Shown piece after piece: positions 1-64,000 of a DNA stretch of 64,000 nt; positions within the stretch are counted from its first letter, which is position 1, and every line of letters starts with the position of its first letter. The position numbers were made by a program, and so were the translations under genes. The notes under the pieces are model-generated. The model had not been told where the DNA came from, did no database searches, and was given only the letters and a program-made list of their open reading frames with translations. Location of the stretch: contig JACONG010000010.1 of the NCBI GenBank assembly GCA_014323865.1, forward strand, positions 62,001-126,000, written 5' to 3'. This DNA is from Rhodospirillales bacterium (GTDB lineage Bacteria > Pseudomonadota > Alphaproteobacteria > SP197).

Positions 1-298
1 CATCTTCGAAGCGGGACTTGAGGCTGGCGCCAGCGATGTCGTCTCCGACGGTGACGGCCACACAATCTACTGTGCCCCCGGTGATTTCGGCCAGGTCAGC
101 GAGGCGCTCTCCGATCAGTTCGGCGATCCGCAGGAAGCTGGCCTGATCTGGAAACCCGGCAACACCATCGAGATCGATGAAGAAAAGGGCAGCACCCTGC
201 TCAAGCTCATCGACGTCCTTGAGGACAACGATGACATTCAGTCGGTCGCGGCGAACTTCGAGATCGCCGCCGACGTTATGGAACGGCTGGTCGCCTGA
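1..298 (+). CDS. yebC: YebC/PmpR-family transcriptional regulator, C-terminal part
   Basis: Open at the left edge; reading starts at base 2 and gives 98 residues ending in TGA at 296-298. The acidic stretch GASDVVSDGDGH, then WKPGNTIEIDEE and a final DVLEDNDDIQSVAANF, are the classic C-terminal domain of YebC, where the DNDDVQ-type motif is nearly invariant. YebC proteins bind DNA or ribosomes; the precise role here is not visible. Its stop overlaps the ruvC ATG by one base (TGATG), and yebC-ruvCAB is a common alphaproteobacterial order, so it is probably the first gene of the operon. The N-terminus lies outside the window. Confidence 0.93.
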   Translation, partial: IFEAGLEAGASDVVSDGDGHTIYCAPGDFGQVSEALSDQFGDPQEAGLIWKPGNTIEIDEEKGSTLLKLIDVLEDNDDIQSVAANFEIAADVMERLVA

Positions 299-807
299 TG
301 CGGATCCTGGGCCTGGATCCGGGCCTCCAACACACCGGCTGGGGTGTGATCGACATCGAAGGGAACTCCCTGCGCCACGTGGCGCATGGCGTGATCTCGC
401 CTGCGATCAAGGCCGCCATGGCCGAGCGGCTGACGGCGATCTATGACGGTGTGGTCGACGTGCTCAACGCGCGCCATCCCGACGGCGTGGCGATCGAGGA
501 AACTTTCGTCAACCGCAATCCGGACAGCACGCTGAAGCTTGGTCTTGCGCGCGGCGCGGCGCTCGTGGCTTCCGCCTCGACCGGCCTGCCGGTTGCGGAG
601 TACGCGGCGCGGCTGGTTAAGAAGTCGGTCGTCGGCACGGGCAAGGCCGACAAGGATCAGATCGCCGCCATGGTGGCGATGCTGCTGCCCGATTCCGGCG
701 TGAAGAGCGCCGATGCGGCCGATGCGCTCGCCGTTGCGATCTGCCACGCCCACCACGCGGAGACCTTGGGACCGCAGCGCCGTCTGACGGCGGCCGTGAC
801 CGCATGA
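298..807 (+). CDS. ruvC: Holliday junction endodeoxyribonuclease RuvC
   Basis: 169 residues, the normal RuvC length. It resolves Holliday junctions by paired nicks after RuvAB branch migration. The RNase H-like fold is seen from LGLDPGL at the N-terminus (catalytic Asp7), EE at 67-68 and the C-terminal pair Asp139/Asp142 in SADAADALA, matching the four acidic metal ligands of the family. The KADKDQ motif near 117-122 is also conserved. The ATG overlaps the yebC stop and the gene's own stop overlaps ruvA by 4 bases, so translation is coupled. Confidence 0.97.
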   Translation: MRILGLDPGLQHTGWGVIDIEGNSLRHVAHGVISPAIKAAMAERLTAIYDGVVDVLNARHPDGVAIEETFVNRNPDSTLKLGLARGAALVASASTGLPVAEYAARLVKKSVVGTGKADKDQIAAMVAMLLPDSGVKSADAADALAVAICHAHHAETLGPQRRLTAAVTA

Positions 808-1409
808 TCGGCAAGCTGACAGGCACGCTCGACACGGCCGGCGAGGACTGGGCGATTCTTGATGTTGGCGGCGTCGGCTACGAGCTCTCCTGTTCGACCC
901 GTACCTTGCGCACCCTGGGCGACGGCGCGACCAGTGTTTTCGTCGAGACCTTCATCCGCGACGACCGGATCGTCCTCTACGGATTTGCCGATCACGCCGA
1001 ACGTTATTGCTTCCGCATCCTGATGACCGTGCAAGGGGTCGGCGCGCGTGTCGCGCTGGCGATCCTGTCGGTGCTCGCACCCGAGGAGCTGACCCAGGCC
1101 ATCATGGCCGGGGACAAGACGGCGGTGGCGCGCGCCAGCGGCGTCGGCCCGCGCCTCGCCCAACGGGTCGTCACCGAGCTGAAGGACCGCATGGGCGATA
1201 TCGGCCCTGGACCGGGTGCCGCGCTGCAACCGGGAGCGCCGGCAACGGCCGATGCGGGGCCCGACGCCGACGCCCTCTCGGCACTGGTCAACCTGGGCTA
1301 CGGGCGCTCGGAGGCGTTCGCTGCGGTCGTTGCAGCCCGCAAGCTTCTGGGTGAGGGCGCGGATGTCGCGGCGCTGATCCGTGGCAGCCTCAAGGAGCTC
1401 TCGCAGTGA
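804..1409 (+). CDS. ruvA: Holliday junction branch migration protein RuvA
   Basis: 201 residues. Starts [11 protein letters not shown], with the N-terminal OB-fold, two helix-hairpin-helix motifs ([13 protein letters not shown] near 74-86 and [12 protein letters not shown] near 110-121), an acidic/Pro-Ala linker and a C-terminal UBA-like domain ending [15 protein letters not shown] that contacts RuvB. RuvA tetramers hold the Holliday junction and load the RuvB motor. ATGA-type 4-base overlaps at both ends (with ruvC and ruvB) show a tightly coupled ruvCAB unit. Confidence 0.97.
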
Positions 1410-2449
1410 GTGACGATAGGCTGGTCAGCGGCGCGCCGGGCTCCGACGATGTCGAGGGTTCTCTCCGCCCACAGGCGCTCGACGACTTCATCGGCCAGCG
1501 TCAGGTCTGCCGTAACCTCGCCATCTTCGTGCAGGCGGCGCGCGGACGTGGCGAGGCGCTGGACCATGTGCTGCTGCATGGACCGCCCGGACTGGGCAAG
1601 ACGACGCTGGCCCAGATCGTCGCTCGTGAACTCGGTGTCGGGTTTCGCGCCACCTCGGGCCCGATCATCGTGCGTGCGGGTGACCTCGCCGCGCTGCTGA
1701 CCAACCTCGAAGAACGCGACGTCCTCTTTATCGACGAGATTCACCGCCTCAATCCTGCCGTAGAAGAGGTGCTTTATCCCGCCATGGAGGACTTCCAGCT
1801 CGACCTCATCATCGGCGAGGGGCCGGCGGCACGCTCCGTGCGCATTGATCTGCCGAAGTTCACGCTGGTGGGCGCGACGACGCGGTCGGGTCTTCTGACC
1901 ATGCCGCTGCGTGAACGTTTTGGCATTCCGCTCAGGCTCGACTTCTATGACGCCGACGACCTCGCGATCGTCGTGTCGCGCGCGGCGCGCATCATGGAGG
2001 CGCCGCTGTTGGACGACGGCGCCATGGAGATCGCACGACGGGCCCGCGGAACACCGCGCGTGGCCGTACGGTTGCTGCGCCGCGTGCGTGACATTGCCCA
2101 TGTGGAAGGTGCGGACACCATTGATGCGGCTGTGGCCGACGCTGCGCTCGCGCGACTGGACGTCGATGCCCGCGGGCTCGACACCATGGATCGGCGTTAT
2201 CTCGCCTGCATTGCCGAACACTATGGCGGCGGGCCGGTCGGTGTTGAAACGGTCGCGGCGGCCCTGTCGGAGCATCGCGACGCCCTGGAGGACGTCATTG
2301 AGCCGTTCCTCATTCAGCAGGGTTTCGTGCAGCGCACGCCGCGGGGCCGCATGATCACGCTGGCGAGTTACGAGCATCTCGGGCTCAACGCGCCGAAAGG
2401 CCGCAAGGATCAGGTCGAACTCTTCATGGACGGGGGAGAGGATGGATGA
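1406..2449 (+). CDS. ruvB: Holliday junction branch migration ATPase RuvB
   Basis: 347 residues. AAA+ motor of branch migration. Walker A is GPPGLGKT at 59-66; Walker B is LFIDEIH around Asp110; the sensor region GATTRSG and the arginine-rich [15 protein letters not shown] are present, followed by the C-terminal winged helix ([14 protein letters not shown]-like, seen as [14 protein letters not shown]). Overlaps ruvA by 4 bases and ybgC by 8 bases, so the operon continues without a break into the tol-pal genes. Confidence 0.97.
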
Positions 2450-2849
2450 TCGCGTCCATCGCCACTCGGTCCGGGTCTACTACGAGGACACCGACGCTGG
2501 CGGCATTGTTTATCACACGGCCTATCTGCGCTTTGCCGAACGCGGCCGCACGGAGTGCCTGCGGGTTTGCGGGTTCGACCACGGCACCCTGCGCGAGGAA
2601 GCCGGTGGCGGCTTCGTCGTGCGCGAGATGGCGATCGACTTCCGGGCTGCCGCGTCGCTCGACGATGAACTGGTTGTTTCGACGAACGTCCGGGATGTCT
2701 CGGGCACCAGTGTCCGCATGGAACAGAACGTGATGCGCGGTGACGACACGCTCGTTCGGCTTGATGTGAAGCTCGCTTTCCTGTCGCCATCGGGGCGGCC
2801 GGGTCGCATACCGCCCGGTGTCCGACAGGCGTTTCTGAATCGTGAATGA
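2442..2849 (+). CDS. ybgC: Tol-Pal system acyl-CoA thioesterase YbgC
   Basis: 135 residues, 4-hydroxybenzoyl-CoA thioesterase (hotdog) family. The signature [19 protein letters not shown] lies at 13-31 and includes the catalytic Asp16/Asp18 region. YbgC is a cytoplasmic acyl-CoA thioesterase co-transcribed with tolQRAB in many Proteobacteria; its link to lipid homeostasis is established only in part. Start chosen at 2442 because it overlaps ruvB by 8 bases and gives the complete N-terminal strand. Confidence 0.93.
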
Positions 2850-2894
2850 GGGAGAGGGCGCGCAAGCGCCCTCGGTCTGAAGGAGAAGAAGACC

Positions 2895-3616
<722 letters not shown>

Positions 3617-3617
<1 letters not shown>

Positions 3618-4075
3618 TGGCGATCCAGTTCAGTGCGAGCGGCGGCGGCCAGCGCAGCGCCAGGGCGCGGCGCCGACGGCCGCCCATGAGCGAGATCAAC
3701 GTCACGCCCTTCGTCGACGTGATGCTCGTTCTGCTGATCGTCTTCATGGTCGCCGCACCGCTGCTCACCGTCGGTGTGGAGGTCGACCTGCCCGACGCCA
3801 ATGTCGGCGAGCTGAGCGGAACCGACGAACCGATCGAAGTTTCGGTGCAGGCCGACGGATCAATCTATCTGATGGAGACGCCGGTCACGATTGGCGAGCT
3901 CGGCCCTCGAATGGTCGCAATCACACAGAACAATTCGGATGTCAGGGTATTCGTGCGGGGCGACCGCGGGGTCGCCTATGGAGAGATCATGGCCGTGATG
4001 GGCGCGCTCAACGAGGCTGGCTACCGCCGGCTTGCGCTGGAAGCCGAGCGGCCGCGCGAGGCTGCGGAGCAATAG
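3617..4075 (+). CDS. tolR: Tol-Pal system protein TolR
   Basis: 152 residues, ExbD/TolR family. A basic N-terminus is followed by SEINVTPFVDVMLVLLIVFM, the single membrane helix carrying the essential channel Asp (Asp34), and a periplasmic domain. Works with TolQ as the proton-driven stator. Overlaps tolQ by one base (TGATG) and ends 3 bases before the tolA-like start. Confidence 0.95.
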
Positions 4076-4078
4076 CCC

Positions 4079-4972
4079 TTGTGGTCGACGGGATTCATAG
4101 CCTCGAGCGTGATGCATGCCCTTCTGGTGGTGCTCGCCATCGTCGGTCTGCCCGAGCTGTGGCGCAGCGAGCTGGAGCCGATTGAATCCGTGACTGTCGA
4201 GCTTGTGACGATCGCCGACGAGGCCCGTGCGCTCGCGCCGGAGCCGGAACCCAAGCCCGAGATCGAGGAAATCGCGCCACTCGAACCGGAGCCCGAAGTG
4301 GTCGAACTGGAAACGCCAGAACTGCTGCCGCTGCCCGAGATCGAATCGACCCCCGAGCTGGAACCCTTGGCGGAATTCGACGTGCCGGAGCCGTTCGAAC
4401 TTCCCGAGCCCGAACCGCTGCCCGAGCCCGAACCGCAGGTGACGTCCGAGCCCGCGCCCCTGCCGTACGAAAAGCCGGAGGTACCGCCGAAGCCTGCGCC
4501 CGAGGAGGAGGTCTTCATGGCCAGTGTGATGGAAAGCCTGCTGCTCGACCGCGCCGATGAAGAACGTGCTCCACAGGAAATGACGACGGAGACGACCTTC
4601 GACGACGTGCTTTCGTTGCTCGAATCGACGTCCAATACGCCGCCCTCGGACGAAGAAACAGCGACGATTGTTCATGCGATCGCGCAACAGATCGCCAAAC
4701 ACTGGACCATTCCTGCGGGTGCTTCGGGAGCCGAGACTCTGATCGTGGAAATCGACGTGGCACTCGCCACGGATGCCACGGTCCTGCGGGCTGCTGTCAT
4801 TGAAGTCGTGGGCAATAGCTCTGAAGAACTCAAACGCGCTGCCAGCGATGCCGCCCTGCGCGCGGTCAACTATTTCCGCGACCAACCGTTCCTGAATTTG
4901 CCCGTGGATCGCTATGATATCTGGCGCAATCTGATCATTCGTTTCGACCCGAGCCAGATGCTGAGGACCTGA
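4079..4972 (+). CDS. tolA: TolA-like energy transducer
   Basis: 297 residues from a TTG at 4079, three bases after tolR; a later ATG at 4112 is possible but would cut into the membrane helix. One N-terminal helix (about 7-25, SSVMHALLVVLAIVGLP), a long Pro/Glu-rich periplasmic stretch (about 58-150, repeated PEPEP units) and a C-terminal TolA/TonB-like domain (about 195-290). TolA links TolQR to Pal and TolB across the periplasm. The E/P-rich rather than Ala/Lys-rich linker is common outside enterobacteria. Position in the tol operon supports the call more strongly than sequence alone. Confidence 0.88.
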   Translation: MWSTGFIASSVMHALLVVLAIVGLPELWRSELEPIESVTVELVTIADEARALAPEPEPKPEIEEIAPLEPEPEVVELETPELLPLPEIESTPELEPLAEFDVPEPFELPEPEPLPEPEPQVTSEPAPLPYEKPEVPPKPAPEEEVFMASVMESLLLDRADEERAPQEMTTETTFDDVLSLLESTSNTPPSDEETATIVHAIAQQIAKHWTIPAGASGAETLIVEIDVALATDATVLRAAVIEVVGNSSEELKRAASDAALRAVNYFRDQPFLNLPVDRYDIWRNLIIRFDPSQMLRT

Positions 4973-4977
4973 TCACC

Positions 4978-6312
4978 ATGATGCCTTGCCGAACTGTCCT
5001 TCGTTGTGTTGCAACTCTGGTTCTCGTCACGGGCTTGGCCCCAGGCACCGCTCTCGCGCAGCTTGAGGTCGATGTTACCATCGGTCAGAACGATCCCCTG
5101 CCGATAGCCGTGACCAAATTCCACGGCACCGGCACCGAAGCCATCGTGGGCGCCAGTATCGCGCAGGTCGTGTCGGCCGATCTGGAGCGGTCCGGGCTGT
5201 TTGCGCCCATCGAGCAGGCGGCGTTCATCCAGCGGTCCGAGGACATCGGCGAGGAGGGCTTGCCGCGCTTCGGTGACTGGCGCACGATAAACGCCCAGGC
5301 GCTGATCACGGGCTGGGTCACTCGTGAGGCCGACGGTCGCATCAAGGTCAGCTTCCGCCTGTGGGACACATTCAGCGAAGAGCAGCTCGACGGATACGTC
5401 TATCGCGGTGGCGAGGACATCTGGCGGCGCATTGCGCACAAGATTTCTGACGCCGTCTACGAGCGCCTGACCGGTGAGGCCGGCTACTTCGACACCCGTA
5501 TCGTCTATGTCTCGGTGTCGGGCACCGAACTTGAACCCATCAAGCGCCTTGCGATCATGGATCAGGACGGCACCAACCACCGGTACCTGACCGACGGCTC
5601 AGACCTCGCGCTCACGCCCAGATTCTCGCCGACGGAGCAGGAGATCACCTATGTGGAGCTCTCCGATGACCAGTCCGCCCGCGTCTTCCTGCTGGAGCTC
5701 GACACGGGACGGCAGGAGCCCCTGGGCAACTTCGAGGGGATGTATTTCGCACCGCGCTTCTCACCGGATGGTCGTGAGGTGATCCTGTCACAGGCGGTCA
5801 ACGGCAACACTGACATCTACATCATGGATCTCGCAACACTGCATACCCGCCGGCTGACCTCCGATCCTGCCATCGACACGTCACCCTCCTTCTCGCCCGA
5901 TGGGAATTTCGTGACGTTCACCTCGGATCGGGGCGGCAAGACACAGATCTACGTCATGCGTTCGGACGGCAGCGGCGTGCAGCGCATCACGTTCGGCAAC
6001 GGGCGTTACTCGACCCCCGTCTGGTCGCCGCGCGGCGATCTCATCGCCTTCACGAAACAGCACAACAGCCGGTTTTACATTGGTGTCATGAACATCGACG
6101 GCTCGGGCGAGCGGCTCATTTCCGAAGGATACCTCGTCGACAGTCCGACCTGGGCGCCCAATGGTCGTGTGCTGATGTTCCTCAAGGAGAGTCTGGTGGG
6201 TGCCCAAACCATCGAACAGCTCTTCACGATCGATCTCACAGGCTTCAATGAGCGTGTTGTGCTGACCCCGGAGGAGGGCTCCGACCCTGCTTGGTCTCCC
6301 TTGCTTCCCTAG
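4978..6312 (+). CDS. tolB: Tol-Pal system periplasmic beta-propeller TolB
   Basis: 444 residues. Signal peptide to about residue 28 (LAPGTALAQ), an N-terminal domain with EAIVGASIAQVVSADLERSGLF, then propeller repeats with the typical PRFSPDG, PSFSPDG and TPVWSPRGD blades. TolB binds Pal and is released by TolA during cell division. Starts 5 bases after tolA; no terminator is seen before pal, 147 bases downstream. Confidence 0.96.
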   Translation: MMPCRTVLRCVATLVLVTGLAPGTALAQLEVDVTIGQNDPLPIAVTKFHGTGTEAIVGASIAQVVSADLERSGLFAPIEQAAFIQRSEDIGEEGLPRFGDWRTINAQALITGWVTREADGRIKVSFRLWDTFSEEQLDGYVYRGGEDIWRRIAHKISDAVYERLTGEAGYFDTRIVYVSVSGTELEPIKRLAIMDQDGTNHRYLTDGSDLALTPRFSPTEQEITYVELSDDQSARVFLLELDTGRQEPLGNFEGMYFAPRFSPDGREVILSQAVNGNTDIYIMDLATLHTRRLTSDPAIDTSPSFSPDGNFVTFTSDRGGKTQIYVMRSDGSGVQRITFGNGRYSTPVWSPRGDLIAFTKQHNSRFYIGVMNIDGSGERLISEGYLVDSPTWAPNGRVLMFLKESLVGAQTIEQLFTIDLTGFNERVVLTPEEGSDPAWSPLLP

Positions 6313-6459
6313 CGTCGGAACACTATAGTCCGCGCAAGTTTTCGCAGCGCTGGTGACGGCGTTGCGCTGACTTTGGTTGACATCGCAGGGCAGCCGGAGA
6401 ATCCTTCGGGCATTCCTTGGGGCGCGTCAGCCACCAACCCATTGAAGAGGAAAGCTTCC

Positions 6460-6984
6460 ATGCGCTTCAAACTGTTTAGCCTGTTCGCAGCAAGTCTTTT
6501 GATCGCCGCGTGCGAATCGACCCGGGATGCCTCGGATTCAGATGCCGGCACCAGCGGCGTTTCAGGCATTTCAGAGGAAATGCAGGACAGCGGTATGTCG
6601 GAGGAAATCCAGGTCGAGGAGATCAATCCCCGCTCGGCTGAATACGTCACCGAGGTGCTGGGTGATACGGTCTACTTCGACTTCGACAGCTCCGTCATCA
6701 GCGCCCGGGCGCAGGGCATGATCGAGCGCTGGGCTGAGTGGATGAACGACTACGGCGACATTGTCGTCATCGTCGAAGGTCACGCTGACGAGCGCGGCAC
6801 GCGCGAATACAATCTTGCCTTGGGTGAGCGGCGCGCGAATGCGATCAAGAACTACCTTGTTGCGCTCGGCGTTGATCCCGGCCGGATCACCAACATCAGC
6901 TTCGGCAAGGAACGTCCGGCGGTCGAAGGCCATACCGAAGCGGCTTGGGCACAGAACCGCCGCGGCGTGCTCGTTCTGGAATAA
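6460..6984 (+). CDS. pal: Peptidoglycan-associated lipoprotein Pal
   Basis: 174 residues from ATG 6460, with AGAGGAAAG just upstream; longer in-frame starts lack a signal sequence. Lipobox LIAAC gives lipidated Cys18. A Ser/Asp/Glu-rich linker is followed by the OmpA-like domain (about 65-174) with VYFDFDSS, VEGHADERGTREYNLALGERR and ISFGKERP, which contain the diaminopimelate-binding Asp and Arg. Pal tethers the outer membrane to peptidoglycan and binds TolB. A broken copy of its C-terminal half lies at 8044-8351. Confidence 0.97.
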   Translation: MRFKLFSLFAASLLIAACESTRDASDSDAGTSGVSGISEEMQDSGMSEEIQVEEINPRSAEYVTEVLGDTVYFDFDSSVISARAQGMIERWAEWMNDYGDIVVIVEGHADERGTREYNLALGERRANAIKNYLVALGVDPGRITNISFGKERPAVEGHTEAAWAQNRRGVLVLE

Positions 6985-7132
6985 CGCGCCGCAGCGGACA
7001 GTTTGGCGGGACGTCCCCTTCCGATTGCGGTGCCCGCCCCTCGCCGCGGTTTCTCCGCGAGGTACGATCCGTCTCCATGCTGTGTGCCGGATTTGCCCGT
7101 TCGCCGCTCCGCCGGGACAGAGATCGACGGGA

Positions 7133-8002
7133 ATGACGATGATGAAGACGTTGTGCCTGATGCTTGTGGTCTTCGCCGTGGCGTTTGCTGCTGTGCCCGT
7201 GCGCGCCCAGTCCAACGACATCCAGGCGCTGGTCCGCGAGTTGGAACGACTGCGTACCGATCTCGTCGACCTTCAGCGGTTTGTCTATCCCGGTGAGGGC
7301 GAACCCGTGACCACGGCGATCGAACCCGGCCAGGATGGGGCGCAGTTACAGCTAAGCATCCAGAACCTTGAAGAGAGGGTTCGGCACCTCACCGGCCGGG
7401 TCGAACAGCTCGAGTTCCAGCAGCGGGAACTGGTCGCGCGCATGGACACGTTCGTCGCCGACGTCGAAGCCCGTTTTCAGGATGCGCCGTCAGCCGCTTT
7501 GGCGACCGACACCGCGACCGCCGATACCGCTGCGCTTGATGAGGGTACGGCTGAGCTCATGGTCGAACCAGAGACTGATACGGCGTCGAACGCCGCGGGC
7601 GCGATTCTGCCGCCGGGTTCGGAGATGGATCAGTACAACTTTGCCTACTCGTTGCTGCGCAAGGCGGACTACGATAATGCCGGGATTGCCTTCAACGAGT
7701 TCATCACCGTCTATCCCGAAAGCGAACTGACAAGCAACGCCTACTATTGGCTGGGTTCCACCTACTTCGTGCGCAAGATGTTCCGCGAGGCCGCTGAGGC
7801 CTTCCTGCGCGGCTACCAGGATGCGCCGAACGGGCCGAAGGCGGCCGGCAACCTCCTGACGCTCGGTGTCGCCCTCTCGCGTCTCGAAGAGTTCGACGTG
7901 GCCTGTGCCACCTTCAAGGAGTTTGAAAGCAACTTCCCCGATGCTCCCGCAATTCTTCTGGACAGGGCTTCAGAGGAAGCCTCGGCTGCAGGGTGCAATT
8001 AA
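7133..8002 (+). CDS. cpoB: Tol-Pal associated periplasmic protein CpoB/YbgF
   Basis: 289 residues from ATG 7133, where a clear signal peptide begins (cleavage near VPVRAQ); the open frame extends further upstream but that part is not protein-like. A coiled-coil trimerisation segment (about 30-110, ELERLRTDLVDLQRF and LTGRVEQLEFQQREL) is followed by an Ala/Thr linker and a C-terminal TPR domain (about 165-285, YWLGSTYFVRKMFREAAEAF). CpoB couples peptidoglycan synthesis to Tol during constriction. It follows pal by 148 bases and ends the tol-pal block. Confidence 0.93.
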   Translation: MTMMKTLCLMLVVFAVAFAAVPVRAQSNDIQALVRELERLRTDLVDLQRFVYPGEGEPVTTAIEPGQDGAQLQLSIQNLEERVRHLTGRVEQLEFQQRELVARMDTFVADVEARFQDAPSAALATDTATADTAALDEGTAELMVEPETDTASNAAGAILPPGSEMDQYNFAYSLLRKADYDNAGIAFNEFITVYPESELTSNAYYWLGSTYFVRKMFREAAEAFLRGYQDAPNGPKAAGNLLTLGVALSRLEEFDVACATFKEFESNFPDAPAILLDRASEEASAAGCN

Positions 8003-8043
8003 GGACCAGTTCAGGGCGTTTCCGGGTCGTCTGAGGACTTGGG

Positions 8044-8351
8044 TTGGCAGTGACGGTGCGGGTGAGGTGTCGGCGTAGCTTCGATTTCAGGGGGCATGGT
8101 GGGCGGTATCTTCGTTCTGTGCGCTGTTCTGTGTCGTCATCGAAGGCCACACCGATGAGCACGGCAGCCGTGAGTGCAGCCTCGCTCTGGGCGAACGCTG
8201 CGCAGCAGCGCTGCGCGACCTGCCGATTGCTCTCGGTATCGACGGGAGCGGGATCGCCACGATCAGCTACGGCAAGAAACGTCCGGTCGAGGCCGGCCAT
8301 ACCGGGCAGGCTTGGAGCAGGAACCGTCGCGCCGTGCTGACAATCACCTGA
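8044..8351 (+). pseudogene. Degenerate duplicate of the Pal OmpA-like domain
   Basis: Reading from base 8133 gives VVIEGHTDEHGSRECSLAL, then ALGIDGSGIATISYGKKRP and RNRRAVLTIT before TGA at 8349-8351. This lines up along its whole length with the Pal C-terminus (VEGHADERGTREYNLALGERR, ISFGKERP, QNRRGVLVLE). In the other frame just upstream, SFDF at about 8080-8091 matches the Pal VYFDF strand; some 25 residues between are lost and the frame changes. There is no lipobox or start. It is best read as a decayed tandem or dispersed copy of pal; it could also be an old independent OmpA-domain gene. Confidence 0.8.
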
Positions 8352-8394
8352 TCTCGGCAGTGACAGTGCTCTTGGGCATCGCCATGATGACGCG

Positions 8395-9699
8395 ATGACG
8401 TGCGCAACCGCCGATCTATTGTCGCCGCTGGATGCGGGGACCTTTGATGCCCTGATGGCCACCTTCGAACCCTGGGAGATGCGACCGCGCCTTGCGGTCG
8501 GTCTCTCGGGTGGGGCGGACAGCAAGGCATTGACCCTGTTGGCGCGCGACTGGCTTGCGGCCCGCGACGGGGAGCTCGTTGCCCTGGTGGTCGATCATGG
8601 TCTGCGCCCCGAAGCCGCGCCCGAGGCGGAGGCAGTCGCCGCCTGGTGCCGCCGCCTTGCCATCAATGTCGAGGTTCTGCGTTGGCAGAGCACCAGGCCG
8701 GTGTCGGGGATTGAAGCCGCCGCCCGCTCGGCGCGTCACGACCTGCTGAAACGGGCCGTGGAGCGTCGGGGCATTCTCCACCTGCTGCTTGCCCATCATG
8801 TGGACGATCAGGCCGAAACCGTCGCAATGCGAAGGGAAAGCGGCAGCGGTACGCGCGGTTTGGCGGGCATGAGCGCCTGTGTGGAGTGGGCCGGATACCG
8901 TGTCCTCCGGCCTTTCCTCGGTGTGCCCAGGGAGCGCCTCGTCGCCACGCTCAAAACACGGCATGAAACCTGGGTTGAGGATCCCATGAACAGGGACACA
9001 CGCTTCGCCCGTGCGCGCCTGCGGAGTCGTGGCAACCTGCCGGCGCCGGACTGCAACATGGCGACGGCACGGATCCGGCTCGAGGACGATCTCGCCGCGG
9101 CGTTGCCCGGTCTCCTGACGCTCGACCGGTTCGGTGCAGCCGCCTTGGATCGCAGGGTCTTCAGGTCGCTTCCGGATGATCTCGCGCGGCTTGTTCTGAT
9201 GTCCGTTGCGCGTCTGGTCGGCGGACTGGAGCACGCCCCGCGCGGTGACCGCATCGAGGCCATGGCCGGTGCATTGCGGTCGGCCGAACCGGTTTCCAGG
9301 ACACTGGGGCGCTGCCACTGGAAGGGCGATTCCACGGTGTCGGTGACGCGTGAGGCGCGGCACCTGCCGACGGTCACGGCAAACGGCGGCTTTGACCCCG
9401 TTGTCTGGGACCGGCGCTTTCGCGTGGTCCTGCCGAAGGGCACTTGGACGGTCCGGCCGTTCGACCCCGCCGGAGACCGCGAAGTCTGCGGCAATCCGTC
9501 GGGCTTTGCCTCGCGTATCGAACGAACATTGCCGGTAATCGACGGACTTGAAGGCCTTGTTGCGGTGCCCCACCTTGACTGGACGACGCTTGGTGCAAAC
9601 CAGGCCATCCGGGCCCGTTTTGTACCGCCTCAGCCTCTGTCGGGTCCGCGCTTCACGTTATCGTACGGGGCTGGCATCGACAGGGTCAGGACTCCATAA
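8395..9699 (+). CDS. tilS: tRNA(Ile)-lysidine synthetase TilS
   Basis: 434 residues. N-type ATP pyrophosphatase: PP-loop SGGADS at 38-43. TilS converts the wobble C of tRNA-Ile(CAU) to lysidine so that it reads AUA. Further family signs are VVDHGLRPEA, LLAHHVDDQAETV and GLAGM. The C-terminal half is divergent, as usual in alphaproteobacteria. tilS before ftsH is a conserved arrangement. The region 8003-8394 upstream holds only the pal remnant. Confidence 0.93.
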   Translation: MTCATADLLSPLDAGTFDALMATFEPWEMRPRLAVGLSGGADSKALTLLARDWLAARDGELVALVVDHGLRPEAAPEAEAVAAWCRRLAINVEVLRWQSTRPVSGIEAAARSARHDLLKRAVERRGILHLLLAHHVDDQAETVAMRRESGSGTRGLAGMSACVEWAGYRVLRPFLGVPRERLVATLKTRHETWVEDPMNRDTRFARARLRSRGNLPAPDCNMATARIRLEDDLAAALPGLLTLDRFGAAALDRRVFRSLPDDLARLVLMSVARLVGGLEHAPRGDRIEAMAGALRSAEPVSRTLGRCHWKGDSTVSVTREARHLPTVTANGGFDPVVWDRRFRVVLPKGTWTVRPFDPAGDREVCGNPSGFASRIERTLPVIDGLEGLVAVPHLDWTTLGANQAIRARFVPPQPLSGPRFTLSYGAGIDRVRTP

Positions 9700-9729
9700 T
9701 GCCCCGGCGCAAAGGACAGCGAGGACGCT

Positions 9730-11649
9730 TTGAACAACTTCGGCCGTAATCTGGCGCTTTGGGTCGTGATCGGGCTTCTGATCATTGTCCTGTTCCAGAT
9801 GTTGCTTGGCGACAACCAGACAACGACGATGTCCTACTCGGATTTTCTTGGTTCCGTAGCCAATGGTCAGGTGACCGAGGTCGAGATCCAGGGTGACAAG
9901 ATCATCGGCAAGGATCGGGGCGGCGAGTTCACGACGTTCATCCCGCTGAACGATCCGACGCTGATCCCGATGCTGGAGGAAAGCGGTGTGAACATCACCG
10001 CGGCACCAGCCGAGGACGGATTGTCGTTCCTCAGCATCCTGTTGTCGTGGTTCCCGATGCTCCTTCTCATCGGTGTCTGGATCTTCTTCATGCGCCAGAT
10101 GCAGTCGGGCGGCGGCAAGGCCATGGGTTTCGGCCGCTCGAAGGCCAAACTTCTGACCGAAAAGCAGGGCCGGGTGACGTTCGAGGATGTCGCCGGCATC
10201 GACGAGGCGAAGGACGAGCTCGAGGAGATCGTCGAGTACCTCAAGAATCCGCAGAAGTTCCAGCGCCTGGGCGGCAACATCCCCAAGGGTGTGCTGCTGG
10301 TGGGTCCGCCGGGCACCGGCAAGACCCTGCTGGCCCGGGCCATCGCCGGTGAGGCGAATGTGCCATTCTACACGATCTCCGGTTCGGACTTCGTCGAGAT
10401 GTTCGTCGGCGTCGGTGCCAGCCGCGTGCGCGACATGTTCAATCAGGCCAAGAAAAACGCGCCCTGTATCATCTTCATCGATGAGATCGACGCTGTCGGC
10501 CGTCACCGTGGCGCGGGTCTGGGTGGCGGCAACGACGAGCGTGAGCAGACGCTGAACCAGCTCCTGGTCGAGATGGATGGCTTCGAGGCGAACGAGGGCA
10601 TCATCCTGATCGCCGCAACCAACCGTCCCGACGTGCTCGATCCCGCGCTGCTGCGTCCCGGCCGCTTCGACCGTCAGGTCGTGGTGCCGAATCCCGACAT
10701 CCTCGGCCGCGAGAAGATCCTCAAGGTCCACACCCGCAAGGTCCCGATCGGGGCCGATGTGGTTCTCAAGACCATTGCGCGCGGGACGCCCGGTTTCTCC
10801 GGCGCTGACCTCGCGAATCTGGTGAACGAGGCCGCGCTGCTCGCCGCCCGCCGCGGCAAGCGCGTCGTCACCATGAAGGAGATGGAGGACGCCAAGGACA
10901 AGGTCATGATGGGTGCGGAACGCCGCTCCATGGTCATGACCGAGGATGAGAAGAAGCTGACCGCCTATCACGAGGGCGGCCATGCCATCATGATGCTCTA
11001 CGTCCCGGGCCATGAGCCGCTGCACAAGGTCACGATCATCCCGCGCGGCCGCGCGCTGGGCCTCACGATGTACCTGCCGGAGCGGGACAAGCTCTCGATC
11101 TCCGAGCGCGAGCTCAAAGCCAAGATTGCCAGCCTCTACGGCGGCCGCGTGGCCGAGGAGATGATCTTCGGTAAGGAGAACATCACGACCGGTGCCAGCA
11201 ACGACATCAAGGTTGCGACCGATCTGGCGCGCCGCATGGTCACGCAGTTCGGCTTCTCTGACAAACTCGGCCCGCTGCTCTATGGCGACAACGAGGAAGA
11301 GGTCTTCCTCGGGCATTCAGTGACCCAGCGGAAGAACGTCTCGGAGCACACGACGGCCACGATCGATTCGGAGATTCGTCGTCTGATCGACGAAGGTGAG
11401 GCGACGGCCCGTGAGATTCTGGCCGATAAGGCCGACGAGCTGGAACTGCTCGCCCAGGCGCTTCTCGAGCACGAGACGCTCTCGGCCGATGAAGTCCGTC
11501 GTGTCATCAAGGGAGAGTCGATCTCGAAGGACGAGAACGGTCAGTCCGAGCGGCCGATGCCGCCGCGTCAGGGTTCGTCCGTTCCCTCGACTGACGGCAA
11601 GGGCGAGGCGCCCGGCGGCGCGACGCCGGAACCGCAACCCGGAAGTTGA
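9730..11649 (+). CDS. ftsH: ATP-dependent zinc metalloprotease FtsH
   Basis: 639 residues from TTG 9730; the N-terminus [15 protein letters not shown] matches alphaproteobacterial FtsH. Membrane helices at about 8-26 and 103-121 flank a small periplasmic domain. AAA+ module: Walker A GPPGTGKT 192-199, Walker B with DEID 251-254, second region of homology with RPGRFDR near 309-315. Zinc protease site is HEGGH at 414-418 (HEAGH in most homologues). Hexameric membrane protease; in other proteobacteria it degrades RpoH and LpxC. The 3' end overlaps folP. Confidence 0.97.
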
Positions 11650-12734
11650 CCTCGCGCCTGCCCGTTCGCGGGCGCACCGGTCTTCCCGACACCGTAGCGC
11701 CGACCACCCGAGTCTACGTCAAGCCGCTCGCCCGCCCCTGGGCGACAGGCGCGACGTCGTTGGAGCGGGTGGAAGTTTTCCTTCGCAAGGCAGACGTCGT
11801 GGAAAGCGCAGTTGCGACGCATCGCGACGCGGCTGCCTGGAGTGCGTCTCTCGATCGGCTGCAGGCCCGTCGCGTGCAAGATCAGCTTGCCGCTGCGACG
11901 ATGCCGAACCCGGATGTCGCCGGCCTCGGTGGCGCAGAGACCCACGTCATGGGCATCATCAACGTGACGCCTGACAGCTTTTCGGACGGTGGCCAGACCT
12001 GCGACGCCGGTGCGGCCGAACGGCAGGGGCGGGACATGCTGGCTGCAGGCGCCACGGTTCTCGATATCGGCGGCGAATCGACCCGGCCCGGTTCTGATCC
12101 CGTCGATGAAGACGAAGAGTTGCAGCGGGCCATCCCCGTGATCGAGCGTCTGGCCGATTGTGGAGCGACGCTGTCAATTGATACCCGCAAGGCGTCGGTG
12201 ATGGCGGCGGCGCTGGACGCCGGGGCGTTTGTCGTCAACGACGTCAGCGCGCTCACCCATGACCCGGATGCCATGGCGCTCGTCGCCGAACGGAACGTGC
12301 CGGCGATCCTGATGCATGCGTTGTCCGATTCGAAGACGATGCAAAATGATCCAACCTACGATCACGTCAGCCTCGACATCTTCGACTACCTCGAAGCTCG
12401 GATCACGGCCTGTCTCAAGGCCGGTATCCCGCGACATCGCATCATCGTCGATCCCGGCCTCGGCTTCGGCAAAACGCTACACCACAATCTCATCCTGCTG
12501 CGCGACCTGGCGTTGTTTCGCTGCCTCGGCTGTCCCATCCTCCTCGGTGCGTCGCGCAAGCGGTTCATCGGCACCCTGGCCAACGAATCCGAGGCGTGCC
12601 GGCGTGTCAGCGGCAGCGTCGCTGTGACGCTGGCCGGCGTGCACAGCGGGGCACATGTCTTGCGTGTGCATGACGTGGCCGAGACCGTGCAGGCGCTCAG
12701 GGTCTGGCAGGCGATTGAGGCGGGAGATGGGTGA
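11646..12734 (+). CDS. folP: Dihydropteroate synthase FolP
   Basis: 362 residues if started at TTG 11646, which overlaps the ftsH stop by 4 bases. Joins pterin pyrophosphate to p-aminobenzoate in folate synthesis. The TIM-barrel core starts around residue 100 with [15 protein letters not shown], followed by [26 protein letters not shown] and LLGASRKRF. The first 95 residues are an extension seen in some alphaproteobacterial FolP proteins; its role is unknown and a shorter form from an internal start cannot be excluded. Confidence 0.93.
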
Positions 12735-14080
12735 TGAGCCGGCGTTACTTCGGGACCGACGGCATCCGCGGCAAGGCCAATGTCGCGCCGATGACGGCCG
12801 ATGTCGCCCTGCGTGTCGGCATGGCGGCGGGGCTGCATTTCCGCGGCGGTAACCATGACCATCGGGCTGTTATCGGCAAGGATACGCGTCTGTCCTGTTA
12901 CATGTTCGAGAATGCGCTGGCCGCCGGATTCGTCTCCGTGGGCATGGAGGTGCTGCTGCTCGGCCCCATCCCGACGCCGGGTGTGGCCACACTGACGCGA
13001 TCCATGCGGGCCGATCTCGGCGTGATGATTTCTGCCTCCCATAACCCCTTCGAGGACAACGGCATCAAGCTCTTCGGCCCCGACGGCTACAAGTTGTCGG
13101 ACGAGGAGGAACACGCCATCGAGGACCTGATGGATGCCGACCTCGTCGAGGAGCGTGTCACCGACAGCCGTCTTGGTCGGGTGCGGCGGCTACAGGGGGC
13201 TTTGGGCCGCTACTCCGAGTTCTGCAAGAGCGCCTATCCCCGCAACCGTCGTCTCGACGGGCTCAGGATCGTGGTCGACGCGGCCAACGGGGCCGGTTAC
13301 CGCGTTGCACCCGAGGCGCTCTGGGAACTCGGTGCCGAGGTCATTCCGATCGGGGTCGATCCCAACGGAACGAACATCAACAAGGCCTGCGGTTCGACCG
13401 CGCCCGAAGCGATGCAGCGGGCGGTCTGCGCCCATGGTGCCCACCTCGGCATCGCCCTCGACGGCGATGCGGACCGTGTGATCGTGGCCGACGAGACCGG
13501 TCACATTGTCGATGGCGACCAGATCATGGCGCTGGTCGGCGTCTGGCTGAACGAGCATGGTAACCTGCGCGGTGGCGGCATTGTCGGCACTGTGATGTCC
13601 AATCTCGGCTTCCAGCGCCTGCTGGAGTCGAAGGGCCTCGTGCTCGAGCGGACCAGGGTGGGCGACCGTTACGTGGTCGAGCGGATGCGCGAGAAGGGCT
13701 TCAACATGGGCGGCGAGCAATCCGGCCATGTGATCTTCTCCGACCACTCCACCACCGGCGATGGTCTGATTGGCGCACTTCAGGTGCTTGCCGTGCTGGT
13801 CGAGCGCGAACGGCCCATGAGCGAGCTGGGCCGCCAGTTCGAACGGGTGCCGCAGTTGCTCAGGAACGTGCACTTCGAGGGCGGTCAGCCGCTGGAGGAG
13901 GACTCGGTGAAGTCGGCGCTGAGCGCCGCCGAGGTACGCCTGGGCAATGACGGCCGGCTGGTGGTGCGGAAGTCGGGCACCGAGCCGCTGATCCGCATCA
14001 TGGCCGAACACGGCGATTCCGAACTGCTCGACACGGTCGTTTCGGAACTGGAAGAGACAATCCGGAAAGCGGTCGCCTGA
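12734..14080 (+). CDS. glmM: Phosphoglucosamine mutase GlmM
   Basis: 448 residues from ATG 12734, overlapping the folP TGA by one base; a GTG at 12731 is the alternative. Converts glucosamine-6-phosphate to glucosamine-1-phosphate for UDP-GlcNAc and hence peptidoglycan and LPS. Phospho-serine loop [11 protein letters not shown] with active Ser102, metal loop DGDADRV near 243, sugar loop GGEQSGH near 325 and the phosphate loop [10 protein letters not shown] near the C-terminus are all intact. folP-glmM adjacency is conserved widely. Confidence 0.97.
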
Positions 14081-14089
14081 CCGTCCTGC

Positions 14090-14560
14090 GATCCTGTATG
14101 ACGATGCTGAGCGCCGATGGCGTATTGCGTGCGAGGCGGGCCACGATGTCGAGCCCGGCCACCAGGTCGTCACGGGTCATGGGGCCAGTCAGGGACAGAC
14201 GGACGGCGAAGGGAACCGTGTCGCGCCCGATGGCGAAGGCCTCGGCGGGCGTGACGATGACACCCTGACGTTCGGCCTCGCGCGCAAAGTCCGTTGGGCG
14301 CCAGGGTTCGGGCAGAGTCAGCCAGGTGTGAAAGCTGGCGGGGTGAGCTTTGAGCTCGAACCCCTCAAGCCGATCGGCGGCGATCGCCTGCCACGCCGTC
14401 GCTTCCTCGCGAACGATCCGCTCAAAGGTCTCGACCTGGCCGGATTCCATCCAGCGCCGGGCGAGTTCGGGCATCACCCGCGCCGACGCTTTGCGCGAGG
14501 CCGCGAAGCCCTTCTGGAAGGCGTAAGCCTGACTGTGCCGCCGGGGAACCCCTCCCGGTG
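14090..14560 (-). pseudogene. C-terminal remnant of a MocR/GntR-type PLP-dependent regulator
   Basis: The minus-strand reading between about 14540 and 14098 gives RVMPELARRWMESGQVE, then KAHPASFHTWLTLPEPW, VTPAEAFAIG and AVRLSLTGPMTRDDLVAGL, the end of the aminotransferase-like domain of MocR regulators (small domain, with the FAVG and R-x-SLG-type motifs). The winged-helix domain and PLP-lysine part are missing and the upstream reading is not protein-like. The original stop is also lost, since the frame runs on into glmM antisense. A relic, about one third of a gene. Confidence 0.7.
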
Positions 14561-14709
14561 GCCTGAGAACGACCGTTTGGTATTCTCCGGACGTGCCTTT
14601 CTCACCGCCGTGGCGTATGGTCAACGCAATGGGAGCAAGAACCGGGTCGTTTCGAATGCCCTTGGGGCCCAGGTTGAGGGTCGAAGCAACGACGTGTTCG
14701 GAGACAGCG

Positions 14710-15585
14710 ATGACCGGGACCCAGGCCAGCGACTACGCCAAGATCGAGCAGGCGATCTGTTACCTCGACGAGAACTTCCGGGACCAGCCCGATCTCAAGG
14801 ATCTCGCCGAGCGGGTCGGGCTCAGCCCCTGGTATTTTCAGCGCATGTTCCGCCGCTGGGCCGGGATCAGCCCGAAGCGGTTCCTGCAGTTCCTGACCGT
14901 GGACTATGCCCGCGGCCTGCTCGAAAGCTCGACCCCCGTGCTTGATACGGCCTTCGATGCCGGGCTCTCCGGCTCTTCGCGGCTGCACGACCTCTTTGTC
15001 GTCTCCGAAGCCGTGACGCCTGGCGATGTGCGCCGGGGCGGCGAAGGCCTCGTCATTCGCCACGGCGTACATGATTCGCCCTTCGGTCGGGTTGGTCTTG
15101 GCATGACCGAGCGCGGCATCTGCTTCCTCGGTTTCGCGCCGGAGGACGCCGCGGACGACCCCTGGCTGGCCGATCTTCTTTCGGCTCGCTGGCCCCGGGC
15201 GACGCTTGATCGCGATCGCGATGCGACCGCCGACATGATCCGGCGCGTCTTCGACCAGACCGAGGAAAAGACCGACATCTCGCTTCATTTGCGCGGCACC
15301 AATTTCCAGCTTCGCGTCTGGGAGGCGCTGATGCGCATGCCGCCGGCAACCGTCATCTCCTATCAGGACCTCGCCCGCCGCAGCGGTGACGAGCGTGCCG
15401 TGCGTGCCACCGCCTCGGCGGTCGCCAGGAATCCCATCGCCTTCCTCATCCCGTGCCATCGCGTGATTCGCAAGACGGGTCCGTTCCACAACTACGCCTG
15501 GGGGCCGGTTCGCAAGCAGGCCATGCTGGGCTGGGAACAGGCCCGCTTCGGCGCGGGCAGGGACGAGTCACAGGCCGCTTCCTGA
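14710..15585 (+). CDS. AraC-domain methylated-DNA-protein cysteine methyltransferase (Ada C-terminal type)
   Basis: 291 residues from ATG 14710, preceded by GGAG at 14699-14702. Residues 8-110 form an AraC-type helix-turn-helix (DLAERVGLSPWYFQRMF); residues 120-280 are the O6-alkylguanine transferase with active Cys249 in the sequence LIPCHRVIRKTG. It moves alkyl groups from DNA to itself and may act as a transcription factor. The N-terminal phosphotriester-repair domain of Ada (four-Cys zinc site) is absent, so this is the short bifunctional form common in alphaproteobacteria. Confidence 0.9.
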   Translation: MTGTQASDYAKIEQAICYLDENFRDQPDLKDLAERVGLSPWYFQRMFRRWAGISPKRFLQFLTVDYARGLLESSTPVLDTAFDAGLSGSSRLHDLFVVSEAVTPGDVRRGGEGLVIRHGVHDSPFGRVGLGMTERGICFLGFAPEDAADDPWLADLLSARWPRATLDRDRDATADMIRRVFDQTEEKTDISLHLRGTNFQLRVWEALMRMPPATVISYQDLARRSGDERAVRATASAVARNPIAFLIPCHRVIRKTGPFHNYAWGPVRKQAMLGWEQARFGAGRDESQAAS

Positions 15586-15607
15586 ATCCTCAACCGGAGT
15601 CTCTGCC

Positions 15608-16411
15608 ATGCGCTTTCCTTTCTATCAGGTCGATGCATTCTCGAGTTCCGTCTTCCGCGGCAATCCAGCCGGCGTGATGCCGCTTGAGGAGTGGATGAGG
15701 GATGATGTGCTGCAGGCGATCGCGGCCGAGAACAATCTTGCGGAAACCGCTTTCTTCCGCCCCGGCGAGGACGACGCCTTCGAACTGCGATGGTTCACGC
15801 CGACGGTGGAGGTACCGCTGTGCGGCCACGCCACACTTGCATCGGGTTTCGTTCTGATGACCGAGATTGATCCCGAGATGGACAAGGTCGCCTTCGACAC
15901 GCGCAGCGGCCGGCTCTTCGTTCGGCAGCGGGGGGACATCTTCGCACTCGACTTTCCGGTGCATGATCTCACGCCGGTCGATGCCCCGTGCGAGATCGCC
16001 GATGCCATGGGCAAGGTGCCAACCGAAGCGTTCGATGGACCGAACCACCTCTTTGTCTATGAGTCCGAGTCCGATGTCGCGACGCTCTCGCCCGACTTCG
16101 GTCGCCTCGGCCAGCTTCTCGCCGGTCACCACCGCGGGGTGATCGCGACAGCGCCGCGCGAATCGGGCGAGGGCGATGCGGCCTCCCGCTACTTTGCACC
16201 GGCCCGCGGCATACCGGAGGATTCGGTGACTGGCTCGGCCCATTGCATGATCGTGCCCTACTGGGCTCAGCGCCTGGGGCAGGACAAGGTGCACGCCTTC
16301 CAGATTTCGAAGCGCGGCGGAGAGCTCTTCTGCGCCATGCGGGGCGACCGCGTCGAAATTGCCGGTCGTGCCGTGAAGTACCTCGAAGGAATCGCCCATA
16401 TTCCCGGCTGA
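15608..16411 (+). CDS. PhzF-family epimerase/isomerase
   Basis: 267 residues. PhzF/diaminopimelate-epimerase-like fold. N-terminal FYQVDAF and FRGNPAGV, catalytic Glu46 in ENNLAETAFF, then LRWFTPTVEVPLCGHATLA and the second lobe EDSVTGSAHC. Family members isomerise small metabolites; substrate is not predictable from the sequence. It follows the repair gene by 22 bases and may share its transcript. Confidence 0.9.
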   Translation: MRFPFYQVDAFSSSVFRGNPAGVMPLEEWMRDDVLQAIAAENNLAETAFFRPGEDDAFELRWFTPTVEVPLCGHATLASGFVLMTEIDPEMDKVAFDTRSGRLFVRQRGDIFALDFPVHDLTPVDAPCEIADAMGKVPTEAFDGPNHLFVYESESDVATLSPDFGRLGQLLAGHHRGVIATAPRESGEGDAASRYFAPARGIPEDSVTGSAHCMIVPYWAQRLGQDKVHAFQISKRGGELFCAMRGDRVEIAGRAVKYLEGIAHIPG

Positions 16412-16429
16412 CATGGTGGCTGACATGGT
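16406..16429. repeat. 12-bp direct duplication at the end of the PhzF-like gene
   Basis: GGCTGACATGGT is present twice head to tail (16406-16417 and 16418-16429). The first copy contains the TGA stop codon of the preceding gene. Confidence 0.85.
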
Positions 16430-16434
16430 ATCAG

Positions 16435-16460
16435 GGCCTTCCCGCCGCGGCGGGAAGGCC
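16435..16460. terminator. 26-bp perfect palindrome, possible bidirectional terminator
   Basis: The 13-base arm GGCCTTCCCGCCG at 16435-16447 is followed at once by its exact reverse complement. It would form a strong hairpin on either strand between two convergent genes. No T-tract follows, so termination is inferred. The remaining intergenic bases to 16581 show no gene; a minus-strand 16-residue tail ending VDYVSVIGG near 16485-16535 may be a relic. Confidence 0.45.
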
Positions 16461-16581
16461 GCCATGACCACAGAAGTTACCCGCCGATGACACTGACGTA
16501 ATCGACCAGGCGACCCGCCTTCCCCTCGACCTGTCAGCCGACGTCTTCGCGGCCGCAGGATATCGTCACGGCTAATCTGCT

Positions 16582-17667
16582 CTAGGGCACCAGCACAAGC
16601 TTGCCCGTGTGTTTCTTGGCGATGAAATCCTCTTGGGCGGTGTGGATATCGCTCAGGGGATAGGTTGCCGAAATGACCGGGCTGATTTCATTGCGTTCGA
16701 TGTAGCCGATCAGGTTCTGGAACACGACGGGCTCCTGATAGGTCGCGCCGAAGAAACTGAGATCCTTGAGGTAGAGGGTCCGGAGGTCGAGCTCCACGAT
16801 CGGGCCTGCGATGGCCCCGGCGACTGAATAGCGGGCGCCGCGACGCATGATGTCGAGCAGGCTGGGCCAATCTGGCCCTCCGACCAGATCGACGACGTAG
16901 TCGATGGAGTCGCGGCCGAGCTCCGCGACGAGATCGGCGTTGCGGTCGAGTACACGGTCGGCACCGAGCGCACGGACCTGATCGGCCTTCGCTGCCGACG
17001 ACAGCGCGATCACCTCCGCACCGCGCCGCTTGGCGAGCTGGATGGCGGCCGAACCGACGCCGCCCGATGCTCCGGTGACCAGAACCCTGTCTGCGCCGAG
17101 GTCGCCCCTGTGCAGCATGTTCTCGGCGGTCGAGTAGGCACAGGGGATCGAGGCGAGCTCCACGTCGCTCCAAGTGCTGTCGATGGAGACGGTCTCGTCC
17201 GCAGGTGCGGCGGCATACTGCGCAAAGGCACCGTCCATTTCGGAGCCGAAGGTCCAGCTCATGAAGGGCTTGTCGGTATCCCGGGCGGTCATGACGCTGC
17301 GGACCAGAACCCGCTCGCCGATTCGATCGGCCGATACGTCGGCACCCACGGCGACGATCGTGCCGCAGCAATCGGCACCCTGGATGCGCGGAAACTGGAG
17401 CGGGATTCCCGACCAGCTCGCATCGTCCGCCGAAATCGCATCCAGCCCTTCGGCCGCTCCGGTCCCGGTGCCCCCGGAGTTGGCCTTCGAGTACCAGCCA
17501 ATCCGGGTGTTGATATCGGTGTTGTTGATGCCGGCTGCGGCAACGCGGATCAGCACCTCGTCGGCGGCCAGGGACGGCACTGCAACGTCCTCACGGTAGT
17601 GGAGCATGTCGATACCGCCGTGTCCGGTGAGGACAACGGCAGTCATGGTGGTGGGTAGATTGGTCAT
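16582..17667 (-). CDS. Zinc-type alcohol dehydrogenase/quinone oxidoreductase family protein
   Basis: 361 residues from ATG 17667 (MTNLPTTMTAVV); a longer frame to 17694 exists. Medium-chain dehydrogenase/reductase: N-terminal GroES-like domain with VLIRVAAAGINNTDI and QGADCCGTIVAVG, then the Rossmann motif VTGASGGVGSAAIQLAKRRG, and a C-terminal HTGKLVLVP. The structural-zinc Cys cluster is absent, so it is closer to the zinc-free quinone-oxidoreductase branch with an insertion around 65-90. Substrate unknown. Divergent from purA. Confidence 0.8.
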   Translation of the reverse strand: MTNLPTTMTAVVLTGHGGIDMLHYREDVAVPSLAADEVLIRVAAAGINNTDINTRIGWYSKANSGGTGTGAAEGLDAISADDASWSGIPLQFPRIQGADCCGTIVAVGADVSADRIGERVLVRSVMTARDTDKPFMSWTFGSEMDGAFAQYAAAPADETVSIDSTWSDVELASIPCAYSTAENMLHRGDLGADRVLVTGASGGVGSAAIQLAKRRGAEVIALSSAAKADQVRALGADRVLDRNADLVAELGRDSIDYVVDLVGGPDWPSLLDIMRRGARYSVAGAIAGPIVELDLRTLYLKDLSFFGATYQEPVVFQNLIGYIERNEISPVISATYPLSDIHTAQEDFIAKKHTGKLVLVP

Positions 17668-17764
17668 CGGGGCCTCAATCGAGTGGCGGAACATCGCCAG
17701 CCCCTACCGCACAGCGCCATGGCATGTATAGTCCCGCGTCTGCCGATTTTCGGGGATGACCAAC

Positions 17765-19057
17765 ATGGCCAATGTTGCGGTCGTCGGCTCCCAGTGGGGA
17801 GACGAGGGCAAGGGAAAGATCGTCGACTGGCTGTCGGAGCGCGCCGATGTCGTGGTGCGCTTCCAGGGAGGGCACAACGCCGGCCACACGCTGCAGATCG
17901 ACAATCAGACCTTCAAGCTGTCGCTGCTTCCTTCGGGTGTCGTGCGCCCGGAGAAGCTGTCGATCATCGGCAATGGCGTCGTCATCGACCCGTGGGCGTT
18001 TTTTGCCGAGATCGAACGGGTGAGGGAGCAGGGGCTGGAGATCGGCCCCGACAATCTCCTGATCGCTGAGAACGCGACGCTGATCCTGCCGCTTCATGGT
18101 GAGCTCGACCGGGCGCGCGAAGAGGCACGCGGCAGGCACGCCATCGGCACGACCGGACGCGGCATCGGTCCGGCCTACGAGGACAAGGCCGCTCGCCGCG
18201 CGGTGCGTGTCTGCGATCTCGGCGATTCCGACACGCTGACCCACAAGGTCGAGATGCTGCTTCAGCATCACCATGCGCTGCGCAAGGGCATGGGCATGGA
18301 GTCGGTCGACGGCGACGCCCTGATTGCTCAGCTCGAAGAGATCGCGCCGCGTGTGCTTTCCTTCGCGCAGCCCGTCTGGCGTCGCCTTGAAGATCTGCGG
18401 CGACGGGGACGCCGCATTCTGTTCGAAGGGGCACAGGCCCACTTTCTCGATATCGACCACGGCACCTATCCCTTCGTGACATCGTCGAACACGGTGGGTG
18501 CCGTCGCCGCCGTTGGCGCGGGCATTGGCCCCGGAGCTGTGCACTACGTCCTGGGGATCACCAAGGCCTATACGACGCGCGTGGGTGCGGGACCGTTCCC
18601 GACCGAGCAGGACAACGAGATCGGCCAGACCCTGGGCGAGCGGGGTCATGAGTTCGGCACGGTCACCGGGCGCCCGCGCCGTTGCGGCTGGTTCGACGCG
18701 GTCATGACACGTCAGGCGATCAAGGTCGGCGGCATCGATGGGATCGCGCTCACCAAGCTCGATGTGCTCGATGGCATCGAATCCCTCAAGGTTTGCGTCG
18801 GCTATCGCTACCAGGGTGTGACGCTCGATCATCTTCCCGCCGCGCCGCATATCCAGGCCGGTGTCGAACCGATCTACGAAACCCTCGAAGGCTGGTCGGA
18901 CAGCACCCAGGGTGCGCGCTCGTGGGCCCAGCTGCCTGCGACCTGCATCAAGTACGTTCGCCGTATCGAGGAGTTGATCGAGGCACCGGTCGCGCTGCTC
19001 TCCACAAGCCCGCAGCGTGAGGATACGATCATGGTAACCGATCCCTTCGCCGACTGA
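17765..19057 (+). CDS. purA: Adenylosuccinate synthetase PurA
   Basis: 430 residues from ATG 17765 ([18 protein letters not shown]), with CGGGGA at a good distance; an ATG three codons earlier (17756) is the alternative. Forms adenylosuccinate from IMP, aspartate and GTP. P-loop-like [16 protein letters not shown], the [17 protein letters not shown] signature and the C-terminal [11 protein letters not shown] are intact. It is followed after 7 bases by a small secreted protein gene. Confidence 0.97.
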
Positions 19058-19064
19058 ACCCGTG

Positions 19065-19358
19065 ATGCGCCTCAAGACCCTCCTCGCTCTGATGGCCGCC
19101 GTTCTTCTGGTTTCGCTGACCGGTGCGCCCGCCGTGGCGCAGTTCGCCGATGATTCGCAGGGACTGTTCGAGACGCCGGGACACAGCCCGAAGGACGATG
19201 AGGATCTCGTACTCTTCGAGTTCTCGACCGACGATACCGATGATCAGGCCAACGAAAACGCCGGAGCGCAATCGGTCGAGGAGATCTGCTGCAGCCTGCC
19301 GTCCGAAGAGCGGGCCCGACAGGGGATCTGCATCGACGTCGAACTGAGCTGCGAGTGA
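19065..19358 (+). CDS. Small secreted protein of unknown function
   Basis: 97 residues from ATG 19065 (a GTG one codon earlier is possible). A clean signal peptide (MRLKTLLALMAAVLLVSL, cleavage near AVAQ) is followed by an acidic mature part (about 75 residues) with DDTDDQANEN and a Cys-rich tail (EEICCSLPSEERARQGICID, last Cys just before the end), suggesting two disulfides in the periplasm. I do not recognise the family. It sits 7 bases after purA and 7 before the M24 gene, so it is probably in the same transcript. Confidence 0.7.
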   Translation: MRLKTLLALMAAVLLVSLTGAPAVAQFADDSQGLFETPGHSPKDDEDLVLFEFSTDDTDDQANENAGAQSVEEICCSLPSEERARQGICIDVELSCE

Positions 19359-19365
19359 TGCCGTC

Positions 19366-20538
19366 ATGACCGACATGGCACCGCCGCACGGATTTCCCGA
19401 CCGGGAGTTCGAAAGCAGAGTGGCGTGCGCCCAGCGGCTGATGCGCGCGGCCCAGTTCGATGCGCTTCTGCTCACGACACCGCACAACATCCGCTACATC
19501 ACGGGCTTCGAGACGCAGTTCTGGGAGAGCCCGACACGCCCCTGGTTCGTCGTGGTGCCGGCGGCGGGCAAACCCATCGCCGTGATCCCGGAAATCGGCG
19601 CGCCGCAGATGGCGCAGACCTGGATCGACGACGTTCAGTCCTGGCCCGCGCCGCAGCCCGATGACGACGGCACCAGCCTGCTGGCGGCAACCCTGGCCCG
19701 GCTGCCCCGTCGGTTCGGTCGGATCGGGGCCGAACTGGGTCGCGAGATGGTGCTGCGCATGCCGGTGATGCAGTTCCTCGACCTGCGCGACCGGCTCCCG
19801 GGGCTGGACCTGGATGATGCGTCGCCGTGCATCTGGGAGATCAGGCGGGTCAAGACGCCGGCCGAGATTGAGCGGATTCGCTTCATCTGCCGCACGGCCA
19901 GCGAAGCCTACGAGGGCCTGTCAAGCCTGGTGTCCGCTGGCGAACACCTGCGCGAGGTTTGCCGCAAGCTCTCTATGGATATCCTGCGCCGCGGTGCCGA
20001 TGCCGTGCCGTTCCTGCCGGCGATCGCGGGCCACGACGGTGTCGGGCAGATTGTCTGCGGTCCACAGGACAAGCACCTGGATCCCGGCGATATCCTGTTC
20101 ATCGATACCGGCTCGACCTACGACGGCTATTTCTGCGATTTCGACCGCAACTGGGCGGTGGGTGACATCAGCGATGCGGCCCAACGCGCCAATGCTGCCG
20201 TCTGGGATGCGACCGAAGCGGGCATCGCCGCTGCACGCCCCGGTGTGACGGTAGAAGACGTCTGGCGGGCGCAGTCGAAGGTGCTCGAGGAGGCGGGTTC
20301 GCTGGGCAACAACGTCGGCCGCATGGGCCATGGCCTCGGCATGCAGCTGACCGAACCGCCATCGAACATGCCGGGCGACAACACCATGCTGGAGCCGGGC
20401 GTGGTGCTGACCATCGAGCCCGGCATGGAGTTCGCGCCGGGCCGCATGATCGTTCACGAGGAGAACGTCGTCATCACCGGGGACGGCTGTGAGCTTCTCA
20501 CCAAACGTGCGCCAAGGGAGATGTGGCGGATCGACTAG
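19366..20538 (+). CDS. M24-family metallopeptidase (Xaa-Pro peptidase-like)
   Basis: 390 residues with an N-terminal creatinase-like domain (FDALLLTTPHNIRYITGF) and a C-terminal pita-bread domain. The five metal ligands can be placed: Asp247 (FIDTGSTYDGY), Asp258 (FCDFDRN), His322 (RMGHGLG), Glu351 (TIEPGMEF) and Glu365/366 (HEENVVIT). Family members cleave Xaa-Pro bonds or hydrolyse compounds such as ectoine or creatine; the long aromatic-rich N-domain (FWESPTRPWFV) resembles the small-molecule hydrolases, but the substrate is open. Confidence 0.85.
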   Translation: MTDMAPPHGFPDREFESRVACAQRLMRAAQFDALLLTTPHNIRYITGFETQFWESPTRPWFVVVPAAGKPIAVIPEIGAPQMAQTWIDDVQSWPAPQPDDDGTSLLAATLARLPRRFGRIGAELGREMVLRMPVMQFLDLRDRLPGLDLDDASPCIWEIRRVKTPAEIERIRFICRTASEAYEGLSSLVSAGEHLREVCRKLSMDILRRGADAVPFLPAIAGHDGVGQIVCGPQDKHLDPGDILFIDTGSTYDGYFCDFDRNWAVGDISDAAQRANAAVWDATEAGIAAARPGVTVEDVWRAQSKVLEEAGSLGNNVGRMGHGLGMQLTEPPSNMPGDNTMLEPGVVLTIEPGMEFAPGRMIVHEENVVITGDGCELLTKRAPREMWRID

Positions 20539-20541
20539 CTC

Positions 20542-21426
20542 CTAGCTGGCGGCGCTTCGCCGCTCGGCCGCGGCGTTGCGGACCGACTTCTGCAGCTTCT
20601 CGAAGGCGCGCACCTCAATCTGGCGCACACGCTCGCGGCTGATCCCGTACTCTTGGGAAAGATCCTCCAGGGTCTTCGGGCTTTCCGACAGTCGACGTTC
20701 GACCAGGATGTGGCGCTCGCGGTCGTTGAGCGCCTCCATTGCTTCGGACAGCATCGCCCGGCGCGACTCGAGCTCTTGGCGATCGCTGAGAATCTCTTCC
20801 TGGTTGTCGCTCTCGTCAACCAGCCAGTCCTGCCATTCGCCGTCGCCATCCTGCTGGAGAGGGGCGTTGAGCGAATGGTCCGGGCTCGACAGGCGGCGGT
20901 TCATCGAGATAACGTCCTGCTCGGGAACATCGAGTCGGGCGGCGATCTCAGTCACGGTTTCAGGCGGCATATCACCATCGTTAATCGCTTTAAGTTGTCC
21001 CTTCAACTTCCGAAGATTGAAGAATAATTTCTTCTGGGCGGCTGTCGTTCCCATCTTCACCATCGACCACGAGTGCAGGATGTACTCCTGGATCGCGGCA
21101 CGGATCCACCACATTGCATAGGTCGCCAGGCGGAAGCCCTTGTCGGGATCGAAACGCTTGACCGCTTGCATCAGACCGACATTGCCCTCGCTGATCAACT
21201 CGGCAAGCGGCAGGCCGTAGCCGCGGTAGCCCATGGCGATCTTGGCGACCAGCCGGAGATGACTCGTGACCAACTCATGCGCGGCGTCGACATCGCCATC
21301 CTCGCGCCAGCGCTTGGCGAGACGAAACTCTTGCTCGGCCTCGAGCATGGGAAATTTCCTGATCTCGCGAAGATATCCGCTCAGGCTGCTTTCGGGGGTC
21401 AGGGCTGGAAGGCTGACTTGGGCCAT
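20542..21426 (-). CDS. rpoH: RNA polymerase sigma-32 factor RpoH
   Basis: 294 residues. Heat-shock sigma factor. Region 2 has ELISEGNVGLMQAVKRFD and RLATYAMWWIRAAIQEYIL; the RpoH box is QKKLFFNLRKLK near 130-141; region 4 ends with LEDLSQEYGISRERVRQIE. It is convergent with the M24 gene (3 bases apart) and transcribed alone or after rluD. Confidence 0.95.
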   Translation of the reverse strand: MAQVSLPALTPESSLSGYLREIRKFPMLEAEQEFRLAKRWREDGDVDAAHELVTSHLRLVAKIAMGYRGYGLPLAELISEGNVGLMQAVKRFDPDKGFRLATYAMWWIRAAIQEYILHSWSMVKMGTTAAQKKLFFNLRKLKGQLKAINDGDMPPETVTEIAARLDVPEQDVISMNRRLSSPDHSLNAPLQQDGDGEWQDWLVDESDNQEEILSDRQELESRRAMLSEAMEALNDRERHILVERRLSESPKTLEDLSQEYGISRERVRQIEVRAFEKLQKSVRNAAAERRSAAS

Positions 21427-21518
21427 GGTTATCCAGTCAAGGTTACAGAAACGGGTAGAGATCGCTGCAGTTTATACGCATGCGGCCAGAATAACCTAGT
21501 GTGAAGGTCGGGAATTTT

Positions 21519-22553
21519 CTAATCCTTCAGATCGGTGTCATCCAGGGACGCAACAAGGCCCGCGAGATCAGTCGGCAACGGGCTTTCCAAGTCTATCAGC
21601 TCGTTTGTGGCAGGATGATGGAAGCCCAGCCGTGCGGCGTGAAGCGCCTGGCGGCGCAGCGCCCGCACCGCGCTGCCCGTCGGATCTGACAGGCGTTCGA
21701 GACGTGCTCCGTTTCGTGCGCCATAGAGCGGATCACAGAGGACAGAATGGCCGATGTGACTCATGTGGACACGGATCTGATGGGTCCGCCCGGTGGCAAG
21801 GCGGCAGGTGACCAGCGAGACCGTGACGTCCCAGTTTCGTTCGACGGCGTAGCGGGTCAGGGCGCTCTTTCCGCCCGAGCGGACCACCGCCATCTTCTTG
21901 CGGTTCTGTGGGCTGCGGCCGATCGCGCCCGCGACCTCGCCTTTGGCTGGATCGGGCACGCCCCAGACCAGCGCCGAATAGCTGCGCAAGACCTGACGCG
22001 TGGCGATGGCATTCGACAGGCGAATGTGGGCGTCGTCGGTCTTGGCGACGACCATCAGGCCGCTGGTGTCCTTGTCGAGGCGGTGGACGATGCCGGGGCG
22101 TTTTTCGCCGCCGATGCCGGAGAGACTGTCGCCGCAGTGCGCGATCAGCGCGTTGACCAGCGTACCGTCCGGATTTCCGGCGGCAGGATGGACCACCAGG
22201 CCGGCCGGCTTGTCGACCACCAGAAGGTGGTCGTCCTCATAGGCGACGTCGAGCTGCATCGCCTGGCCTTCGGGCCTGGCGGGGCGGGCCGGCGGGATCT
22301 TCAGGGTCAGGCGTTCGGCTGATTTGACCCTGTATCTGCCCTCGGTTACTGTCCGCTCCCCTGCGATGAGGTGCCCCTCGGCGATCAGCGCCTGGATGCG
22401 TGCGCGCGACAGTTCTCGGTGGGCATCGGCCAGCACCCGATCGAGTCGGTTGCCCGCCTCGGCGTCGGTCACAATGTGGTTCAGGAAACGTCGTTCGATC
22501 ACGCGCCGCTTGTGCGGCAAATCGTCAAACACTTCCAGCAAGAAAACGCTCAT
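21519..22553 (-). CDS. rluD: RluA-family 23S rRNA pseudouridine synthase (RluD-like)
   Basis: 344 residues from ATG 22553. N-terminal S4 RNA-binding domain (NRLDRVLADAHRELSRARIQ, about 32-51), then the catalytic domain with GIVHRLDKDTSGLMVVAK containing the nucleophilic Asp, and TGRTHQIRVHMSHIGH. Makes pseudouridines in helix 69 of 23S rRNA in the best studied members. Its start codon overlaps the start of the divergent DUF6476 gene. The N-terminal 25 residues look unlike the family, so a later start is possible. Confidence 0.9.
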   Translation of the reverse strand: MSVFLLEVFDDLPHKRRVIERRFLNHIVTDAEAGNRLDRVLADAHRELSRARIQALIAEGHLIAGERTVTEGRYRVKSAERLTLKIPPARPARPEGQAMQLDVAYEDDHLLVVDKPAGLVVHPAAGNPDGTLVNALIAHCGDSLSGIGGEKRPGIVHRLDKDTSGLMVVAKTDDAHIRLSNAIATRQVLRSYSALVWGVPDPAKGEVAGAIGRSPQNRKKMAVVRSGGKSALTRYAVERNWDVTVSLVTCRLATGRTHQIRVHMSHIGHSVLCDPLYGARNGARLERLSDPTGSAVRALRRQALHAARLGFHHPATNELIDLESPLPTDLAGLVASLDDTDLKD

Positions 22554-22878
22554 GGAACGACCGCCTGCAACGATCAAGGCGATTGTCATCGGTCTCGCTC
22601 TCGCGATCGTCGGCCTCACGGTGATCCTGGTCTACGGCATCATCAGCAAGGCGGGCGAAGGCGTCGCATCGGGCGGCAGCGGCACCGGGTCCGCCGGGGA
22701 CTATGCCGATGTCGCCGTGGCGCTGCCCGCCGGCGCCCGTGTCACCGCCATATCGGTCGAGAATGACGCGCTTTCGCTGCTGGTTGAGCTTGAGAACGGG
22801 GCCCGGGCGGTCATGACGGTCGATCGGCGCACCGGCGAGGTGCTCGGCACCCTCGAGCTCCTCTCCCGCAGCGAATAG
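22552..22878 (+). CDS. DUF6476-like membrane-anchored protein
   Basis: 108 residues. One membrane helix (about 9-30, AIVIGLALAIVGLTVILVYG), a Gly/Ser-rich linker and a C-terminal domain PAGARVTAISVENDALSLLV followed by VMTVDRRTGEVLGTL. It resembles a small alphaproteobacterial family of unknown function that is regularly divergent from rluD. The ATG at 22552-22554 shares the CATG palindrome with the rluD start, so the two 5' ends overlap. Confidence 0.75.
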   Translation: MERPPATIKAIVIGLALAIVGLTVILVYGIISKAGEGVASGGSGTGSAGDYADVAVALPAGARVTAISVENDALSLLVELENGARAVMTVDRRTGEVLGTLELLSRSE

Positions 22879-22882
22879 GGCC

Positions 22883-23141
22883 TCAGGGCATGGCGATGGC
22901 ATCCCCGAGATCGGACATCAGGAGATCTCTGGCCGCTTTCAGGTAGGCGGCACGTGCCATTGGTGCAGTTCCTGGTGTCGTAATCGGTGGCCGCGCGAAA
23001 CGATCGGCGACACCGCAGATCCGGTCGTTGAGCCCCCCATTCCTGAATCACGATCACGCCCGGCCGGTCGCTTCCGGCCCCGGCAAGAAAGCCCTTGGTG
23101 CTGCCGCCGTCGGGACGCACGAAATCGATCGTCTGGCCCAT
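22883..23141 (-). pseudogene. Dienelactone hydrolase family remnant
   Basis: Minus-strand reading from ATG 23141 gives MGQTIDFVRPDGGSTKGFLA and GVIVIQEWG, the conserved N-terminus of dienelactone hydrolases. At about 23030 the frame shifts: the other frame continues WGLNDRICGVADRFA, as in intact relatives, before sequence identity is lost. The reading ends ARAAYLKAARDLLMSDLGD and TGA at 22883-22885. The catalytic Cys/Asp/His region is missing. A collapsed gene. Confidence 0.75.
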
Positions 23142-23222
23142 CCGGTTTTCCCCTGAATGGATGCTGCTTGTTATGAAGGCGATCCTGCCACGCGGGCCGG
23201 CGGCGCGGTACGTGACGGCATG

Positions 23223-23251
23223 TTGACGGTGCACCGCCGATCCCCTAAGAC
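23223..23251 (+). promoter_or_regulatory. Candidate sigma-70 promoter of tRNA-Glu
   Basis: TTGACG (23223-23228), a 17-base spacer and TAAGAC (23246-23251), 32 bases before the mature tRNA 5' end. Position fits; the -10 match is partial. Confidence 0.4.
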
Positions 23252-23283
23252 GCACGCTCGGCGCACAACACGCCTGCCACTGT

Positions 23284-23359
23284 GTCCCCATCGTCTAGTG
23301 GCCTAGGACATCGGCCTCTCACGCCGAAAACCGGGGTTCGAGTCCCCGTGGGGACGCCA
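23284..23359 (+). tRNA. tRNA-Glu (anticodon CTC)
   Basis: 76 bases including encoded CCA. The acceptor arm GTCCCCA (23284-23290) pairs with TGGGGAC (23349-23355); the discriminator is G and CCA ends at 23359. D-arm TCGTCTAGTGGCCTAGGACA, anticodon loop CTCTCAC with CTC at 23318-23320, and T-arm CCGGGGTTCGAGTCCCCG-type sequence are all canonical for tRNA-Glu. Confidence 0.96.
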
Positions 23360-23459
23360 TCTTTAGCCCGAGACCCTCCTGGCCGCCTGTTCGAGCCGGG
23401 GCAACATCCTTCTGACCATCGGGGCGGCGGACCATGCCAGTGAGAATCCGGAGCAGGCG

Positions 23460-24005
23460 TTGGCGCTCGATCTCGACAATATCTCGGTGCTTCATGGCCG
23501 GGGCAGCCTTCGTTTCGAACAGGCCGGGGATGCCGGCGCTCTTGAGGATTTCGACCGCGCGCTGGCGCACCAGCCGGAGGTACTGCAGATCTATCCGGAG
23601 CGCAGCAACGTCTGCTCCGCGATGAACCGCCACGCTGAGGCGCTCGCCGCCGATCCCGGCTGCACACTGGTGCTGCTCAACAAGGCCTGGACCCGGGCGC
23701 TGACGGGCGATCCGCAGGGTGGTCTGGCCGATGCGGAGACCGCCTTTGCCTTGGTGCCTGACCGTCCCACTGCACAGGCAACACGGGCACAAATCCTGTC
23801 TGTTCCCGGCCGGTCCGACGAAGCCCTTCAGGGTTTCGGGTGCGCCATGCAACTCTCCGACGCACCGTTGGTCGAAGCCTGCCGGCGCAGACTCGCGGTC
23901 CGTGGCTGCGAACCCGGCCCTGCCGACGGCACCGACGGCGAACGCACGAGGGACGCGCTGATCGCGTGTATCGCCGAAGCCTGCAACCTGCTGCAGGACC
24001 CTTGA
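23460..24005 (+). CDS. TPR and peptidoglycan-binding-like fragment
   Basis: 181 residues from a TTG. TPR-like units (EDFDRALAHQPE, LADAETAFALVPDRPTA, SDEALQGFGCAMQ) and a C-terminal GCEPGPADGTDGERTRDAL that resembles a peptidoglycan-binding motif. The frame is open back to 23367, eight bases past the tRNA, and already reads TPR-like there (ENPEQALALDLDN), but no ATG or GTG exists and no signal peptide is seen. Several TPR consensus positions are replaced. Probably the 3' part of a decayed gene cut at the tRNA-Glu; expression is doubtful. Confidence 0.45.
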   Translation: MALDLDNISVLHGRGSLRFEQAGDAGALEDFDRALAHQPEVLQIYPERSNVCSAMNRHAEALAADPGCTLVLLNKAWTRALTGDPQGGLADAETAFALVPDRPTAQATRAQILSVPGRSDEALQGFGCAMQLSDAPLVEACRRRLAVRGCEPGPADGTDGERTRDALIACIAEACNLLQDP

Positions 24006-24009
24006 GCCC

Positions 24010-24420
24010 GTGGCGATCGAGCCCAGCGTGCGTCGTCCATTCCTTTTCAATGAGCGCGTGTTCAGGACCGGGGCCTGGCTTGCGACCCTGGCCATCGTTG
24101 CGGGGTCCCTCTGGCCTCTTCCCGAGCTGCCGGTAGCGCCAGGTTCCGACAAGGTGAGGCATCTTTTGGCATACGGCTTGATGTCGTTCCTCTGGCTGGT
24201 CTCCGGCGCGCCGGTCTGGTGCCGGATCGTTGTTGTGGCGGTCGGATGCCTGATGCTGGGCGGGCTGATCGAGGGGCTCCAGCCCCTAGTCAACCGCCAT
24301 GCCGAATGGCTGGATATGGCAGCCAACGCGGCCGGCGTCACGATCGGTGTCGGTCTCGGGTTGCTCTGTCTCCTCGTGCTGAACCGGTTGCAAGGGAGGA
24401 GCCATGACCGAGCTCGATGA
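24010..24420 (+). CDS. VanZ-like family membrane protein
   Basis: 136 residues from GTG 24010. Four hydrophobic helices (about 22-40, 52-68, 72-88, 105-128) with SDKVRHLLAYGLMSFLW and EGLQPLVNRHAEWLDMAANA, the typical VanZ-like pattern of a DK-xxH motif and an E-x-x-Q...R-x-x-x-x-x-D motif. Family function is mostly unknown; teicoplanin resistance is known only for VanZ itself. The end overlaps the next gene by 17 bases. Confidence 0.8.
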   Translation: MAIEPSVRRPFLFNERVFRTGAWLATLAIVAGSLWPLPELPVAPGSDKVRHLLAYGLMSFLWLVSGAPVWCRIVVVAVGCLMLGGLIEGLQPLVNRHAEWLDMAANAAGVTIGVGLGLLCLLVLNRLQGRSHDRAR

Positions 24421-25009
24421 CGCCGCCATGGAACGGCTGAATGCCTTTTGCATCTCTGTGGGCGAGGCTGCGGCCGGTGCGGTCGGCATCCGCTTCCGCG
24501 ACGTTGCGGTGGACGAGGGCACCCTGATCCATCCGCCGGGCGAAGCGTTCAAGGGCGCGATGCACGGCATCACTATTGCACGCGCCGGCGTCGCCGCGAT
24601 GTCGTGCGGCATGATGGAAGCGTCCCTGCGCCACGCGCTCGACGGCGTGAAGGGGCGCACGGCCTTCGGCCAGACCATCGGCGACTTCCAGGGCGTGCAG
24701 TGGATGCTGGCCGACGCAGCGACCGATCTCGAGGCCGCCCGCTTGCTGACCAGGCATGCCTGCGAGCTGTTCGATGCCTGCGACGCCGCCATGGTGGCCT
24801 GCGCACACGCCAGGAAGTTTGCCACGCGGGCCGCCTGCAAGGCGATCAGCGACGGCATGCAAGTCATGGGTGCGCGGGGCTTCCGGATCGACGATGGCCA
24901 TCCGGTGGCGCGTCATCTGGCCGGTGCCCGGATGGCGCAGTGGCTCAATGGCGCAACCGAGATACAGAACGTCGTGATTGCGCGCCATCTCATGAAGAAC
25001 GGGAGCTGA
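24404..25009 (+). CDS. Acyl-CoA dehydrogenase with N-terminal domain deleted
   Basis: 201 residues from ATG 24404, preceded by a very good AAGGGAGGAG. After about 15 residues the chain enters the middle domain of an acyl-CoA dehydrogenase (IRFRDVAVDEGTLI) and continues through the C-terminal helical bundle (RTAFGQTIGDFQGVQWMLAD, QVMGARGF, RMAQWLNGATEIQNVVIARH). Intact enzymes have about 380 residues, so roughly 180 residues, including most FAD/substrate contacts of the N-terminal half, are missing. The preserved start and ribosome site with a lost interior suggest an in-frame deletion; the product is probably not an active dehydrogenase. Confidence 0.7.
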   Translation: MTELDDAAMERLNAFCISVGEAAAGAVGIRFRDVAVDEGTLIHPPGEAFKGAMHGITIARAGVAAMSCGMMEASLRHALDGVKGRTAFGQTIGDFQGVQWMLADAATDLEAARLLTRHACELFDACDAAMVACAHARKFATRAACKAISDGMQVMGARGFRIDDGHPVARHLAGARMAQWLNGATEIQNVVIARHLMKNGS

Positions 25010-25017
25010 CGCCGGCG

Positions 25018-25554
25018 ATGCGAAGATCGGGTCGACATCTCGGGGCGGTTGCCGATGTCGCGGCTGAATGGGGCGTCGCCGAGCGTTTGTATCGTGCGGA
25101 ATCCCTGGGTGCCGCCTATCATGAATGCCTCGCCAGCATGGTCGAGGCCGACGCTCGCGCCGCCGTGCAGGCGGGCAAGGCGTGGCCGCACGAGCAGCGC
25201 ATGGTGCTGCACAGGGAACTGCTCAAACCGGGTCGGGAAGAGGACCGCAACGCCACTTTTCTGCACGAATGCGCCCACATCCTGGCCGACCGCCACTACG
25301 GCAAGCCCTGCAAGCACGGCCCGCTCTGGCGCGCCACCATGGTGATGCTGGGCGAACTGCCCGTGACCCACCACGAGATCCCTTACCTCTCGCGCAGGGC
25401 GCATGCGTCCTGCATCTGGACCTGCATGAACTGCGGCGAGGAGTACCCCTTCGTCCGTAAACCCCGCCGTCGCATCGAGAACTGCTACTGCCGCCATTGC
25501 GGCCCGGAGAAGGGCATGCTGGTGCGGACCGTGCCGGGAAACGTGTTGGGCTAG
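25018..25554 (+). CDS. SprT-like zinc metalloprotease-domain protein
   Basis: 178 residues from ATG 25018. The zinc-protease motif HECAH is at 83-87 with a further His100 in CKHGPLW, and a C-terminal zinc ribbon has Cys136/Cys139 (CMNC) and Cys158/Cys161 (CRHC). This is the SprT/Spartan core arrangement. In eukaryotes Spartan digests DNA-protein crosslinks; bacterial SprT-like proteins are poorly studied. Starts 9 bases after the truncated dehydrogenase and overlaps the convergent transglutaminase gene by 4 bases. Confidence 0.8.
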   Translation: MRRSGRHLGAVADVAAEWGVAERLYRAESLGAAYHECLASMVEADARAAVQAGKAWPHEQRMVLHRELLKPGREEDRNATFLHECAHILADRHYGKPCKHGPLWRATMVMLGELPVTHHEIPYLSRRAHASCIWTCMNCGEEYPFVRKPRRRIENCYCRHCGPEKGMLVRTVPGNVLG

Positions 25555-26465
25555 CTGCGGTTCGCGTTGGCCGCGGCCGGTTGGCCGGCGATGCTCCGAA
25601 CCGAGACCTCAACCGTCATACCGAGACAGTCCTCGGGGTCGCCGTCGAAGGTGCCGCGCAGCGGAATGGCCTGTTCGGGCGTGCGGCCGATGCCGACGCA
25701 GAACAGGTTGTGGCCGCCGACGATGCCGTTGGTCGGGTCGAACTCGACCCAGCCGGCACCGGGCAGATAGATCTGGGCCCAGGCGTGGGTCGTTCCCGCA
25801 CCACGCACCTCGATTCCGCTGATGCCGTCGCGTGCGGGATCGTAGAGGTAGCCGGTGACGAAGCGGGCGGCGAGGCCGAGGCTGCGGGCGGCTTCCATGA
25901 AGAAGACGGCGTAGTCGCGGCAGCTCCCGCTGCCCAGCTCCAGCGTGTCGGTCGGTTTCCGGACGCCGTGTTCGTCGCGTGCCTGGTAGCGGAAGTCGGT
26001 ACGGATCGCCTCGTTCATCTCGCTCAGGACGGCAAGCGTGCGGCTGTTGCCGTGCGGATTCAGGAACTGGCGGGCCCAGCCTTCGATGGCGCCTTCGGGA
26101 TCGCGGTACTGGCGCTCGATACTGCGGGCGAGATCGGGCTGTTCGCTCGTCGGGTAGATGAAGGGCAGGTTCCTGGCTGTGTCCTCGATCGGAAAGGCCT
26201 TGTTCTCCATGCCGCAGTATTCGATCTCAAGCCGGCTCTCGAACGCCAGGCGGTCGGAGGATCCGGTGAGATTGGCGATGGTGATCGAGTTGCCGAAGAC
26301 GTCGTGATACCAGCGCAGCGTGGCAAACGGGCTGACATCGAGCGCCACGTTGATGATGCGCAGATTGTGGCTGTCGCGCGGCCGGAACAGCCAGTGGTGC
26401 GGCCCGAAGGTGACGGGCCGACGGTAGGAATAGACCGTTCTGTGATGGATTTGCAGGCGCTGCAT
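25551..26465 (-). CDS. Transglutaminase-like family protein
   Basis: 304 residues. N-terminal beta domain (HHRTVYSYRRPVTFGPHHW), then a papain-like transglutaminase core with the triad Cys182 (GSGSCRDYA), His227 (TTHAWAQIYLPG) and Asp243 (EFDPTNG). Bacterial members are thought to act as peptidases or amidases rather than crosslinkers. It is the last of three minus-strand genes with the alpha-E and ATP-grasp proteins, a recurrent combination predicted to make and process an unknown peptide-like product. Confidence 0.88.
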   Translation of the reverse strand: MQRLQIHHRTVYSYRRPVTFGPHHWLFRPRDSHNLRIINVALDVSPFATLRWYHDVFGNSITIANLTGSSDRLAFESRLEIEYCGMENKAFPIEDTARNLPFIYPTSEQPDLARSIERQYRDPEGAIEGWARQFLNPHGNSRTLAVLSEMNEAIRTDFRYQARDEHGVRKPTDTLELGSGSCRDYAVFFMEAARSLGLAARFVTGYLYDPARDGISGIEVRGAGTTHAWAQIYLPGAGWVEFDPTNGIVGGHNLFCVGIGRTPEQAIPLRGTFDGDPEDCLGMTVEVSVRSIAGQPAAANANRS

Positions 26466-26522
26466 GACACCTCAAACGCGGCGGCCCTGGCAAGGCGGTG
26501 AAGCGGTCGTGACTCTACGGCA

Positions 26523-27464
26523 TCATCGGAAGAATGCAGCCGTGATTTCGTCGGAGAGATCGTTCAGATGAATCTGGATGCGATCGATGCGATCGGTCAG
26601 GCCATGTTTGAGCGAACCGCCTTTCAGACCCGCATGAATTTCGCCCATCAGGGGATCAATGCCCTTTCGAACGGTACTGGCCTGCTTCAGGCCGGCATGG
26701 CGTCGCAGACCGTAGAGCAGGTTATCCACATCGTGGACACAACGCGCCACCGAACGCGGGAAGGCGGGATCCATCAGCAGGAACGCGACCACCTGCTGGC
26801 CGTTCATGCCGCGCGGGTGGACGCGCCTGAAGGCGTGGTAGGCCGCGACCGAGCGCAGAATCGTGTTCCACTGCGAGATGTCGATCCCCGCAGCCTCCTC
26901 GCCTTCGCGCATCAGGATGTAGGACTTCATGTCGATCAGCCGGGTGGTCTGGCCGGCACGTTCGATCGCCTTGCCGAGCTGGATGAAGTACCAGACCTGG
27001 TCGCGATGCAGTGTGCCTTCGAGGATGCCGGTGAAGAACTGACTGCCTTCCTTGATCCGCCCGCACACCCTGGTCAGCTTGTCGAGGCGAATGTCGCGCC
27101 GGTTCAGGCCGATCAGCCAGCGATGCAGCATGTTGAGATGGCGCCACATTTCGGTACCGATCAGATGGCGCATCGAACGTGCGTTCTCGCGCGCCTGCTC
27201 AAGGCAGGTGCGGACCGAATTCACCCCGTTGCGGTCGAGCAGGTAGTAGTGGACCACCTCGTTGGCCGTCGCCTGCTGGTGTTGTTCGAGGAAGATGTCC
27301 TCTTCGCCGTGCAGCTGGAGGATCGGTCGCCACAGCGCATCCTCGGTGCTGTCGCGCGAGAAGGTCTCGTTGACGTCGAGGATGCGCGCCAGATTCTCGG
27401 TCCGCTCCATGTAGCGGCCGATCCAGAAGGCGTTCTCCGCGAAACGGGCGAGCAGGCTATCCAA
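26523..27464 (-). CDS. Alpha-E domain protein (DUF403)
   Basis: 313 residues, almost fully helical, beginning LLARFAENAFWIGRYMERTENLARIL, the conserved opening of alpha-E proteins, with the internal YFIQLGKAIERAGQTTRLID. No enzymatic motif is evident; conserved Arg/Glu pairs (R-x-x-E-R) suggest a binding or scaffold role. It overlaps the ATP-grasp gene by 8 bases and is always its partner. Function unknown. Confidence 0.9.
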   Translation of the reverse strand: MDSLLARFAENAFWIGRYMERTENLARILDVNETFSRDSTEDALWRPILQLHGEEDIFLEQHQQATANEVVHYYLLDRNGVNSVRTCLEQARENARSMRHLIGTEMWRHLNMLHRWLIGLNRRDIRLDKLTRVCGRIKEGSQFFTGILEGTLHRDQVWYFIQLGKAIERAGQTTRLIDMKSYILMREGEEAAGIDISQWNTILRSVAAYHAFRRVHPRGMNGQQVVAFLLMDPAFPRSVARCVHDVDNLLYGLRRHAGLKQASTVRKGIDPLMGEIHAGLKGGSLKHGLTDRIDRIQIHLNDLSDEITAAFFR

Positions 27465-28902
27465 GGACCCAGGTATCCTTCGATCCGCCGCCCTGCGACG
27501 AGTTGACGATCAGCGAGCCCTTGGGCAGCGCGACGCGCGAGAGACCGCCCGGCAGGACCCAGCTGTCGCGGCCGGTCACCACGAAGGGCCGCAGGTCGAC
27601 ATGGCGGGCCTCGACCGCGCCGTCGATCAGCGTTGGCGAGACCGAGAGATTGATCATCGGCTGGCTGATATAGTTCTCCGGGTCGGCCTTCACCGCCTTC
27701 CGACAGGCCGCGATCTGGCGTTTCGAGGCGTGCGGCCCGACCGTGATGCCGTAGCCGCCGGATTCGCCGACCGGCTTCACAACCAGGTTGTCGATATTGG
27801 CGAGCGTATAGTCCAGGCCGTCTTTCTCGCGGCAGATGTTGGTCTCGACATTGGGCAGGATCGGATCTTCACCCAGGTAGTAGCGGATGATGCGTGGCAT
27901 GTATGCATAAGTCGCCTTGTCGTCGGCGACACCGGTGCCGATCGCGTTCGCCAGCGTCACGTTGCCCTTCTTGCAGGCCGCGACGATGCCGGGCACGCCC
28001 AGCATGCTCGCCGGATTGAACGCCAGAGGATCGAGGAAGTCGTCATCCAGCCGACGGTAGACCGCGTGGACGTGCGTCGGCCCGCCCACGGTGCGCATGT
28101 AGACCCTGTCGTTCTCGACGAAGAGGTCGCGGCCCTCGACCAGGGGCACGCCCATCTCGCGGGCGAGGAAGACGTGCTCGAAATAGGCGGCGTTGAAGAC
28201 ACCCGGCGAAAGCAGCACCACCTGGGGGTCGCCCTTCGCTGGCGCAGCGACATCGCACAGCGCTGCATGCAGCCGGACGCCGTAGTCCGAGACGTCCTTG
28301 ATCGCAAGACCCTCGGACAGGTCCGGGAAAGCCCGCATCATCAGATGGCGGTTCTCGACCACATAGGAGACGCCCGACGGCGTGCGCCCATTGTCCTCAA
28401 GGACCTGGAACGCGCCTTTCTCATCGCGAATCAGATCAATGCCGCAGATGTGGACATAGGTTCCGTGCGGCAGATCGAAGCCTTCCATGGCGGGCTGATA
28501 GTTGTCGTTGCCCTTGATCAGGTCGGCGGGTACAACGCCGTCCTTCAGGATATGCCCCTTGTGGTAGATGTCGTTGAGGAAGAGGTTGATCGCGGTGACG
28601 CGCTGGCGCGATCCCGTCTCGATCTGTTTCCAGTCCTCGGGCGAAAGGACGCGCGGGATGACGTCGAACGGCAGGATGCGGTCGACCGCGTCCCGGTCCG
28701 AATAGACGGTGAAGGTGATACCCAGGTTGTAGAGTTCGCGTTCGGCGTCTCGCGCACGTCGTTCGAGGTCGTCCATCCTGATCGAACCCAACCGGTTCTG
28801 AACGATCTCTGCATGACGCGCCGGCTGGCCCCGACGCCCGAACAGCTCACACCAGAACGGTCCCTGGTCGTATCCCTTCAGAATGCCCTTGCGTTTCGCC
28901 AC
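27457..28902 (-). CDS. Circularly permuted type 2 ATP-grasp protein
   Basis: 481 residues. Carries GKDNY-type and ATP-grasp-like blocks such as VLEDNGRTPSGVSYVVENR, SPGVFNAAYFEHVFLAREMG and VVKPVGESGGYGITVGPHAS, characteristic of the circularly permuted ATP-grasp family (DUF404/DUF407). Predicted to form amide bonds using ATP, with unknown substrates. First gene of the three-gene cluster; transcribed divergently from the oxidoreductase at 28974. Confidence 0.9.
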   Translation of the reverse strand: MAKRKGILKGYDQGPFWCELFGRRGQPARHAEIVQNRLGSIRMDDLERRARDAERELYNLGITFTVYSDRDAVDRILPFDVIPRVLSPEDWKQIETGSRQRVTAINLFLNDIYHKGHILKDGVVPADLIKGNDNYQPAMEGFDLPHGTYVHICGIDLIRDEKGAFQVLEDNGRTPSGVSYVVENRHLMMRAFPDLSEGLAIKDVSDYGVRLHAALCDVAAPAKGDPQVVLLSPGVFNAAYFEHVFLAREMGVPLVEGRDLFVENDRVYMRTVGGPTHVHAVYRRLDDDFLDPLAFNPASMLGVPGIVAACKKGNVTLANAIGTGVADDKATYAYMPRIIRYYLGEDPILPNVETNICREKDGLDYTLANIDNLVVKPVGESGGYGITVGPHASKRQIAACRKAVKADPENYISQPMINLSVSPTLIDGAVEARHVDLRPFVVTGRDSWVLPGGLSRVALPKGSLIVNSSQGGGSKDTWVLG

Positions 28903-28953
28903 TGATCCGAGCTTAACACAATGCCATCAATGAGGACCAGGGATTTGCGGGCG

Positions 28954-28979
28954 AGTTGCGATGGATAGTTGCGATGGAT
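28954..28979. repeat. 13-bp tandem duplication spanning a start codon
   Basis: AGTTGCGATGGAT occurs twice in a row (28954-28966, 28967-28979). Each copy contains an ATG; only the second is in frame with the following oxidoreductase. Confidence 0.85.
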
Positions 28980-30077
28980 GTTGTTGAATCGGTGGTCGTC
29001 GGGGCAGGGGTGATCGGTCTCGCCGTCTCACGGGCCCTGGCTCTGTCCGGGCGCGAGGTGATCGTGCTTGAGGCGGCCGGGGACTTCGGCACCGGGACAT
29101 CGTCGCGCAACAGCGAGGTGATCCATGCCGGTCTCTACTATCCAGCCGGCAGCCTCAAGGCGCGCCTCTGTGTTGCGGGCAAGTGGCGGCTCTACGACTA
29201 TTGCCGCAGCCACGGTGTCGGCTACCGCAACAGCGGCAAGCTGATCGTTGCGACCGACGAAGCCGAGCCTGGAACGCTTTGTGGCCTGAAGGCCAGGGCG
29301 GCCGGGAACGGTGTTGACGACCTCGTGTTCCTCGATGCGGCGGAGGTCGCGGCCCGCGAGCCGGCTCTGCGCGCGGCAGGAGCCTTGTGGTCGCCCTCGA
29401 CCGGAATCATCGACAGTCACGGCCTGATGTTGGCCTATCTGGGCGATGCGGAGGCGGCGGGCACCATGCTGGCGTTGCATGCGCCGGTCGAGTCGGCAGA
29501 GGTGCGCAACGATGGAATCGTGCTGCATGTTGGCGGACCGGAGCCGATGACACTTCTGGCGCGCGAGGTGGTGAACGCTGCGGGGCTCGGCGCAACCGGC
29601 CTGGGCCGTGCCATCAGGGGACTCGATGCGGCGCAGGTGCCCGAGCGCTTCATGGCCAAGGGCAGCTACTACACCCTGCCGGGCCGCTCACCGTTCTCGA
29701 CCCTGATCTATCCCGTGCCGACGAAGGCCGGCCTCGGCGTGCATGTGACGCTGGACCTCGCCGGACAGTGCCGCTTCGGCCCCGATGTCGAATGGGTCGA
29801 CGAGATCGACTACGAGGTCGACCCGGCCCGTGCCGACGTTTTTTATGATGCGGTGCGCCGCTACTGGCCCGATCTGCCGGACGGTGCCCTCCAACCTGGC
29901 TATGCGGGTATCCGGCCCAAGCTGCAGCGTCCTGGCGGTGCGGCGACCGACTTCATGATCCAGGGGCCCGCCGACCATGGCGTGCCGGGACTCGTGAACC
30001 TGTTCGGCATCGAATCGCCGGGCCTGACGGCGTCCCTCGCCATCGCCGATGTCGTGACCGAGAGGCTCGCCGCCTGA
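28974..30077 (+). CDS. NAD(P)/FAD-dependent oxidoreductase, L-2-hydroxyglutarate oxidase-like
   Basis: 367 residues from ATG 28974 ([20 protein letters not shown]); a TTG at 28956 adds six codons. The FAD-binding Rossmann motif [20 protein letters not shown] is at the N-terminus, followed by [15 protein letters not shown], which is typical of LhgO-like members of the DAO family, and the C-terminal [17 protein letters not shown]. LhgO-type enzymes oxidise 2-hydroxy acids and pass electrons to quinone; substrate here unproven. The 295 bases after it contain no recognisable gene. Confidence 0.82.
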
Positions 30078-30372
30078 GTGCCTAGGGCATCGGGCGGTCC
30101 GATGTCGCCATCCGCCGAGGTGTCGAGGTTCCGAAGATCAAGCAGACCCGCAACATCGTCTCCGGCGGCATGGGGGCGTACAGCATGAGGGGCCGTTCGC
30201 CTCCCGGACCCAATTCGGGTCGCGTGAGGTTCCATCGGAGCCAGAAGACGAAACCGGGTCACAACCGCATCCATCTCGTGCGTTCAGCTCGGCGAGGAAT
30301 GTCTCTCGCCGCGCTACCGTCTTCTTGACCGCCTCTCGAAAACCGGAACAAGGTTTCAGACGATGCCGCCGT

Positions 30373-31659
30373 CTAGAATTTTTTATTAAAGTTCAAATTA
30401 CACTCCAAAACATCATATTCATAGAATTCTATATTTGAATTATTATATGTGTAGCCACAAAAAACATGAGGCACAAAACCCTCAACATTCCAGTCATTGT
30501 TTTCCCCTGAAACAATGATACCATAGAACCTGTCCTCGCGCGGCTCTCCTGCCAGGGGGAAGTCTTCATCATAGCTCTTCAGTCCTGCGTTCAAACGAAG
30601 TCCAGTGGTTAGTCCGCCTGACCATGCCTTATCCAATCCCGTGGCAACTTCCAATCCACGATAAATGGAATGAGCTGTCTTTGGGTCGTGCTGAGACACC
30701 GTCACACCTGCATGATACGACAGGCTCGGGCTATGCTGATGTATGAGTCTGGAACTCAAGCTCGAGAACGGCCCCGAATTATGTCGTTGATAAAAATATC
30801 GTATACTCTCATGTCGTAATTGGAAAACCAGGACATCCTTTGAGGTAAGTGCGTGCTGAAGGCCTAAGTTTACCCCAAGCGCGCCGTTATCTGCATCGTC
30901 GCCCTGCCATCCATATCTTGTATAGGCTCCAATGCTGACTCTGGTTCTGTCACTCACCAGCCTTGAGTGTGTGAGACTGAGATTTGCATTCGCTCTCCTG
31001 AACTCGGAAACCCTGTAATAACGTCCAGACAGACCCCACGACAATGTGTTTCGATTTTCAGTTTCGGAAGAAAATCGATAGTATCCGGAAAGACCGGCCT
31101 GCAATCCCACGCCAGATTTGGATTGGGAATCGGGATCGATAACAAATCTTCCTATCAAGCTGTTGTAGGCAAAGTTTTCTGTGCCCCGATTCACGTTTGA
31201 TGACGGCAAAATAGAAAAACTTCCTGTTATGCCAAGCGGATTTTTTTCTCTAATATAGTAGATATATTCTTCATAAACCTGATCCAGTTCCCGAGAGTTG
31301 TCGAGCTCGATCAGTTCCAGAAATGCTCGTTCGGCGAGCGAGTATTTTTCCTCAAGAAGCAAGGTAACTGCAAGCTCTCGTCTTGCATTCATATGGTTTG
31401 GGTTGGCCACCAAAGCATCGTTGAAGAGTAAGATGGCTTCAGAGTAATCGCCATTGCTTTGCGCCACCAGACCTTCAAAAAACAAAATATCTTCTTCTTT
31501 CGGGTCTGATTTTTGCAGCTCATCATATGCTTCCTGAATTTTCCCGGATCGAATGAGTTCGGCTATAAGAAATTCATTTGGCGCAGCGATTGCCTTGCTT
31601 GCAAGTGTTAACCCAAAGATGACAATCAATACAAAAAATGACCGCAAAATTTTAATCAT
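30373..31659 (-). CDS. SLAM-like outer-membrane protein (TPR plus DUF560-type barrel), probably acquired
   Basis: 428 residues from ATG 31659. Signal peptide (MIKILRSFFVLIVIFGLTL, cleavage near AIAA), an N-terminal TPR domain (about 35-140; ILLFNDALVANPNHMNARR, LLEEKYSLAERAFLEL), then a beta-barrel beginning SFSILPSSNVNRGTENF, the motif that opens DUF560 surface lipoprotein assembly modifiers, with alternating aromatic strands to a terminal Phe. SLAM proteins move lipoproteins or haem-binding proteins to the cell surface. Base composition is near 40-45 percent GC against about 65 in neighbours, and codons are A/T-ending, so it is likely foreign. No candidate cargo lipoprotein lies beside it. 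Confidence 0.7.
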   Translation of the reverse strand: MIKILRSFFVLIVIFGLTLASKAIAAPNEFLIAELIRSGKIQEAYDELQKSDPKEEDILFFEGLVAQSNGDYSEAILLFNDALVANPNHMNARRELAVTLLLEEKYSLAERAFLELIELDNSRELDQVYEEYIYYIREKNPLGITGSFSILPSSNVNRGTENFAYNSLIGRFVIDPDSQSKSGVGLQAGLSGYYRFSSETENRNTLSWGLSGRYYRVSEFRRANANLSLTHSRLVSDRTRVSIGAYTRYGWQGDDADNGALGVNLGLQHALTSKDVLVFQLRHESIRYFYQRHNSGPFSSLSSRLIHQHSPSLSYHAGVTVSQHDPKTAHSIYRGLEVATGLDKAWSGGLTTGLRLNAGLKSYDEDFPLAGEPREDRFYGIIVSGENNDWNVEGFVPHVFCGYTYNNSNIEFYEYDVLECNLNFNKKF

Positions 31660-31690
31660 ACAAATCTCCATCGCGATATGTCTCATAACT

Positions 31691-31718
31691 CAGGTCAGGA
31701 TGCGCAGGTCAGGATGCG
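31691..31718. repeat. 14-bp tandem duplication upstream of the SLAM-like gene
   Basis: CAGGTCAGGATGCG occurs twice in tandem, 32 bases upstream of the SLAM-like start codon, near the edge where base composition returns to the host value. Confidence 0.85.
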
Positions 31719-31959
31719 GGATTGAACTTTCACGGTCTCTTTGACAGTACTGGATAATCTTCTTGCGCACAGGTCTGTCAGCATAGCAAGAAATTGCCGA
31801 CGGGTGGCGCTCCTGCGTTCTGCCTGTTCCTCTAGCATGGCAGCATCGTTGGCGTCAACCTTTGGAGCGCTGTTCTGGACGATTCCCTGTGATTCTCCAC
31901 GAGGGTCGGTGGGTTGAACACGCTGGATTCCCATGGCAGGCGCTTTCTGTCGTTGGACA

Positions 31960-32088
31960 GGGCACCGCGGCAGGGCCTCGTCGAAACGATCCGCCTTGGT
32001 GAACCAGTCCTCCCGCATCGCGGCCCAATCGGGATCGGAGGGGCGTCCGAACCGGAAGGTTCAGCACCGTGTCGATGTCGCCGTGCAT
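31960..32088 (-). pseudogene. N-terminal remnant of a DUF924-like protein
   Basis: Minus-strand from ATG 32088 reads MHGDIDTVLN; after a one-base frame change it continues FRFGRPSDPDWAAMRED and WFTKADRFDEAL, matching the opening of DUF924 proteins (VLDFWFG ... WF-K-D-FD). The rest of the protein is absent; between 31690 and 31960 I recognise nothing. It follows the coiled-coil gene by 3 bases, so it was probably its operon partner before being broken, possibly by the insertion carrying the AT-rich gene. Confidence 0.6.
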
Positions 32089-32091
32089 GGC

Positions 32092-32853
32092 TCAAGGATA
32101 GTCGCAGCGCTCGGCGGTGACAAGCGCGAAATTGCGCGGGCCCTCGGTGACGGCAAAGCGATACTCATCCGATCCCACCAGGACAGCGTGGTTGATCGGC
32201 AGATAACCTTCCACCACCTCGGCATCGCCACCGATCGCGATGAAGCTGATGGCGACCGGCTTGGCAGAGTCGTACCAGGCGACGGGATTGTTGTTCGCGT
32301 CACGCGCGGCTTCGCCCTCGCCGAGCACGGACACACGGGTGTCGGCGAACGAGGCGGAGGTGTCGGTCCCGCCGTGGAGATGGGTCTTCACAATGATGCG
32401 TTTGGTGGTGAGCTGGGGATCGCAGCGCCGTTCGTTGGCCACGAGTTCGACCACCTCGGCCACCCGGCCGTGCTCGACGCCTTCGCTGAGGCGGCGTGTC
32501 AGGAGCTGCCACAGGACCGCGTTTTCGCCCTGGGGAACGTCCGTTTCATAGCGCGAACGCCATTCGGCCGCCTCGCCCGTCATGGCGTCGAGATCGGCCT
32601 TGGCAGCGGTTTCCGCGTCGCGGGCCGCATCGATGCCGCTTTCCAGTTCTGCAACACGGTTTTCGAGGATAAGGACACGGTTTTCGCTGTTGCGGCGACC
32701 GGTATCGAAGCAGAACCAGGCGATCGCCGCGAGCGCGGCAACCATGACGAAGGACCGCAGGATACGGCGGTTTCGCCGCTGCCTCGTCTCGCGTCGTGCG
32801 TCTCGAAATCTCCAGCCGCCCTGCCTCAACGACAGCCCTCCCCAAATCTGCAT
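32092..32853 (-). CDS. Membrane-anchored coiled-coil protein of unknown function
   Basis: 253 residues from ATG 32853; the longer frame upstream is not protein-like. Basic N-terminus (about 15-30, RRETRQRRNRRI), one membrane helix (about 33-50, FVMVAALAAIAWFCF), a coiled coil (about 55-95, NRVLILENRVAELESGIDAA) and a C-terminal domain with KRIIVKTHLHGG, VAISFIAIGGDAEVVEGYLP and a final CDYP. I do not recognise the family. The topology suggests an inner-membrane protein with a periplasmic sensor or binding domain. Confidence 0.65.
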   Translation of the reverse strand: MQIWGGLSLRQGGWRFRDARRETRQRRNRRILRSFVMVAALAAIAWFCFDTGRRNSENRVLILENRVAELESGIDAARDAETAAKADLDAMTGEAAEWRSRYETDVPQGENAVLWQLLTRRLSEGVEHGRVAEVVELVANERRCDPQLTTKRIIVKTHLHGGTDTSASFADTRVSVLGEGEAARDANNNPVAWYDSAKPVAISFIAIGGDAEVVEGYLPINHAVLVGSDEYRFAVTEGPRNFALVTAERCDYP

Positions 32854-32921
32854 CGCTCCCGGGCGACGAGTATACGGGCGCGAGTATAAATGCGGCGGTG
32901 CCCATGGCAACGCCGCGCCGG

Positions 32922-33566
32922 TCACATGATCAGATGGCGTCGTAGCACCAGAATGTGGTTGTTCGCGGGCATCTCGATCGCGCGTTCGAACGCCAGCCCG
33001 TGGTCGTGGCCGGTCGACGCGATGTCGTTGAGATCGCGCACACCCCAAAGCGCGTTCTGCCGGCGCAGCATGCGGTCGAAGTTCTGGTTGCTCGGTGCGC
33101 TGTGCAGGCCGTTGAACGTGAACGGGCCATAGAGCAGCAGGTGTCCGCCGGTTTCGAGCAGCTCGGCTGCACCCGCCATGAGCCCGCCGATCGTCTCCGG
33201 TTCGGAGCAATGCAACATGTTGATCGCGACCGTCAGCCCATAGGGTCCCCCGGCCTTCGACCACCAGCCGTCGGCTGTCACGTCGAGGTCGAGGGGCTCC
33301 GGAACGTTGGCAAGGCCGCTGCTCCACGCGGCTTCGCTGATGCGCATCCGCGGGTCGGGGTCACTGGGCTGCCAGACGACCTTCGGATTGGCCTCCGCGA
33401 AGAGCGCGGCATGCTGTCCCGGACCGCTGGCGATCTCGAGGACTGAAAGGCCGGGACGGAGAAACGCCTCGATATGTTCAAGGATCGTCTGTCCGTTGCG
33501 CTCCGCGGCAGGGGCGTGAAGCCGGTCGTCGGCGGAGATGCTTCTGGCGGGTGCCTCGTCAGGCAT
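32922..33566 (-). CDS. DUF938 SAM-dependent methyltransferase-like protein
   Basis: 214 residues. Begins with APAAERNGQTILEHIEAFL, then the SAM motif VLEIASGPGQHAALFA, WQPSDPDPRM, and INMLHCSEPETIGGLMAG and LLLYGPFTFNG. This is the DUF938 family, a class I methyltransferase fold without an assigned substrate in bacteria. It lies 68 bases upstream of the coiled-coil gene on the same strand. Confidence 0.88.
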   Translation of the reverse strand: MPDEAPARSISADDRLHAPAAERNGQTILEHIEAFLRPGLSVLEIASGPGQHAALFAEANPKVVWQPSDPDPRMRISEAAWSSGLANVPEPLDLDVTADGWWSKAGGPYGLTVAINMLHCSEPETIGGLMAGAAELLETGGHLLLYGPFTFNGLHSAPSNQNFDRMLRRQNALWGVRDLNDIASTGHDHGLAFERAIEMPANNHILVLRRHLIM

Positions 33567-33574
33567 GACGGAAC

Positions 33575-34084
33575 TCAGCGGCCCAGCGCCGTGTTGATGC
33601 TGGAGAGCAGCGGTTTCGAGATTTCGCCCGTCGCGCTCAGGCCGGTGGCCGTCTGGTACTCGCGAACGGCCGTGCGGGTGAGGGGGCCGAGCGCACCGTC
33701 CACGGACCCCGGATCGTAGCCGAGATCTGTCAGGCCCTGCTGCACGGCGCGGGTGTAACTCCTGAGTAGCCCTTCGCGGGCGAGCAGCCGTTCGGGCGAG
33801 GCTGTGCCGCCTGCGGCCGCCGCATTGATCTGGTCGAGCAGCGTTTCGCTCGCCTCACCGGTCGCCGCATAGCCGAACTCGGTCTGGAACGCCTTGATCG
33901 CCCGTTCGGTGTTGGAGCCGGCAACGCCATCAGGTGTGCCCGGATCGAATCCCATGGCCACGAGACCGTCCTGGATCGCCATGATCGTCGCTTCGGTGGC
34001 CGCGAGTGCAGGGCCGGCAGTGAGCGCCAGACAGACGGCGAAGAACGGTGCGAGAAGGGGACGGGACGTCGGCCTGGGTTTCAT
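33575..34084 (-). CDS. Secreted protein with two peptidoglycan-binding-like domains
   Basis: 169 residues from ATG 34084. Signal peptide (RPLLAPFFAVCLALTAGPALA) followed by two PG_binding_1 type repeats: AIQDGLVAMGFDPGTPDGVAG with AIKAFQTEFGY (about 35-80) and VQQGLTDLGYDPGSVDGALG with AVREYQTATGL (about 110-160). Probably binds cell wall in the periplasm; no catalytic domain. Ends 8 bases before the DUF938 gene. Confidence 0.82.
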   Translation of the reverse strand: MKPRPTSRPLLAPFFAVCLALTAGPALAATEATIMAIQDGLVAMGFDPGTPDGVAGSNTERAIKAFQTEFGYAATGEASETLLDQINAAAAGGTASPERLLAREGLLRSYTRAVQQGLTDLGYDPGSVDGALGPLTRTAVREYQTATGLSATGEISKPLLSSINTALGR

Positions 34085-34085
34085 G

Positions 34086-34877
34086 TCAGGGTTCCGTCGA
34101 TCTGGCGGTCTTGCCTGTGGCAGCGGTTTCGTACCGGCCCGGGAGTCCCGCGCGGCAGAAACGGCCTCGTCCGGCTTCGGCGAGGACGGTGCCATCGTCC
34201 CACACCAGCTCCCCACGCGCGAGCGTCTTGACCGGCCAACCGGTCACATTGTGGCCTCCGTACGGTGTGACGTCGACATTGTGATGCAGGTTGTCGTTTT
34301 TCTGATGGTTTCGGTCCGCGCGAGGGCCCGGAGGCAAAGGTCGGCGTCGGCGCAGACCGCAATCGTGCCCTTGCGAGGCAGAAGACCGTGTCATGCGCGT
34401 CGGGTTGGTCGCCGTCAGGGCAACGAACTCGTTGACCGTCATCCGGCCTTTGGTGACGCCATCTGGGAACATAGGGGGCAGGAAGGCCTCGATACCGGGA
34501 ATGCCGTTCGCGATCCTGGTGAACGGCGCATCATCGCCATGAACCTTCTTGCTGTCGGCGCTCGCCAGATAGGCGTTGACCGTCTCGTGCAGTGGCTCGC
34601 CTGCCACCTGTCCCACCATCTGTGTTGCGAACGACAGGGGGGTGGTCGTGCCGCCGCAGACGGTGCCACCGCAGGACGGCTGGGCATCGTGGCAATGGGC
34701 GTCGGCCCCGCCGGGAATGACCGGGAGTCCTCCGGCGTCCAGGGTTCCGGTAGCGTCCCCGGCAGGGTCCGCCAGCGCGACGATCATGGCGTCACGAATG
34801 CCGATGCCGCAGCGCACGGTGTCGGCGGCGGTCATCACCATTCCACCACGCACGGAGAGGTCGAGGTGATGGCTCAC
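34086..34877 (-). pseudogene. Collapsed dihydropyrimidinase/D-hydantoinase gene
   Basis: The 263-residue reading starts like a dihydropyrimidinase (DLSVRGGMVMTAADT, LPVIPGGADAHCHDAQPS, CGGTTTPLSFATQM), then jumps from about residue 110 to the C-terminal third (GDDAPFTRIANGIPGIEA, KGRMTVNEFVALTATNP). A frameshift near TRMTRSSASQG is followed by recovery at DLHHNVDVTPYGGHNVTGWP-like sequence. About 200 residues with the carboxylated Lys and metal ligands are gone, and the first metal motif is HCH rather than HTH/HVH. It overlaps the ammonia-lyase gene by 4 bases, so a pyrimidine/amino-acid operon is implied. Confidence 0.82.
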
Positions 34878-36079
34878 AGGCCTTCGCCGATCTCTTCGGG
34901 CGTCCTGCCGACGATCCCGGTGTAGATCGTCGGATCGGTCGCGCCCTCGCTTGCGATCAGCAGGACGTCGGCATCGGGCCCCAGCGACAGGGCGGCCCGG
35001 GCATTCGGATCTGTGGCAACGGCCATGAGGCCGGCCAGGCCCGCGCAGCCGGATTCACCGACCACGAGCGGTGCGTCGGTCTCGCCCGACGCCAGCATGC
35101 ACATCGCCTCGGGCACCAGACGATCGGCAATGGTGATGAAGGCGTCAGCACCCGTCTCGAGAATCGCCCAGGCGAGTGGCGACGCCTCGCCGGCGGAGAG
35201 GCAGGCCATCACCGTCTCGAGAGAACCCAGGCCGTTCGCCATGTGGCCCTGAACGGCGCTCTGATAGATGCAATCGGCCTCATGGGGCTCGACCACGATG
35301 CAGATCGGGCGATCCGCGCCCCAATCCTCCCAGAGCGGCCCGACGGCCGCACAGGCCAGGCCGCCGACACCGGCCTGGACGAACAGGTGGCTCGGGTGTT
35401 CGTCACCCATCTGCTCCATCGCTTCGGCCATGATCACCGTGTAGCCCTGCTTCACCCAGGCGGGGATCTCCTCGTAACCGTGCCGGGACGTGTCGGAGAC
35501 GACAATCCAGCCGTTCGCCTCGGCATCTTCGGCGGCCTGGCGAACGGAATCGTCATAGGTGCCCTCGACCCGCGCGATTTCGGCACCGAAGCCGGCAATG
35601 GCGTCCTCGCGCCCCTGGCTGACGTGCTCGTGTAGATAGATCACGCAGCGCGCCCCGGCGAGGCCCGCACCCCATGCCACGGCGCGGCCGTGGTTGCCGT
35701 CGGTGGCGCAGCACACCGTCACGCCGGCGACCTTGTCCTTCACCCGTCCGGCCATGATGTCGGCGATCGATTCACCGGTCTCGCGCTCCAGGATGCGCAT
35801 GACGCCATAGGCACCGCCGAGCGCCTTGAAACTCTTCAGCGTGAAGCGTTTGGCTTCGTGCTTGAGCCGCAGACGGGCGATGCCGAGCCCGGCCGCCAGA
35901 CCGGGCAGTTCGACCAGCGGCGTGGGCTGATAGCCGGGCCATGCCGAAATGGTGTCGCGCGCGGCCGTGCGGCTTGCGTGATCCATGACGGCGCGCTGGG
36001 CCGGGCCATAGGGCGCGTCGCGCTCGCAGCGCCAGTTGACATGCAGACGCAGGTCTGCGGAGAGAGTCGTGTCTGACAT
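34874..36079 (-). CDS. dpaL: Diaminopropionate ammonia-lyase
   Basis: 401 residues from ATG 36079. PLP fold-type II enzyme that turns 2,3-diaminopropionate into pyruvate and ammonia. N-terminal YQPTPLVELPGLA, PLP-binding Lys85 in LKSFKALGGAYG, DGNHGRAVAWGA, SDTSRHGYEEIP, the glycine loop QAGVGGLACA and GESGCAGLAGL are all as in DpaL/YgeX. In many bacteria it neighbours hydantoinase and carbamoyltransferase genes, matching the broken dihydropyrimidinase that overlaps its 3' end. Confidence 0.92.
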   Translation of the reverse strand: MSDTTLSADLRLHVNWRCERDAPYGPAQRAVMDHASRTAARDTISAWPGYQPTPLVELPGLAAGLGIARLRLKHEAKRFTLKSFKALGGAYGVMRILERETGESIADIMAGRVKDKVAGVTVCCATDGNHGRAVAWGAGLAGARCVIYLHEHVSQGREDAIAGFGAEIARVEGTYDDSVRQAAEDAEANGWIVVSDTSRHGYEEIPAWVKQGYTVIMAEAMEQMGDEHPSHLFVQAGVGGLACAAVGPLWEDWGADRPICIVVEPHEADCIYQSAVQGHMANGLGSLETVMACLSAGEASPLAWAILETGADAFITIADRLVPEAMCMLASGETDAPLVVGESGCAGLAGLMAVATDPNARAALSLGPDADVLLIASEGATDPTIYTGIVGRTPEEIGEGL

Positions 36080-36239
36080 GGCGCGGACACTATCGATCGG
36101 CAAGCCGGGCAACAAGTGACTGTGGCACTTGGCCTTGCGGATGCGGCGGTTAAGATGCGTCCGTCAGGATGTGTCCGTTCCCTGGGCTCCGTGCCTGTGG
36201 TCCAGGCGCAACGAGCACACGGGGGTATGTGGGGGTATC

Positions 36240-37283
36240 ATGCAGTACCGACGACTGGGTCGGACCGGGATCGAGGTCAGCCTGCTGTGTCTGGGCACCA
36301 TGAACTTCGGTTCCAGCGAAACCGAGGCGGAAGGCTTCCGGCAGATGGATTTCTGTCTCGACCGGGGCATCAACTTTCTCGATACGGCCGAGATGTATTC
36401 GATTCCCGTCACGCCGAAGCATCAGGGCAACAGCGAGCGCGTCATCGGTAACTGGATGAAGGCGCGCGGCAGCCGCGACAAGGTGATCGTCTCGACGAAG
36501 GTGGCCGGGCCCGACGAACGCCTCGACTTCATCCGTGACGGCAACCTCCGCCTCGACCGCAGGAACATCGAGCAGGCGATCGACGACAGTCTGGCCCGCC
36601 TCCAGACGGATTATGTCGACCTCTACCAGCTTCATTGGCCCGACCGGGACACCAACACGTTCGGCCAACTCGGTTACACACATCCCACCGAATCCCACCC
36701 AATCCCGCTCGAAGAGACCCTGGCTGTGCTGGGCGACCTCGTGACCGCCGGCAAGGTGCGCACGATCGGGGTCTCCAACGAGACGCCCTGGGGCACGATG
36801 CGCCTGCTGCATCTGGCCGAGACACTGGGCCTGCCGCGTATCGTGACCAACCAGAACCCCTACAACCTGCTCAACCGTACCTTTGAGGCCGGCTGTGCCG
36901 AGATCGCCATGCGCGAGCATGTTGGCCTCCTGGCCTATGCGCCGATGGCCGCAGGCGCGCTGTCGGGAAAGTACCTCGACGGCGCACGGCCCGAAGGTGC
37001 GCGCATGACGATGTATCCGACCAATCGGCGATACCTCGGACCGCCGAATGCGGAGCCGGCAACCCGCGCCTATGTTGAACTGGCCCGGGACCACGGCCTC
37101 GATCCCGGCCTGATGGCGCTGGCCTTCGTCGCCATGCAGCCGTTCATGACGTCCTCGATCATCGGGGCAAGCTCGATGGCGCAGCTCGAAAAGGACGTTG
37201 ACTGCGTCGATCTCGCTTTGAGCGATGACCTGCTCACTGCCATCGAGGACATCCACACCCGCTACACTTATCCATGCCCATGA
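36240..37283 (+). CDS. Aldo/keto reductase (Tas-like)
   Basis: 347 residues from ATG 36240 with GGGGG nearby (TGGGGGTATC). NADPH-dependent TIM-barrel oxidoreductase. MQYRRLGRTGIEVSLLCLG, the catalytic Asp/Tyr in NFLDTAEMYSIP, Lys in VIVSTKVAG, His in YQLHWPDR. The insert DTNTFGQLGYTHP and the EETLAVLGDLVTAGKVRTIG block resemble E. coli Tas. Physiological substrate unknown. Its last 10 bases overlap the next gene. Confidence 0.9.
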   Translation: MQYRRLGRTGIEVSLLCLGTMNFGSSETEAEGFRQMDFCLDRGINFLDTAEMYSIPVTPKHQGNSERVIGNWMKARGSRDKVIVSTKVAGPDERLDFIRDGNLRLDRRNIEQAIDDSLARLQTDYVDLYQLHWPDRDTNTFGQLGYTHPTESHPIPLEETLAVLGDLVTAGKVRTIGVSNETPWGTMRLLHLAETLGLPRIVTNQNPYNLLNRTFEAGCAEIAMREHVGLLAYAPMAAGALSGKYLDGARPEGARMTMYPTNRRYLGPPNAEPATRAYVELARDHGLDPGLMALAFVAMQPFMTSSIIGASSMAQLEKDVDCVDLALSDDLLTAIEDIHTRYTYPCP

Positions 37284-38596
37284 CCACCGACTATCCCGAT
37301 ATCCACTACGCCCGAACACGCACCGACGATGCGCGGCGCGAACCCCTTGTCGGCCAGCACAAGGCCCAGGTCTGTGTCGTCGGCGGCGGGCTGGCCGGTC
37401 TCACCACGGCGCTCGGCCTCGCCGAGCGGGGCGTGACCGACGTGATCCTTCTCGAGGCCGAGCGGGTCGGCTGGGGGGCATCGGGCCGCAACGGCGGCTT
37501 TGTCAGCAGCTACTACGCGGCCGAGACCGAGGATCTGATCCGCAAGGTGGGGCTGGAGCACACCCGGCAACTCGTGAAGCTGAGCCAGGACGCCGTCAAT
37601 CTCGTGCGCGATCGGATCGGGCGCTACGACATTGCATGCGGGCCCAACCCGGAAGGGATCCTGAACGTCTCCTGGTACGACAATCCCGACGGGCTCAAGC
37701 GCACCACCGAGACCGAGATGCAGATGTTCGGCGAGAGCTTCGAGTACATCCCGCGGGAGCGGGTGCACGACGAATTCGCGGCGTCGGACAAGTACTTCGA
37801 CGGCCTGATGCACCACAACGCGTTCTGGTTCCATCCGCTGAACTTCTGTCTTGGTGTCGCACGGGCGGCCGAGGCGCTCGGTGTCCGCATCTGTGAGGGT
37901 ACGTCGGTCGAGTCTCTTGTCACAGACGGTCAGCCGATGCTGGTCAACACGGAGCGCGGCATGATCGAAACCGAAACGGTGGTAATGACAACGGGCGCCT
38001 ACAACACCTCGCTCGTTCCGGAACTCGGCGCAGCCTTCCAGAAGGTCGCGACCTATGTGATCGTGACCGAACCGCTCGACGGGGATCTGGTCCAGAGCGC
38101 GATCCGTTGTCACAACGCGATCTCCGACGATCGCTTCAGCCTCGACTACTACCGTCGCCTGGAGGACAACCGCATTCTGTGGGGCGGGCGTGGAACCACC
38201 CGGACGACCGAGCCCTACAACCTGTGGCGCCTGATGCGCGGCGATATGGCTCTGGTCTATCCGCAGCTTGCCAACGTCGAGATCGAGACGGCGTGGAGCG
38301 GGCTCATGAGCTTCCCGATCCACCGCATGATCCAGACCGGCGAACTGAAGCCCGGCCTCTGGTATGCCCAGGGTTTCGGCGGCCAAGGCATGGCGCAGAC
38401 GACGGTGGCGGGCGAGGCGCTTGCGGGCGCCATTGCTCAGGGCGACGACACCATCGATCTCTTCAAGCCGTTCGGGCTCAGCTGGGCCGGCGGTCCGATC
38501 GGCAAGATCTACGGCGAGGCCTACCGCGTCTATGTCAGGACCTGCGATCGCGTGACGACGGCACGCGCCCGCAAACGTGCCGGACGGGCCGCGTGA
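37274..38596 (+). CDS. FAD-dependent amine oxidase, gamma-glutamylputrescine oxidase-like (copy 1)
   Basis: 440 residues. DAO-family flavoprotein: VCVVGGGLAGLTTALGLAE (FAD motif, about 34-52), then GWGASGRNGGFVSS, HHNAFWFHPLNFCLG, and the C-terminal GFGGQGMAQTTVAGEALA. The SGRNGGF and C-terminal GxGGxGM motifs are typical of PuuB-like oxidases that act on N-substituted or polyamine-derived amines. Overlaps the reductase before it and, by 4 bases (GTGA), its paralog after it, so all three are co-translated. Confidence 0.85.
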   Translation: MPMTTDYPDIHYARTRTDDARREPLVGQHKAQVCVVGGGLAGLTTALGLAERGVTDVILLEAERVGWGASGRNGGFVSSYYAAETEDLIRKVGLEHTRQLVKLSQDAVNLVRDRIGRYDIACGPNPEGILNVSWYDNPDGLKRTTETEMQMFGESFEYIPRERVHDEFAASDKYFDGLMHHNAFWFHPLNFCLGVARAAEALGVRICEGTSVESLVTDGQPMLVNTERGMIETETVVMTTGAYNTSLVPELGAAFQKVATYVIVTEPLDGDLVQSAIRCHNAISDDRFSLDYYRRLEDNRILWGGRGTTRTTEPYNLWRLMRGDMALVYPQLANVEIETAWSGLMSFPIHRMIQTGELKPGLWYAQGFGGQGMAQTTVAGEALAGAIAQGDDTIDLFKPFGLSWAGGPIGKIYGEAYRVYVRTCDRVTTARARKRAGRAA

Positions 38597-39918
38597 GCTA
38601 TCCCCGCAGTTACTATGCCGCGACCCGGGAGAGAGCGCCGGAACGCCCGCCCCTGGTTGGCGAACATGAGGTCGACGTTCTGGTTGTCGGTGGCGGTCTC
38701 GCGGGCCTCAACACGGCCCTCGGGCTGGCCGAGAAGGGGCTGAGGATTATCCTGATCGAGGCGGAGAGCGTCGGGTTCGGTGCCTCGGGGCGGAATGGCG
38801 GCTTCGTCGGTCACGGCTACTCGCGCGACGCCGAGTGGCTGGCCGGGCGTCTTGGACTCGACCACGCCCGATCGCTCCATGGCCTGACCCGGGAAGCTCT
38901 GGCACTGATCAAGGACCGTATCGAACGTCATGCCATCGCCTGCGGTCCCAACACACACGGTATGCTGGTCGCCTCGTGGACCGACAGTCCGGACGTCCTG
39001 AAGCGGCACGCCGAGACCATGCGCGAGAACTTCGGCGTCGATCTCGGTTTCGTCGAACGCGAGCGACTTGCCGAGGAGTTTGCCGACTCGCCGCACTACT
39101 TCGATGGCCTGCTCAACAACGATGCGTTCCAGTTCCATCCGTTGAACTACTGCCTCGGCATCGCCGCGGCCGCCGAAGCGGCCGGCGCACGGATCTGCGA
39201 AGGCACGCCACTCGTTTTCCTTGAGATCGAAGGCGCCAGGAAACAGGCCACAACGCCGTGCGCCTTCATTCGGGCACGGCATATCGTGCTGGCCTGTGGC
39301 GGTTACGGCAGAGGCATCCTTCCCGAGGTCTCCGGTGCGGTCCTGCCTGTGGCGACCTATGTGATGGCGACCACGCCGGTCTCCGAGAACGCCCTGGCCG
39401 GAGCAATCCGGCAGCGCATCTGCATTGGCGACACCCGCATGGCGGGCGACTACTACCGCGCCCTGCCGGACGGCCGGATTTTGTGGGGCGGTCGCATGAC
39501 CTCGCGGGTCGGTGAGCCGCCGCGCCTGGCACGCTCCATGCTTGCGGACCTGGTCAAGGTCTATCCACAGCTCGACGGACACGCATGGTTCGAGACCGCA
39601 TGGATGGGAACCATGAGTTACGCGCGCCATCGGATGCCCCAGATCGGGCGCTTGCGCGATGGCGTCTGGTATGCGCAGGCCTTCGGCGGGAGCGGAATGG
39701 GAACGACGACCGTGGCGGGCGAGCTGCTCGCGTCAGCCATAACTGACGGCGACGACCGGTTCCGCCTGTTCGAGCCCTTCGGTCTGGAATGGGCCGGTGG
39801 TCCGGTCGGGCGCATGGCTGCGCAGGCGACCTACTGGACCTATCAGTTGCGCGATTGGGCCGACAGCCGCCGGGATCGCAAGAAACGTGCGTCAGCCGCC
39901 GTCGAAGAGGCCGCGTAG
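38593..39918 (+). CDS. FAD-dependent amine oxidase, gamma-glutamylputrescine oxidase-like (copy 2)
   Basis: 441 residues from GTG 38593; the frame is open much further upstream but that part lies inside copy 1. Same architecture as copy 1: VLVVGGGLAGLNTALGLAEK, GFGASGRNGGFVGH, NNDAFQFHPLNYCLG, QAFGGSGMGTTTVAGELLA. The two are clear tandem paralogs, with matching order of every motif but many substitutions, so the duplication is old. The last 27 bases overlap the convergent SLOG-type gene. Confidence 0.85.
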   Translation: MSYPRSYYAATRERAPERPPLVGEHEVDVLVVGGGLAGLNTALGLAEKGLRIILIEAESVGFGASGRNGGFVGHGYSRDAEWLAGRLGLDHARSLHGLTREALALIKDRIERHAIACGPNTHGMLVASWTDSPDVLKRHAETMRENFGVDLGFVERERLAEEFADSPHYFDGLLNNDAFQFHPLNYCLGIAAAAEAAGARICEGTPLVFLEIEGARKQATTPCAFIRARHIVLACGGYGRGILPEVSGAVLPVATYVMATTPVSENALAGAIRQRICIGDTRMAGDYYRALPDGRILWGGRMTSRVGEPPRLARSMLADLVKVYPQLDGHAWFETAWMGTMSYARHRMPQIGRLRDGVWYAQAFGGSGMGTTTVAGELLASAITDGDDRFRLFEPFGLEWAGGPVGRMAAQATYWTYQLRDWADSRRDRKKRASAAVEEAA

Positions 39919-40482
39919 CAGTCGCTCCGTTGCGGCATAGGGCAGGTCGCCGGAGCTTTCGCGCGGTCCCGCGATGTTGAGAACCGCAATATCGTTGGCC
40001 TCAAGCCAGGTTCGAAGTGTGGCGCGCCATTCGTCATCGTCGGGATGCACGACAAGGCAGGGCTTTCCGCGTGTGCGTGCCAGACTTTCCGTCGCTGCCG
40101 TGCCCCCGGACAGCGGCGGGCGAGCCACGATCAGCGTGCCGTCGCTGTCACGCACGTTCCATTCGGTGCGTTGGATGTACTGCCGTCTGGGCGTTTCGGT
40201 GAGCGGATAGCGCATGTCGAGCACCCCGTCCTCGGCCATGCGTCCCCGGGGACACCACCCGCCGCACGCAATCCCCAGATCGAGCGCGACATCAAGCGCC
40301 GCCCGATCGGCGCCGGTCTGGCCGCCCGAGACGATCTTTCTGACGAATACCGGAACGGTGAGGCCTAGAGCAGGATCAGGGCCATCAGGATCAGAACGAC
40401 GATGCTGGCGATGGCCGAGACCACCGTCAGACGCATGACACCCTTGTAGGTGCTCAGATGCGAATCGTCGGAACGTTCCCAA
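39892..40482 (-). CDS. Putative molybdenum-carrier/SLOG-type nucleotide-binding protein
   Basis: Up to 196 residues from ATG 40482, but the family-like core begins only near 40340 with VRKIVSGGQTGADRAALD, then DLGIACGGWCPRGRMAEDG, YPLTETPRRQYIQRTEWNV and SDGTLIVARPPLSGGT. This matches the putative molybdenum carrier family (Rossmann-like, related to SLOG). No ATG, GTG or TTG exists between 40482 and the core; the first 40 residues overlap the oxidase subunit IV gene in another frame. The true start may be non-canonical or coupled to that gene's stop at 40365. Confidence 0.75.
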   Translation of the reverse strand: MGTFRRFASEHLQGCHASDGGLGHRQHRRSDPDGPDPALGLTVPVFVRKIVSGGQTGADRAALDVALDLGIACGGWCPRGRMAEDGVLDMRYPLTETPRRQYIQRTEWNVRDSDGTLIVARPPLSGGTAATESLARTRGKPCLVVHPDDDEWRATLRTWLEANDIAVLNIAGPRESSGDLPYAATERLLRGLFDGG

Positions 40483-40502
40483 TCAGGGATCACTTCGGAC
40501 AT
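40365..40502 (-). CDS. aa3-type cytochrome c oxidase subunit IV-like small membrane protein
   Basis: 45 residues from ATG 40502, preceded by GAGGGGCAA. Short polar N-terminus (SEVIPDWERSDDSHLSTYKG), then one membrane helix (VVSAIASIVVLILMALILL). The HLSTYKGVMRLTVVSAIASI pattern matches the bacterial aa3-type oxidase subunit IV family, a one-helix accessory subunit. No other oxidase gene is nearby. Too short for many gene finders. Confidence 0.75.
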   Translation of the reverse strand: MSEVIPDWERSDDSHLSTYKGVMRLTVVSAIASIVVLILMALILL

Positions 40503-40526
40503 TTGCCCCTCGCTCTCATAAACCAA

Positions 40527-40559
40527 CCCAATGCTGGCCCAATGCTGGCCCAATGCTGG
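40527..40559. repeat. Three tandem copies of an 11-bp unit
   Basis: CCCAATGCTGG is repeated exactly at 40527-40537, 40538-40548 and 40549-40559, in the divergent region between the oxidase subunit IV-like gene and the mechanosensitive channel. Confidence 0.9.
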
Positions 40560-40702
40560 CGCGATTATAGGCGATCGGGACGGCTGCTGTGAAGGAGCAA
40601 TCAGCGGTTCGGCTCGAACCGTTCGGCCAGCAGGTCGGCGATGTCCTTCTGGTGCGGGACTTCTTGCCTTGTCCCATGCCCTATGATGACATCCGGGCAG
40701 CC

Positions 40703-42922
40703 ATGTCGACATCATCGTTTCTCTCCCGATTCCTGACCCTTGTGCTCGTCGTGTCGGTTCTGGCGGCGCCGGGAGCGTTTGCCCAGGACGAACCGACGTC
40801 CGATCCTGCGGCCGAAACGACGGTTCCGACCGCCGAGGAGCTTGATGCCCTGATTGCGACGCTGGAGGACGACGCGTCGCGCCAGGCCTTCATCTACAAC
40901 CTGCAAACCCTCGCCGATGCACAGCGGCAGGTCGACCCGGCCGAAGACGCCGTTGTGGAGGGGCTTGTCGCGCGTCTCTCCCGGGAAATCGCCGCGCTCG
41001 ACGATTGGCTGACATTGCTCTTTGCCGAGCTCGACGACGGCAGCGCCATGGCAGCCTGGTTCGTCGAGCGGGCGGCCGACGGCGACTTCCAGGGACTGCT
41101 GCTGGAGGCGGCGTGGCAGGTGGTCCTGACATTGGGGCTGGCCGGCCTTGCCATGTTCCTGATCGGACGCCTGGTGAACGCGCACCTGCGCGCACTTCGG
41201 CAGCGCGAATCGGTCGGCTGGTTCGAGCGACCGCTGATCGCATTGGGGCGGCTCGGCCTGCGGATCATCCCGATCGGTGCCTTCGTCGGTGTCGCCTGTG
41301 TCGTGATGCTGGTCGGCGAGTTCGGCGATCTGGCGCGTATCGTCTTGCTCGCGGCGGTGAATGCCATCGCGCTCACACGCACGGTCGTTGTGATCGCCCG
41401 CACCATCTTGGCACCGCTCTCGCCGCAGCTCAGGGCTGTGCCGCTGAGCGACAGGCAGGCAGCCTATCTGTACGTCTGGTTGCGGCGCTTCGTCATCATT
41501 TCGGTCTATGGTGCCATCGGCGTCGGGCTGCTGGCGTCGCTCGGGCTGCCCGATTCGAGTGTCATGCTGCTGCGCCGCATCGTCGGACTCGTGCTGCTGC
41601 TGCTCGTGATCGTCATGATCCTGCAGAGCAGGGAGGCGGTGGCGACGTGGATCCGCGACCATCCGCGCGACGGCAGCGGCCGAATGCTGCGCCATCGCCT
41701 GGCCGACATCTGGCACATCCTGGCGATGATCGCCGTGGTCATGCTCTTTGCCGTCTGGGCGTTCCGTGTCGAGAACGGCTTCCACTATCTGCTGCGCGCC
41801 TTTGGCGTAACTGGGCTTGCGATCTTCGGCGCCCTTTTGGCCACCACAGTGATGCGTCACGGCATCGACCAACTGTTCAGCGTCGGAAGCGACATCGCGG
41901 AGCGCTTCCCGGGCCTTGAGCGACGCAGCAACCGCTACGTTCACATCGCAGGATGGCTGTTGAGCGGTACAGTCTGGTTCCTGGCCGCCATCATCATTCT
42001 CGAGGCATGGGGTCTTGAAGCCGGCGTGCTCCTGGTTTCCGACGAAGGTCTCGATCTTCTCGGCAGGATCGCCGCCGTGCTGGTCATCGGTCTTGTTGCC
42101 GTCGTCGCCTGGGAACTGGGCGACGGCGCAATTTCAAGCTACATGCGGCGCAGTCAGGAATCGGCGCTCAGTCCGCGCCTGAAGACACTCCTGCCTTTGA
42201 TTCGCAATGTCCTTGTGGTCGTGATCGCGACGATAGCGGTGATTACGGTGCTGGCCGAGATCGGCCTCGACATAGCGCCACTGCTGGCGGGTGCGGGTGT
42301 GGTCGGTCTCGCCATCGGCTTCGGCGCCCAGGCGCTTGTCAAGGACGTCATCACCGGCGCCTTCATCCTCTTTGAGGACCAGTTCTCGGTCGGTGACTGG
42401 ATCGATGCCGGTGGCAAGATGGGCGGAGTCGAGAGCATCTCGATCCGTACCGTGAAGATGCGCGACATCGACGGCTACGTGCATACCGTGCCCTATGGTG
42501 AGATCACGGCGCTGACGAACATGATGCGCGACTTCGGCTTTGCGGTGATCGATATCGGCATCGCTTATCAGGAGAACACCGACACCGTTATTGAGGTGAT
42601 CAAGGAGGTCGACGCCGAAGCACGCAAGGATGCCGAGGTTGCCGAAAAGCTGTCGGGCGAACTGGAAGTCCTGGGTGTCAATGAACTGGGTGATTCGTCG
42701 GTCACGGTCCGGGTTCGTGTGAAGACGCTGGCGGGCTACCAATGGGGCGTGCGCCGCGAGTACCTGCGCCGCATCAAGCTGAAGTTCGACGAGGTCGGGA
42801 TCGAGATTCCGTTCCCGCACATGACCGTCTACTTCGGAGAAATCCGGAGTGGAACGACACCGCCGGCCGTGGTCCGGATCGATGCCAAGGATCCCGCACC
42901 GGCCGAGATCGCGGGCTCCTGA
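40703..42922 (+). CDS. Large MscS-family mechanosensitive ion channel
   Basis: 739 residues from ATG 40703, where a signal peptide starts (FLTLVLVVSVLAAPGAFA); an ATG at 40676 is the alternative. A periplasmic Glu/Asp-rich domain (about 25-130) precedes some ten membrane helices. The pore-lining helix and beta domain are PLLAGAGVVGLAIGFGAQAL and KDVITGAFILFEDQFSVGDW at about 527-570, followed by the C-terminal MscS domain. Similar in layout to YbiO/YjeP-size channels that release solutes on hypo-osmotic shock. Confidence 0.9.
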   Translation: MSTSSFLSRFLTLVLVVSVLAAPGAFAQDEPTSDPAAETTVPTAEELDALIATLEDDASRQAFIYNLQTLADAQRQVDPAEDAVVEGLVARLSREIAALDDWLTLLFAELDDGSAMAAWFVERAADGDFQGLLLEAAWQVVLTLGLAGLAMFLIGRLVNAHLRALRQRESVGWFERPLIALGRLGLRIIPIGAFVGVACVVMLVGEFGDLARIVLLAAVNAIALTRTVVVIARTILAPLSPQLRAVPLSDRQAAYLYVWLRRFVIISVYGAIGVGLLASLGLPDSSVMLLRRIVGLVLLLLVIVMILQSREAVATWIRDHPRDGSGRMLRHRLADIWHILAMIAVVMLFAVWAFRVENGFHYLLRAFGVTGLAIFGALLATTVMRHGIDQLFSVGSDIAERFPGLERRSNRYVHIAGWLLSGTVWFLAAIIILEAWGLEAGVLLVSDEGLDLLGRIAAVLVIGLVAVVAWELGDGAISSYMRRSQESALSPRLKTLLPLIRNVLVVVIATIAVITVLAEIGLDIAPLLAGAGVVGLAIGFGAQALVKDVITGAFILFEDQFSVGDWIDAGGKMGGVESISIRTVKMRDIDGYVHTVPYGEITALTNMMRDFGFAVIDIGIAYQENTDTVIEVIKEVDAEARKDAEVAEKLSGELEVLGVNELGDSSVTVRVRVKTLAGYQWGVRREYLRRIKLKFDEVGIEIPFPHMTVYFGEIRSGTTPPAVVRIDAKDPAPAEIAGS

Positions 42923-42950
42923 TCACACCCAAGGAATTGGCCTGTGCTGA

Positions 42951-42978
42951 TTGACATTTGTTTGGTTCACGACATTCT
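42951..42978 (+). promoter_or_regulatory. Candidate promoter of the GlxA-type regulator operon
   Basis: TTGACA at 42951-42956, a 16-base spacer and CATTCT at 42973-42978, 31 bases before the ATG at 43010. The -35 is perfect; the -10 is weak. Confidence 0.4.
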
Positions 42979-43009
42979 GGTGTCGAAAATGACAAGATGA
43001 GGGTCGGGC

Positions 43010-43957
43010 ATGGCTCCTGGCACCTTCACGTTCTACCTGGTACCCAATTTCTCGATGATGGCCTTCACCGCCGCTGTCGAGCCCTTGCGTTCGGCTAATC
43101 GCATGAGCGGGTCGCGGCTCTACGACTGGCAGGTGGTCTCGCGTGACGGCCAGCCGGTCGTTGCGAGCAACGGGCTCGCGGTGGTTGCCCAGCACAGCAT
43201 CGAATCCGTGACCAGCTGCGACACGCTGCTGATCTGCGCCGGCATCGACGCCCACCGCTACGAGGACCGGCCGACCATGGCCTGGCTACGCAGGATTGCG
43301 CGTCAGGGTGGTGTCGTCGGCGCACTCTGCACGGGAACGCACCTTTTGGCGCGGGCGGGCCTGCTCGGGGGATACCGCTGCACCATCCACTGGGAAGACA
43401 TCGAAGGTTTCGTTGAGGAGCATCCGGATCTTGAGGTCACCGACGACATCTTCGAGATCGACCGCAATCGCGTCACCTGTTCGGGTGGTACCGCCGCACT
43501 CGATCTCATGCTGCACATGATCACCCTGCAGCACGGTGCCGAGCTCGCCGGCAAGGTCTCCGAACAGTTCATCCACGAGCGCATCCGCGAATCCCATGAT
43601 CACCAGCGCATGGCCCTGCAGTCACGCGTCGGCGTGAGCGATCCCAAACTGCTGGCGGCGATCGGTGAGATGGAATCGAACCTTGAAGAACCGTTGCCGC
43701 TGCCCGACATCGCCGACTCCGTTGGATTGTCGACTCGCCAGCTCGAGCGCCTTTTCAAGAAGCACCTGGGCCGCACGCCGTCGCGCTACTACCGCGAACT
43801 GCGCCTGCACCATGCCCGCCTGATGCTGATGCAGGGGTCGGCATCGATCCTGTCGATCGCTCTGGCCGCGGGGTTCGTCTCGGCCTCCCACTTCAGCCGC
43901 CGCTACCGCGAATACTTCGGCCGCACCCCCCGCGAGGAGCGGCGCGGGGCGTCATGA
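43010..43957 (+). CDS. GlxA-family transcriptional regulator
   Basis: 315 residues. N-terminal DJ-1/PfpI-like amidotransferase domain (about 5-190; FYLVPNFSMMAFTAAVEPLR, with the nucleophile-elbow-like GALCTGTHLLARAG and HWEDIEGFVE) and C-terminal AraC helix-turn-helix (about 215-312; IADSVGLSTRQLERLFKKH and AAGFVSASHFSRRYREYFGR). Homologues such as GbdR and CdhR activate glycine betaine, carnitine or dimethylglycine catabolism, which is suggestive given the genes from 45466 on. Overlaps the next gene by 4 bases. Confidence 0.88.
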   Translation: MAPGTFTFYLVPNFSMMAFTAAVEPLRSANRMSGSRLYDWQVVSRDGQPVVASNGLAVVAQHSIESVTSCDTLLICAGIDAHRYEDRPTMAWLRRIARQGGVVGALCTGTHLLARAGLLGGYRCTIHWEDIEGFVEEHPDLEVTDDIFEIDRNRVTCSGGTAALDLMLHMITLQHGAELAGKVSEQFIHERIRESHDHQRMALQSRVGVSDPKLLAAIGEMESNLEEPLPLPDIADSVGLSTRQLERLFKKHLGRTPSRYYRELRLHHARLMLMQGSASILSIALAAGFVSASHFSRRYREYFGRTPREERRGAS

Positions 43958-44976
43958 GCTCTGGCCCAGGCAAGACTCCGACAATCCATGACCGTGTGCG
44001 CGCCTGTTTGATCGGTGGCGCGGTCGGTGACGCTTTCGGCTTCGAAATCGAGTTCGATCGATTGTCGGAAATCCGAAACCGATTTGGTCCCTGCGGAATC
44101 ACCGAGCCTGTCTTCCATCGCGGCCACCTCATTGTCTCCGACGATACGCAGATGACCTTGTTTACGCTTGAAGGTCTCTTGCGTTGCCCTCCCAACCGGA
44201 ACGTCCCGGACTCCGTCCTCCATTCGGTCAACGAGGCTTATCTCGACTGGTATCAAACACAGCAACCGAACACGTCCCGACCGTTCGCTGGAGCCCTCGC
44301 GAGGGATGAGATTCTTCATGTTCGGCGCGCGCCGGGCATCACATGCCTCTCAGCGCTCCGAAACGGCGGTATGGGATCGCCCGCCTCACCGCGGAACGAC
44401 AGCAAGGGATGCGGCGGTGTCATGCGTGTCGCACCGGTAGCGTTCTGGTCGGACATCGATCAGGACAACCTCTTCGATCTCGCGTCTCGGACAGCCGCAC
44501 TCACTCATGGCCATCCGTGCGGATACCTGTCGGCAGGAGCGATGGCGACGATGATTGCCGGACTCATTCGCGGCATGACCTACGACGACGTGTCTGAGCG
44601 CATGTTGACCCTTCTTGAGCAAGAAGAAGACGGTCTTGAGACAGTACAAGCAATCCGCGCTGCCCGAAGTGCTGCGTCTTCACCACGGCGCGCCGACGAC
44701 AAAGCAATCCAGGCGCTCGGCGAGGGGTGGGTTGGTGAAGAGGCGCTCGCCATCGCACTCTATGCCGTCCTTGTGGCGAAGGATTTCAAGGAGGCGTTGC
44801 GCGTTTCTGCGAACCACGATGGCGACAGCGACAGCACGGCGAGCATCGCCGGTCAGCTTTGGGGAGCGGCCTACGGCTTCGAAGGTATGCCGGCCGATTG
44901 GGCCAAGCGTCTCGATGTTCGCCACCTCATCGACGAACTTCTTAAGCAGTGGTCCGAGCAGGGGACCGGATCCTGA
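43954..44976 (+). CDS. ADP-ribosylglycohydrolase family protein
   Basis: 340 residues. DraG-like all-helical fold with the magnesium-binding motifs: GGAVGDAFGFEIEF near 18-31, SDDTQMTLFTLEGLL starting at Ser62 (metal-binding Asp63/Asp64 and Thr65), and HDGDSDSTASIAGQLWG around Asp289/Asp291. Family members remove ADP-ribose from proteins or small molecules. It is translationally coupled to the GlxA-type regulator; no ADP-ribosyltransferase gene is visible nearby. Confidence 0.88.
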   Translation: MSSGPGKTPTIHDRVRACLIGGAVGDAFGFEIEFDRLSEIRNRFGPCGITEPVFHRGHLIVSDDTQMTLFTLEGLLRCPPNRNVPDSVLHSVNEAYLDWYQTQQPNTSRPFAGALARDEILHVRRAPGITCLSALRNGGMGSPASPRNDSKGCGGVMRVAPVAFWSDIDQDNLFDLASRTAALTHGHPCGYLSAGAMATMIAGLIRGMTYDDVSERMLTLLEQEEDGLETVQAIRAARSAASSPRRADDKAIQALGEGWVGEEALAIALYAVLVAKDFKEALRVSANHDGDSDSTASIAGQLWGAAYGFEGMPADWAKRLDVRHLIDELLKQWSEQGTGS

Positions 44977-44979
44977 AGA

Positions 44980-45436
44980 TCAACGGAACATGTCCTGCGG
45001 GTTGCCCATTTCGTTGTAGCCGGGCACGCCGGTGCCGTGGTGGACGTGCCAGCCGAGGATCTGCTGGGCGCGTTTGGGCAGGGTCTTCACCACATCGGCC
45101 GGCAGGTTGAGATCGTGGTTCTCGACCGGCCGCAGCCAGCCCCTCGCAGTCGGAGATCGAGAGGCCACGGAGGATATAGGTCGCGGTGCTTGTGCCGCCG
45201 ATGTAAATGGTCTCGCCGGTGAAGATCGCGCCCGTGCCCGCCGGCATCTCCGTCGGAACGATGTCCCCGGGCTCGGCCATCTTCGCCCTTGTTCCAGATA
45301 TGGCTGCCCGGAATGATCAGCGTGGCGCCGTTTTCGGCCATGTCGTCGGTCAGCGCGATCGTCGCGTTCACGCAGAGATTGCCGAGGCTCCGGAGCGGTG
45401 TGGGCCAGGAGTTATCGGTGTGAAGGCGCTGGGCCG
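44980..45436 (-). pseudogene. Phytanoyl-CoA dioxygenase family remnant with two frameshifts
   Basis: Three minus-strand frames join into one protein: HTDNSWPTPLRSLGNLCVN and NGATLIIPGSHIWNKGED (about 45430-45285), then DIVPTEMPAGTGAIFTGETI and TATYILRGLSISDCEGL (45268-45140), then DLNLPADVVKTLPKRAQQ and HHGTGVPGYNEMGN up to the stop at 44980. The iron-binding HTD and the later region are recognisable, but the N-terminal third is missing and the frame breaks twice. Not functional as it stands. Confidence 0.85.
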
Positions 45437-45465
45437 CTTGTCCGGGATGAGACGGCGGTGGGTGC

Positions 45466-47487
45466 CTATTCCGCCGCCTCACTCCCCCTGCGGCCCTCGC
45501 GGCGGCGCCTGCGGCGTCCGCCACCGGCATCGTCATCGGTCTGGGCGAACTTCGGCTCGGGCAAGGTCACCTCCTGTGTGAGGTTGGGATAGCTCGCCGT
45601 CTTGTGGGGGATCGCCATGCTCTCGACGAAGTGCTCCTGGAACTTCGGCTCGACCGCTGTTTCGATCTTCTCGATGCGGCGGACCTGGTTCTCGAGTTCC
45701 TTGCGCAGCGACCCGTTCAGGAGTGCGATGCGTGCGCCGGTGCCGGCGGCATTGCCGGCCGAGCACACGTTGCCGAGATCGCAGTCGGGGATCATGCCCA
45801 GGATCATGGCGTACCTGGGGTCGATATGACTGCCGAAGGCACCTGCCAGCGTGACCTTGTCGACCGCGTCGATCTCCATGTGATCCATCAGAAGACGCGC
45901 ACCGGCATGGAGCGCGCCCTTGGCGAGCTGAATCTGGCGGATGTCGTTCTGGGTCACGGTGATCTGGGGCGAGCCGTCGTGAAGCACATAGGCGAAGGTG
46001 CGCTCCTGCTGGATCACACGCGGGGTCTTCGCCGCCATGGCACCGTCGATCACACCGTCGGTCGTGAGCAGGCCGGTGAGGTACATCTCTGCCAGGGCCT
46101 CGATGATGCCGGAGCCGCAGATACCGGTGGGCTCGATGTCGAAACCTTCCTCGTTCGACCAGCGCTCATCGCCGATCACCTTGAAGCGGGGTTCCAGTGT
46201 CTCGGGGTCGATCGCGACACGTTCGATGGCACCGGGCGCGGCGCGCTGACCCGAGCTGATCTGTGCACCCTCGAAGGCCGGACCCGTGGGCGAGGAGGCG
46301 GCAAGCAGCCGGTCCCTGTTGCCCAGGATGATCTCGGCGTTGGTGCCGACATCGACGATCAGCGTCATCTCGTCGTTCTTGTAGGGCATCTCGCACAGCA
46401 CGACGCCGGCGGCATCGGCACCGACGTGGCCCGCGATACAGGGCAGCACGTAGATGCGCGAGCCGGTGTTGAGATGGAGATCGATGTCGGACGCCAGCAT
46501 GATCGTCGCGTCATCGGTCGTCAGCGCAAACGGTGCGAATCCGAGCGGTGTGGGATCGAGTCCCAGCACCAGGTGGTGCATCACCGGGTTGCCGACGATC
46601 GAGACCTCCATGATGTCGTTGAGGTCGACGCCGGCTTCCCTGGCGGTCTCCTGCGCGAGGTCGTTGAGCGCCTTGCGCACGACCTCGGTCATGGCCTCGG
46701 CACCGCCCTCGTTCATCATCGCATAGCTGACACGGCTCATGAGATCTTCGCCGAAACGGATCTGCGGGTTCATCTGGCCCGCCGAGGCGAGCACTTCGCC
46801 GGTTAGCAGGTCGCAGAGGTGCATGGCAATCGTGGTCGAGCCGACATCGGTCGCAATGCCATGGACCTTGTCGTGGAAGCCCGGTCGGATATCGACCAGC
46901 CGCTTGCCCCGACGCACCATCACCGTCGCCTTGTACTCGCCGTCTTCCAGCGTCTTGTGAAGCTTGCGCAGGACATGTGCATCGACGCCCGCGACCGTTA
47001 CGTCCCAGGTCTCCTTCAGCGCTTTTTCCAAGCGGCGAAGGTGGGACGCCGGGTCATGCATGTCGGGTTCGGGGATCTCGACATACATGGGTCGGACGAC
47101 GGGATCGACCTCGACTGTGCGGGCGTCGGCGCGCTTGCGCACGATCTGGCGATGGACCTGGCTTTCTTCCGGTACGTCGACCACAAGGTCGCCACCGATG
47201 CGGACCTGGCACGAGAGCCGGCGATTTTCCTTGAGCAGCCCGCTCTTGCGCTGGCGCTCCTCGGCGTCGGTCAGCGGCGTCAGATTGTCCTGCGATGATG
47301 CGATGCCGTGTTTGGCGAAGTCGCCTTCGCCGATGCGCACCTGGCAACGCGTGCAGATGCCGCGTCCGCCGCAGACGGAGTCGAGATCCACGCCCAACTC
47401 GCGCGCTGCCTGCAGAAGCTGCGTGCCGCGTCGGAACCGGCCTCGCCTGCCCGACGGGGTAAAGACGACAAGAGGATCGTCAGGCAC
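45466..47487 (-). CDS. Corrinoid protein reactivator: [2Fe-2S] ferredoxin plus ASKHA ATPase (RamA-like, DUF4445)
   Basis: 673 residues. N-terminal plant-type [2Fe-2S] domain with Cys39, Cys45, Cys48 (VCGGRGICTRC) and Cys93, a linker, and an ASKHA ATPase core with GIATDVGSTTIAMHLCDL, LIVDVGTNAEIILGNRDRL and ICGSGIIEALAEMYLTGLL. RACE proteins of this type reduce accidentally oxidised Co(II) corrinoid back to Co(I) using ATP. A Lys/Arg-rich tail ends the protein. Last gene of the minus-strand one-carbon operon; overlaps the methyltransferase gene by 8 bases. Confidence 0.9.
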   Translation of the reverse strand: MPDDPLVVFTPSGRRGRFRRGTQLLQAARELGVDLDSVCGGRGICTRCQVRIGEGDFAKHGIASSQDNLTPLTDAEERQRKSGLLKENRRLSCQVRIGGDLVVDVPEESQVHRQIVRKRADARTVEVDPVVRPMYVEIPEPDMHDPASHLRRLEKALKETWDVTVAGVDAHVLRKLHKTLEDGEYKATVMVRRGKRLVDIRPGFHDKVHGIATDVGSTTIAMHLCDLLTGEVLASAGQMNPQIRFGEDLMSRVSYAMMNEGGAEAMTEVVRKALNDLAQETAREAGVDLNDIMEVSIVGNPVMHHLVLGLDPTPLGFAPFALTTDDATIMLASDIDLHLNTGSRIYVLPCIAGHVGADAAGVVLCEMPYKNDEMTLIVDVGTNAEIILGNRDRLLAASSPTGPAFEGAQISSGQRAAPGAIERVAIDPETLEPRFKVIGDERWSNEEGFDIEPTGICGSGIIEALAEMYLTGLLTTDGVIDGAMAAKTPRVIQQERTFAYVLHDGSPQITVTQNDIRQIQLAKGALHAGARLLMDHMEIDAVDKVTLAGAFGSHIDPRYAMILGMIPDCDLGNVCSAGNAAGTGARIALLNGSLRKELENQVRRIEKIETAVEPKFQEHFVESMAIPHKTASYPNLTQEVTLPEPKFAQTDDDAGGGRRRRRREGRRGSEAAE

Positions 47488-48391
47488 GACGCCTCCGTCC
47501 CTCGCGACGCTTGGCGCGCGCTTCGGCGATTGAGGCGCCGCCCGAGCCGGACCCTGAGTTCAGCGAGATCCAGGTGTGGCAGTTCTTGTCGACGCCGTTC
47601 ATGACGTCGGCCGCACGCAGGCCGGTCATGATCTCGGCTTCGAGCGGATTCGTGATCGCCGAGGTCATGCCATTCGAGGCGGCCATGGTGAGGAATGCGG
47701 CGTTCAGTGCCGGGCGCGCGGGAAGACCGAAAGAGATGTTCGAGGCGCCGCAGGTCGTGTTGACCTTCAGCTCCTCGCGCAGGCGGCGGATGATCTTGAA
47801 GGCCGTACGGCCGGCCTCGCCAATGGCGCCGATCGGCATGACGAGCGGATCGACGACGACATCCTCGGGCGGAATCCCGTGATCCTGGGCGCGCTCGACG
47901 ATCTTCCTGGCGACGGCGTAGCGCTCGTCGGGATCCTCGGAGATGCCGGTCTCGTCGTTCGAGATGGCGACGACCGCGGCGTTGTACTTTGCGACCAGAG
48001 GCAGAACCGACTCGAGGCGCTCTTCCTCGCCTGTGACCGAATTAACCAGGGGCTTGCCGACGTAGGCTTCCAGGCCCTTCTCAAGCGCGGCGACGATCGA
48101 GCTGTCGATCGAGAGCGGCACGTCCGTCAGCGACTGCACCAGCTTGATGCAGTCACAGAGCATCTGCGGCTCGTCGGCCAAGGGCACGCCAGCGTTGACG
48201 TCCAGCATATGCGCGCCGGCCTGGACCTGCGCGACGGTGTCGGATTCCACGCGGCTGTAGTCGCCTTCGGCCATCTCGGCGGCGAGCTTCTTGCGGCCCG
48301 TGGGGTTGATGCGTTCGCCGATCACGGTGAACGGGCGATCGAAGCCGATGATAACGGTCTTGGTCGCCGAGCTGATAACGGTCTCGGTCAT
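47480..48391 (-). CDS. Methyltetrahydrofolate:corrinoid methyltransferase
   Basis: 303 residues from ATG 48391. Pterin-binding TIM barrel: TVIGERINPTGRKKLAAEMA, MLDVNAGVPLADE, PLSIDSSIVAALEKGL, SNDETGISEDPDERYAVAR and NISFGLPARPALNAAFL, as in AcsE/MtgA-type enzymes. It would move the methyl group from the corrinoid protein to tetrahydrofolate. A basic, Arg-rich tail (AEARAKRREGRRRR) is unusual for the family. Overlaps the MetF-like gene by 4 bases. Confidence 0.9.
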   Translation of the reverse strand: MTETVISSATKTVIIGFDRPFTVIGERINPTGRKKLAAEMAEGDYSRVESDTVAQVQAGAHMLDVNAGVPLADEPQMLCDCIKLVQSLTDVPLSIDSSIVAALEKGLEAYVGKPLVNSVTGEEERLESVLPLVAKYNAAVVAISNDETGISEDPDERYAVARKIVERAQDHGIPPEDVVVDPLVMPIGAIGEAGRTAFKIIRRLREELKVNTTCGASNISFGLPARPALNAAFLTMAASNGMTSAITNPLEAEIMTGLRAADVMNGVDKNCHTWISLNSGSGSGGASIAEARAKRREGRRRRA

Positions 48392-49473
48392 GCCTTCGCT
48401 TTGAACCTCTGTTGCATATAGTCGGGAATAACGGGGTCGACGGCGTGGGGTGCACGACCCTTCAGGACGTCGGATTTTTCGATGATCTCGGCAACGCTCT
48501 CCTCCTGACGATACGCCATCAGGTGGATGCCGGAAACGCCTTCGATCTCCCTGATCTGCTGGATCAGGTCGATGCAGAGCTGCTTGCCCTCGGCCTTCTG
48601 CTTCTCCGCGCCTTCGAGACGCTTGATGACGTCGTCGGGGATGTGAACACCGGGCACGTTGGAGCGAATCCACTTCGCTGTACGGGCCGAGGCGAGCGGG
48701 CCGACACCGACCAGGATGAAGCACTTCTCGTGGAGCCCCATGTCGCGAACACGCTTCATGTACTCTTCGAGCAGCAGGATGTCGTAGCAGTACTGTGTCT
48801 GCACGAACTGCGCACCCGCCGCGATCTTCTTGGCCAGCCGCAGCGGCCGCACGTCGTACGGCGGAGCGAAGGGATTGGCGGCTGCGCCGAGCAAGAGCTC
48901 GGGTGCCTTGTCGAGCTTGCGTCCCGAGGAGAAGGTCCTCTCGTCACGCATTGTGCGCAGGATTTCGAGCGAACCCATGCAGTCCAGGTCGAAGACCGGC
49001 CTGGCCTCGGGATGGTCGCCGCACTGCACGCCGTCGCCGGTCAGACACAGGATGTTCGCCACACCCATGGCAGATGCGCCCAACACGTCGCCCTGGATGG
49101 CGATGCGGTTGCGGTCGCGCGCCGATATCTGCATCACCGGCACGTAGCCCACGCGGGTGAGCAGGGCGCAGACACCGACACTCGACATGTGGCAGTTCGC
49201 GCCGGAACCGTCGGTCGCGTTGATAGCATCAACCCATCCGTCGAAGATCGAAGCACGTTCGAAGACATCCATGGGGTCGGCGGAATCGGGCGGCGACAGC
49301 TCGGCGGTCACGGCGAACTCGCCGGCCCGCAGGATGCGCTCGAGTCGGCCGCGTGAGGTATGGCCGGGGAGGAGCTCCAGCGGTGCACCCGGGTCGATTA
49401 TCTCCGGGAACGCCGGACCCTCGTTCAGCGGGCCCGTCGGTTGGCAGGGATTGTCGAGGTCGTCGGATGTCAT
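48388..49473 (-). CDS. Methylenetetrahydrofolate reductase-like protein (copy 1)
   Basis: 361 residues from ATG 49473; 40-60 residues longer than usual MetF because of a polar N-terminal extension. FAD-dependent TIM barrel with FAVTAELSPPDSADPMDVFE, VDAINATDGSGANCHMSS, LCLTGDGV and FVQTQYCYDILLLEEYM. In this operon it would oxidise methyl-THF to methylene-THF. Overlaps the MTHFR C-terminal gene by 4 bases, its likely partner subunit. Confidence 0.87.
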   Translation of the reverse strand: MTSDDLDNPCQPTGPLNEGPAFPEIIDPGAPLELLPGHTSRGRLERILRAGEFAVTAELSPPDSADPMDVFERASIFDGWVDAINATDGSGANCHMSSVGVCALLTRVGYVPVMQISARDRNRIAIQGDVLGASAMGVANILCLTGDGVQCGDHPEARPVFDLDCMGSLEILRTMRDERTFSSGRKLDKAPELLLGAAANPFAPPYDVRPLRLAKKIAAGAQFVQTQYCYDILLLEEYMKRVRDMGLHEKCFILVGVGPLASARTAKWIRSNVPGVHIPDDVIKRLEGAEKQKAEGKQLCIDLIQQIREIEGVSGIHLMAYRQEESVAEIIEKSDVLKGRAPHAVDPVIPDYMQQRFKAKA

Positions 49474-49970
49474 GTCGCGATCTTCCCGATGTCCGTGCGC
49501 GCCGACTCCTTCGGCTCGGGATAGGTGCCGTCCTTCTTCTGGCGCATGATCCGCAGCCAGGAGGAGCTCCCCTTCATACGATGATCGACGGGCTCCTGGA
49601 CATCGAAGAACTTGCCGTTGGCCATGGCTTGGCTGCCCTCCCATGCCTCGACCCATACGCATGGCATCTCGGGTTTCACCTCGCAGTGACCGTTGCTGCG
49701 AACGCCGCCGCAGGGACCGTTGCGCAGGTTCTTCGGGCAGTTCATGGGGCATGACATGCCGGTCGAGCTGAGTGCGCACTGCCCGCACATCTGGCAATCG
49801 AACATCAAGCCTTTGATGTTGCGTTCGACCGCGACGACCGGCCTTTCCAGCTTCTGGTAGCCGATCTTCCGTGCGAGCGGCTCGATCACCATGATCGTGC
49901 CTTCGAACATCTCATAGAGCTTCATCAATCCGCGCGAATTCCGCACGGACCACAGACGCATCGCGCGCAT
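49470..49970 (-). CDS. Methylenetetrahydrofolate reductase C-terminal domain protein (MTHFR_C, Cys-rich)
   Basis: 166 residues. Eight or more Cys in the block FDCQMCGQCALSSTG, MSCPMNCPKNLRNGPCGG and NGHCEVKPEMPCVWVEAW, the hallmark of the MTHFR_C family (related to MetV), which binds zinc or an Fe-S cluster and forms a complex with MetF-type reductases of acetogens. It is placed between two MetF-like genes. The start could also be the ATG three codons later. Confidence 0.88.
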   Translation of the reverse strand: MRAMRLWSVRNSRGLMKLYEMFEGTIMVIEPLARKIGYQKLERPVVAVERNIKGLMFDCQMCGQCALSSTGMSCPMNCPKNLRNGPCGGVRSNGHCEVKPEMPCVWVEAWEGSQAMANGKFFDVQEPVDHRMKGSSSWLRIMRQKKDGTYPEPKESARTDIGKIAT

Positions 49971-49997
49971 GGCGCAGCCTCCGTTTGGCGCGGCAGC

Positions 49998-50915
49998 TCA
50001 GCCGCGCAGGTTGTAATCCGACAACGTCTGGGCGATGGCCTTCTCGCCGCGTGGCGCCATCAGATGCGCGCCGCTGATACCCTCGATTTCCTTGAACTGC
50101 TCGACCAGTTCGGCGCAGATCTTGCGGCCCTCCGCCTTCTCGTCATCCGCGCCCTCGATGCGCGCGATGACATGGTCGGGAACATGCACGCCGAAAAGAT
50201 TCTCGGTCATCCAGCGCGCCGAGCGGGCCGACATGATCGGACCTACGCCGACGATGAAGAATGCCTTCTCGGTGATGCCGCGGTCGACCAGGGCGGCCAT
50301 GTAGCGCTTCAGAACCTCAATGTCGTAGGCGAACTGCGTCTGGAAGAAATCGGCACCGGCTTCGAGCTTGGCTTCGATGCCCTTGGTGTTGAAGTTCTCG
50401 TCGGGGTCGCGTGGTGTCTCCGCGCCGCCGATGATCAGGCCCGGCGCAGGATCGATCTTGCGCTCGCTTGGGGCAGGGAAGGTGCCGGTATCGCGCATAT
50501 GGCGCGCCATCGACATCAGTCCGCGGCTGTCCATGTCTTCCACAGGTTTGGCATCGGGCTGGTCGCCGTTGGTGATGCTGTCGCCGTGCAGGCAGAGGAT
50601 TGAGTGAATGCCGAGTGCGGGCGCGCCGATCATGTCGCCCTGGATGGCCAGCCGGTTGCGATCGCGCGTTGTGAACTGCAGGACGGGCTCGATGCCGTTG
50701 TTGGCCATCATGGCGCAGGTTGCGATGGCCGACATGTGCGCACGGGCGCCGGCACCGTCAGTCACGTTGACCGCATCGACCAGTCCCTTGAGGCAGCCTA
50801 CCTTGTCCATGACCGAGGCTTCGCTCGCGCCGTCGGGCGGGGTGGTCTCGGCCGTCAGCACGAAATCGCCGGCGCGCAGCTTGGCTTCCAGATTGCCGTT
50901 CGATTTCATGGTCAT
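49998..50915 (-). CDS. Methylenetetrahydrofolate reductase-like protein (copy 2)
   Basis: 305 residues, normal MetF length (an ATG two codons later is also possible). FVLTAETTPPDGASEASVMD, VDAVNVTDGAGARAHMSA, LCLHGDSITNGDQPDAK and FFQTQFAYDIEVLKRYM align with copy 1 throughout. Two non-identical MetF-like proteins in one operon suggests a heteromeric reductase or two different steps. 27 bases separate it from MTHFR_C and 7 from the gene before it. Confidence 0.87.
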   Translation of the reverse strand: MTMKSNGNLEAKLRAGDFVLTAETTPPDGASEASVMDKVGCLKGLVDAVNVTDGAGARAHMSAIATCAMMANNGIEPVLQFTTRDRNRLAIQGDMIGAPALGIHSILCLHGDSITNGDQPDAKPVEDMDSRGLMSMARHMRDTGTFPAPSERKIDPAPGLIIGGAETPRDPDENFNTKGIEAKLEAGADFFQTQFAYDIEVLKRYMAALVDRGITEKAFFIVGVGPIMSARSARWMTENLFGVHVPDHVIARIEGADDEKAEGRKICAELVEQFKEIEGISGAHLMAPRGEKAIAQTLSDYNLRG

Positions 50916-50922
50916 CGTCTCC

Positions 50923-51228
50923 CTATGCCTCTGGCTTCAGGCCGCCGGCGCGGATGTAACCCGCCAGGACCTCATCGGTGAACTCGGTGTCGAGCTTGGT
51001 GGCCAGCACGTCGGCTTCGGTCTCCAGGTCATCGCCGCAGGCAACGGATTCGCCACGGCGCCAGTGCTCGAGATAGGAATCGGTATCGCCCAATTTGGCG
51101 TACATGGCCGACTGATCGATCGCCTTCTCGAAGCGCTCGGGCAGAACACGCTTGGCGTTCTTGCGTCCGGCCTTCGCGATGACTTGCGCAGGGATGTCGC
51201 GCCAGTAAACAATCGTCAGGGTTGCCAT
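50923..51228 (-). CDS. 'Virulence factor' domain protein of unknown function
   Basis: 101 residues beginning TLTIVYWRDIPAQVIAKAGR, with KRVLPERFEKAIDQSAMYA and YLEHWRRGE, the pattern of the small family labelled virulence factor in domain databases. The name is historical; the steady linkage of this family to methyl-THF and corrinoid genes suggests a role in one-carbon metabolism. Overlaps the DUF1638 gene by 13 bases, so both are co-translated. Confidence 0.8.
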   Translation of the reverse strand: MATLTIVYWRDIPAQVIAKAGRKNAKRVLPERFEKAIDQSAMYAKLGDTDSYLEHWRRGESVACGDDLETEADVLATKLDTEFTDEVLAGYIRAGGLKPEA

Positions 51229-51836
51229 AATTGTACTCGGGTGGCGGCGTTGTTGGCTTCGGCGAGCAGGGGCTGCAGTCCGCCGTAACCGGTGAAGATC
51301 ATCTCGAAGTCGAGGTTCAGGCGCTCGGCGGCGGCTCGGGCCTTGGCTTCTACGTCTGCGTTGTGAGTTTGGGCCAGATAGACGAGCTTCTTGTAATTGC
51401 CGAACAGCATCGATTCGATCTCGGGGTGCCGGTCAACACCCATGCCCTTCAGGATCAGGGTCTCGAAGTGTTTGGCGAGGTAGTCGGTCAGATAAAACGT
51501 ACCGAGCTCGGCTTCGTGCAGGGCCGTGAATTCCTCGTCGCCGGCATAGAACTGGTAGCAGTGCGGACCGCGGATGCGCTCGACACCTTCCTCCTCCAGA
51601 ACCGCGTCGAGCAAGCCGCCGGTGCCGCAATCTCCATAAGCGACGTAGATATGGTCGAACTCTTCGCGCGCCGCACGAATCTTCTCGCGCACCCCCTCAG
51701 GAATGAGCTGTGGCCTGTTGTGCCAGTCGGCGGGCAGGCATTGGACTTCGATGGCGTCCCATCCGTTGGCATGGATGAGCGCCATGATCTCCCAGGCCAG
51801 CGCTCCGCAGGCAATGACAAGGCTGCGGTCGGCCAC
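51216..51836 (-). CDS. DUF1638 protein
   Basis: 206 residues from GTG 51836, 7 bases after the corrinoid protein stop; the open frame continues upstream only as antisense-like sequence. SLVIACGALAWEIMALI, LPADWHNRPQLIPEGVREKI, HIYVAYGDCGTGGLLDAVL and GPHCYQFYAGDEEF are the conserved blocks of DUF1638, a family with conserved Cys residues often found next to MttB and corrinoid proteins. No activity is established; cofactor or metal binding by the CGTGG and HCYQFY Cys is possible. Confidence 0.82.
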   Translation of the reverse strand: MADRSLVIACGALAWEIMALIHANGWDAIEVQCLPADWHNRPQLIPEGVREKIRAAREEFDHIYVAYGDCGTGGLLDAVLEEEGVERIRGPHCYQFYAGDEEFTALHEAELGTFYLTDYLAKHFETLILKGMGVDRHPEIESMLFGNYKKLVYLAQTHNADVEAKARAAAERLNLDFEMIFTGYGGLQPLLAEANNAATRVQLWQP

Positions 51837-51843
51837 GTCGTGA

Positions 51844-52548
51844 TCAGGCCGCGGGCGCGCCCTGGCGGCGTTCGGCAACCATGGTCTTGGCGGTCTCGAC
51901 GGCCACCGCCGCGTCGCGGCAGTAGGCATCGGCGCCCACGCTGTCGGCGAAGGCCTCGTTGAGCGGCGCACCGCCGACGAGAACCATGTACTCATCGCGC
52001 AGGCCACGCTCCTTCAGCGTGTCGATCACGACCTTCATGTAGGGCATGGTCGTGGTCAAAAGAGCCGACATGCCGAGGAAGTCCGGCTTGTGCTCTTCGA
52101 GCGCATCCATGTAGGCATCTGCATCGTTGTTGATGCCGATATCCCAGACATCGAAACCGGCACCCTCGAGCATCATGCCCACGAGATTCTTGCCGATGTC
52201 GTGAATGTCGCCCTTCACGGTGCCGATCACCATAGAGCCCAGCTTCGGCGCGCCGGTCTCGGCGAGCAGCGGGCGCAGGATGTTCATGCCGGCCTTCATC
52301 GAGTTGGCGGCCAGGAGCACCTCAGGCACGAAGAGAATGCCGTCGCGGAAGTCGATACCGACGATCCGCATGCCTTCGACCAGCGCTTCGGTCAGAACCT
52401 TGTACGGTTCCCATCCGCGCCCCAGCAGAATGTTGACGCCCTCGACGATCTCATCTGCGAGACCATCGTAGAGGTCCTCGTGCATCTGTTGCACAAGTTC
52501 ATCATCATCCAACGTGCTGAGATCGAGATCGTCCTCTTCGTCGGCCAT
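51844..52548 (-). CDS. Corrinoid (B12-binding) protein, MtbC/MtgC-like
   Basis: 234 residues from ATG 52548. Acidic N-terminus, a helical cap domain (VPEVLLAANSMKAGMNILRP), then the Rossmann-like B12 domain with GTVKGDIHDIGKNLV, whose His116 is the lower cobalt ligand, and SALLTTTMPYMKVVIDTL and LVGGAPLNEAFA. It carries the methyl group between MttB-type methyltransferase and the THF methyltransferase. First gene of the minus-strand operon. Confidence 0.92.
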   Translation of the reverse strand: MADEEDDLDLSTLDDDELVQQMHEDLYDGLADEIVEGVNILLGRGWEPYKVLTEALVEGMRIVGIDFRDGILFVPEVLLAANSMKAGMNILRPLLAETGAPKLGSMVIGTVKGDIHDIGKNLVGMMLEGAGFDVWDIGINNDADAYMDALEEHKPDFLGMSALLTTTMPYMKVVIDTLKERGLRDEYMVLVGGAPLNEAFADSVGADAYCRDAAVAVETAKTMVAERRQGAPAA

Positions 52549-52639
52549 GTGACGCACTCCTACGGCGGCTTCGGATTGAACTCGGTCGCACAGGTAGGCC
52601 CGTCATGGTCCCCATGGCTAGAATGATCGCGACACGGCT

Positions 52640-52716
52640 TGTCACAATTACGACACACGTCGACCAATCCTGACGCAATCCAAACCAAATCCGCCCGGTT
52701 GTGACGACGGTGTCAC
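52640..52716. promoter_or_regulatory. Inverted repeats in the mttB/corrinoid divergent region
   Basis: TGTC-N8-GACA at 52640-52655 and GTGAC-N6-GTCAC at 52701-52716 lie in the 361-base region between the two divergent transcripts. They share a TGTCA-like half site and could bind one regulator. The rest of 52549-52909 shows no gene, and I could not find a cobalamin riboswitch B12 box. Confidence 0.3.
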
Positions 52717-52909
52717 GGGCGCAGTTCCAAGGGTTCATATCGCCGGTCACAGTCTTGTGCAGTGCAGCATTTGTTCGGCTGCGGCGTCGATGTGGTCCGT
52801 CCGTAAGCGACATGACCGCCAACCCCGAGTCGTCGTGTGCCCCCACACCTCGCTGTCCCTGATTGACTCGCCCTTCGGCAAGCCTCACATAGCCGCGTGA
52901 TCTCTTGGA

Positions 52910-54451
52910 ATGAGGCCCATGGCGGCATCAGCGCAATCGAGGCGGGGTGGACGTGCGGCAAGGCGCAAGGAGCGGGTCGGCGCGCCGATCGTCCAGAAGC
53001 GCTACATCACCCGCAACATACCGCTCTATGAACTGTTCGACGAGGCGGGGCTGGAGCTGATCCACGACACCTCCATGGAGATCCTGGAGGAGGTCGGCAT
53101 CGACTTCCGCGACGAGGTGGCGCTGGCCCACTGGAAGGAGGCGGGCGCCGATGTGAAGGGTGAGCGGGTCCACATCCCGCGCGGCCTGACCGAGGAGAAG
53201 CTGGCGCTGATCCCCGAGCAGTACACCCAGGTCGCTCGCAATCCCGACCGCACCGTGTTGATCGGCGGCAAGCACACCGTCTTCGCACCGACCTTCGGTT
53301 CGCCCTTCGTGCGCGACTTCGACAACAACAGGCGCTACGCCACGCTCGAAGACCTGCAGAACTTCATCAAGCTGACCTACATGACGCCCGAGCTGCACCA
53401 CGACGGCGGCATCATCTGTGAACCTGTCAATGTGCCCGTTCCCAAGCGGCATCTCGACATCATCTATTCGCACATGAAGTACTCGGACAAGCCGTTCATG
53501 GGTGTGCAGTCGGCACCCGAACGCGCCTATGACTCCTGCAAGATGGTCGAGATCCTGTTCGGCGCGGACTTCATCCGTGAGAACACGGTGATGACCTCGG
53601 TGGTGAACTGCAACTCGCCGCTGGTGTGGGACGAATCCATGCTCGGAGCGCTGCGGCACTATGCCGAGCACAACCAGGCGGTGCTCATCACGCCGTTCAT
53701 CATGGCCGGTGCGATGGCCCCGGTCGCGACTGCAGGCGCGATCGCCCAGCTCAACGCCGAGGTGACGGCGGGCCTGGCCTACAGCCAACTCGTGAAGCCC
53801 GGCGTGCCGATGGTCTACGGCAGCTTCCTCGCCACGGTCTCGATGCAGTCGGGCGCGCCGATGATGGGCACGCCCGAGACGCTGCAAATGATCTATGCCG
53901 TCGGCCAGCTCTCCCGGAAGTACGGCGTGCCGTTGCGCTCGGGCGGCATGCTGAACGGTGCCAAGATCGCCGATGCCCAGGCCGCCTACGAATCGATGCA
54001 GACCATGACGGCGACTCTGCTCGCCGGCACCAACTTCGTGCTGCACTCGGCCGGCTGGCTCGAGGCCGGTCTCACCGCCGGCTACGGCAAGTTCATCATG
54101 GACACCGAGCAGATCGCCATGCTTCAGGCCTTCACCGAGCCACTCGACATGACGGAGAACGGGCTCGGCATGGAAGCCATCCGGGAGGTCGGTCCGGGCA
54201 ATCATTTCCTTGGCTGCGCCCACACCCAGCGGAACTACCTCAACGGATTCTTCATGCCCCAGTTGGCCGACAACAACAGCTACGAGCAGTGGGAAGCCGA
54301 GGGTGCGAAGACTCACGACCAGCGCGCCGTCGAAAAGGCCAAGCGCATGCTTGCTCATTACGAGGCGCCCGAGCTCGATCCCGCAAAGGACGAAGAACTC
54401 CAGGCCTTCATGGCCGAGCGCAAGGCGGTGCTACCCGATATCGTGAGCTGA
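52910..54451 (+). CDS. mttB: MttB-family methyltransferase, non-pyrrolysine type
   Basis: 513 residues. Starts with a basic stretch (about 9-22), then the TIM-barrel methyltransferase with LELIHDTSMEILEEVGIDF, HIPRGLTEEKLALIP, SDKPFMGVQSAPERAYD, QSGAPMMGTPETLQMIYAVG and FLGCAHTQRNYLNGFFMP. The frame has no internal TAG, so no pyrrolysine residue is encoded. Non-Pyl members demethylate glycine betaine, proline betaine or carnitine onto a corrinoid protein; which substrate is used here is open. Divergent from the corrinoid operon. Confidence 0.9.
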   Translation: MRPMAASAQSRRGGRAARRKERVGAPIVQKRYITRNIPLYELFDEAGLELIHDTSMEILEEVGIDFRDEVALAHWKEAGADVKGERVHIPRGLTEEKLALIPEQYTQVARNPDRTVLIGGKHTVFAPTFGSPFVRDFDNNRRYATLEDLQNFIKLTYMTPELHHDGGIICEPVNVPVPKRHLDIIYSHMKYSDKPFMGVQSAPERAYDSCKMVEILFGADFIRENTVMTSVVNCNSPLVWDESMLGALRHYAEHNQAVLITPFIMAGAMAPVATAGAIAQLNAEVTAGLAYSQLVKPGVPMVYGSFLATVSMQSGAPMMGTPETLQMIYAVGQLSRKYGVPLRSGGMLNGAKIADAQAAYESMQTMTATLLAGTNFVLHSAGWLEAGLTAGYGKFIMDTEQIAMLQAFTEPLDMTENGLGMEAIREVGPGNHFLGCAHTQRNYLNGFFMPQLADNNSYEQWEAEGAKTHDQRAVEKAKRMLAHYEAPELDPAKDEELQAFMAERKAVLPDIVS

Positions 54452-54794
54452 TCGTGGAGCGCCGGCGGCCCGCACATCACGTCGGAGCGCAGATTCAACG
54501 TACTGATGGGGGCGCTGGCTTCGACGAGGTCGGCGTTGCCGGCCATGCGCCCGATATCATCATCGGGACGGCCTGTTGCTGGACCCGCTTCAACGCGGCA
54601 AGGCCGAGAGCGAAGTCAGGGCTGCCGGCGATGACACGGCGCTGGGCGACCTTGCGGAACGGAGAGCTGCCTGTATGGCACGCTCGGACGCAGTCGTTCG
54701 CGGTTACCTCGCCGAGGCGCCGACCGAGGGTGCCGCCGACCCAGACTTCGGACCGTTGTCTGTGACTGAGGCCGCCGACCCGCCGCTGCGTTCG

Positions 54795-55354
54795 GAGAAC
54801 GACACCCGTGGCCTCATCCTGGTCGCGGCAGCCGGCATGTTCTGGTCGTTGGGCGGGCTCTTTTCCGCCTGATCGATCACGCCGAGGTCTGGCAGATTGT
54901 CGCCTGGCGCACCTTCTTCCTCGCGATCTCCATGTCCGTTCGACTTGAACAACCGGGTGACTTCGTAGGCCAGTGCGTCGCCGCAACGTCGAGATGCTGC
55001 CCTGTATTGTCGCAGGCGCATTGATCGGCTTCATCTTCTCGACGGGTATGGCCTTCGCCGACGGCTACGGCCTCAGCGTCACCGGCAACGATCTCTTCCG
55101 GGCCGCCATGATGGGCGTGGTGCAGATGACCGGCGGCATGGCGCTCTTCATTCGCAGGTTCGAAGCATGTGTCCGCCGGCGAACTGGCCCTGCTGTCTCT
55201 CCCCGAGATTGTCTTCGGCCCGAGCTGGGTTTGGATGATCCTCGGCGAGGTGCCGGTCGAAGCGACCTTCTGGGGCGGCGGCATCGTCTTCGCCGCCATC
55301 GTCATGAACGCACTCACCGGCATGCGCCGCAAACATCCGCTGCCACAGGTGTGA
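54795..55354 (+). pseudogene. EamA/DMT-family transporter remnant
   Basis: Pieces of one permease appear in shifting frames: RGLILVAAAGMFWSLGGLFS ends at a stop at 54870-54872, next frame gives LIDHAEVWQIVAWRTFFLAI, another gives GALIGFIFSTGMAFADGYGL and GVVQMTGGMALFIRRF, then LALLSLPEIVFGPSWVWMIL and VMNALTGMRRKHP to the stop at 55354. At least three frameshifts and an internal loss of several helices. The 343 bases before it (54452-54794) hold nothing I can assign. Confidence 0.8.
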
Positions 55355-55417
55355 GCGCGAGCTGAGCGGCAGGCGCATTCCTTATCCAACAGACTGCGGA
55401 AGAGCCCGGCTTGACCG

Positions 55418-55487
55418 GGCCATCCATCACTGGCCATCCATCACTGGCCATCCATCACTGGCCATCCATCACTGGCCATCCATCACT
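55418..55487. repeat. Five perfect tandem copies of a 14-bp unit
   Basis: GGCCATCCATCACT is repeated at 55418-55431, 55432-55445, 55446-55459, 55460-55473 and 55474-55487 without a mismatch, followed by GGTGATCC. It lies between the decayed transporter and the ArsI-like gene, downstream of both. The unit is not a multiple of three, arguing against a coding role. Confidence 0.95.
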
Positions 55488-55515
55488 GGTGATCCGTCGC
55501 GTCGATGCCGGTCGT

Positions 55516-55944
55516 TCAAGGGCATTGGCTTGGACGATGGATACCCCGGTCGAGCAGGTGACTGCGGTCGACGCCGTACTCCTCGGCGTCGTGGCTGTGG
55601 GTCAGGAAGGTTTCCCAAGCGTCGTTCGCCTCTCCCTTGACCCAGGCCTTCTCCATCCTGGCGAAGCAGCAGGTGGTCTGCTCGATATCGAGGAAGGGGC
55701 GATCCATGGCGCGCATGCGGTCGGCTACAGTGTTGAGCTCGTCATGGTCGGCGACCTGGATGCCGATGTGGTCGAAGCCGGGCTCGCCGCGCTCGCTTTC
55801 GATCACGAAGTTGACGCTGGGATCTTCGACATCCCACTTGGCGTAGTTCTCGCGCGTCACGCTCGGTTCCTGGCCGAACAGGCCGCTGTAGAACGCGACG
55901 GCCTTCTCGTAGTCGGCGACGCGCATGGAGACATGGAGTTTCAT
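55516..55944 (-). CDS. arsI: ArsI/CadI-like VOC-fold dioxygenase
   Basis: 142 residues. Vicinal-oxygen-chelate fold: LHVSMRVADYEKAVAFYSGL, ENYAKWDVEDPSVNFVIE, GFDHIGIQVADHDEL and the diagnostic TTCCFARMEKAWVK, whose adjacent Cys pair binds trivalent organoarsenicals in ArsI C-As lyases. Metal ligands would be the first His, the central His and the Glu of AWETFLTH. Divergent from an ArsR-type regulator, as in known ars loci. The C-terminal 20 residues extend beyond the usual tail. Confidence 0.78.
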   Translation of the reverse strand: MKLHVSMRVADYEKAVAFYSGLFGQEPSVTRENYAKWDVEDPSVNFVIESERGEPGFDHIGIQVADHDELNTVADRMRAMDRPFLDIEQTTCCFARMEKAWVKGEANDAWETFLTHSHDAEEYGVDRSHLLDRGIHRPSQCP

Positions 55945-55977
55945 CGGTTGGTCCTCCGGCTGATCAATAATTCGACT

Positions 55978-56030
55978 ATACTAGTATGATAGTTTGTATC
56001 GGAGTCAACCTTATTTCGATATTTTTCGAA
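55978..56030. promoter_or_regulatory. Candidate ArsR operator region
   Basis: ATACTAGTAT (55978-55987) is a perfect palindrome inside the wider near-palindrome ACTATACTAGTATGATAGT; TTCGA-N6-TCGAA (56015-56030) is a second one. Both lie in the AT-rich 127-base region between arsI and arsR, where an ArsR repressor would control both genes. Confidence 0.5.
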
Positions 56031-56071
56031 CAAAGATTGTCGCGCCGTCTCCGGGCCCATATCTTCGTTGC

Positions 56072-56419
56072 ATGGAACGACTGGAACAGATGGCCGCCTC
56101 GCTCGAGGCGCTCGGCAATCCCACCCGTCTCGCAATCTTTCGTCTGCTGGTGCGTGCCGGAGAGGCTGGGCGACCCGTGGGCGCCATCCAGAAAGCGGTC
56201 AGCATTCCCGCTTCGACACTGACCCATCACCTGAAACACCTCGAACTGCAGGGCCTTGTTGACCGGCGCAAGGAAGGCACGACGCACCACTGCACGGCGA
56301 ACTATGCGCGCATGCGCGATGTCATCGCGTTTCTGGCTGAAGAGTGTTGCGCCGAGGGCCAGACGCCGCCGATCGACAGTCTGCTGTCGTCGCCCGACGT
56401 CGCCCGGTTGCGGAGCTGA
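56072..56419 (+). CDS. arsR: ArsR-family transcriptional regulator
   Basis: 115 residues from ATG 56072. Winged helix: LEALGNPTRLAIFRLLVRAG, IPASTLTHHLKHLELQGLVD and the wing RRKEGTTHHC. Cys in TTHHCTANYA and the C-terminal pair EECC could bind As(III) or a similar thiophilic ion; there is no classic ELCVCD motif on the recognition helix, so the sensing site differs from plasmid ArsR. Divergent from arsI. Confidence 0.88.
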   Translation: MERLEQMAASLEALGNPTRLAIFRLLVRAGEAGRPVGAIQKAVSIPASTLTHHLKHLELQGLVDRRKEGTTHHCTANYARMRDVIAFLAEECCAEGQTPPIDSLLSSPDVARLRS

Positions 56420-56433
56420 GGGGGCAAGGGCGT

Positions 56434-56787
56434 TGGCTCTCCAGCGCCTCCACGTCAGCACGGGCCGCAACACCGTTCGCTTCGCAAGCCTCGCCCAGCA
56501 CAGCAACGCCTTCATCGACATCATACTGACACCGCTCGTCCACGAGGTCGCCGAGGCCTTCCTCGCGGAGTCCGATGGCGTCGACCACGATGAACACAGC
56601 GCAGCTCATCGGCATCGGCCCGGGCGAACCGGCCCAGGCGCTCTACCGGAACAACGACCTCTGGCAGCGGGTCTGCGAGTGGACCTGGCCGAAGACGCCG
56701 GAGCTCAGCTTGAACACGCTCTTTCCGCTCCAGCCCGTGACCGAAGAGATGGGTGCCCCGCGCGTCGTTACAGGCAGTCATCGCTGA
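56434..56787 (+). pseudogene. Second phytanoyl-CoA dioxygenase family fragment
   Basis: Frame one reads NAFIDIILTPLVHEVAEAFL and breaks near 56575; the next frame reads STTMNTAQLIGIGPGEPAQA, NNDLWQRVCEWTWPKTPEL and MGAPRVVTGSHR to a stop at 56787. These are conserved PhyH blocks, but the iron-site HxD appears as YRNND and both ends of the gene are missing. The stop overlaps the M55 fragment on the other strand. Confidence 0.75.
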
Positions 56788-56948
56788 AACGAAAAGAAAC
56801 GCCAGCCCGAAAAGGCCACCAATGCGGTCGCCGCTTCGGCGGTCATCTGGTCGCGGAGGGTCTCATAGCCGGGCTTGCCGATCTCGGCCTCGTCCCAATG
56901 GGTGATGCCCGTGACGTCCTCGGTGTCGCCGCTGATGTAGACATTCAT
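56778..56948 (-). pseudogene. N-terminal fragment of an M55-family D-aminopeptidase
   Basis: 56 residues from ATG 56948: MNVYISGDTEDVTGITHWDE and GKPGYETLRDQMTAEAATAL are the conserved start of M55 (DppA-like) zinc peptidases, where the first motif is normally ISADMEG. Here Asp-Met-Glu has become Asp-Thr-Glu, and the reading stops after 56 residues instead of about 270. A deletion remnant. Confidence 0.75.
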
Positions 56949-56978
56949 GATTGTTTTCCTTCGAATGGTGCCAGCAGC

Positions 56979-57617
56979 CTAGGCCCGCACGATGGCGATC
57001 GGCGAATCGACATCGGTGATCCAGATGGCAAGCGAGACGAGCGGCTGGTCCAGCGTGCGCATGGCATGCCGCATGCCGGCGGTGTGGAGGATGACCTCAC
57101 CGGGATAACGCTCGATCCAGGGTTCGTCGCCGCACTTCCAAAGGCCCTTGCCGGCGATGATGTAGTAGAGCTCGACCGCCTTGTGAGCGTGCGGCGGGTA
57201 CGTCACGCCGGGTCCCTGCACGGTGAAGCTCAGACCTACGGTCGAACTGGCTGCGCCGCCGTCGCCGACCCAGGATGCGGGCGCGGCAAGGGCTGCAAAC
57301 GCGTAGCTGGCGCAGAACGCCTCCATGCCCGGTTCCCTGCCGTAGACCCGTTCGGCGCCGTTCCACGTGAGGAACGGCGATGCGTCAATCAGAGCGTGAT
57401 GGACCTTGCGCGCGTCAGCGTGCCGGACCGCTGCGCTTTCGAGTTCACGTGCAACCATCGGATGAGGCGGGCGTTTGCTGGCGCTGGTGAAGCTGAGACC
57501 CTCCAGTCGTGTCCGGGCGGTTTCCAGTTCCGGTCGCGGCATAAACGGTTGCGTTGCGGCCTGGCGCAGCGCGTCGACGACAGCGGCGTTGAGCGCATCG
57601 AAACGTTCGGCGGTCAT
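56979..57617 (-). CDS. Cupin protein of the DMSP lyase family (DddL/DddQ-like)
   Basis: 212 residues. Helical N-terminal half, then a cupin: TYPPHAHKAVELYYIIAGKG gives the metal-binding HxH, Glu and the catalytic-type Tyr pair; PGEVILHTAGMRHAMRTLDQ gives the last His. This matches the dimethylsulfoniopropionate lyase family, which splits DMSP into dimethyl sulfide and acrylate. Substrate cannot be proven from sequence and some members lack the activity. It is one of few intact genes in this decayed region. Confidence 0.65.
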   Translation of the reverse strand: MTAERFDALNAAVVDALRQAATQPFMPRPELETARTRLEGLSFTSASKRPPHPMVARELESAAVRHADARKVHHALIDASPFLTWNGAERVYGREPGMEAFCASYAFAALAAPASWVGDGGAASSTVGLSFTVQGPGVTYPPHAHKAVELYYIIAGKGLWKCGDEPWIERYPGEVILHTAGMRHAMRTLDQPLVSLAIWITDVDSPIAIVRA

Positions 57618-57690
57618 GCGTTTGCCCTGTTGCAGGAGAACCGCAGAACGCTACTGTGAGTGGCCTGCTGCTGGCAATCGGCCGTTCGCC

Positions 57691-58040
57691 ATGTCCGATC
57701 CGTTTCCAGACTTTTTCGAGCCGTTCGCGCTGCGTGATCTGATCCTACGCAATCGTGCCGTGTTCGGAGCGTATACGGCGAGCATGGCCGCGGAGCGGCT
57801 GTGCGGCGAACGGCACCTTGGCTACTACCGCGAACGGGCCATGGGCGGTGCGCGACGGCTATCAGCGTGCGCTGCCGTTCCAGGAATCGTTGCCGGGCGT
57901 GGAGAGCCTCAACGTGTTTGCCATCGACGATGTGCTCGACGGATCGGCCCGGTGTGGCAAGCGCGTTCTGGCGCTTGATGCTCTCGGCAACTGGAAGGCA
58001 GCCGGAACCGCCCTGCTGCTGGCCTGGGAGGACAGCGCGG
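57691..58040 (+). pseudogene. Collapsed Old Yellow Enzyme/NADH:flavin oxidoreductase
   Basis: From ATG 57691: FFEPFALRDLILRNRAVFGA and GERHLGYYRERAMGGAR, the N-terminus of OYE-type reductases with a C-terminal FAD domain. Then, without transition, about 57845-58035 reads VFAIDDVLDGSARCGKRVLA and ALGNWKAAGTALLLA, the NAD(P)-binding region near residue 500 of such enzymes. The roughly 450 residues between are deleted. Relatives include dimethylamine/trimethylamine and related dehydrogenases. Confidence 0.75.
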
Positions 58041-58597
58041 CAGCGCTGCCAGCACATCGCCGGTGTCGGGCCCCGTGGCGAGGAGCACCTTGTTTGTTGT
58101 CAGCACGCCTTGGTCGGTCTCCAGCCCCTCAACGTGGCCGCCATCGTCAAGAGCGAGGCTGCCGGCCGCGCAGTCTTCGATGACGCGGCCGCCCTGCGAT
58201 ACGTCGCCTGCGAAGTTCTCCATGGCGGGGCATATCAGGACCTCCTCTTCCAGGCTGACGCCGTCGTCGATGTCGATCGCCTTGGTCGGTTCGCCCTCGT
58301 ACCAGCGGATGTTGAAGGCCGCGAGCCTGGGAAAGAAGATCATCCCGGCGTAGCCCGGCAGGTTGTCGCGCGGATCCACCAGGCCAGCGACCGCGGATCG
58401 TCACGTGGCCGAATGGGCTACGCAGGGGCTCGATCAGCTTCGGGGCGATCTGCTCGCCGATATGGAGCGCAAGTATGGAGCGCAAGGTCGGGGTCTTCGC
58501 GACCTCGCTGTAGAGCATCTCGCGCATGAAGACGTCTTCAAGACAGCCTTGTGCGGCCGTACTCCGTGAGATCGGCAACCGAATCGATGGCACCCAT
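58036..58597 (-). pseudogene. FAD-dependent oxidoreductase remnant
   Basis: Minus-strand from ATG 58597: MGAIDSVADLTEYGRTRLS then a frame break near 58541; continues MREMLYSEVAKTPTLRSILA and KLIEPLRSPFGHVTIRGRW, breaks again near 58385, then LPGYAGMIFFPRLAAFNIRW, IEDCAAGSLALDDGGHVEGL and VLLATGPDTGDVLAAL. The last block is FAD/DAO-like (adenine-dinucleotide region). The rest is lost in the adjoining OYE fragment. Confidence 0.65.
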
Positions 58598-58830
58598 GGT
58601 CGTTCCCCTGCATTGATCCTTGACTTCATGGCACTTTGGCGTGTCCAGCGGGCCACCGGACCGATGTTGACCAGATTGTGACTGTATGCGGTGAATTCGG
58701 AACACTTTTTGCCGTTGCGGCTATGGACTCGATGTCCGGCCATGGCCCAAGGTTGTCGACAACAGCCGAACGAAGAGCTGCAACAAGTGGCCGGTCGGCG
58801 GGGAACACAGGCTGAGGGAGCAACGGGGGT

Positions 58831-59844
58831 ATGGTCGTCTTTATCCTCAAGCGGTTGCTGATGATGGCGGCCACCATGGTGGTGGCCTCGTTCATCGTCT
58901 TCGCGCTCATGGAATTCACACCGGGTAACGTGGCGAGCAAGACGCTCGGTCCGTACGCGACCCCGGAACAAAAAGACATTCTCTACGAGAAGCTGAATCT
59001 CGATGATCCGCTGCTCACACGCTACTTCCGGTGGGTCGGCGTGCTGGTGGGCGTGATCGCCGATCCGCTGCAGGATCCCGATCTGGGCCTGGGCTTCGAC
59101 GATCCCCGTGGTGACCAGTACTTCGGGAATTTCGGCTATTCGCTGAAATACAAGGGTCCGGTCAACGACACGATCTGGCGACGGCTGGAGAACACGCTGA
59201 TACTCGCAGGTATTGCCTTCGCCATCATCGTCCCGCTCTCTCTGGTCTTTGGTGTGCTGTCGGGGATGCGGGAGGGCAGCGCACTCGATCGAACGTTGTC
59301 GTACACCAGCATCACCCTGACCTCGATACCGGAGTTCGCATCGGCAGTGTTCTTATCGGCCGTCTTCGTGCTGATGCTGGGGTGGTTACCCGGTACATCG
59401 ACCATGCAGAACTTCGATGAATGGTCATGGGCCTCGCAGATGATCATGCCGGTCGCTGTGCTTGTGCTCTACGACTTCGGCTACGTGGCGCGCATGGTGC
59501 GCGGCTCGATGGTCGAGGTCATGACCAGACCCTACATTCGAACCGCCATTCTGAAGGGTATTCCCTATCGCCAGGTAATCATGAAACACGCGCTGCGCAA
59601 CGCGCTGATCGCGCCGTTCACGGTCATTCTGCTGCAGATTCCTTTCCTGATCACGGGCGTGGTCGTGACCGAGATCGCCTTCGGTTATCCGGGCTTCGGC
59701 AAGATGCTCCTGGAGTCGGCGACCTTCGGTGACATCACAATGGTGGAGGCTGCCACGTTGATCGCGGTGTTCATTGCCGTATCGACGCAGCTCATCGGTG
59801 ACGTCGGGTACATGTACATCAACCCGCGTATCCGGTTCACCTGA
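58831..59844 (+). CDS. Oligopeptide-type ABC transporter permease (DppB-like)
   Basis: 337 residues. Six membrane segments; starts FILKRLLMMAATMVVASFIV, has the long periplasmic loop after helix 1 and the inner-membrane EAA-type loop YIRTAILKGIPYRQVIMKHA, ending YMYINPRIRFT as DppB/OppB do. First gene of an operon with permease 2 and a fused ATPase. The region 58598-58830 upstream shows no gene. Confidence 0.92.
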   Translation: MVVFILKRLLMMAATMVVASFIVFALMEFTPGNVASKTLGPYATPEQKDILYEKLNLDDPLLTRYFRWVGVLVGVIADPLQDPDLGLGFDDPRGDQYFGNFGYSLKYKGPVNDTIWRRLENTLILAGIAFAIIVPLSLVFGVLSGMREGSALDRTLSYTSITLTSIPEFASAVFLSAVFVLMLGWLPGTSTMQNFDEWSWASQMIMPVAVLVLYDFGYVARMVRGSMVEVMTRPYIRTAILKGIPYRQVIMKHALRNALIAPFTVILLQIPFLITGVVVTEIAFGYPGFGKMLLESATFGDITMVEAATLIAVFIAVSTQLIGDVGYMYINPRIRFT

Positions 59845-59855
59845 GGGAGGCTGCC

Positions 59856-60779
59856 ATGACGGATCAGACACAAGAACAGACTCCCCAGGTCGACGGCAAC
59901 GCGCCCAAGAGCGCGGAACAGCCGGATCGCACAGGCTTCGCCAAGTTCATCTACAACATTGGCCTGCTGGGCGAATCCTGGTCGGCGATGATCGGCGTTG
60001 CAATCATCATCTTCTGGGTCTTTGTCGCCATCTTCGCCGATGTCATCACAGTCTTCGGCCCGCTCGAGAACGACTATCTTCATACGCTGAAGGAACCGTT
60101 TACCGAGGGTCCGCACTGGCTTGGCACCGATGAATTGGGTCGTGACCTTTGGTCGCGGCTGGCTTATGGCGCACGCAACACGCTGGTGATCGCGCCGGCG
60201 GCCATGATCTGCGCCTACTTCCTGGGCATCCTGATGGGCATGATGGCCGGTTACTACGGTGGCTGGGTCGACAATGTGATCAGCCGTATCAGCGACATCA
60301 TCCTGTCGTTCCCGTTGATCATCCTCTTCATCATCATCATCTCGGTGTTCGGCGCTTCGGCGATCAACATCATCGTTGCGGTGACGCTTGCGGCGTCTCC
60401 AGGCATCGGCCGTATTGTCCGAGGCCTGACGCTCGATCTGCGCAATCTGGAGTATGTCTCCGCGGCGCAGATCAGGGGTGAGAAGAGCCTCTACATCATG
60501 GCCGTGGAATTGCTGCCGAACGCTCGGGGGCCGCTGATCGTCGATGCCTGTCTGCGCATGGGCTACACGGTCATCACGATCGGTATTCTCGGTTTCCTTG
60601 GTCTCGGCCTGCCGCCGCCCGAGCCTGACTGGGGTGGCATGGTTGCCGGAGCACGGACCTTCGTGACCGTGCCGGGCAAGGCCTATCTCGCGATCATTCC
60701 GTCGATCGCCGTCTCCAGCCTCGTTGTCGGCTTCAATCTGTTCGCCGACGGCCTGCGCGAAATCTCGACGAGGGACTGA
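59856..60779 (+). CDS. Oligopeptide-type ABC transporter permease (DppC-like)
   Basis: 307 residues. N-terminal cytoplasmic tail, first helix MIGVAIIIFWVFVAIFADVI, GTDELGRDLWSRLAYGARNT and the EAA loop YVSAAQIRGEKSLYIMAVEL are DppC features. 11 bases after the DppB-like gene with GAGGGAGG before the start; 4 bases before the ATPase gene. Confidence 0.92.
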   Translation: MTDQTQEQTPQVDGNAPKSAEQPDRTGFAKFIYNIGLLGESWSAMIGVAIIIFWVFVAIFADVITVFGPLENDYLHTLKEPFTEGPHWLGTDELGRDLWSRLAYGARNTLVIAPAAMICAYFLGILMGMMAGYYGGWVDNVISRISDIILSFPLIILFIIIISVFGASAINIIVAVTLAASPGIGRIVRGLTLDLRNLEYVSAAQIRGEKSLYIMAVELLPNARGPLIVDACLRMGYTVITIGILGFLGLGLPPPEPDWGGMVAGARTFVTVPGKAYLAIIPSIAVSSLVVGFNLFADGLREISTRD

Positions 60780-60783
60780 CGCC

Positions 60784-62868
60784 ATGACCGATCAGACCAG
60801 CGACGACTACGTCCTCGAGATCGACAATATCGGGATCTCGTACTTCACCCGGATCGGCGAGATCCCGGCGGTGCCCGATTTCTCGCTCAGGCTGAAGCGC
60901 GGCGAGAGCTACGGCCTCGTCGGCGAGTCCGGTTGCGGCAAATCCACGGTTGCCATGGCGATCATGAACTACCTTGGCCGGAACGGCGGCATCGTGAAGG
61001 GCTCGATCAAATTCGAGGGCCGGGACATGTCGACCATGTCGCAGGAGGAGTTGCGGGACATTCGCGGCTCCAAGATCGCCATGGTCTACCAGGAACCGAT
61101 GAGCGCGCTGAACCCCAGCCTGACCATCGGCACCCAGCTCAAGGAAGTGCTCGTCATCCACGAGGGACTCTCCGACAAACAGGCCTATGAGCGTTGTGTC
61201 CAGATGCTGCGCGACGTCAACATGCCCGACCCCGACAAGGTCATGGCGCGTTACCCGCACCAGATCTCGGGCGGTCAGCAGCAGCGTGTCGTCATCGCCA
61301 TGGCGATGCTCTCGAACCCGTCGCTCCTCCTGCTCGACGAGCCCACCACGGCGCTCGACGTGACGGTCGAGGCGACGGTGATCGACCTGATCGCGAACCT
61401 GCGTGAGAAGTACAACACCACGCTGCTCTACATCAGCCACAATCTCGGTCTGATCGTGAAGGTCTGCGACCGGGTCGGCGTGATGTATTCGGGTTCGATG
61501 GTGGAAGAGGGCACGATCGACGAGCTCTTCAAGAAGACCCGTCATCCTTACACCTTCGGCCTCTTCGACTGCATCCCGACACTTGGGGCCGACAAGCACG
61601 CGCGCACGCTGGAGCCGATCCCCGGTCAGGTCTCGTTGCCGCATGAGCGGCCCCCGGGGTGTGCCTTCGGCCCGCGTTGCAAGTATTTCAAGCCGGGCGT
61701 GTGCGATCAGGGCGAGATTCCGATCGAACACCTGGATGGCAGCTCCACCCATCGCGCCCGGTGCCTGCGTGTGGACGAGATCGAACATGTCGCGTCCGAA
61801 GCCGGCAGCGAGGTCGACGTCTCCGAAGGTGAAGCCGTTCTCGACATCAACGAGATGAGCAAGTTCTACGAGATCTCGGACATGTCGCTTGCCGCGCTCT
61901 TCAAGGGCGAGAGCAAGCATTACGTGAAGGCAAACGAGAAGCTGAACTTCGAGGCCCAGCGCGGCCGCACGGTGGCAATTGTGGGTGAGTCCGGCTGCGG
62001 CAAGTCGACCTTCGCCAAGGTGCTGACCGGTCTCGAGACCGCGACCGACGGCGAAATCATGTTCGAAGGCACGAACATCGGCGTGATCCCGGCGCAGAAG
62101 CGTGACCCCAAGCTGATCCGTGCCTTGCAGATGGTCTTCCAGAACCCGGACGGCACACTCAACCCGAGCCATTCGGTCGGTCATTGCATCGGCCGCGTGA
62201 TCAAGAAGTTCGGCATCGAGCAGGATCCCGGGAAGATCCGCGATCGCGTCGGCGACATGCTCGAGATCGTGCGCCTGCCGCGGGCCTTCATCACCCGCAA
62301 GCCGCGCCAGCTTTCGGGCGGGCAGAAGCAGCGTATCGCTGTGGCTCGCGCCTTCGCCGGCAACCCGAGCATGGTGATCGCCGACGAGCCGGTCTCCGCG
62401 CTCGACGTGTCGGTGCAGGCTGCCGTGATCAACCTGCTGAACGACGTGCAGAAGCAGTACAACACGACTCTGCTCTTCATCAGCCACGACCTTTCGGTCG
62501 TGCGTTTCATCTCCGATGAGATCGTCGTGATGTATCTCGGCCAGATCATGGAATCGGGTGCCGCCGACAAAATCTTCGATCCGCCGTATCACCCGTATAC
62601 GGAGGCGCTGCTCTCGGCCGTGCCGATCCCGGATCCGGATATTGAGCAGAAGCGCATTCGTCTCGAAGGCGAGATGCCGTCGGTGCTGAACCCGCCGTCG
62701 GGCTGCCGCTTCTCGACCCGCTGTCCGCGCTATCTCGGCAAGCTTTGCGACGAGCAGGAACCGCCCAACCAGGATGTCGGCGACGGCCACGTCATCAAGT
62801 GCCACATCCCGCTGCGCGAGCTGGCCCAGGTCGAGCCCATCTTCCACCAGAAGGACGCGGCGGAGTAA
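60784..62868 (+). CDS. Fused dual ATP-binding protein of an oligopeptide-type ABC transporter (DppD-DppF fusion)
   Basis: 694 residues from ATG 60784. Two nucleotide-binding domains in one chain: Walker A GESGCGKST at 47-55 and again near 401-409; signatures ISGGQQQRVV near 160 and LSGGQKQRIA near 512; Walker B LLLLDEPTTALD and MVIADEPVSALD. Each half ends with the Cys-containing oligopeptide-binding extension (FGPRCKYFKPGVC; FSTRCPRYLGKLC). No substrate-binding protein gene is next to it. Confidence 0.94.
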   Translation: MTDQTSDDYVLEIDNIGISYFTRIGEIPAVPDFSLRLKRGESYGLVGESGCGKSTVAMAIMNYLGRNGGIVKGSIKFEGRDMSTMSQEELRDIRGSKIAMVYQEPMSALNPSLTIGTQLKEVLVIHEGLSDKQAYERCVQMLRDVNMPDPDKVMARYPHQISGGQQQRVVIAMAMLSNPSLLLLDEPTTALDVTVEATVIDLIANLREKYNTTLLYISHNLGLIVKVCDRVGVMYSGSMVEEGTIDELFKKTRHPYTFGLFDCIPTLGADKHARTLEPIPGQVSLPHERPPGCAFGPRCKYFKPGVCDQGEIPIEHLDGSSTHRARCLRVDEIEHVASEAGSEVDVSEGEAVLDINEMSKFYEISDMSLAALFKGESKHYVKANEKLNFEAQRGRTVAIVGESGCGKSTFAKVLTGLETATDGEIMFEGTNIGVIPAQKRDPKLIRALQMVFQNPDGTLNPSHSVGHCIGRVIKKFGIEQDPGKIRDRVGDMLEIVRLPRAFITRKPRQLSGGQKQRIAVARAFAGNPSMVIADEPVSALDVSVQAAVINLLNDVQKQYNTTLLFISHDLSVVRFISDEIVVMYLGQIMESGAADKIFDPPYHPYTEALLSAVPIPDPDIEQKRIRLEGEMPSVLNPPSGCRFSTRCPRYLGKLCDEQEPPNQDVGDGHVIKCHIPLRELAQVEPIFHQKDAAE

Positions 62869-62879
62869 CGCCAAGCTTG

Positions 62880-63560
62880 TCGACCGCCCCGCTCCTCGCC
62901 TCGCGAGTCGGGCGGCGACAGGGTCGTGGCGCTGGACGTCGTCTGGGCGCAGCATTCCCATTCGTACTGGACCGCAAGTGTTTTCATCTGGTTTGCGAGA
63001 GAGGCCCCCAGGTTGTCCTCAAGCACGGCGATCAATGAGTCCCTGATCTCTTCGGCCGATCGATAGTCGTCGCCTTGCGGCACTTCGCGATCGGGATCGA
63101 CGAAGGGGTCGGATGGCTGGCAGGTGCGGGCAAGATAGAGCGTCGACAGGGCTTCGACGGGTTTTTCCTGAGCCATGTACATGCCGCCTGCATAAGGCGC
63201 GTCCGAAGATCCGTGTCTCGCCAATCTTGAGAGCATGCGGAGTCCGATCTCCTGATCGATGGCGTTGGACCGGTAGGTCAGGCAGGTCAAGCCTCAGAAC
63301 AGCGGAAGGAACGCGTTGCATGCAAGTCTTCGGCGATGACATTCTCAAGCCTTGTCACATCCACGCGGCCGTCGGCTCGGAGTTCATCGAGAACATTGCC
63401 TTCGGAACCCGGTGCGAGATAGTGGTCATCATGGGTGCATGGGACCTGGGCTCGTGCCGAAGCGAGCGACGCCGATAGCAGCATCAACAGCAGGGCCAGG
63501 ACGGACGTGCGACGAGGCTGTCGCCAGCCGCCGAGAGCCTGGTTTGCCGGGCTGGCCGGT
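62880..63560 (-). pseudogene. Hypothetical secreted protein, frameshifted
   Basis: Minus-strand: a signal peptide RRTSVLALLLMLLSASLASA at about 63525-63465 leads into DDHYLAPGSEGNVLDELRAD and a stop at 63287; one base over, the frame carries on as TYRSNAIDQEIGLRMLSRLA, YMAQEKPVEALSTLYLARTC and EEIRDSLIAVLEDNLGA down to about 62900. Together they look like one helical, Sel1/TPR-like secreted protein broken by a single frameshift near 63290, but I cannot name the family, and the first part lacks an ATG. Two separate small genes are a less likely reading. Confidence 0.45.
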
Positions 63561-63800
63561 GGTCTGGTTGAATATCTGGAGTGTTCCTTTTGCCGTGACA
63601 CGCGAGGGGAATGTCACTCCGGCCCGATACAACCGCTGGCACCCGGTGCATTCTCAATGTCGGCCTGACGCGGGTCGTTTTCCAACGCATTGCGTCGTTC
63701 ACGGGACAAACGGGGTTGGCTACCCTCGTTAGCTTGCGCCGCCTTTTCGGCTGTGGTCGAAAGGTTCGTCTTCGTTGGGGCGATCGGCGTAGAAGCTGCC

Positions 63801-64000
63801 ATGAAGTATTCGATCTTCAGCCTGCTCAGGCAGGCTCGCGACTATCACAAGAACTGGCCCCAGGCTTGGCGCAGTCCAGAGCCGAAGCCGGCCTATGATG
63901 TCATCATCATCGGTGGCGGCGGTCATGGTCTGGCGACGGCCTACTACCTTGCCAAGGAACACGGCATCACCAATGTCGCGGTCCTGGAGAAGGGCTGGCT
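63801..64000 (+). CDS. soxB: Sarcosine oxidase beta subunit, N-terminal part
   Basis: 66 residues visible, running off the right edge. ATG 63801; [20 protein letters not shown] and [20 protein letters not shown] with [14 protein letters not shown] are the well conserved N-terminus of heterotetrameric sarcosine oxidase SoxB, including the FAD-binding GGGGHG. It oxidises sarcosine to glycine and passes the one-carbon unit to THF. The 240 bases before it hold no gene and no glycine riboswitch that I can recognise. Confidence 0.92.

Follow-up and report, generated by a model that had tools for sequence, protein, structure and literature searches.

An AT-rich gene in the window, the 64-kb stretch of DNA analysed here, raises the question of where a Slam-type outer-membrane exporter without an adjacent cargo gene came from, and which proteins it might move. 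Type XI secretion system (T11SS) exporters move Sec-exported lipidated or soluble proteins, for which a C-terminal eight-stranded barrel is the putative targeting domain (PMC8406197, PMC12282271, PMC5449769). Most T11SS cargo has been found only beside the exporter gene, and a gap is acknowledged where exporters are orphans or their cargo is unlinked (PMC5449769, PMC12282271). The reading favoured here, with a probability of roughly two in three (0.68), is that the exporter gene (slam) came from outside the genus, took the place of most of a DUF924 gene and probably serves an expanded family of barrel proteins that is scattered through this genome and confined to it. The case for unlinked cargo is made here from fold and from DNA motifs in the flanks, not from adjacency. 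It suggests that one exporter can serve a large paralogous repertoire with a domain unrecognised by Pfam and NCBIfam.

The exporter gene and the site it occupies

The locus comprises the following features (M1 and M2 are two DNA motifs discussed below).

28956-30077, plus strand: left neighbour, FAD-dependent oxidoreductase (Pfam DAO), 64-80% identical in same-genus genomes
30078-30321, no strand: sequence between the oxidoreductase gene and M1, origin unassigned (no relative match, no cargo remnant)
30290-30313, plus strand: hairpin directly before M1 (RNA fold), in the same layout as at the candidate cargo genes
30322-30346, plus strand: motif M1, TTCTTGACCGCCTCTCGAAAACCGG, first half of the candidate cargo 3'-flank element (genome motif counts)
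30347-31689, no strand: AT-rich insert between M1 and M2 (composition and motif positions)
30376-31659, minus strand: TPR and SlipAM/DUF560 outer-membrane exporter of the T11SS/Slam type, 428 aa from the likelier start (Pfam)
31690-31718, plus strand: motif M2, CAGGTCAGGATG, second half of the candidate cargo 3'-flank element, present twice as a 14-bp tandem duplication
31719-31979, no strand: sequence between M2 and the DUF924 remnant, origin unassigned
31980-32088, minus strand: DUF924 pseudogene remnant, codons 1 to ~36 with a frameshift after ~10 (tblastn of the intact G008 protein, two reading frames)
32922-33566, minus strand: right neighbour, DUF938, conserved, with the same neighbourhood in same-genus genomes G008 and G005

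Judged by its predicted domains, the central gene encodes an outer-membrane exporter of type XI (Slam/DUF560). Read from the first ATG, its open reading frame spans 30373-31686 on the minus strand (437 aa). Translation more probably begins at 31659, a position that has a GGAG ribosome site and leads into a Sec signal peptide, MIKILRSFFVLIVIFGLTLASKAIA. The Pfam SlipAM profile (PF04575) matches residues 154-437, reaching the C-terminus, with an E-value of 7e-27 and 95 bits against a curated cut-off of 22. TPR repeats occupy residues ~67-130 (TPR_16, E 4e-10), the TPR_Slam profile scores 30.5 bits, below its own cut-off of 35.2, and the C-terminal residue is Phe. An earlier sequence-only reading of this DNA had described a signal peptide, TPRs and a DUF560-type barrel ending in Phe, all of which are present. 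Of the span that it proposed, 30373-32088, the first boundary belongs to the exporter, whereas at 32088 the DUF924 remnant has its start codon. The domain order is that of other Slam/T11SS outer-membrane proteins (PF04575), such as Neisseria Slam1 and Xenorhabdus NilB. The window protein differs in being only ~23-27% identical to its nearest sampled relatives and in lying between motifs of a scattered cargo-like family. It is encoded by the single SlipAM gene of its own 2.82-Mb genome.

The sharp fall in GC at about 30370-31900 and the A/T-ending codon use noted earlier are borne out by measurement. The gene has a GC content of 44%, and the 1.3-kb segment at 30351 has a GC of 0.447, while segments of that length elsewhere in the 64 kb never fall below 0.58 (sd 0.02). 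GC at third codon positions (GC3) is 0.44, compared with 0.80-0.83 in five neighbouring genes.

The gene stands where same-genus genomes carry DUF924. In G008, ~0.8 kb separates the oxidoreductase gene from the DUF938 gene. Much of this interval is taken up by an intact DUF924 gene, whose end lies within a few bases of the oxidoreductase gene. In G005, DUF924 is likewise intact beside the same right-hand genes, with other sequence separating it from the oxidoreductase. Both copies encode 192 aa and are 73% identical to each other, and no SlipAM gene was found in this neighbourhood of either genome. The window DUF924 is both frameshifted and truncated. Its remnant reads FRFGRPSDPDWAAMREDWFTKADRFD at 32057-31980, corresponding to residues 11-36 of the intact G008 protein by tblastn, and residues 1-10 sit in another frame, in keeping with the earlier observation that the gene is cut after about 35 residues. 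As ~156 codons have been lost and ~1.9 kb occupies their place, what happened was replacement, not clean insertion. Of the insertion of foreign DNA into an operon envisaged by the sequence-only reading, the foreign origin and the disruption of DUF924 are supported, and the operon setting stays putative. Since two relatives keep DUF924 intact, the direction of change would be a gain in the window genome.

Neither sequence of unassigned origin (30078-30321 and 31719-31979) yielded remnants of cargo, of the 3' part of DUF924 or of a mobile element. Searches of the own genome and of the sampled relatives returned no match to them.

Origin of the exporter

The nearest sampled relatives of the exporter are encoded on plasmids of Sulfitobacter, Nitratireductor and Novosphingobium, and in other alphaproteobacteria. 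In a 22-protein SlipAM tree, which came from a quick search and has long branches, the window exporter groups with the Sulfitobacter and Nitratireductor plasmid Slams (SH-aLRT 95), while the SlipAMs of same-genus genomes G003, G007 and G008 form a separate clade (support 99). Its neighbours in the tree are thus plasmid Slams of Rhodobacterales and Hyphomicrobiales, not the same-genus copies. A motif-based scan of 84,980 GTDB genomes with the SlipAM protein, a method by which divergent relatives can be missed, did not confirm relatives. This phylogeny, of the kind suggested earlier as a check, supports acquisition from outside the genus. A counterpart at this position in all close relatives, just as low in GC, would have argued against recent transfer; none of the same-genus copies was found there.

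In the three plasmid loci (Sulfitobacter, Nitratireductor and Novosphingobium), the gene immediately upstream of the exporter gene is annotated as TbpB-like cargo, whereas no adjacent cargo open reading frame was found in the flanks of the window slam. An adjoining cargo gene is a common trait of these systems, not an obligatory one. Among the same-genus genomes, G007 has five SlipAM matches on contigs C88, C58 and C38, some of them partial or with a stop, and the C58 copy adjoins TbpB_B_D cargo.

Flank motifs and a scattered barrel-protein family

A BLAST search of the left flank (30070-30380) against the own genome returned a single second match, on contig C4, directly after an AT-rich gene encoding a secreted protein of repeated domains. 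A profile of this domain, termed here the barrel domain, detected 37 stretches in 15 loci and a further two at contig ends, one where C8 starts and one where C10 ends. At least about 13 distinct barrel genes are estimated by us to be present, allowing for overlapping contig ends. Three look intact (C4 at 74.2-76.3 kb, C10 at 255 kb and C16 at 17 kb) and encode proteins of ~680-730 aa with a Sec signal and three tandem domains. Their signal peptides (MNKLSSVVASVLLIAGVSAWAQ and similar) were read from the sequence as having no lipobox Cys. GC3 in the barrel genes is 0.46-0.63, compared with ~0.81 in the host.

No convincing copy was found in the other nine same-genus genomes (best E 0.003). A survey of 385 genomes of the class, in which up to eight candidates per genome were scored, gave weak matches only, and searches of IMG/VR and plasmids with the family gave none. 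A scan of 84,980 GTDB genomes with the barrel alignment, again motif-based and able to miss divergent relatives, did not confirm any. By these sequence comparisons, the family is previously unrecognised, large, genome-private and dispersed. The best match outside the own genome is a small barrel lipoprotein (L125:1231-1860, genome G265; E 1.6e-5).

Repeats of the family appear to break the assembly, as 12 or 13 of the assembly's 36 contig ends are located within barrel genes or immediately behind them. The contigs with such ends are C1, C2, C4, C5, C6, C8, C10, C11, C13, C15 and C18, and several pairs of these ends overlap by 660-920 identical bases.

The link between the exporter gene and this family lies in the flanking DNA. 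The M1 25-mer has four copies in the genome at up to three mismatches. Its 19-mer core, TTCYTGACCGCCTCYCGAA, has nine sites at up to two mismatches, compared with none for the reversed control. Eight of the nine are preceded by a hairpin and placed just downstream of a barrel gene, and the ninth, at 30322, is beside slam and also follows a hairpin. As the 19-mer was drawn partly from the slam copy, the match there does not count as independent evidence; the location of every other match at a barrel gene does. The M2 unit, CAGGKCAGGATG, has five sites on both strands of 471 kb of own-genome DNA, a sample enriched for barrel loci rather than the whole genome: three directly after M1 at barrel genes, and two that are the tandem-duplication units at slam. 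With M1 on one side and M2 on the other, slam therefore sits between the two halves of a barrel-gene 3' flank. The 14-bp tandem duplication reported earlier is real (31691-31718), but it is not merely an insertion scar, being half of that flank.

M2 at slam lies 31-59 bp upstream of the likelier start, and M1 is inverted relative to slam when compared with its orientation at the barrel genes. A promoter motif common to slam and the candidate cargo genes was looked for and not seen.

These observations qualify the earlier statement that the exporter came without its cargo gene. The statement holds at the locus, where the plasmid homologues have such a gene upstream, and is probably wrong for the genome, given the flank motifs that slam and the barrel family share; 'orphan' is thus true of the locus, probably not of the genome. 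The search of the genome for lipoproteins or small barrels with a known cargo domain that had been recommended found nothing with PF01298, and it was the flank BLAST that revealed the family instead.

A candidate exporter-cargo system and its alternatives

The barrel domain falls below every cut-off in Pfam and NCBIfam, and the TbpB_B_D, FHBP_C and slam_lipo profiles do not match the family. An AlphaFold model based on 22 own-genome copies predicts an eight-stranded barrel (pLDDT 89.2, pTM 0.85). In Foldseek, the C-terminal domain of NHBA accounts for five of the top ten entries, with TM scores of up to 0.66, followed lower down by haemophilin (6om5) and the HpuA barrel (5ee2). The search also returned a 25-phosphosteroid lyase, first by E-value but with a TM score of 0.35, as well as OmpX, avidins and lipocalins. 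The predicted fold alone is suggestive as evidence of cargo. An hhalign comparison with eleven alphaproteobacterial TbpB-like Slam-cargo barrels gave a probability of 90% and an E-value of 1.5e-6 over part of the domain. A soluble barrel is favoured because the aromatic content is low (6.8%, compared with 12.5% in the exporter's own barrel) and because the strands, as read from the alignment, alternate between polar and hydrophobic residues with aspartates on one face.

Several known systems resemble parts of this arrangement. T11SS cargo with two to three barrels has already been predicted in Sphingomonas and Psychrobacter (PMC12282271), and these surface proteins, with repeated TbpB_B_D domains, share tandem eight-stranded barrels and a Sec signal with the present family. 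The barrel family differs in having no lipobox, Pro-Thr repeats or recognisable TbpB_B_D signature, and in its dispersed copies. Neisseria Slam1 serves unlinked cargo (PMC5449769); in Neisseria meningitidis it is likewise one exporter whose cargo, TbpB and LbpB, is encoded elsewhere, although its cargos are few and distinct, whereas here there is an expanded paralogous family.

By analogy with these systems, in which the C-terminal barrel is a putative targeting domain, multi-barrel cargo has been predicted and Slam1 serves unlinked cargo, it is proposed that the window exporter releases or displays the triple-barrel proteins. The cargo would enter the periplasm by Sec, and its signal peptide would be cleaved, leaving a non-lipidated protein. 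The exporter, combining a TPR domain in the periplasm with a barrel in the outer membrane, would recognise the C-terminal eight-stranded barrel and move the protein across the outer membrane, so that each cargo protein might display or release a chain of about three barrels. Export by this exporter and a role outside the cell are both inferred for the family. The low GC3 of both the exporter and the barrel genes was counted in favour of this proposal, and the difference in GC3 between them against it.

The alternative that survives best, though it is unlikely, is that a foreign SlipAM was acquired alone or lost its cargo, and that the barrel proteins are unrelated to it and leave the cell otherwise or stay periplasmic. 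An orphan slam may simply be an orphan, as ~48% of Slams have no adjacent lipoprotein (PMC5449769), and neither the locus nor the PF01298 search of the genome offered a cargo gene. Nor is the fold proof of Slam dependence, because NHBA, the best specific structural match (PDB 6cuj, 5o1r and 2lfu), was exposed on E. coli without the need of Slam1 (PMC5500766). The NHBA domain is an eight-stranded barrel too, but a single one that ends a longer lipoprotein. Several observations speak against an unrelated family: the slam locus holds the two halves of a DNA element that was otherwise encountered only at the 3' ends of barrel genes; exporter and family are both low in GC, the remainder of the genus lacks the family, and the genus's other SlipAMs belong to a different lineage; and the barrel fold matches known cargo barrels.

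Less probable still is that slam and the barrel genes were spread by a recombination or mobile element of which M1 and M2 are parts, so that the association reflects mobility rather than function. The motifs lie beyond a terminator-like hairpin and outside any gene, family copies have ~100 bp or more of downstream sequence in common, and the 14-bp unit is duplicated, all of which would suit such an element. However, inspection of the slam locus showed no integrase, transposase or clear target-site duplication, and M1 is not enriched in same-genus genomes, which have 0-3 chance-level matches each, none exact. Spread of this kind would in any case be compatible with a functional link between exporter and cargo. 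A native explanation of the low GC, in which relaxed composition affected a gene ancestral to the lineage, is largely refuted: SlipAM genes do occur in other same-genus genomes, but those copies form their separate clade and none was found at this site, and DUF924 is intact in this neighbourhood of G008 and G005.

If the exporter does serve the scattered family, a broader and more tentative extension is that a single horizontally acquired T11SS exporter serves as outlet for a triple-barrel surface repertoire that is large, genome-private and rapidly diversifying, possibly a surface-variation system in which slam and cargo were spread by the shared 3'-flank element. Pointers to diversification are the dispersed paralogues, the near-identical repeats that break contigs, a frameshift located at an 8-G tract and, ahead of one gene, a variable tandem repeat. 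The 8-G frameshift tract and the upstream 20-bp repeats could reflect either phase variation or assembly error. The tract belongs to an AT-rich multi-barrel gene between mdh and sucC on own contig C4 (L074:6884-9533), a stretch that also contains two 20-N scaffold gaps. The 20-bp unit, AAGGGGACCCCGACAATGAC, is repeated in tandem ahead of a barrel-gene start on own contig C16 (L120:9400-9960), where the signal-peptide region is also duplicated upstream of the gene.

What the first reader, a model, noticed from the sequence alone, without database searches (positions are those of the whole stretch)
45466..54451. Complete corrinoid-dependent demethylation and methyl-THF oxidation module with unknown parts
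Seen: eight minus-strand genes with gaps or overlaps under 30 bases (corrinoid protein, DUF1638, virulence-factor domain, two MetF-like, MTHFR_C, MeTr, RamA-like ASKHA) and a divergent MttB homologue. Known: MttB-type proteins methylate corrinoid proteins, MeTr moves methyl to THF, RACE proteins reactivate Co(II). Inferred: a full route from a methylated amine or betaine to methylene-THF in what looks like an alphaproteobacterium, where such substrates are usually handled by oxygenases or dehydrogenases. Two functions (DUF1638, virulence-factor domain) have no assigned step and are the likely novelty.
Basis: partly seen in the sequence, partly recalled or inferred. Interest (0 to 1): 0.78.

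Follow-up and report, generated by a model that had tools for sequence, protein, structure and literature searches.

The report
Vitamin-B12 betaine-demethylation operon with unnamed subunit
This is a real, widely conserved bacterial operon that uses vitamin B12 to strip methyl groups from betaine-type nutrients, and very likely also to make methionine; it is mostly a known system, but it carries a small protein misnamed 'virulence factor' that genomics now ties to the methyl-oxidising step.

Summary
In detail: eight overlapping or near-abutting minus-strand genes plus a divergent MttB, every family call upheld. The core (MttB/MtgB, MtgC, MtgD, RamA, DUF1638, MetF) is the aerobic MtgBCD system described in Ruegeria pomeroyi (PMC12478193), and DUF1638 already has genetic evidence for B12 reactivation (PMC5764234), so it is not an unassigned novelty. 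Sarcosine oxidase and a dimethylglycine-dehydrogenase-like gene just beyond the window support glycine betaine. The less-known part is PF13769 ('Virulence_fact'): in 152 Alphaproteobacteria it occurs only with MttB (27/27), and it sits directly upstream of a MetF-type gene in 70 of 80 scanned loci and 21 of 22 phylum-sample loci, even where DUF1638 lies elsewhere. No held paper names it. I propose it is a partner of the methyl-THF-oxidising MetF enzyme (about 50%). The window's family also carries a second, anciently split MetF. Overall: a known kind with one testable uncharacterised component.

The parts
45466..47487 (-). ramA-like corrinoid reductive activase (2Fe-2S + RACo middle + ASKHA C-terminal domain), 673 aa
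   Evidence: Pfam RACo_C_ter 1e-90, Raco_middle 4e-48, Fer2 5e-8; motif CGGRGICTRC in the sequence
47480..48391 (-). mtgD: methylcorrinoid:THF methyltransferase (pterin-binding TIM barrel), 303 aa
   Evidence: NCBIfam PRK07535 353 bits, cut-off 259; Pterin_bind 1e-30
48388..49473 (-). metF-b: methylene-THF reductase homologue, the one conserved with metV across Proteobacteria, 361 aa
   Evidence: MTHFR 1e-32; in 50 of 80 loci; clade in tree
49470..49970 (-). metV (DUF5981, MTHFR C-terminal), 166 aa with 8 cysteines, likely Fe-S/metal subunit
   Evidence: PF12225 6e-27; cysteines listed
49998..50915 (-). metF-a: second MTHFR homologue, restricted to the window's family and few others, old split from metF-b (48% identity), 305 aa
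   Evidence: MTHFR 2e-34; identity; tree; 4 of 80 loci
50923..51228 (-). PF13769 'Virulence_fact' protein, 101 aa, motif WRDIPaQV; proposed MetF partner
   Evidence: PF13769 2e-20; co-occurrence; neighbourhood
51216..51836 (-). DUF1638 protein, 206 aa (GTG start), invariant Cys10/Cys70/Cys93, Cys33 in 53 of 55, His39/His92; corrinoid reactivation factor
   Evidence: PF07796 2e-31; conservation; genetics of orthologue in PMC5764234
51844..52557 (-). mtgC: corrinoid protein (cap + B12-binding, DIHDIG motif); the only PF02607 protein found in the genome
   Evidence: Pfam 2e-24 and 5e-15; single genome match
52910..54451 (+). mttB/mtgB-type non-pyrrolysine methyltransferase, 513 aa, divergent from mtgC
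   Evidence: MTTB 2.5e-216; 429 and 428 bits to 2qne and 9yce (glycine betaine methyltransferase); tree
43010..43957 (+). GbdR-like AraC regulator, probable regulator of the module (recurs beside homologous operons)
   Evidence: NF052371 381 bits, cut-off 480; in 43 of 80 loci

Best explanation
The genes form one aerobic corrinoid methyl-transfer module of the MtgBCD type. MttB-superfamily proteins (this one and about ten paralogues elsewhere in the genome) move a methyl group from glycine betaine and related quaternary amines to the Co(I) of MtgC. MtgD passes it to THF. MetF, with MetV and probably with the PF13769 protein as accessory subunit, oxidises methyl-THF to methylene-THF for C1 oxidation and the serine pathway. 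RamA and DUF1638 re-reduce Co(II) when MtgC becomes inactive. MtgD also runs backwards, so that MtgC with the stand-alone MtgE makes methionine. For glycine betaine, a dimethylglycine-dehydrogenase-like enzyme and soxBDAG just outside the window complete the route to glycine. Shown here by sequence: identities, gene order, conservation, one MtgC, no MetE or full-length MetH. Known from literature on orthologues: MtgC/MtgD dual role, RamA/DUF1638 phenotype. Inferred: the substrate of this MttB, the PF13769 role, and the reason for two MetFs.
For: Families. Conserved order mtgC-DUF1638-PF13769-{metV-metF or metF2}-mtgD-ramA: of 80 PF13769 loci, DUF1638 in 75, MtgD 72, RamA 71, MtgC 70; same in the window's family. 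PF13769 x MttB in 152 genomes: 27 both, 0 PF13769-only, 4 MttB-only, 121 neither, Fisher p 5e-26; x DUF1638 24/3/2/123, p 1.7e-22; 18 of 24 adjacent. PF13769 directly followed by a MetF-type gene in 70/80 and 21/22 loci of the phylum sample. One MtgC in the genome; no MetE; PF02574 only in 384- and 341-aa frames, one above the PRK07534 cut-off, i.e. MtgE-like. soxBDAG, an MttB paralogue and a DMGDH-like gene within about 11 kb beyond the window end. Literature: PMC12478193, PMC5764234.
Against: No biochemical test was possible. The window's MttB belongs to a family-specific clade; the own paralogue beside soxBDAG is the one that groups with mtgC-linked MttBs of other orders, so the window MttB may use another amine. 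PF13769 is followed by ramA or mtgD instead of metF in about 7 loci, which weakens a strict MetF link. Co-occurrence counts ignore shared ancestry, and the 80-locus scan was chosen by similarity to PF13769. Rieske oxygenases are numerous in the genome and one scores 325 bits (cut-off 670) to GbcA, so another betaine route is not excluded. PF13769 also occurs in Bacillus subtilis, which has no MttB (controls).
Confidence: 0.78

Rival explanations
1. PF13769 works with DUF1638 and RamA in keeping MtgC reduced or oxygen-tolerant, not with MetF.
For: Directly adjacent to DUF1638 in 18 of 24 genomes with both; between DUF1638 and ramA in L055, L074, L093.
Against: In many rhizobial loci and throughout family f23, PF13769 stays next to metV-metF or metF2 while DUF1638 lies 1-3 kb away or elsewhere. 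Methanosarcina acetivorans has MttB and DUF1638 but no PF13769 (controls).
Confidence: 0.3
2. The operon's main job here is methionine synthesis; the adjacent MttB is a minor or vestigial substrate port.
For: No MetE, no full-length MetH, MtgE-like protein present; Phaeobacter split-synthase, ramA and DUF1638 mutants are rescued by methionine (PMC5764234).
Against: 11 full-length MttB genes, a GbdR-like regulator, metV and two metF genes, and soxBDAG/DMGDH nearby all point to catabolism as well; the two roles are compatible (PMC12478193).
Confidence: 0.12
3. The window MttB demethylates a betaine other than glycine betaine (for example proline betaine, carnitine, gamma-butyrobetaine), feeding the shared MtgC.
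For: Family-specific clade separate from the paralogue beside the glycine-betaine genes; MttB-superfamily members in Eubacterium share one corrinoid protein across several substrates (PMC12478193).
Against: Still inside the MtgB-type group and 428 bits to the solved glycine betaine methyltransferase 9yce, slightly above the paralogue's 402.
Confidence: 0.4

Closest known systems
MtgBCD(E) of Ruegeria pomeroyi DSS-3 (PMC12478193)
   Same: MttB-family donor enzyme, separate corrinoid protein, separate pterin enzyme, RamA, DUF1638, metF paralogue, separate MtgE, absence of MetH
   Different: Here the genes sit in one operon (a co-location that paper also reports for other bacteria); MetV plus a second MetF are present; the term 'virulence factor' does not occur in that paper's main text
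Split methionine synthase with RamA and DUF1638 of Phaeobacter inhibens (PMC5764234)
   Same: Orthologous cap/B12, pterin, RamA-like and DUF1638 proteins
   Different: Here linked to MttB and a methyl-THF oxidation block
MtgABC of Desulfitobacterium hafniense
   Same: Three-protein glycine betaine:THF methyl transfer; the window MttB scores 428 bits to a solved glycine betaine methyltransferase, 9yce
   Different: MtgC here scores 198 bits against the curated MtgC model's cut-off of 370
MetVF-type MTHFR of acetogens (PMC8760232, abstract)
   Same: DUF5981 MetV next to MetF
   Different: Presumably an aerobe and the oxidative direction; extra MetF and PF13769 protein; electron acceptor unknown

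Membership tests
Aerobic MtgBCD(E) system | Non-pyrrolysine MttB-superfamily methyltransferase (MtgB) | tested here: met
   MTTB 2.5e-216, no in-frame stop; 429/428 bits to 2qne/9yce
Aerobic MtgBCD(E) system | Stand-alone corrinoid protein with cap and B12 domain | tested here: met
   PF02607 and PF02310 in 237 aa; only one in genome
Aerobic MtgBCD(E) system | Stand-alone pterin methyltransferase MtgD | tested here: met
   PRK07535 353 bits over cut-off 259
Aerobic MtgBCD(E) system | RamA-like and DUF1638 reactivation proteins | tested here: met
Aerobic MtgBCD(E) system | Stand-alone MtgE and no classical MetH/MetE | tested here: met
   PRK07534 442 bits over cut-off 338; PF01717 none; PF02574 only short frames
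Aerobic MtgBCD(E) system | Demethylates glycine betaine in vivo and supports methionine synthesis | not testable with these tools
   needs mutants or enzymes
Curated anaerobic MtgC (NF047995/NF047996) | Score above curated cut-off | tested here: not met
   180/310 and 198/370 bits
Pyrrolysine MttB (TIGR02369) | Score above cut-off and in-frame TAG | tested here: not met
   283 of 525 bits; no stop inside
MetVF-type MTHFR | MetV (DUF5981) encoded with MetF | tested here: met
MetVF-type MTHFR | Fe-S clusters and electron partner | not testable with these tools
   8 cysteines in MetV only
Glycine betaine monooxygenase GbcAB (alternative route) | GbcA above NCBIfam cut-off in this genome | tested here: inconclusive
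   Highest GbcA score among the eight best Rieske matches is 325 of 670 bits; some frames were partial and lower-ranked ones were not scanned

The most novel reading that the evidence does not exclude
PF13769, annotated as a 'virulence factor', is an unrecognised conserved subunit of the methyl-THF-oxidising MetF enzyme (MetF2 or MetVF) of aerobic corrinoid-dependent demethylation in Proteobacteria, perhaps directing MetF into the oxidative direction or to its electron acceptor.
Probability: 0.5. Interest if true: 0.6.

Novelty: new member of a known kind. Interest (0 to 1): 0.42.

Why it matters
Aerobic B12-dependent demethylation of betaines is a recently described, widespread route in the ocean (PMC12478193). 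If a small protein labelled 'virulence factor' is a fixed part of it, its name misleads annotators in hundreds of genomes, and the open question of how methyl-THF is oxidised in these aerobes gains a concrete candidate. A single corrinoid protein apparently serving about eleven methyltransferases plus methionine synthesis is also a clean case for studying partner choice.

Tried and rejected
Cobalamin or SAM riboswitch near the operon: Rfam finds only a tRNA in the window. Solved relatives of PF13769 and DUF1638 by sequence: none credible. Fold comparison of confident AlphaFold2 models (pLDDT 94 and 92.5): no PDB hit at E <= 1e-3 for either, so no function was read from fold. Recent tandem duplication as origin of the two MetFs: rejected, they fall in two separate clades with 100/100 support. 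Literature naming PF13769: none held. Another methyltransferase gene-cluster paper (PMC10418091) does not mention DUF1638 or MttB. DUF1638 as an unassigned novelty: rejected on PMC5764234.

Full report
OBSERVATION. The eight minus-strand genes and the divergent mttB are as described. Pfam upholds every family, the junctions are overlaps of 4-13 bases or gaps of 7-27 bases, and the same order is found in the 14 relatives of the same family that I fetched (three lack a detected mttB within the stretch, one lacks a detected metF-b, and one contig ends before mtgD). The DUF1638 gene probably starts at the GTG at 51836, 7 bases from the mtgC stop. No riboswitch is seen.

WHAT IT IS. The set matches the aerobic MtgBCD system. 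In Ruegeria pomeroyi, MtgC and MtgD are needed both for growth on glycine betaine and for methionine synthesis, and the MttB-type proteins, a metF paralogue, RamA and DUF1638 rise on N-osmolytes (PMC12478193). The same paper says these genes are often co-located or in operons in other bacteria. [quoted passage not shown] the authors assign both to B12 reactivation while offering no specific mechanism for DUF1638 (PMC5764234).

WHOLE-GENOME CONTEXT. The genome is 2.82 Mb and 99.88% complete. It has 15 MttB matches, 11 of them full length and none with an in-frame stop. It has exactly one cap-domain (PF02607) protein, the mtgC of this operon. PF01717 (MetE) is absent. PF02574 occurs only in two short frames, so there is no full-length MetH, and one of them passes the curated cut-off of the model that covers MtgE-type proteins (PRK07534, 442 against 338 bits). 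By inference one MtgC serves all MttBs and methionine synthesis. Just past the window end lie soxB-soxD-soxA-soxG, an MttB paralogue and a DAO+FAO_M+GCV_T protein of the dimethylglycine dehydrogenase type (L040). With a GbdR-like regulator beside the operon (381 bits, cut-off 480), glycine betaine is the best-supported substrate of the system as a whole. Rieske oxygenases are numerous; the best GbcA score among the eight tested is 325 against a cut-off of 670, so a parallel oxygenase route is neither shown nor excluded.

WHICH SUBSTRATE FOR THIS MttB. The window MttB and its orthologues form a family-specific clade within the MtgB-type group; the own paralogue next to soxBDAG instead falls with MttBs linked to mtgC in other orders. 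Both score similarly to the solved glycine betaine methyltransferase 9yce (428 and 402 bits). The substrate of this particular protein stays open.

THE PF13769 PROTEIN. In an even sample of 152 Alphaproteobacteria, PF13769 is in 27 genomes, all with MttB, and 24 with DUF1638; Fisher p 5e-26 and 1.7e-22, with the caveat that shared ancestry is not corrected for. The two genes are within 120 bases in 18 of 24. A scan of species genomes with a PF13769 alignment gave at least 597 relatives; in the 80 kept, DUF1638 was present in 75, MtgD in 72, RamA in 71, MtgC in 70. PF13769 was directly followed by metV-metF, metF2 or metF-a in 70. In a separate phylum sample, 21 of 22 loci had metF2 or metV directly downstream, including family f23 where DUF1638 is not next to it (two of the 22 genomes were also in the class sample). 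Position therefore tracks MetF better than DUF1638. Exceptions exist: followed by ramA in L055, L074, L093 and by mtgD in L115, L134, L145, L175. Methanosarcina acetivorans has MttB and DUF1638 but not PF13769; Bacillus subtilis has PF13769 without either (controls). The protein has an invariant WRDIP.QV motif, Arg22, Asp38, Tyr52 and Trp56, and no conserved Cys or His, a confident model (pLDDT 94) and no fold relative in the PDB. I propose a MetF accessory subunit, at about 50%.

DUF1638. Cys10, Cys70, Cys93, His39, His92 and Asp118 are invariant in 55 proteins and Cys33 in 53. In the model (pLDDT 92.5) Cys10, Cys33 and Cys70 lie at or just after the ends of the first three strands, so a shared metal or Fe-S site is plausible; this is inference from secondary structure, since coordinates were not inspected.

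TWO MetFs. MetF-b pairs with MetV widely (50 of 80 loci). MetF-a is confined to the window's family and a few others (4 of 80 loci), and the two fall in separate, fully supported clades. The function of the extra MetF is unknown; a complex with MetV is a guess.

VERDICT. Observation confirmed; interpretation partly supported; module a member of a known kind. The useful residue is the PF13769-MetF link, which one deletion in a laboratory strain would settle.

Noticed in passing
window 45087-45536 (-): Fragment of a phytanoyl-CoA dioxygenase (PhyH, profile positions 101-166 of 213) just downstream of ramA; looks like a broken gene. Similar sequence (62-75% over about 50 aa) lies near the operon in several relatives.
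   Followed up: partly
L040:131-10622 (own contig C10, just beyond the window end): soxBDAG sarcosine oxidase, an MttB paralogue and a dimethylglycine-dehydrogenase-like gene.
   Followed up: yes
own genome C10:33293-34785, C4:25792, C16:180746: Truncated or split MttB copies, suggesting decay within an expanded MttB family.
   Followed up: no
L047:8340-9296, L049:6729-7625: metF2-position proteins that barely register with the Pfam MTHFR model (E 0.09-0.2), so family scans will miss the MetF of many of these operons.
   Followed up: partly
L041:2858-11938 (own contig C10): By eye a Cas2-like protein and large helicase-like and Cas-like genes: possible type I CRISPR-Cas locus.
   Followed up: no
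window 58831-62868: Oligopeptide/dipeptide-type ABC transporter genes between the operon and soxBDAG; possible role in uptake not tested.
   Followed up: partly
window 43954-44976 (+): ADP-ribosylglycohydrolase family protein whose start overlaps the end of the GbdR-like gene.
   Followed up: no
own genome, contigs C1, C4, C5, C6, C11, C13, C16: At least ten Rieske ring-hydroxylase-type alpha subunits in a 2.8 Mb genome, one (C4:194367) moderately GbcA-like.
   Followed up: partly
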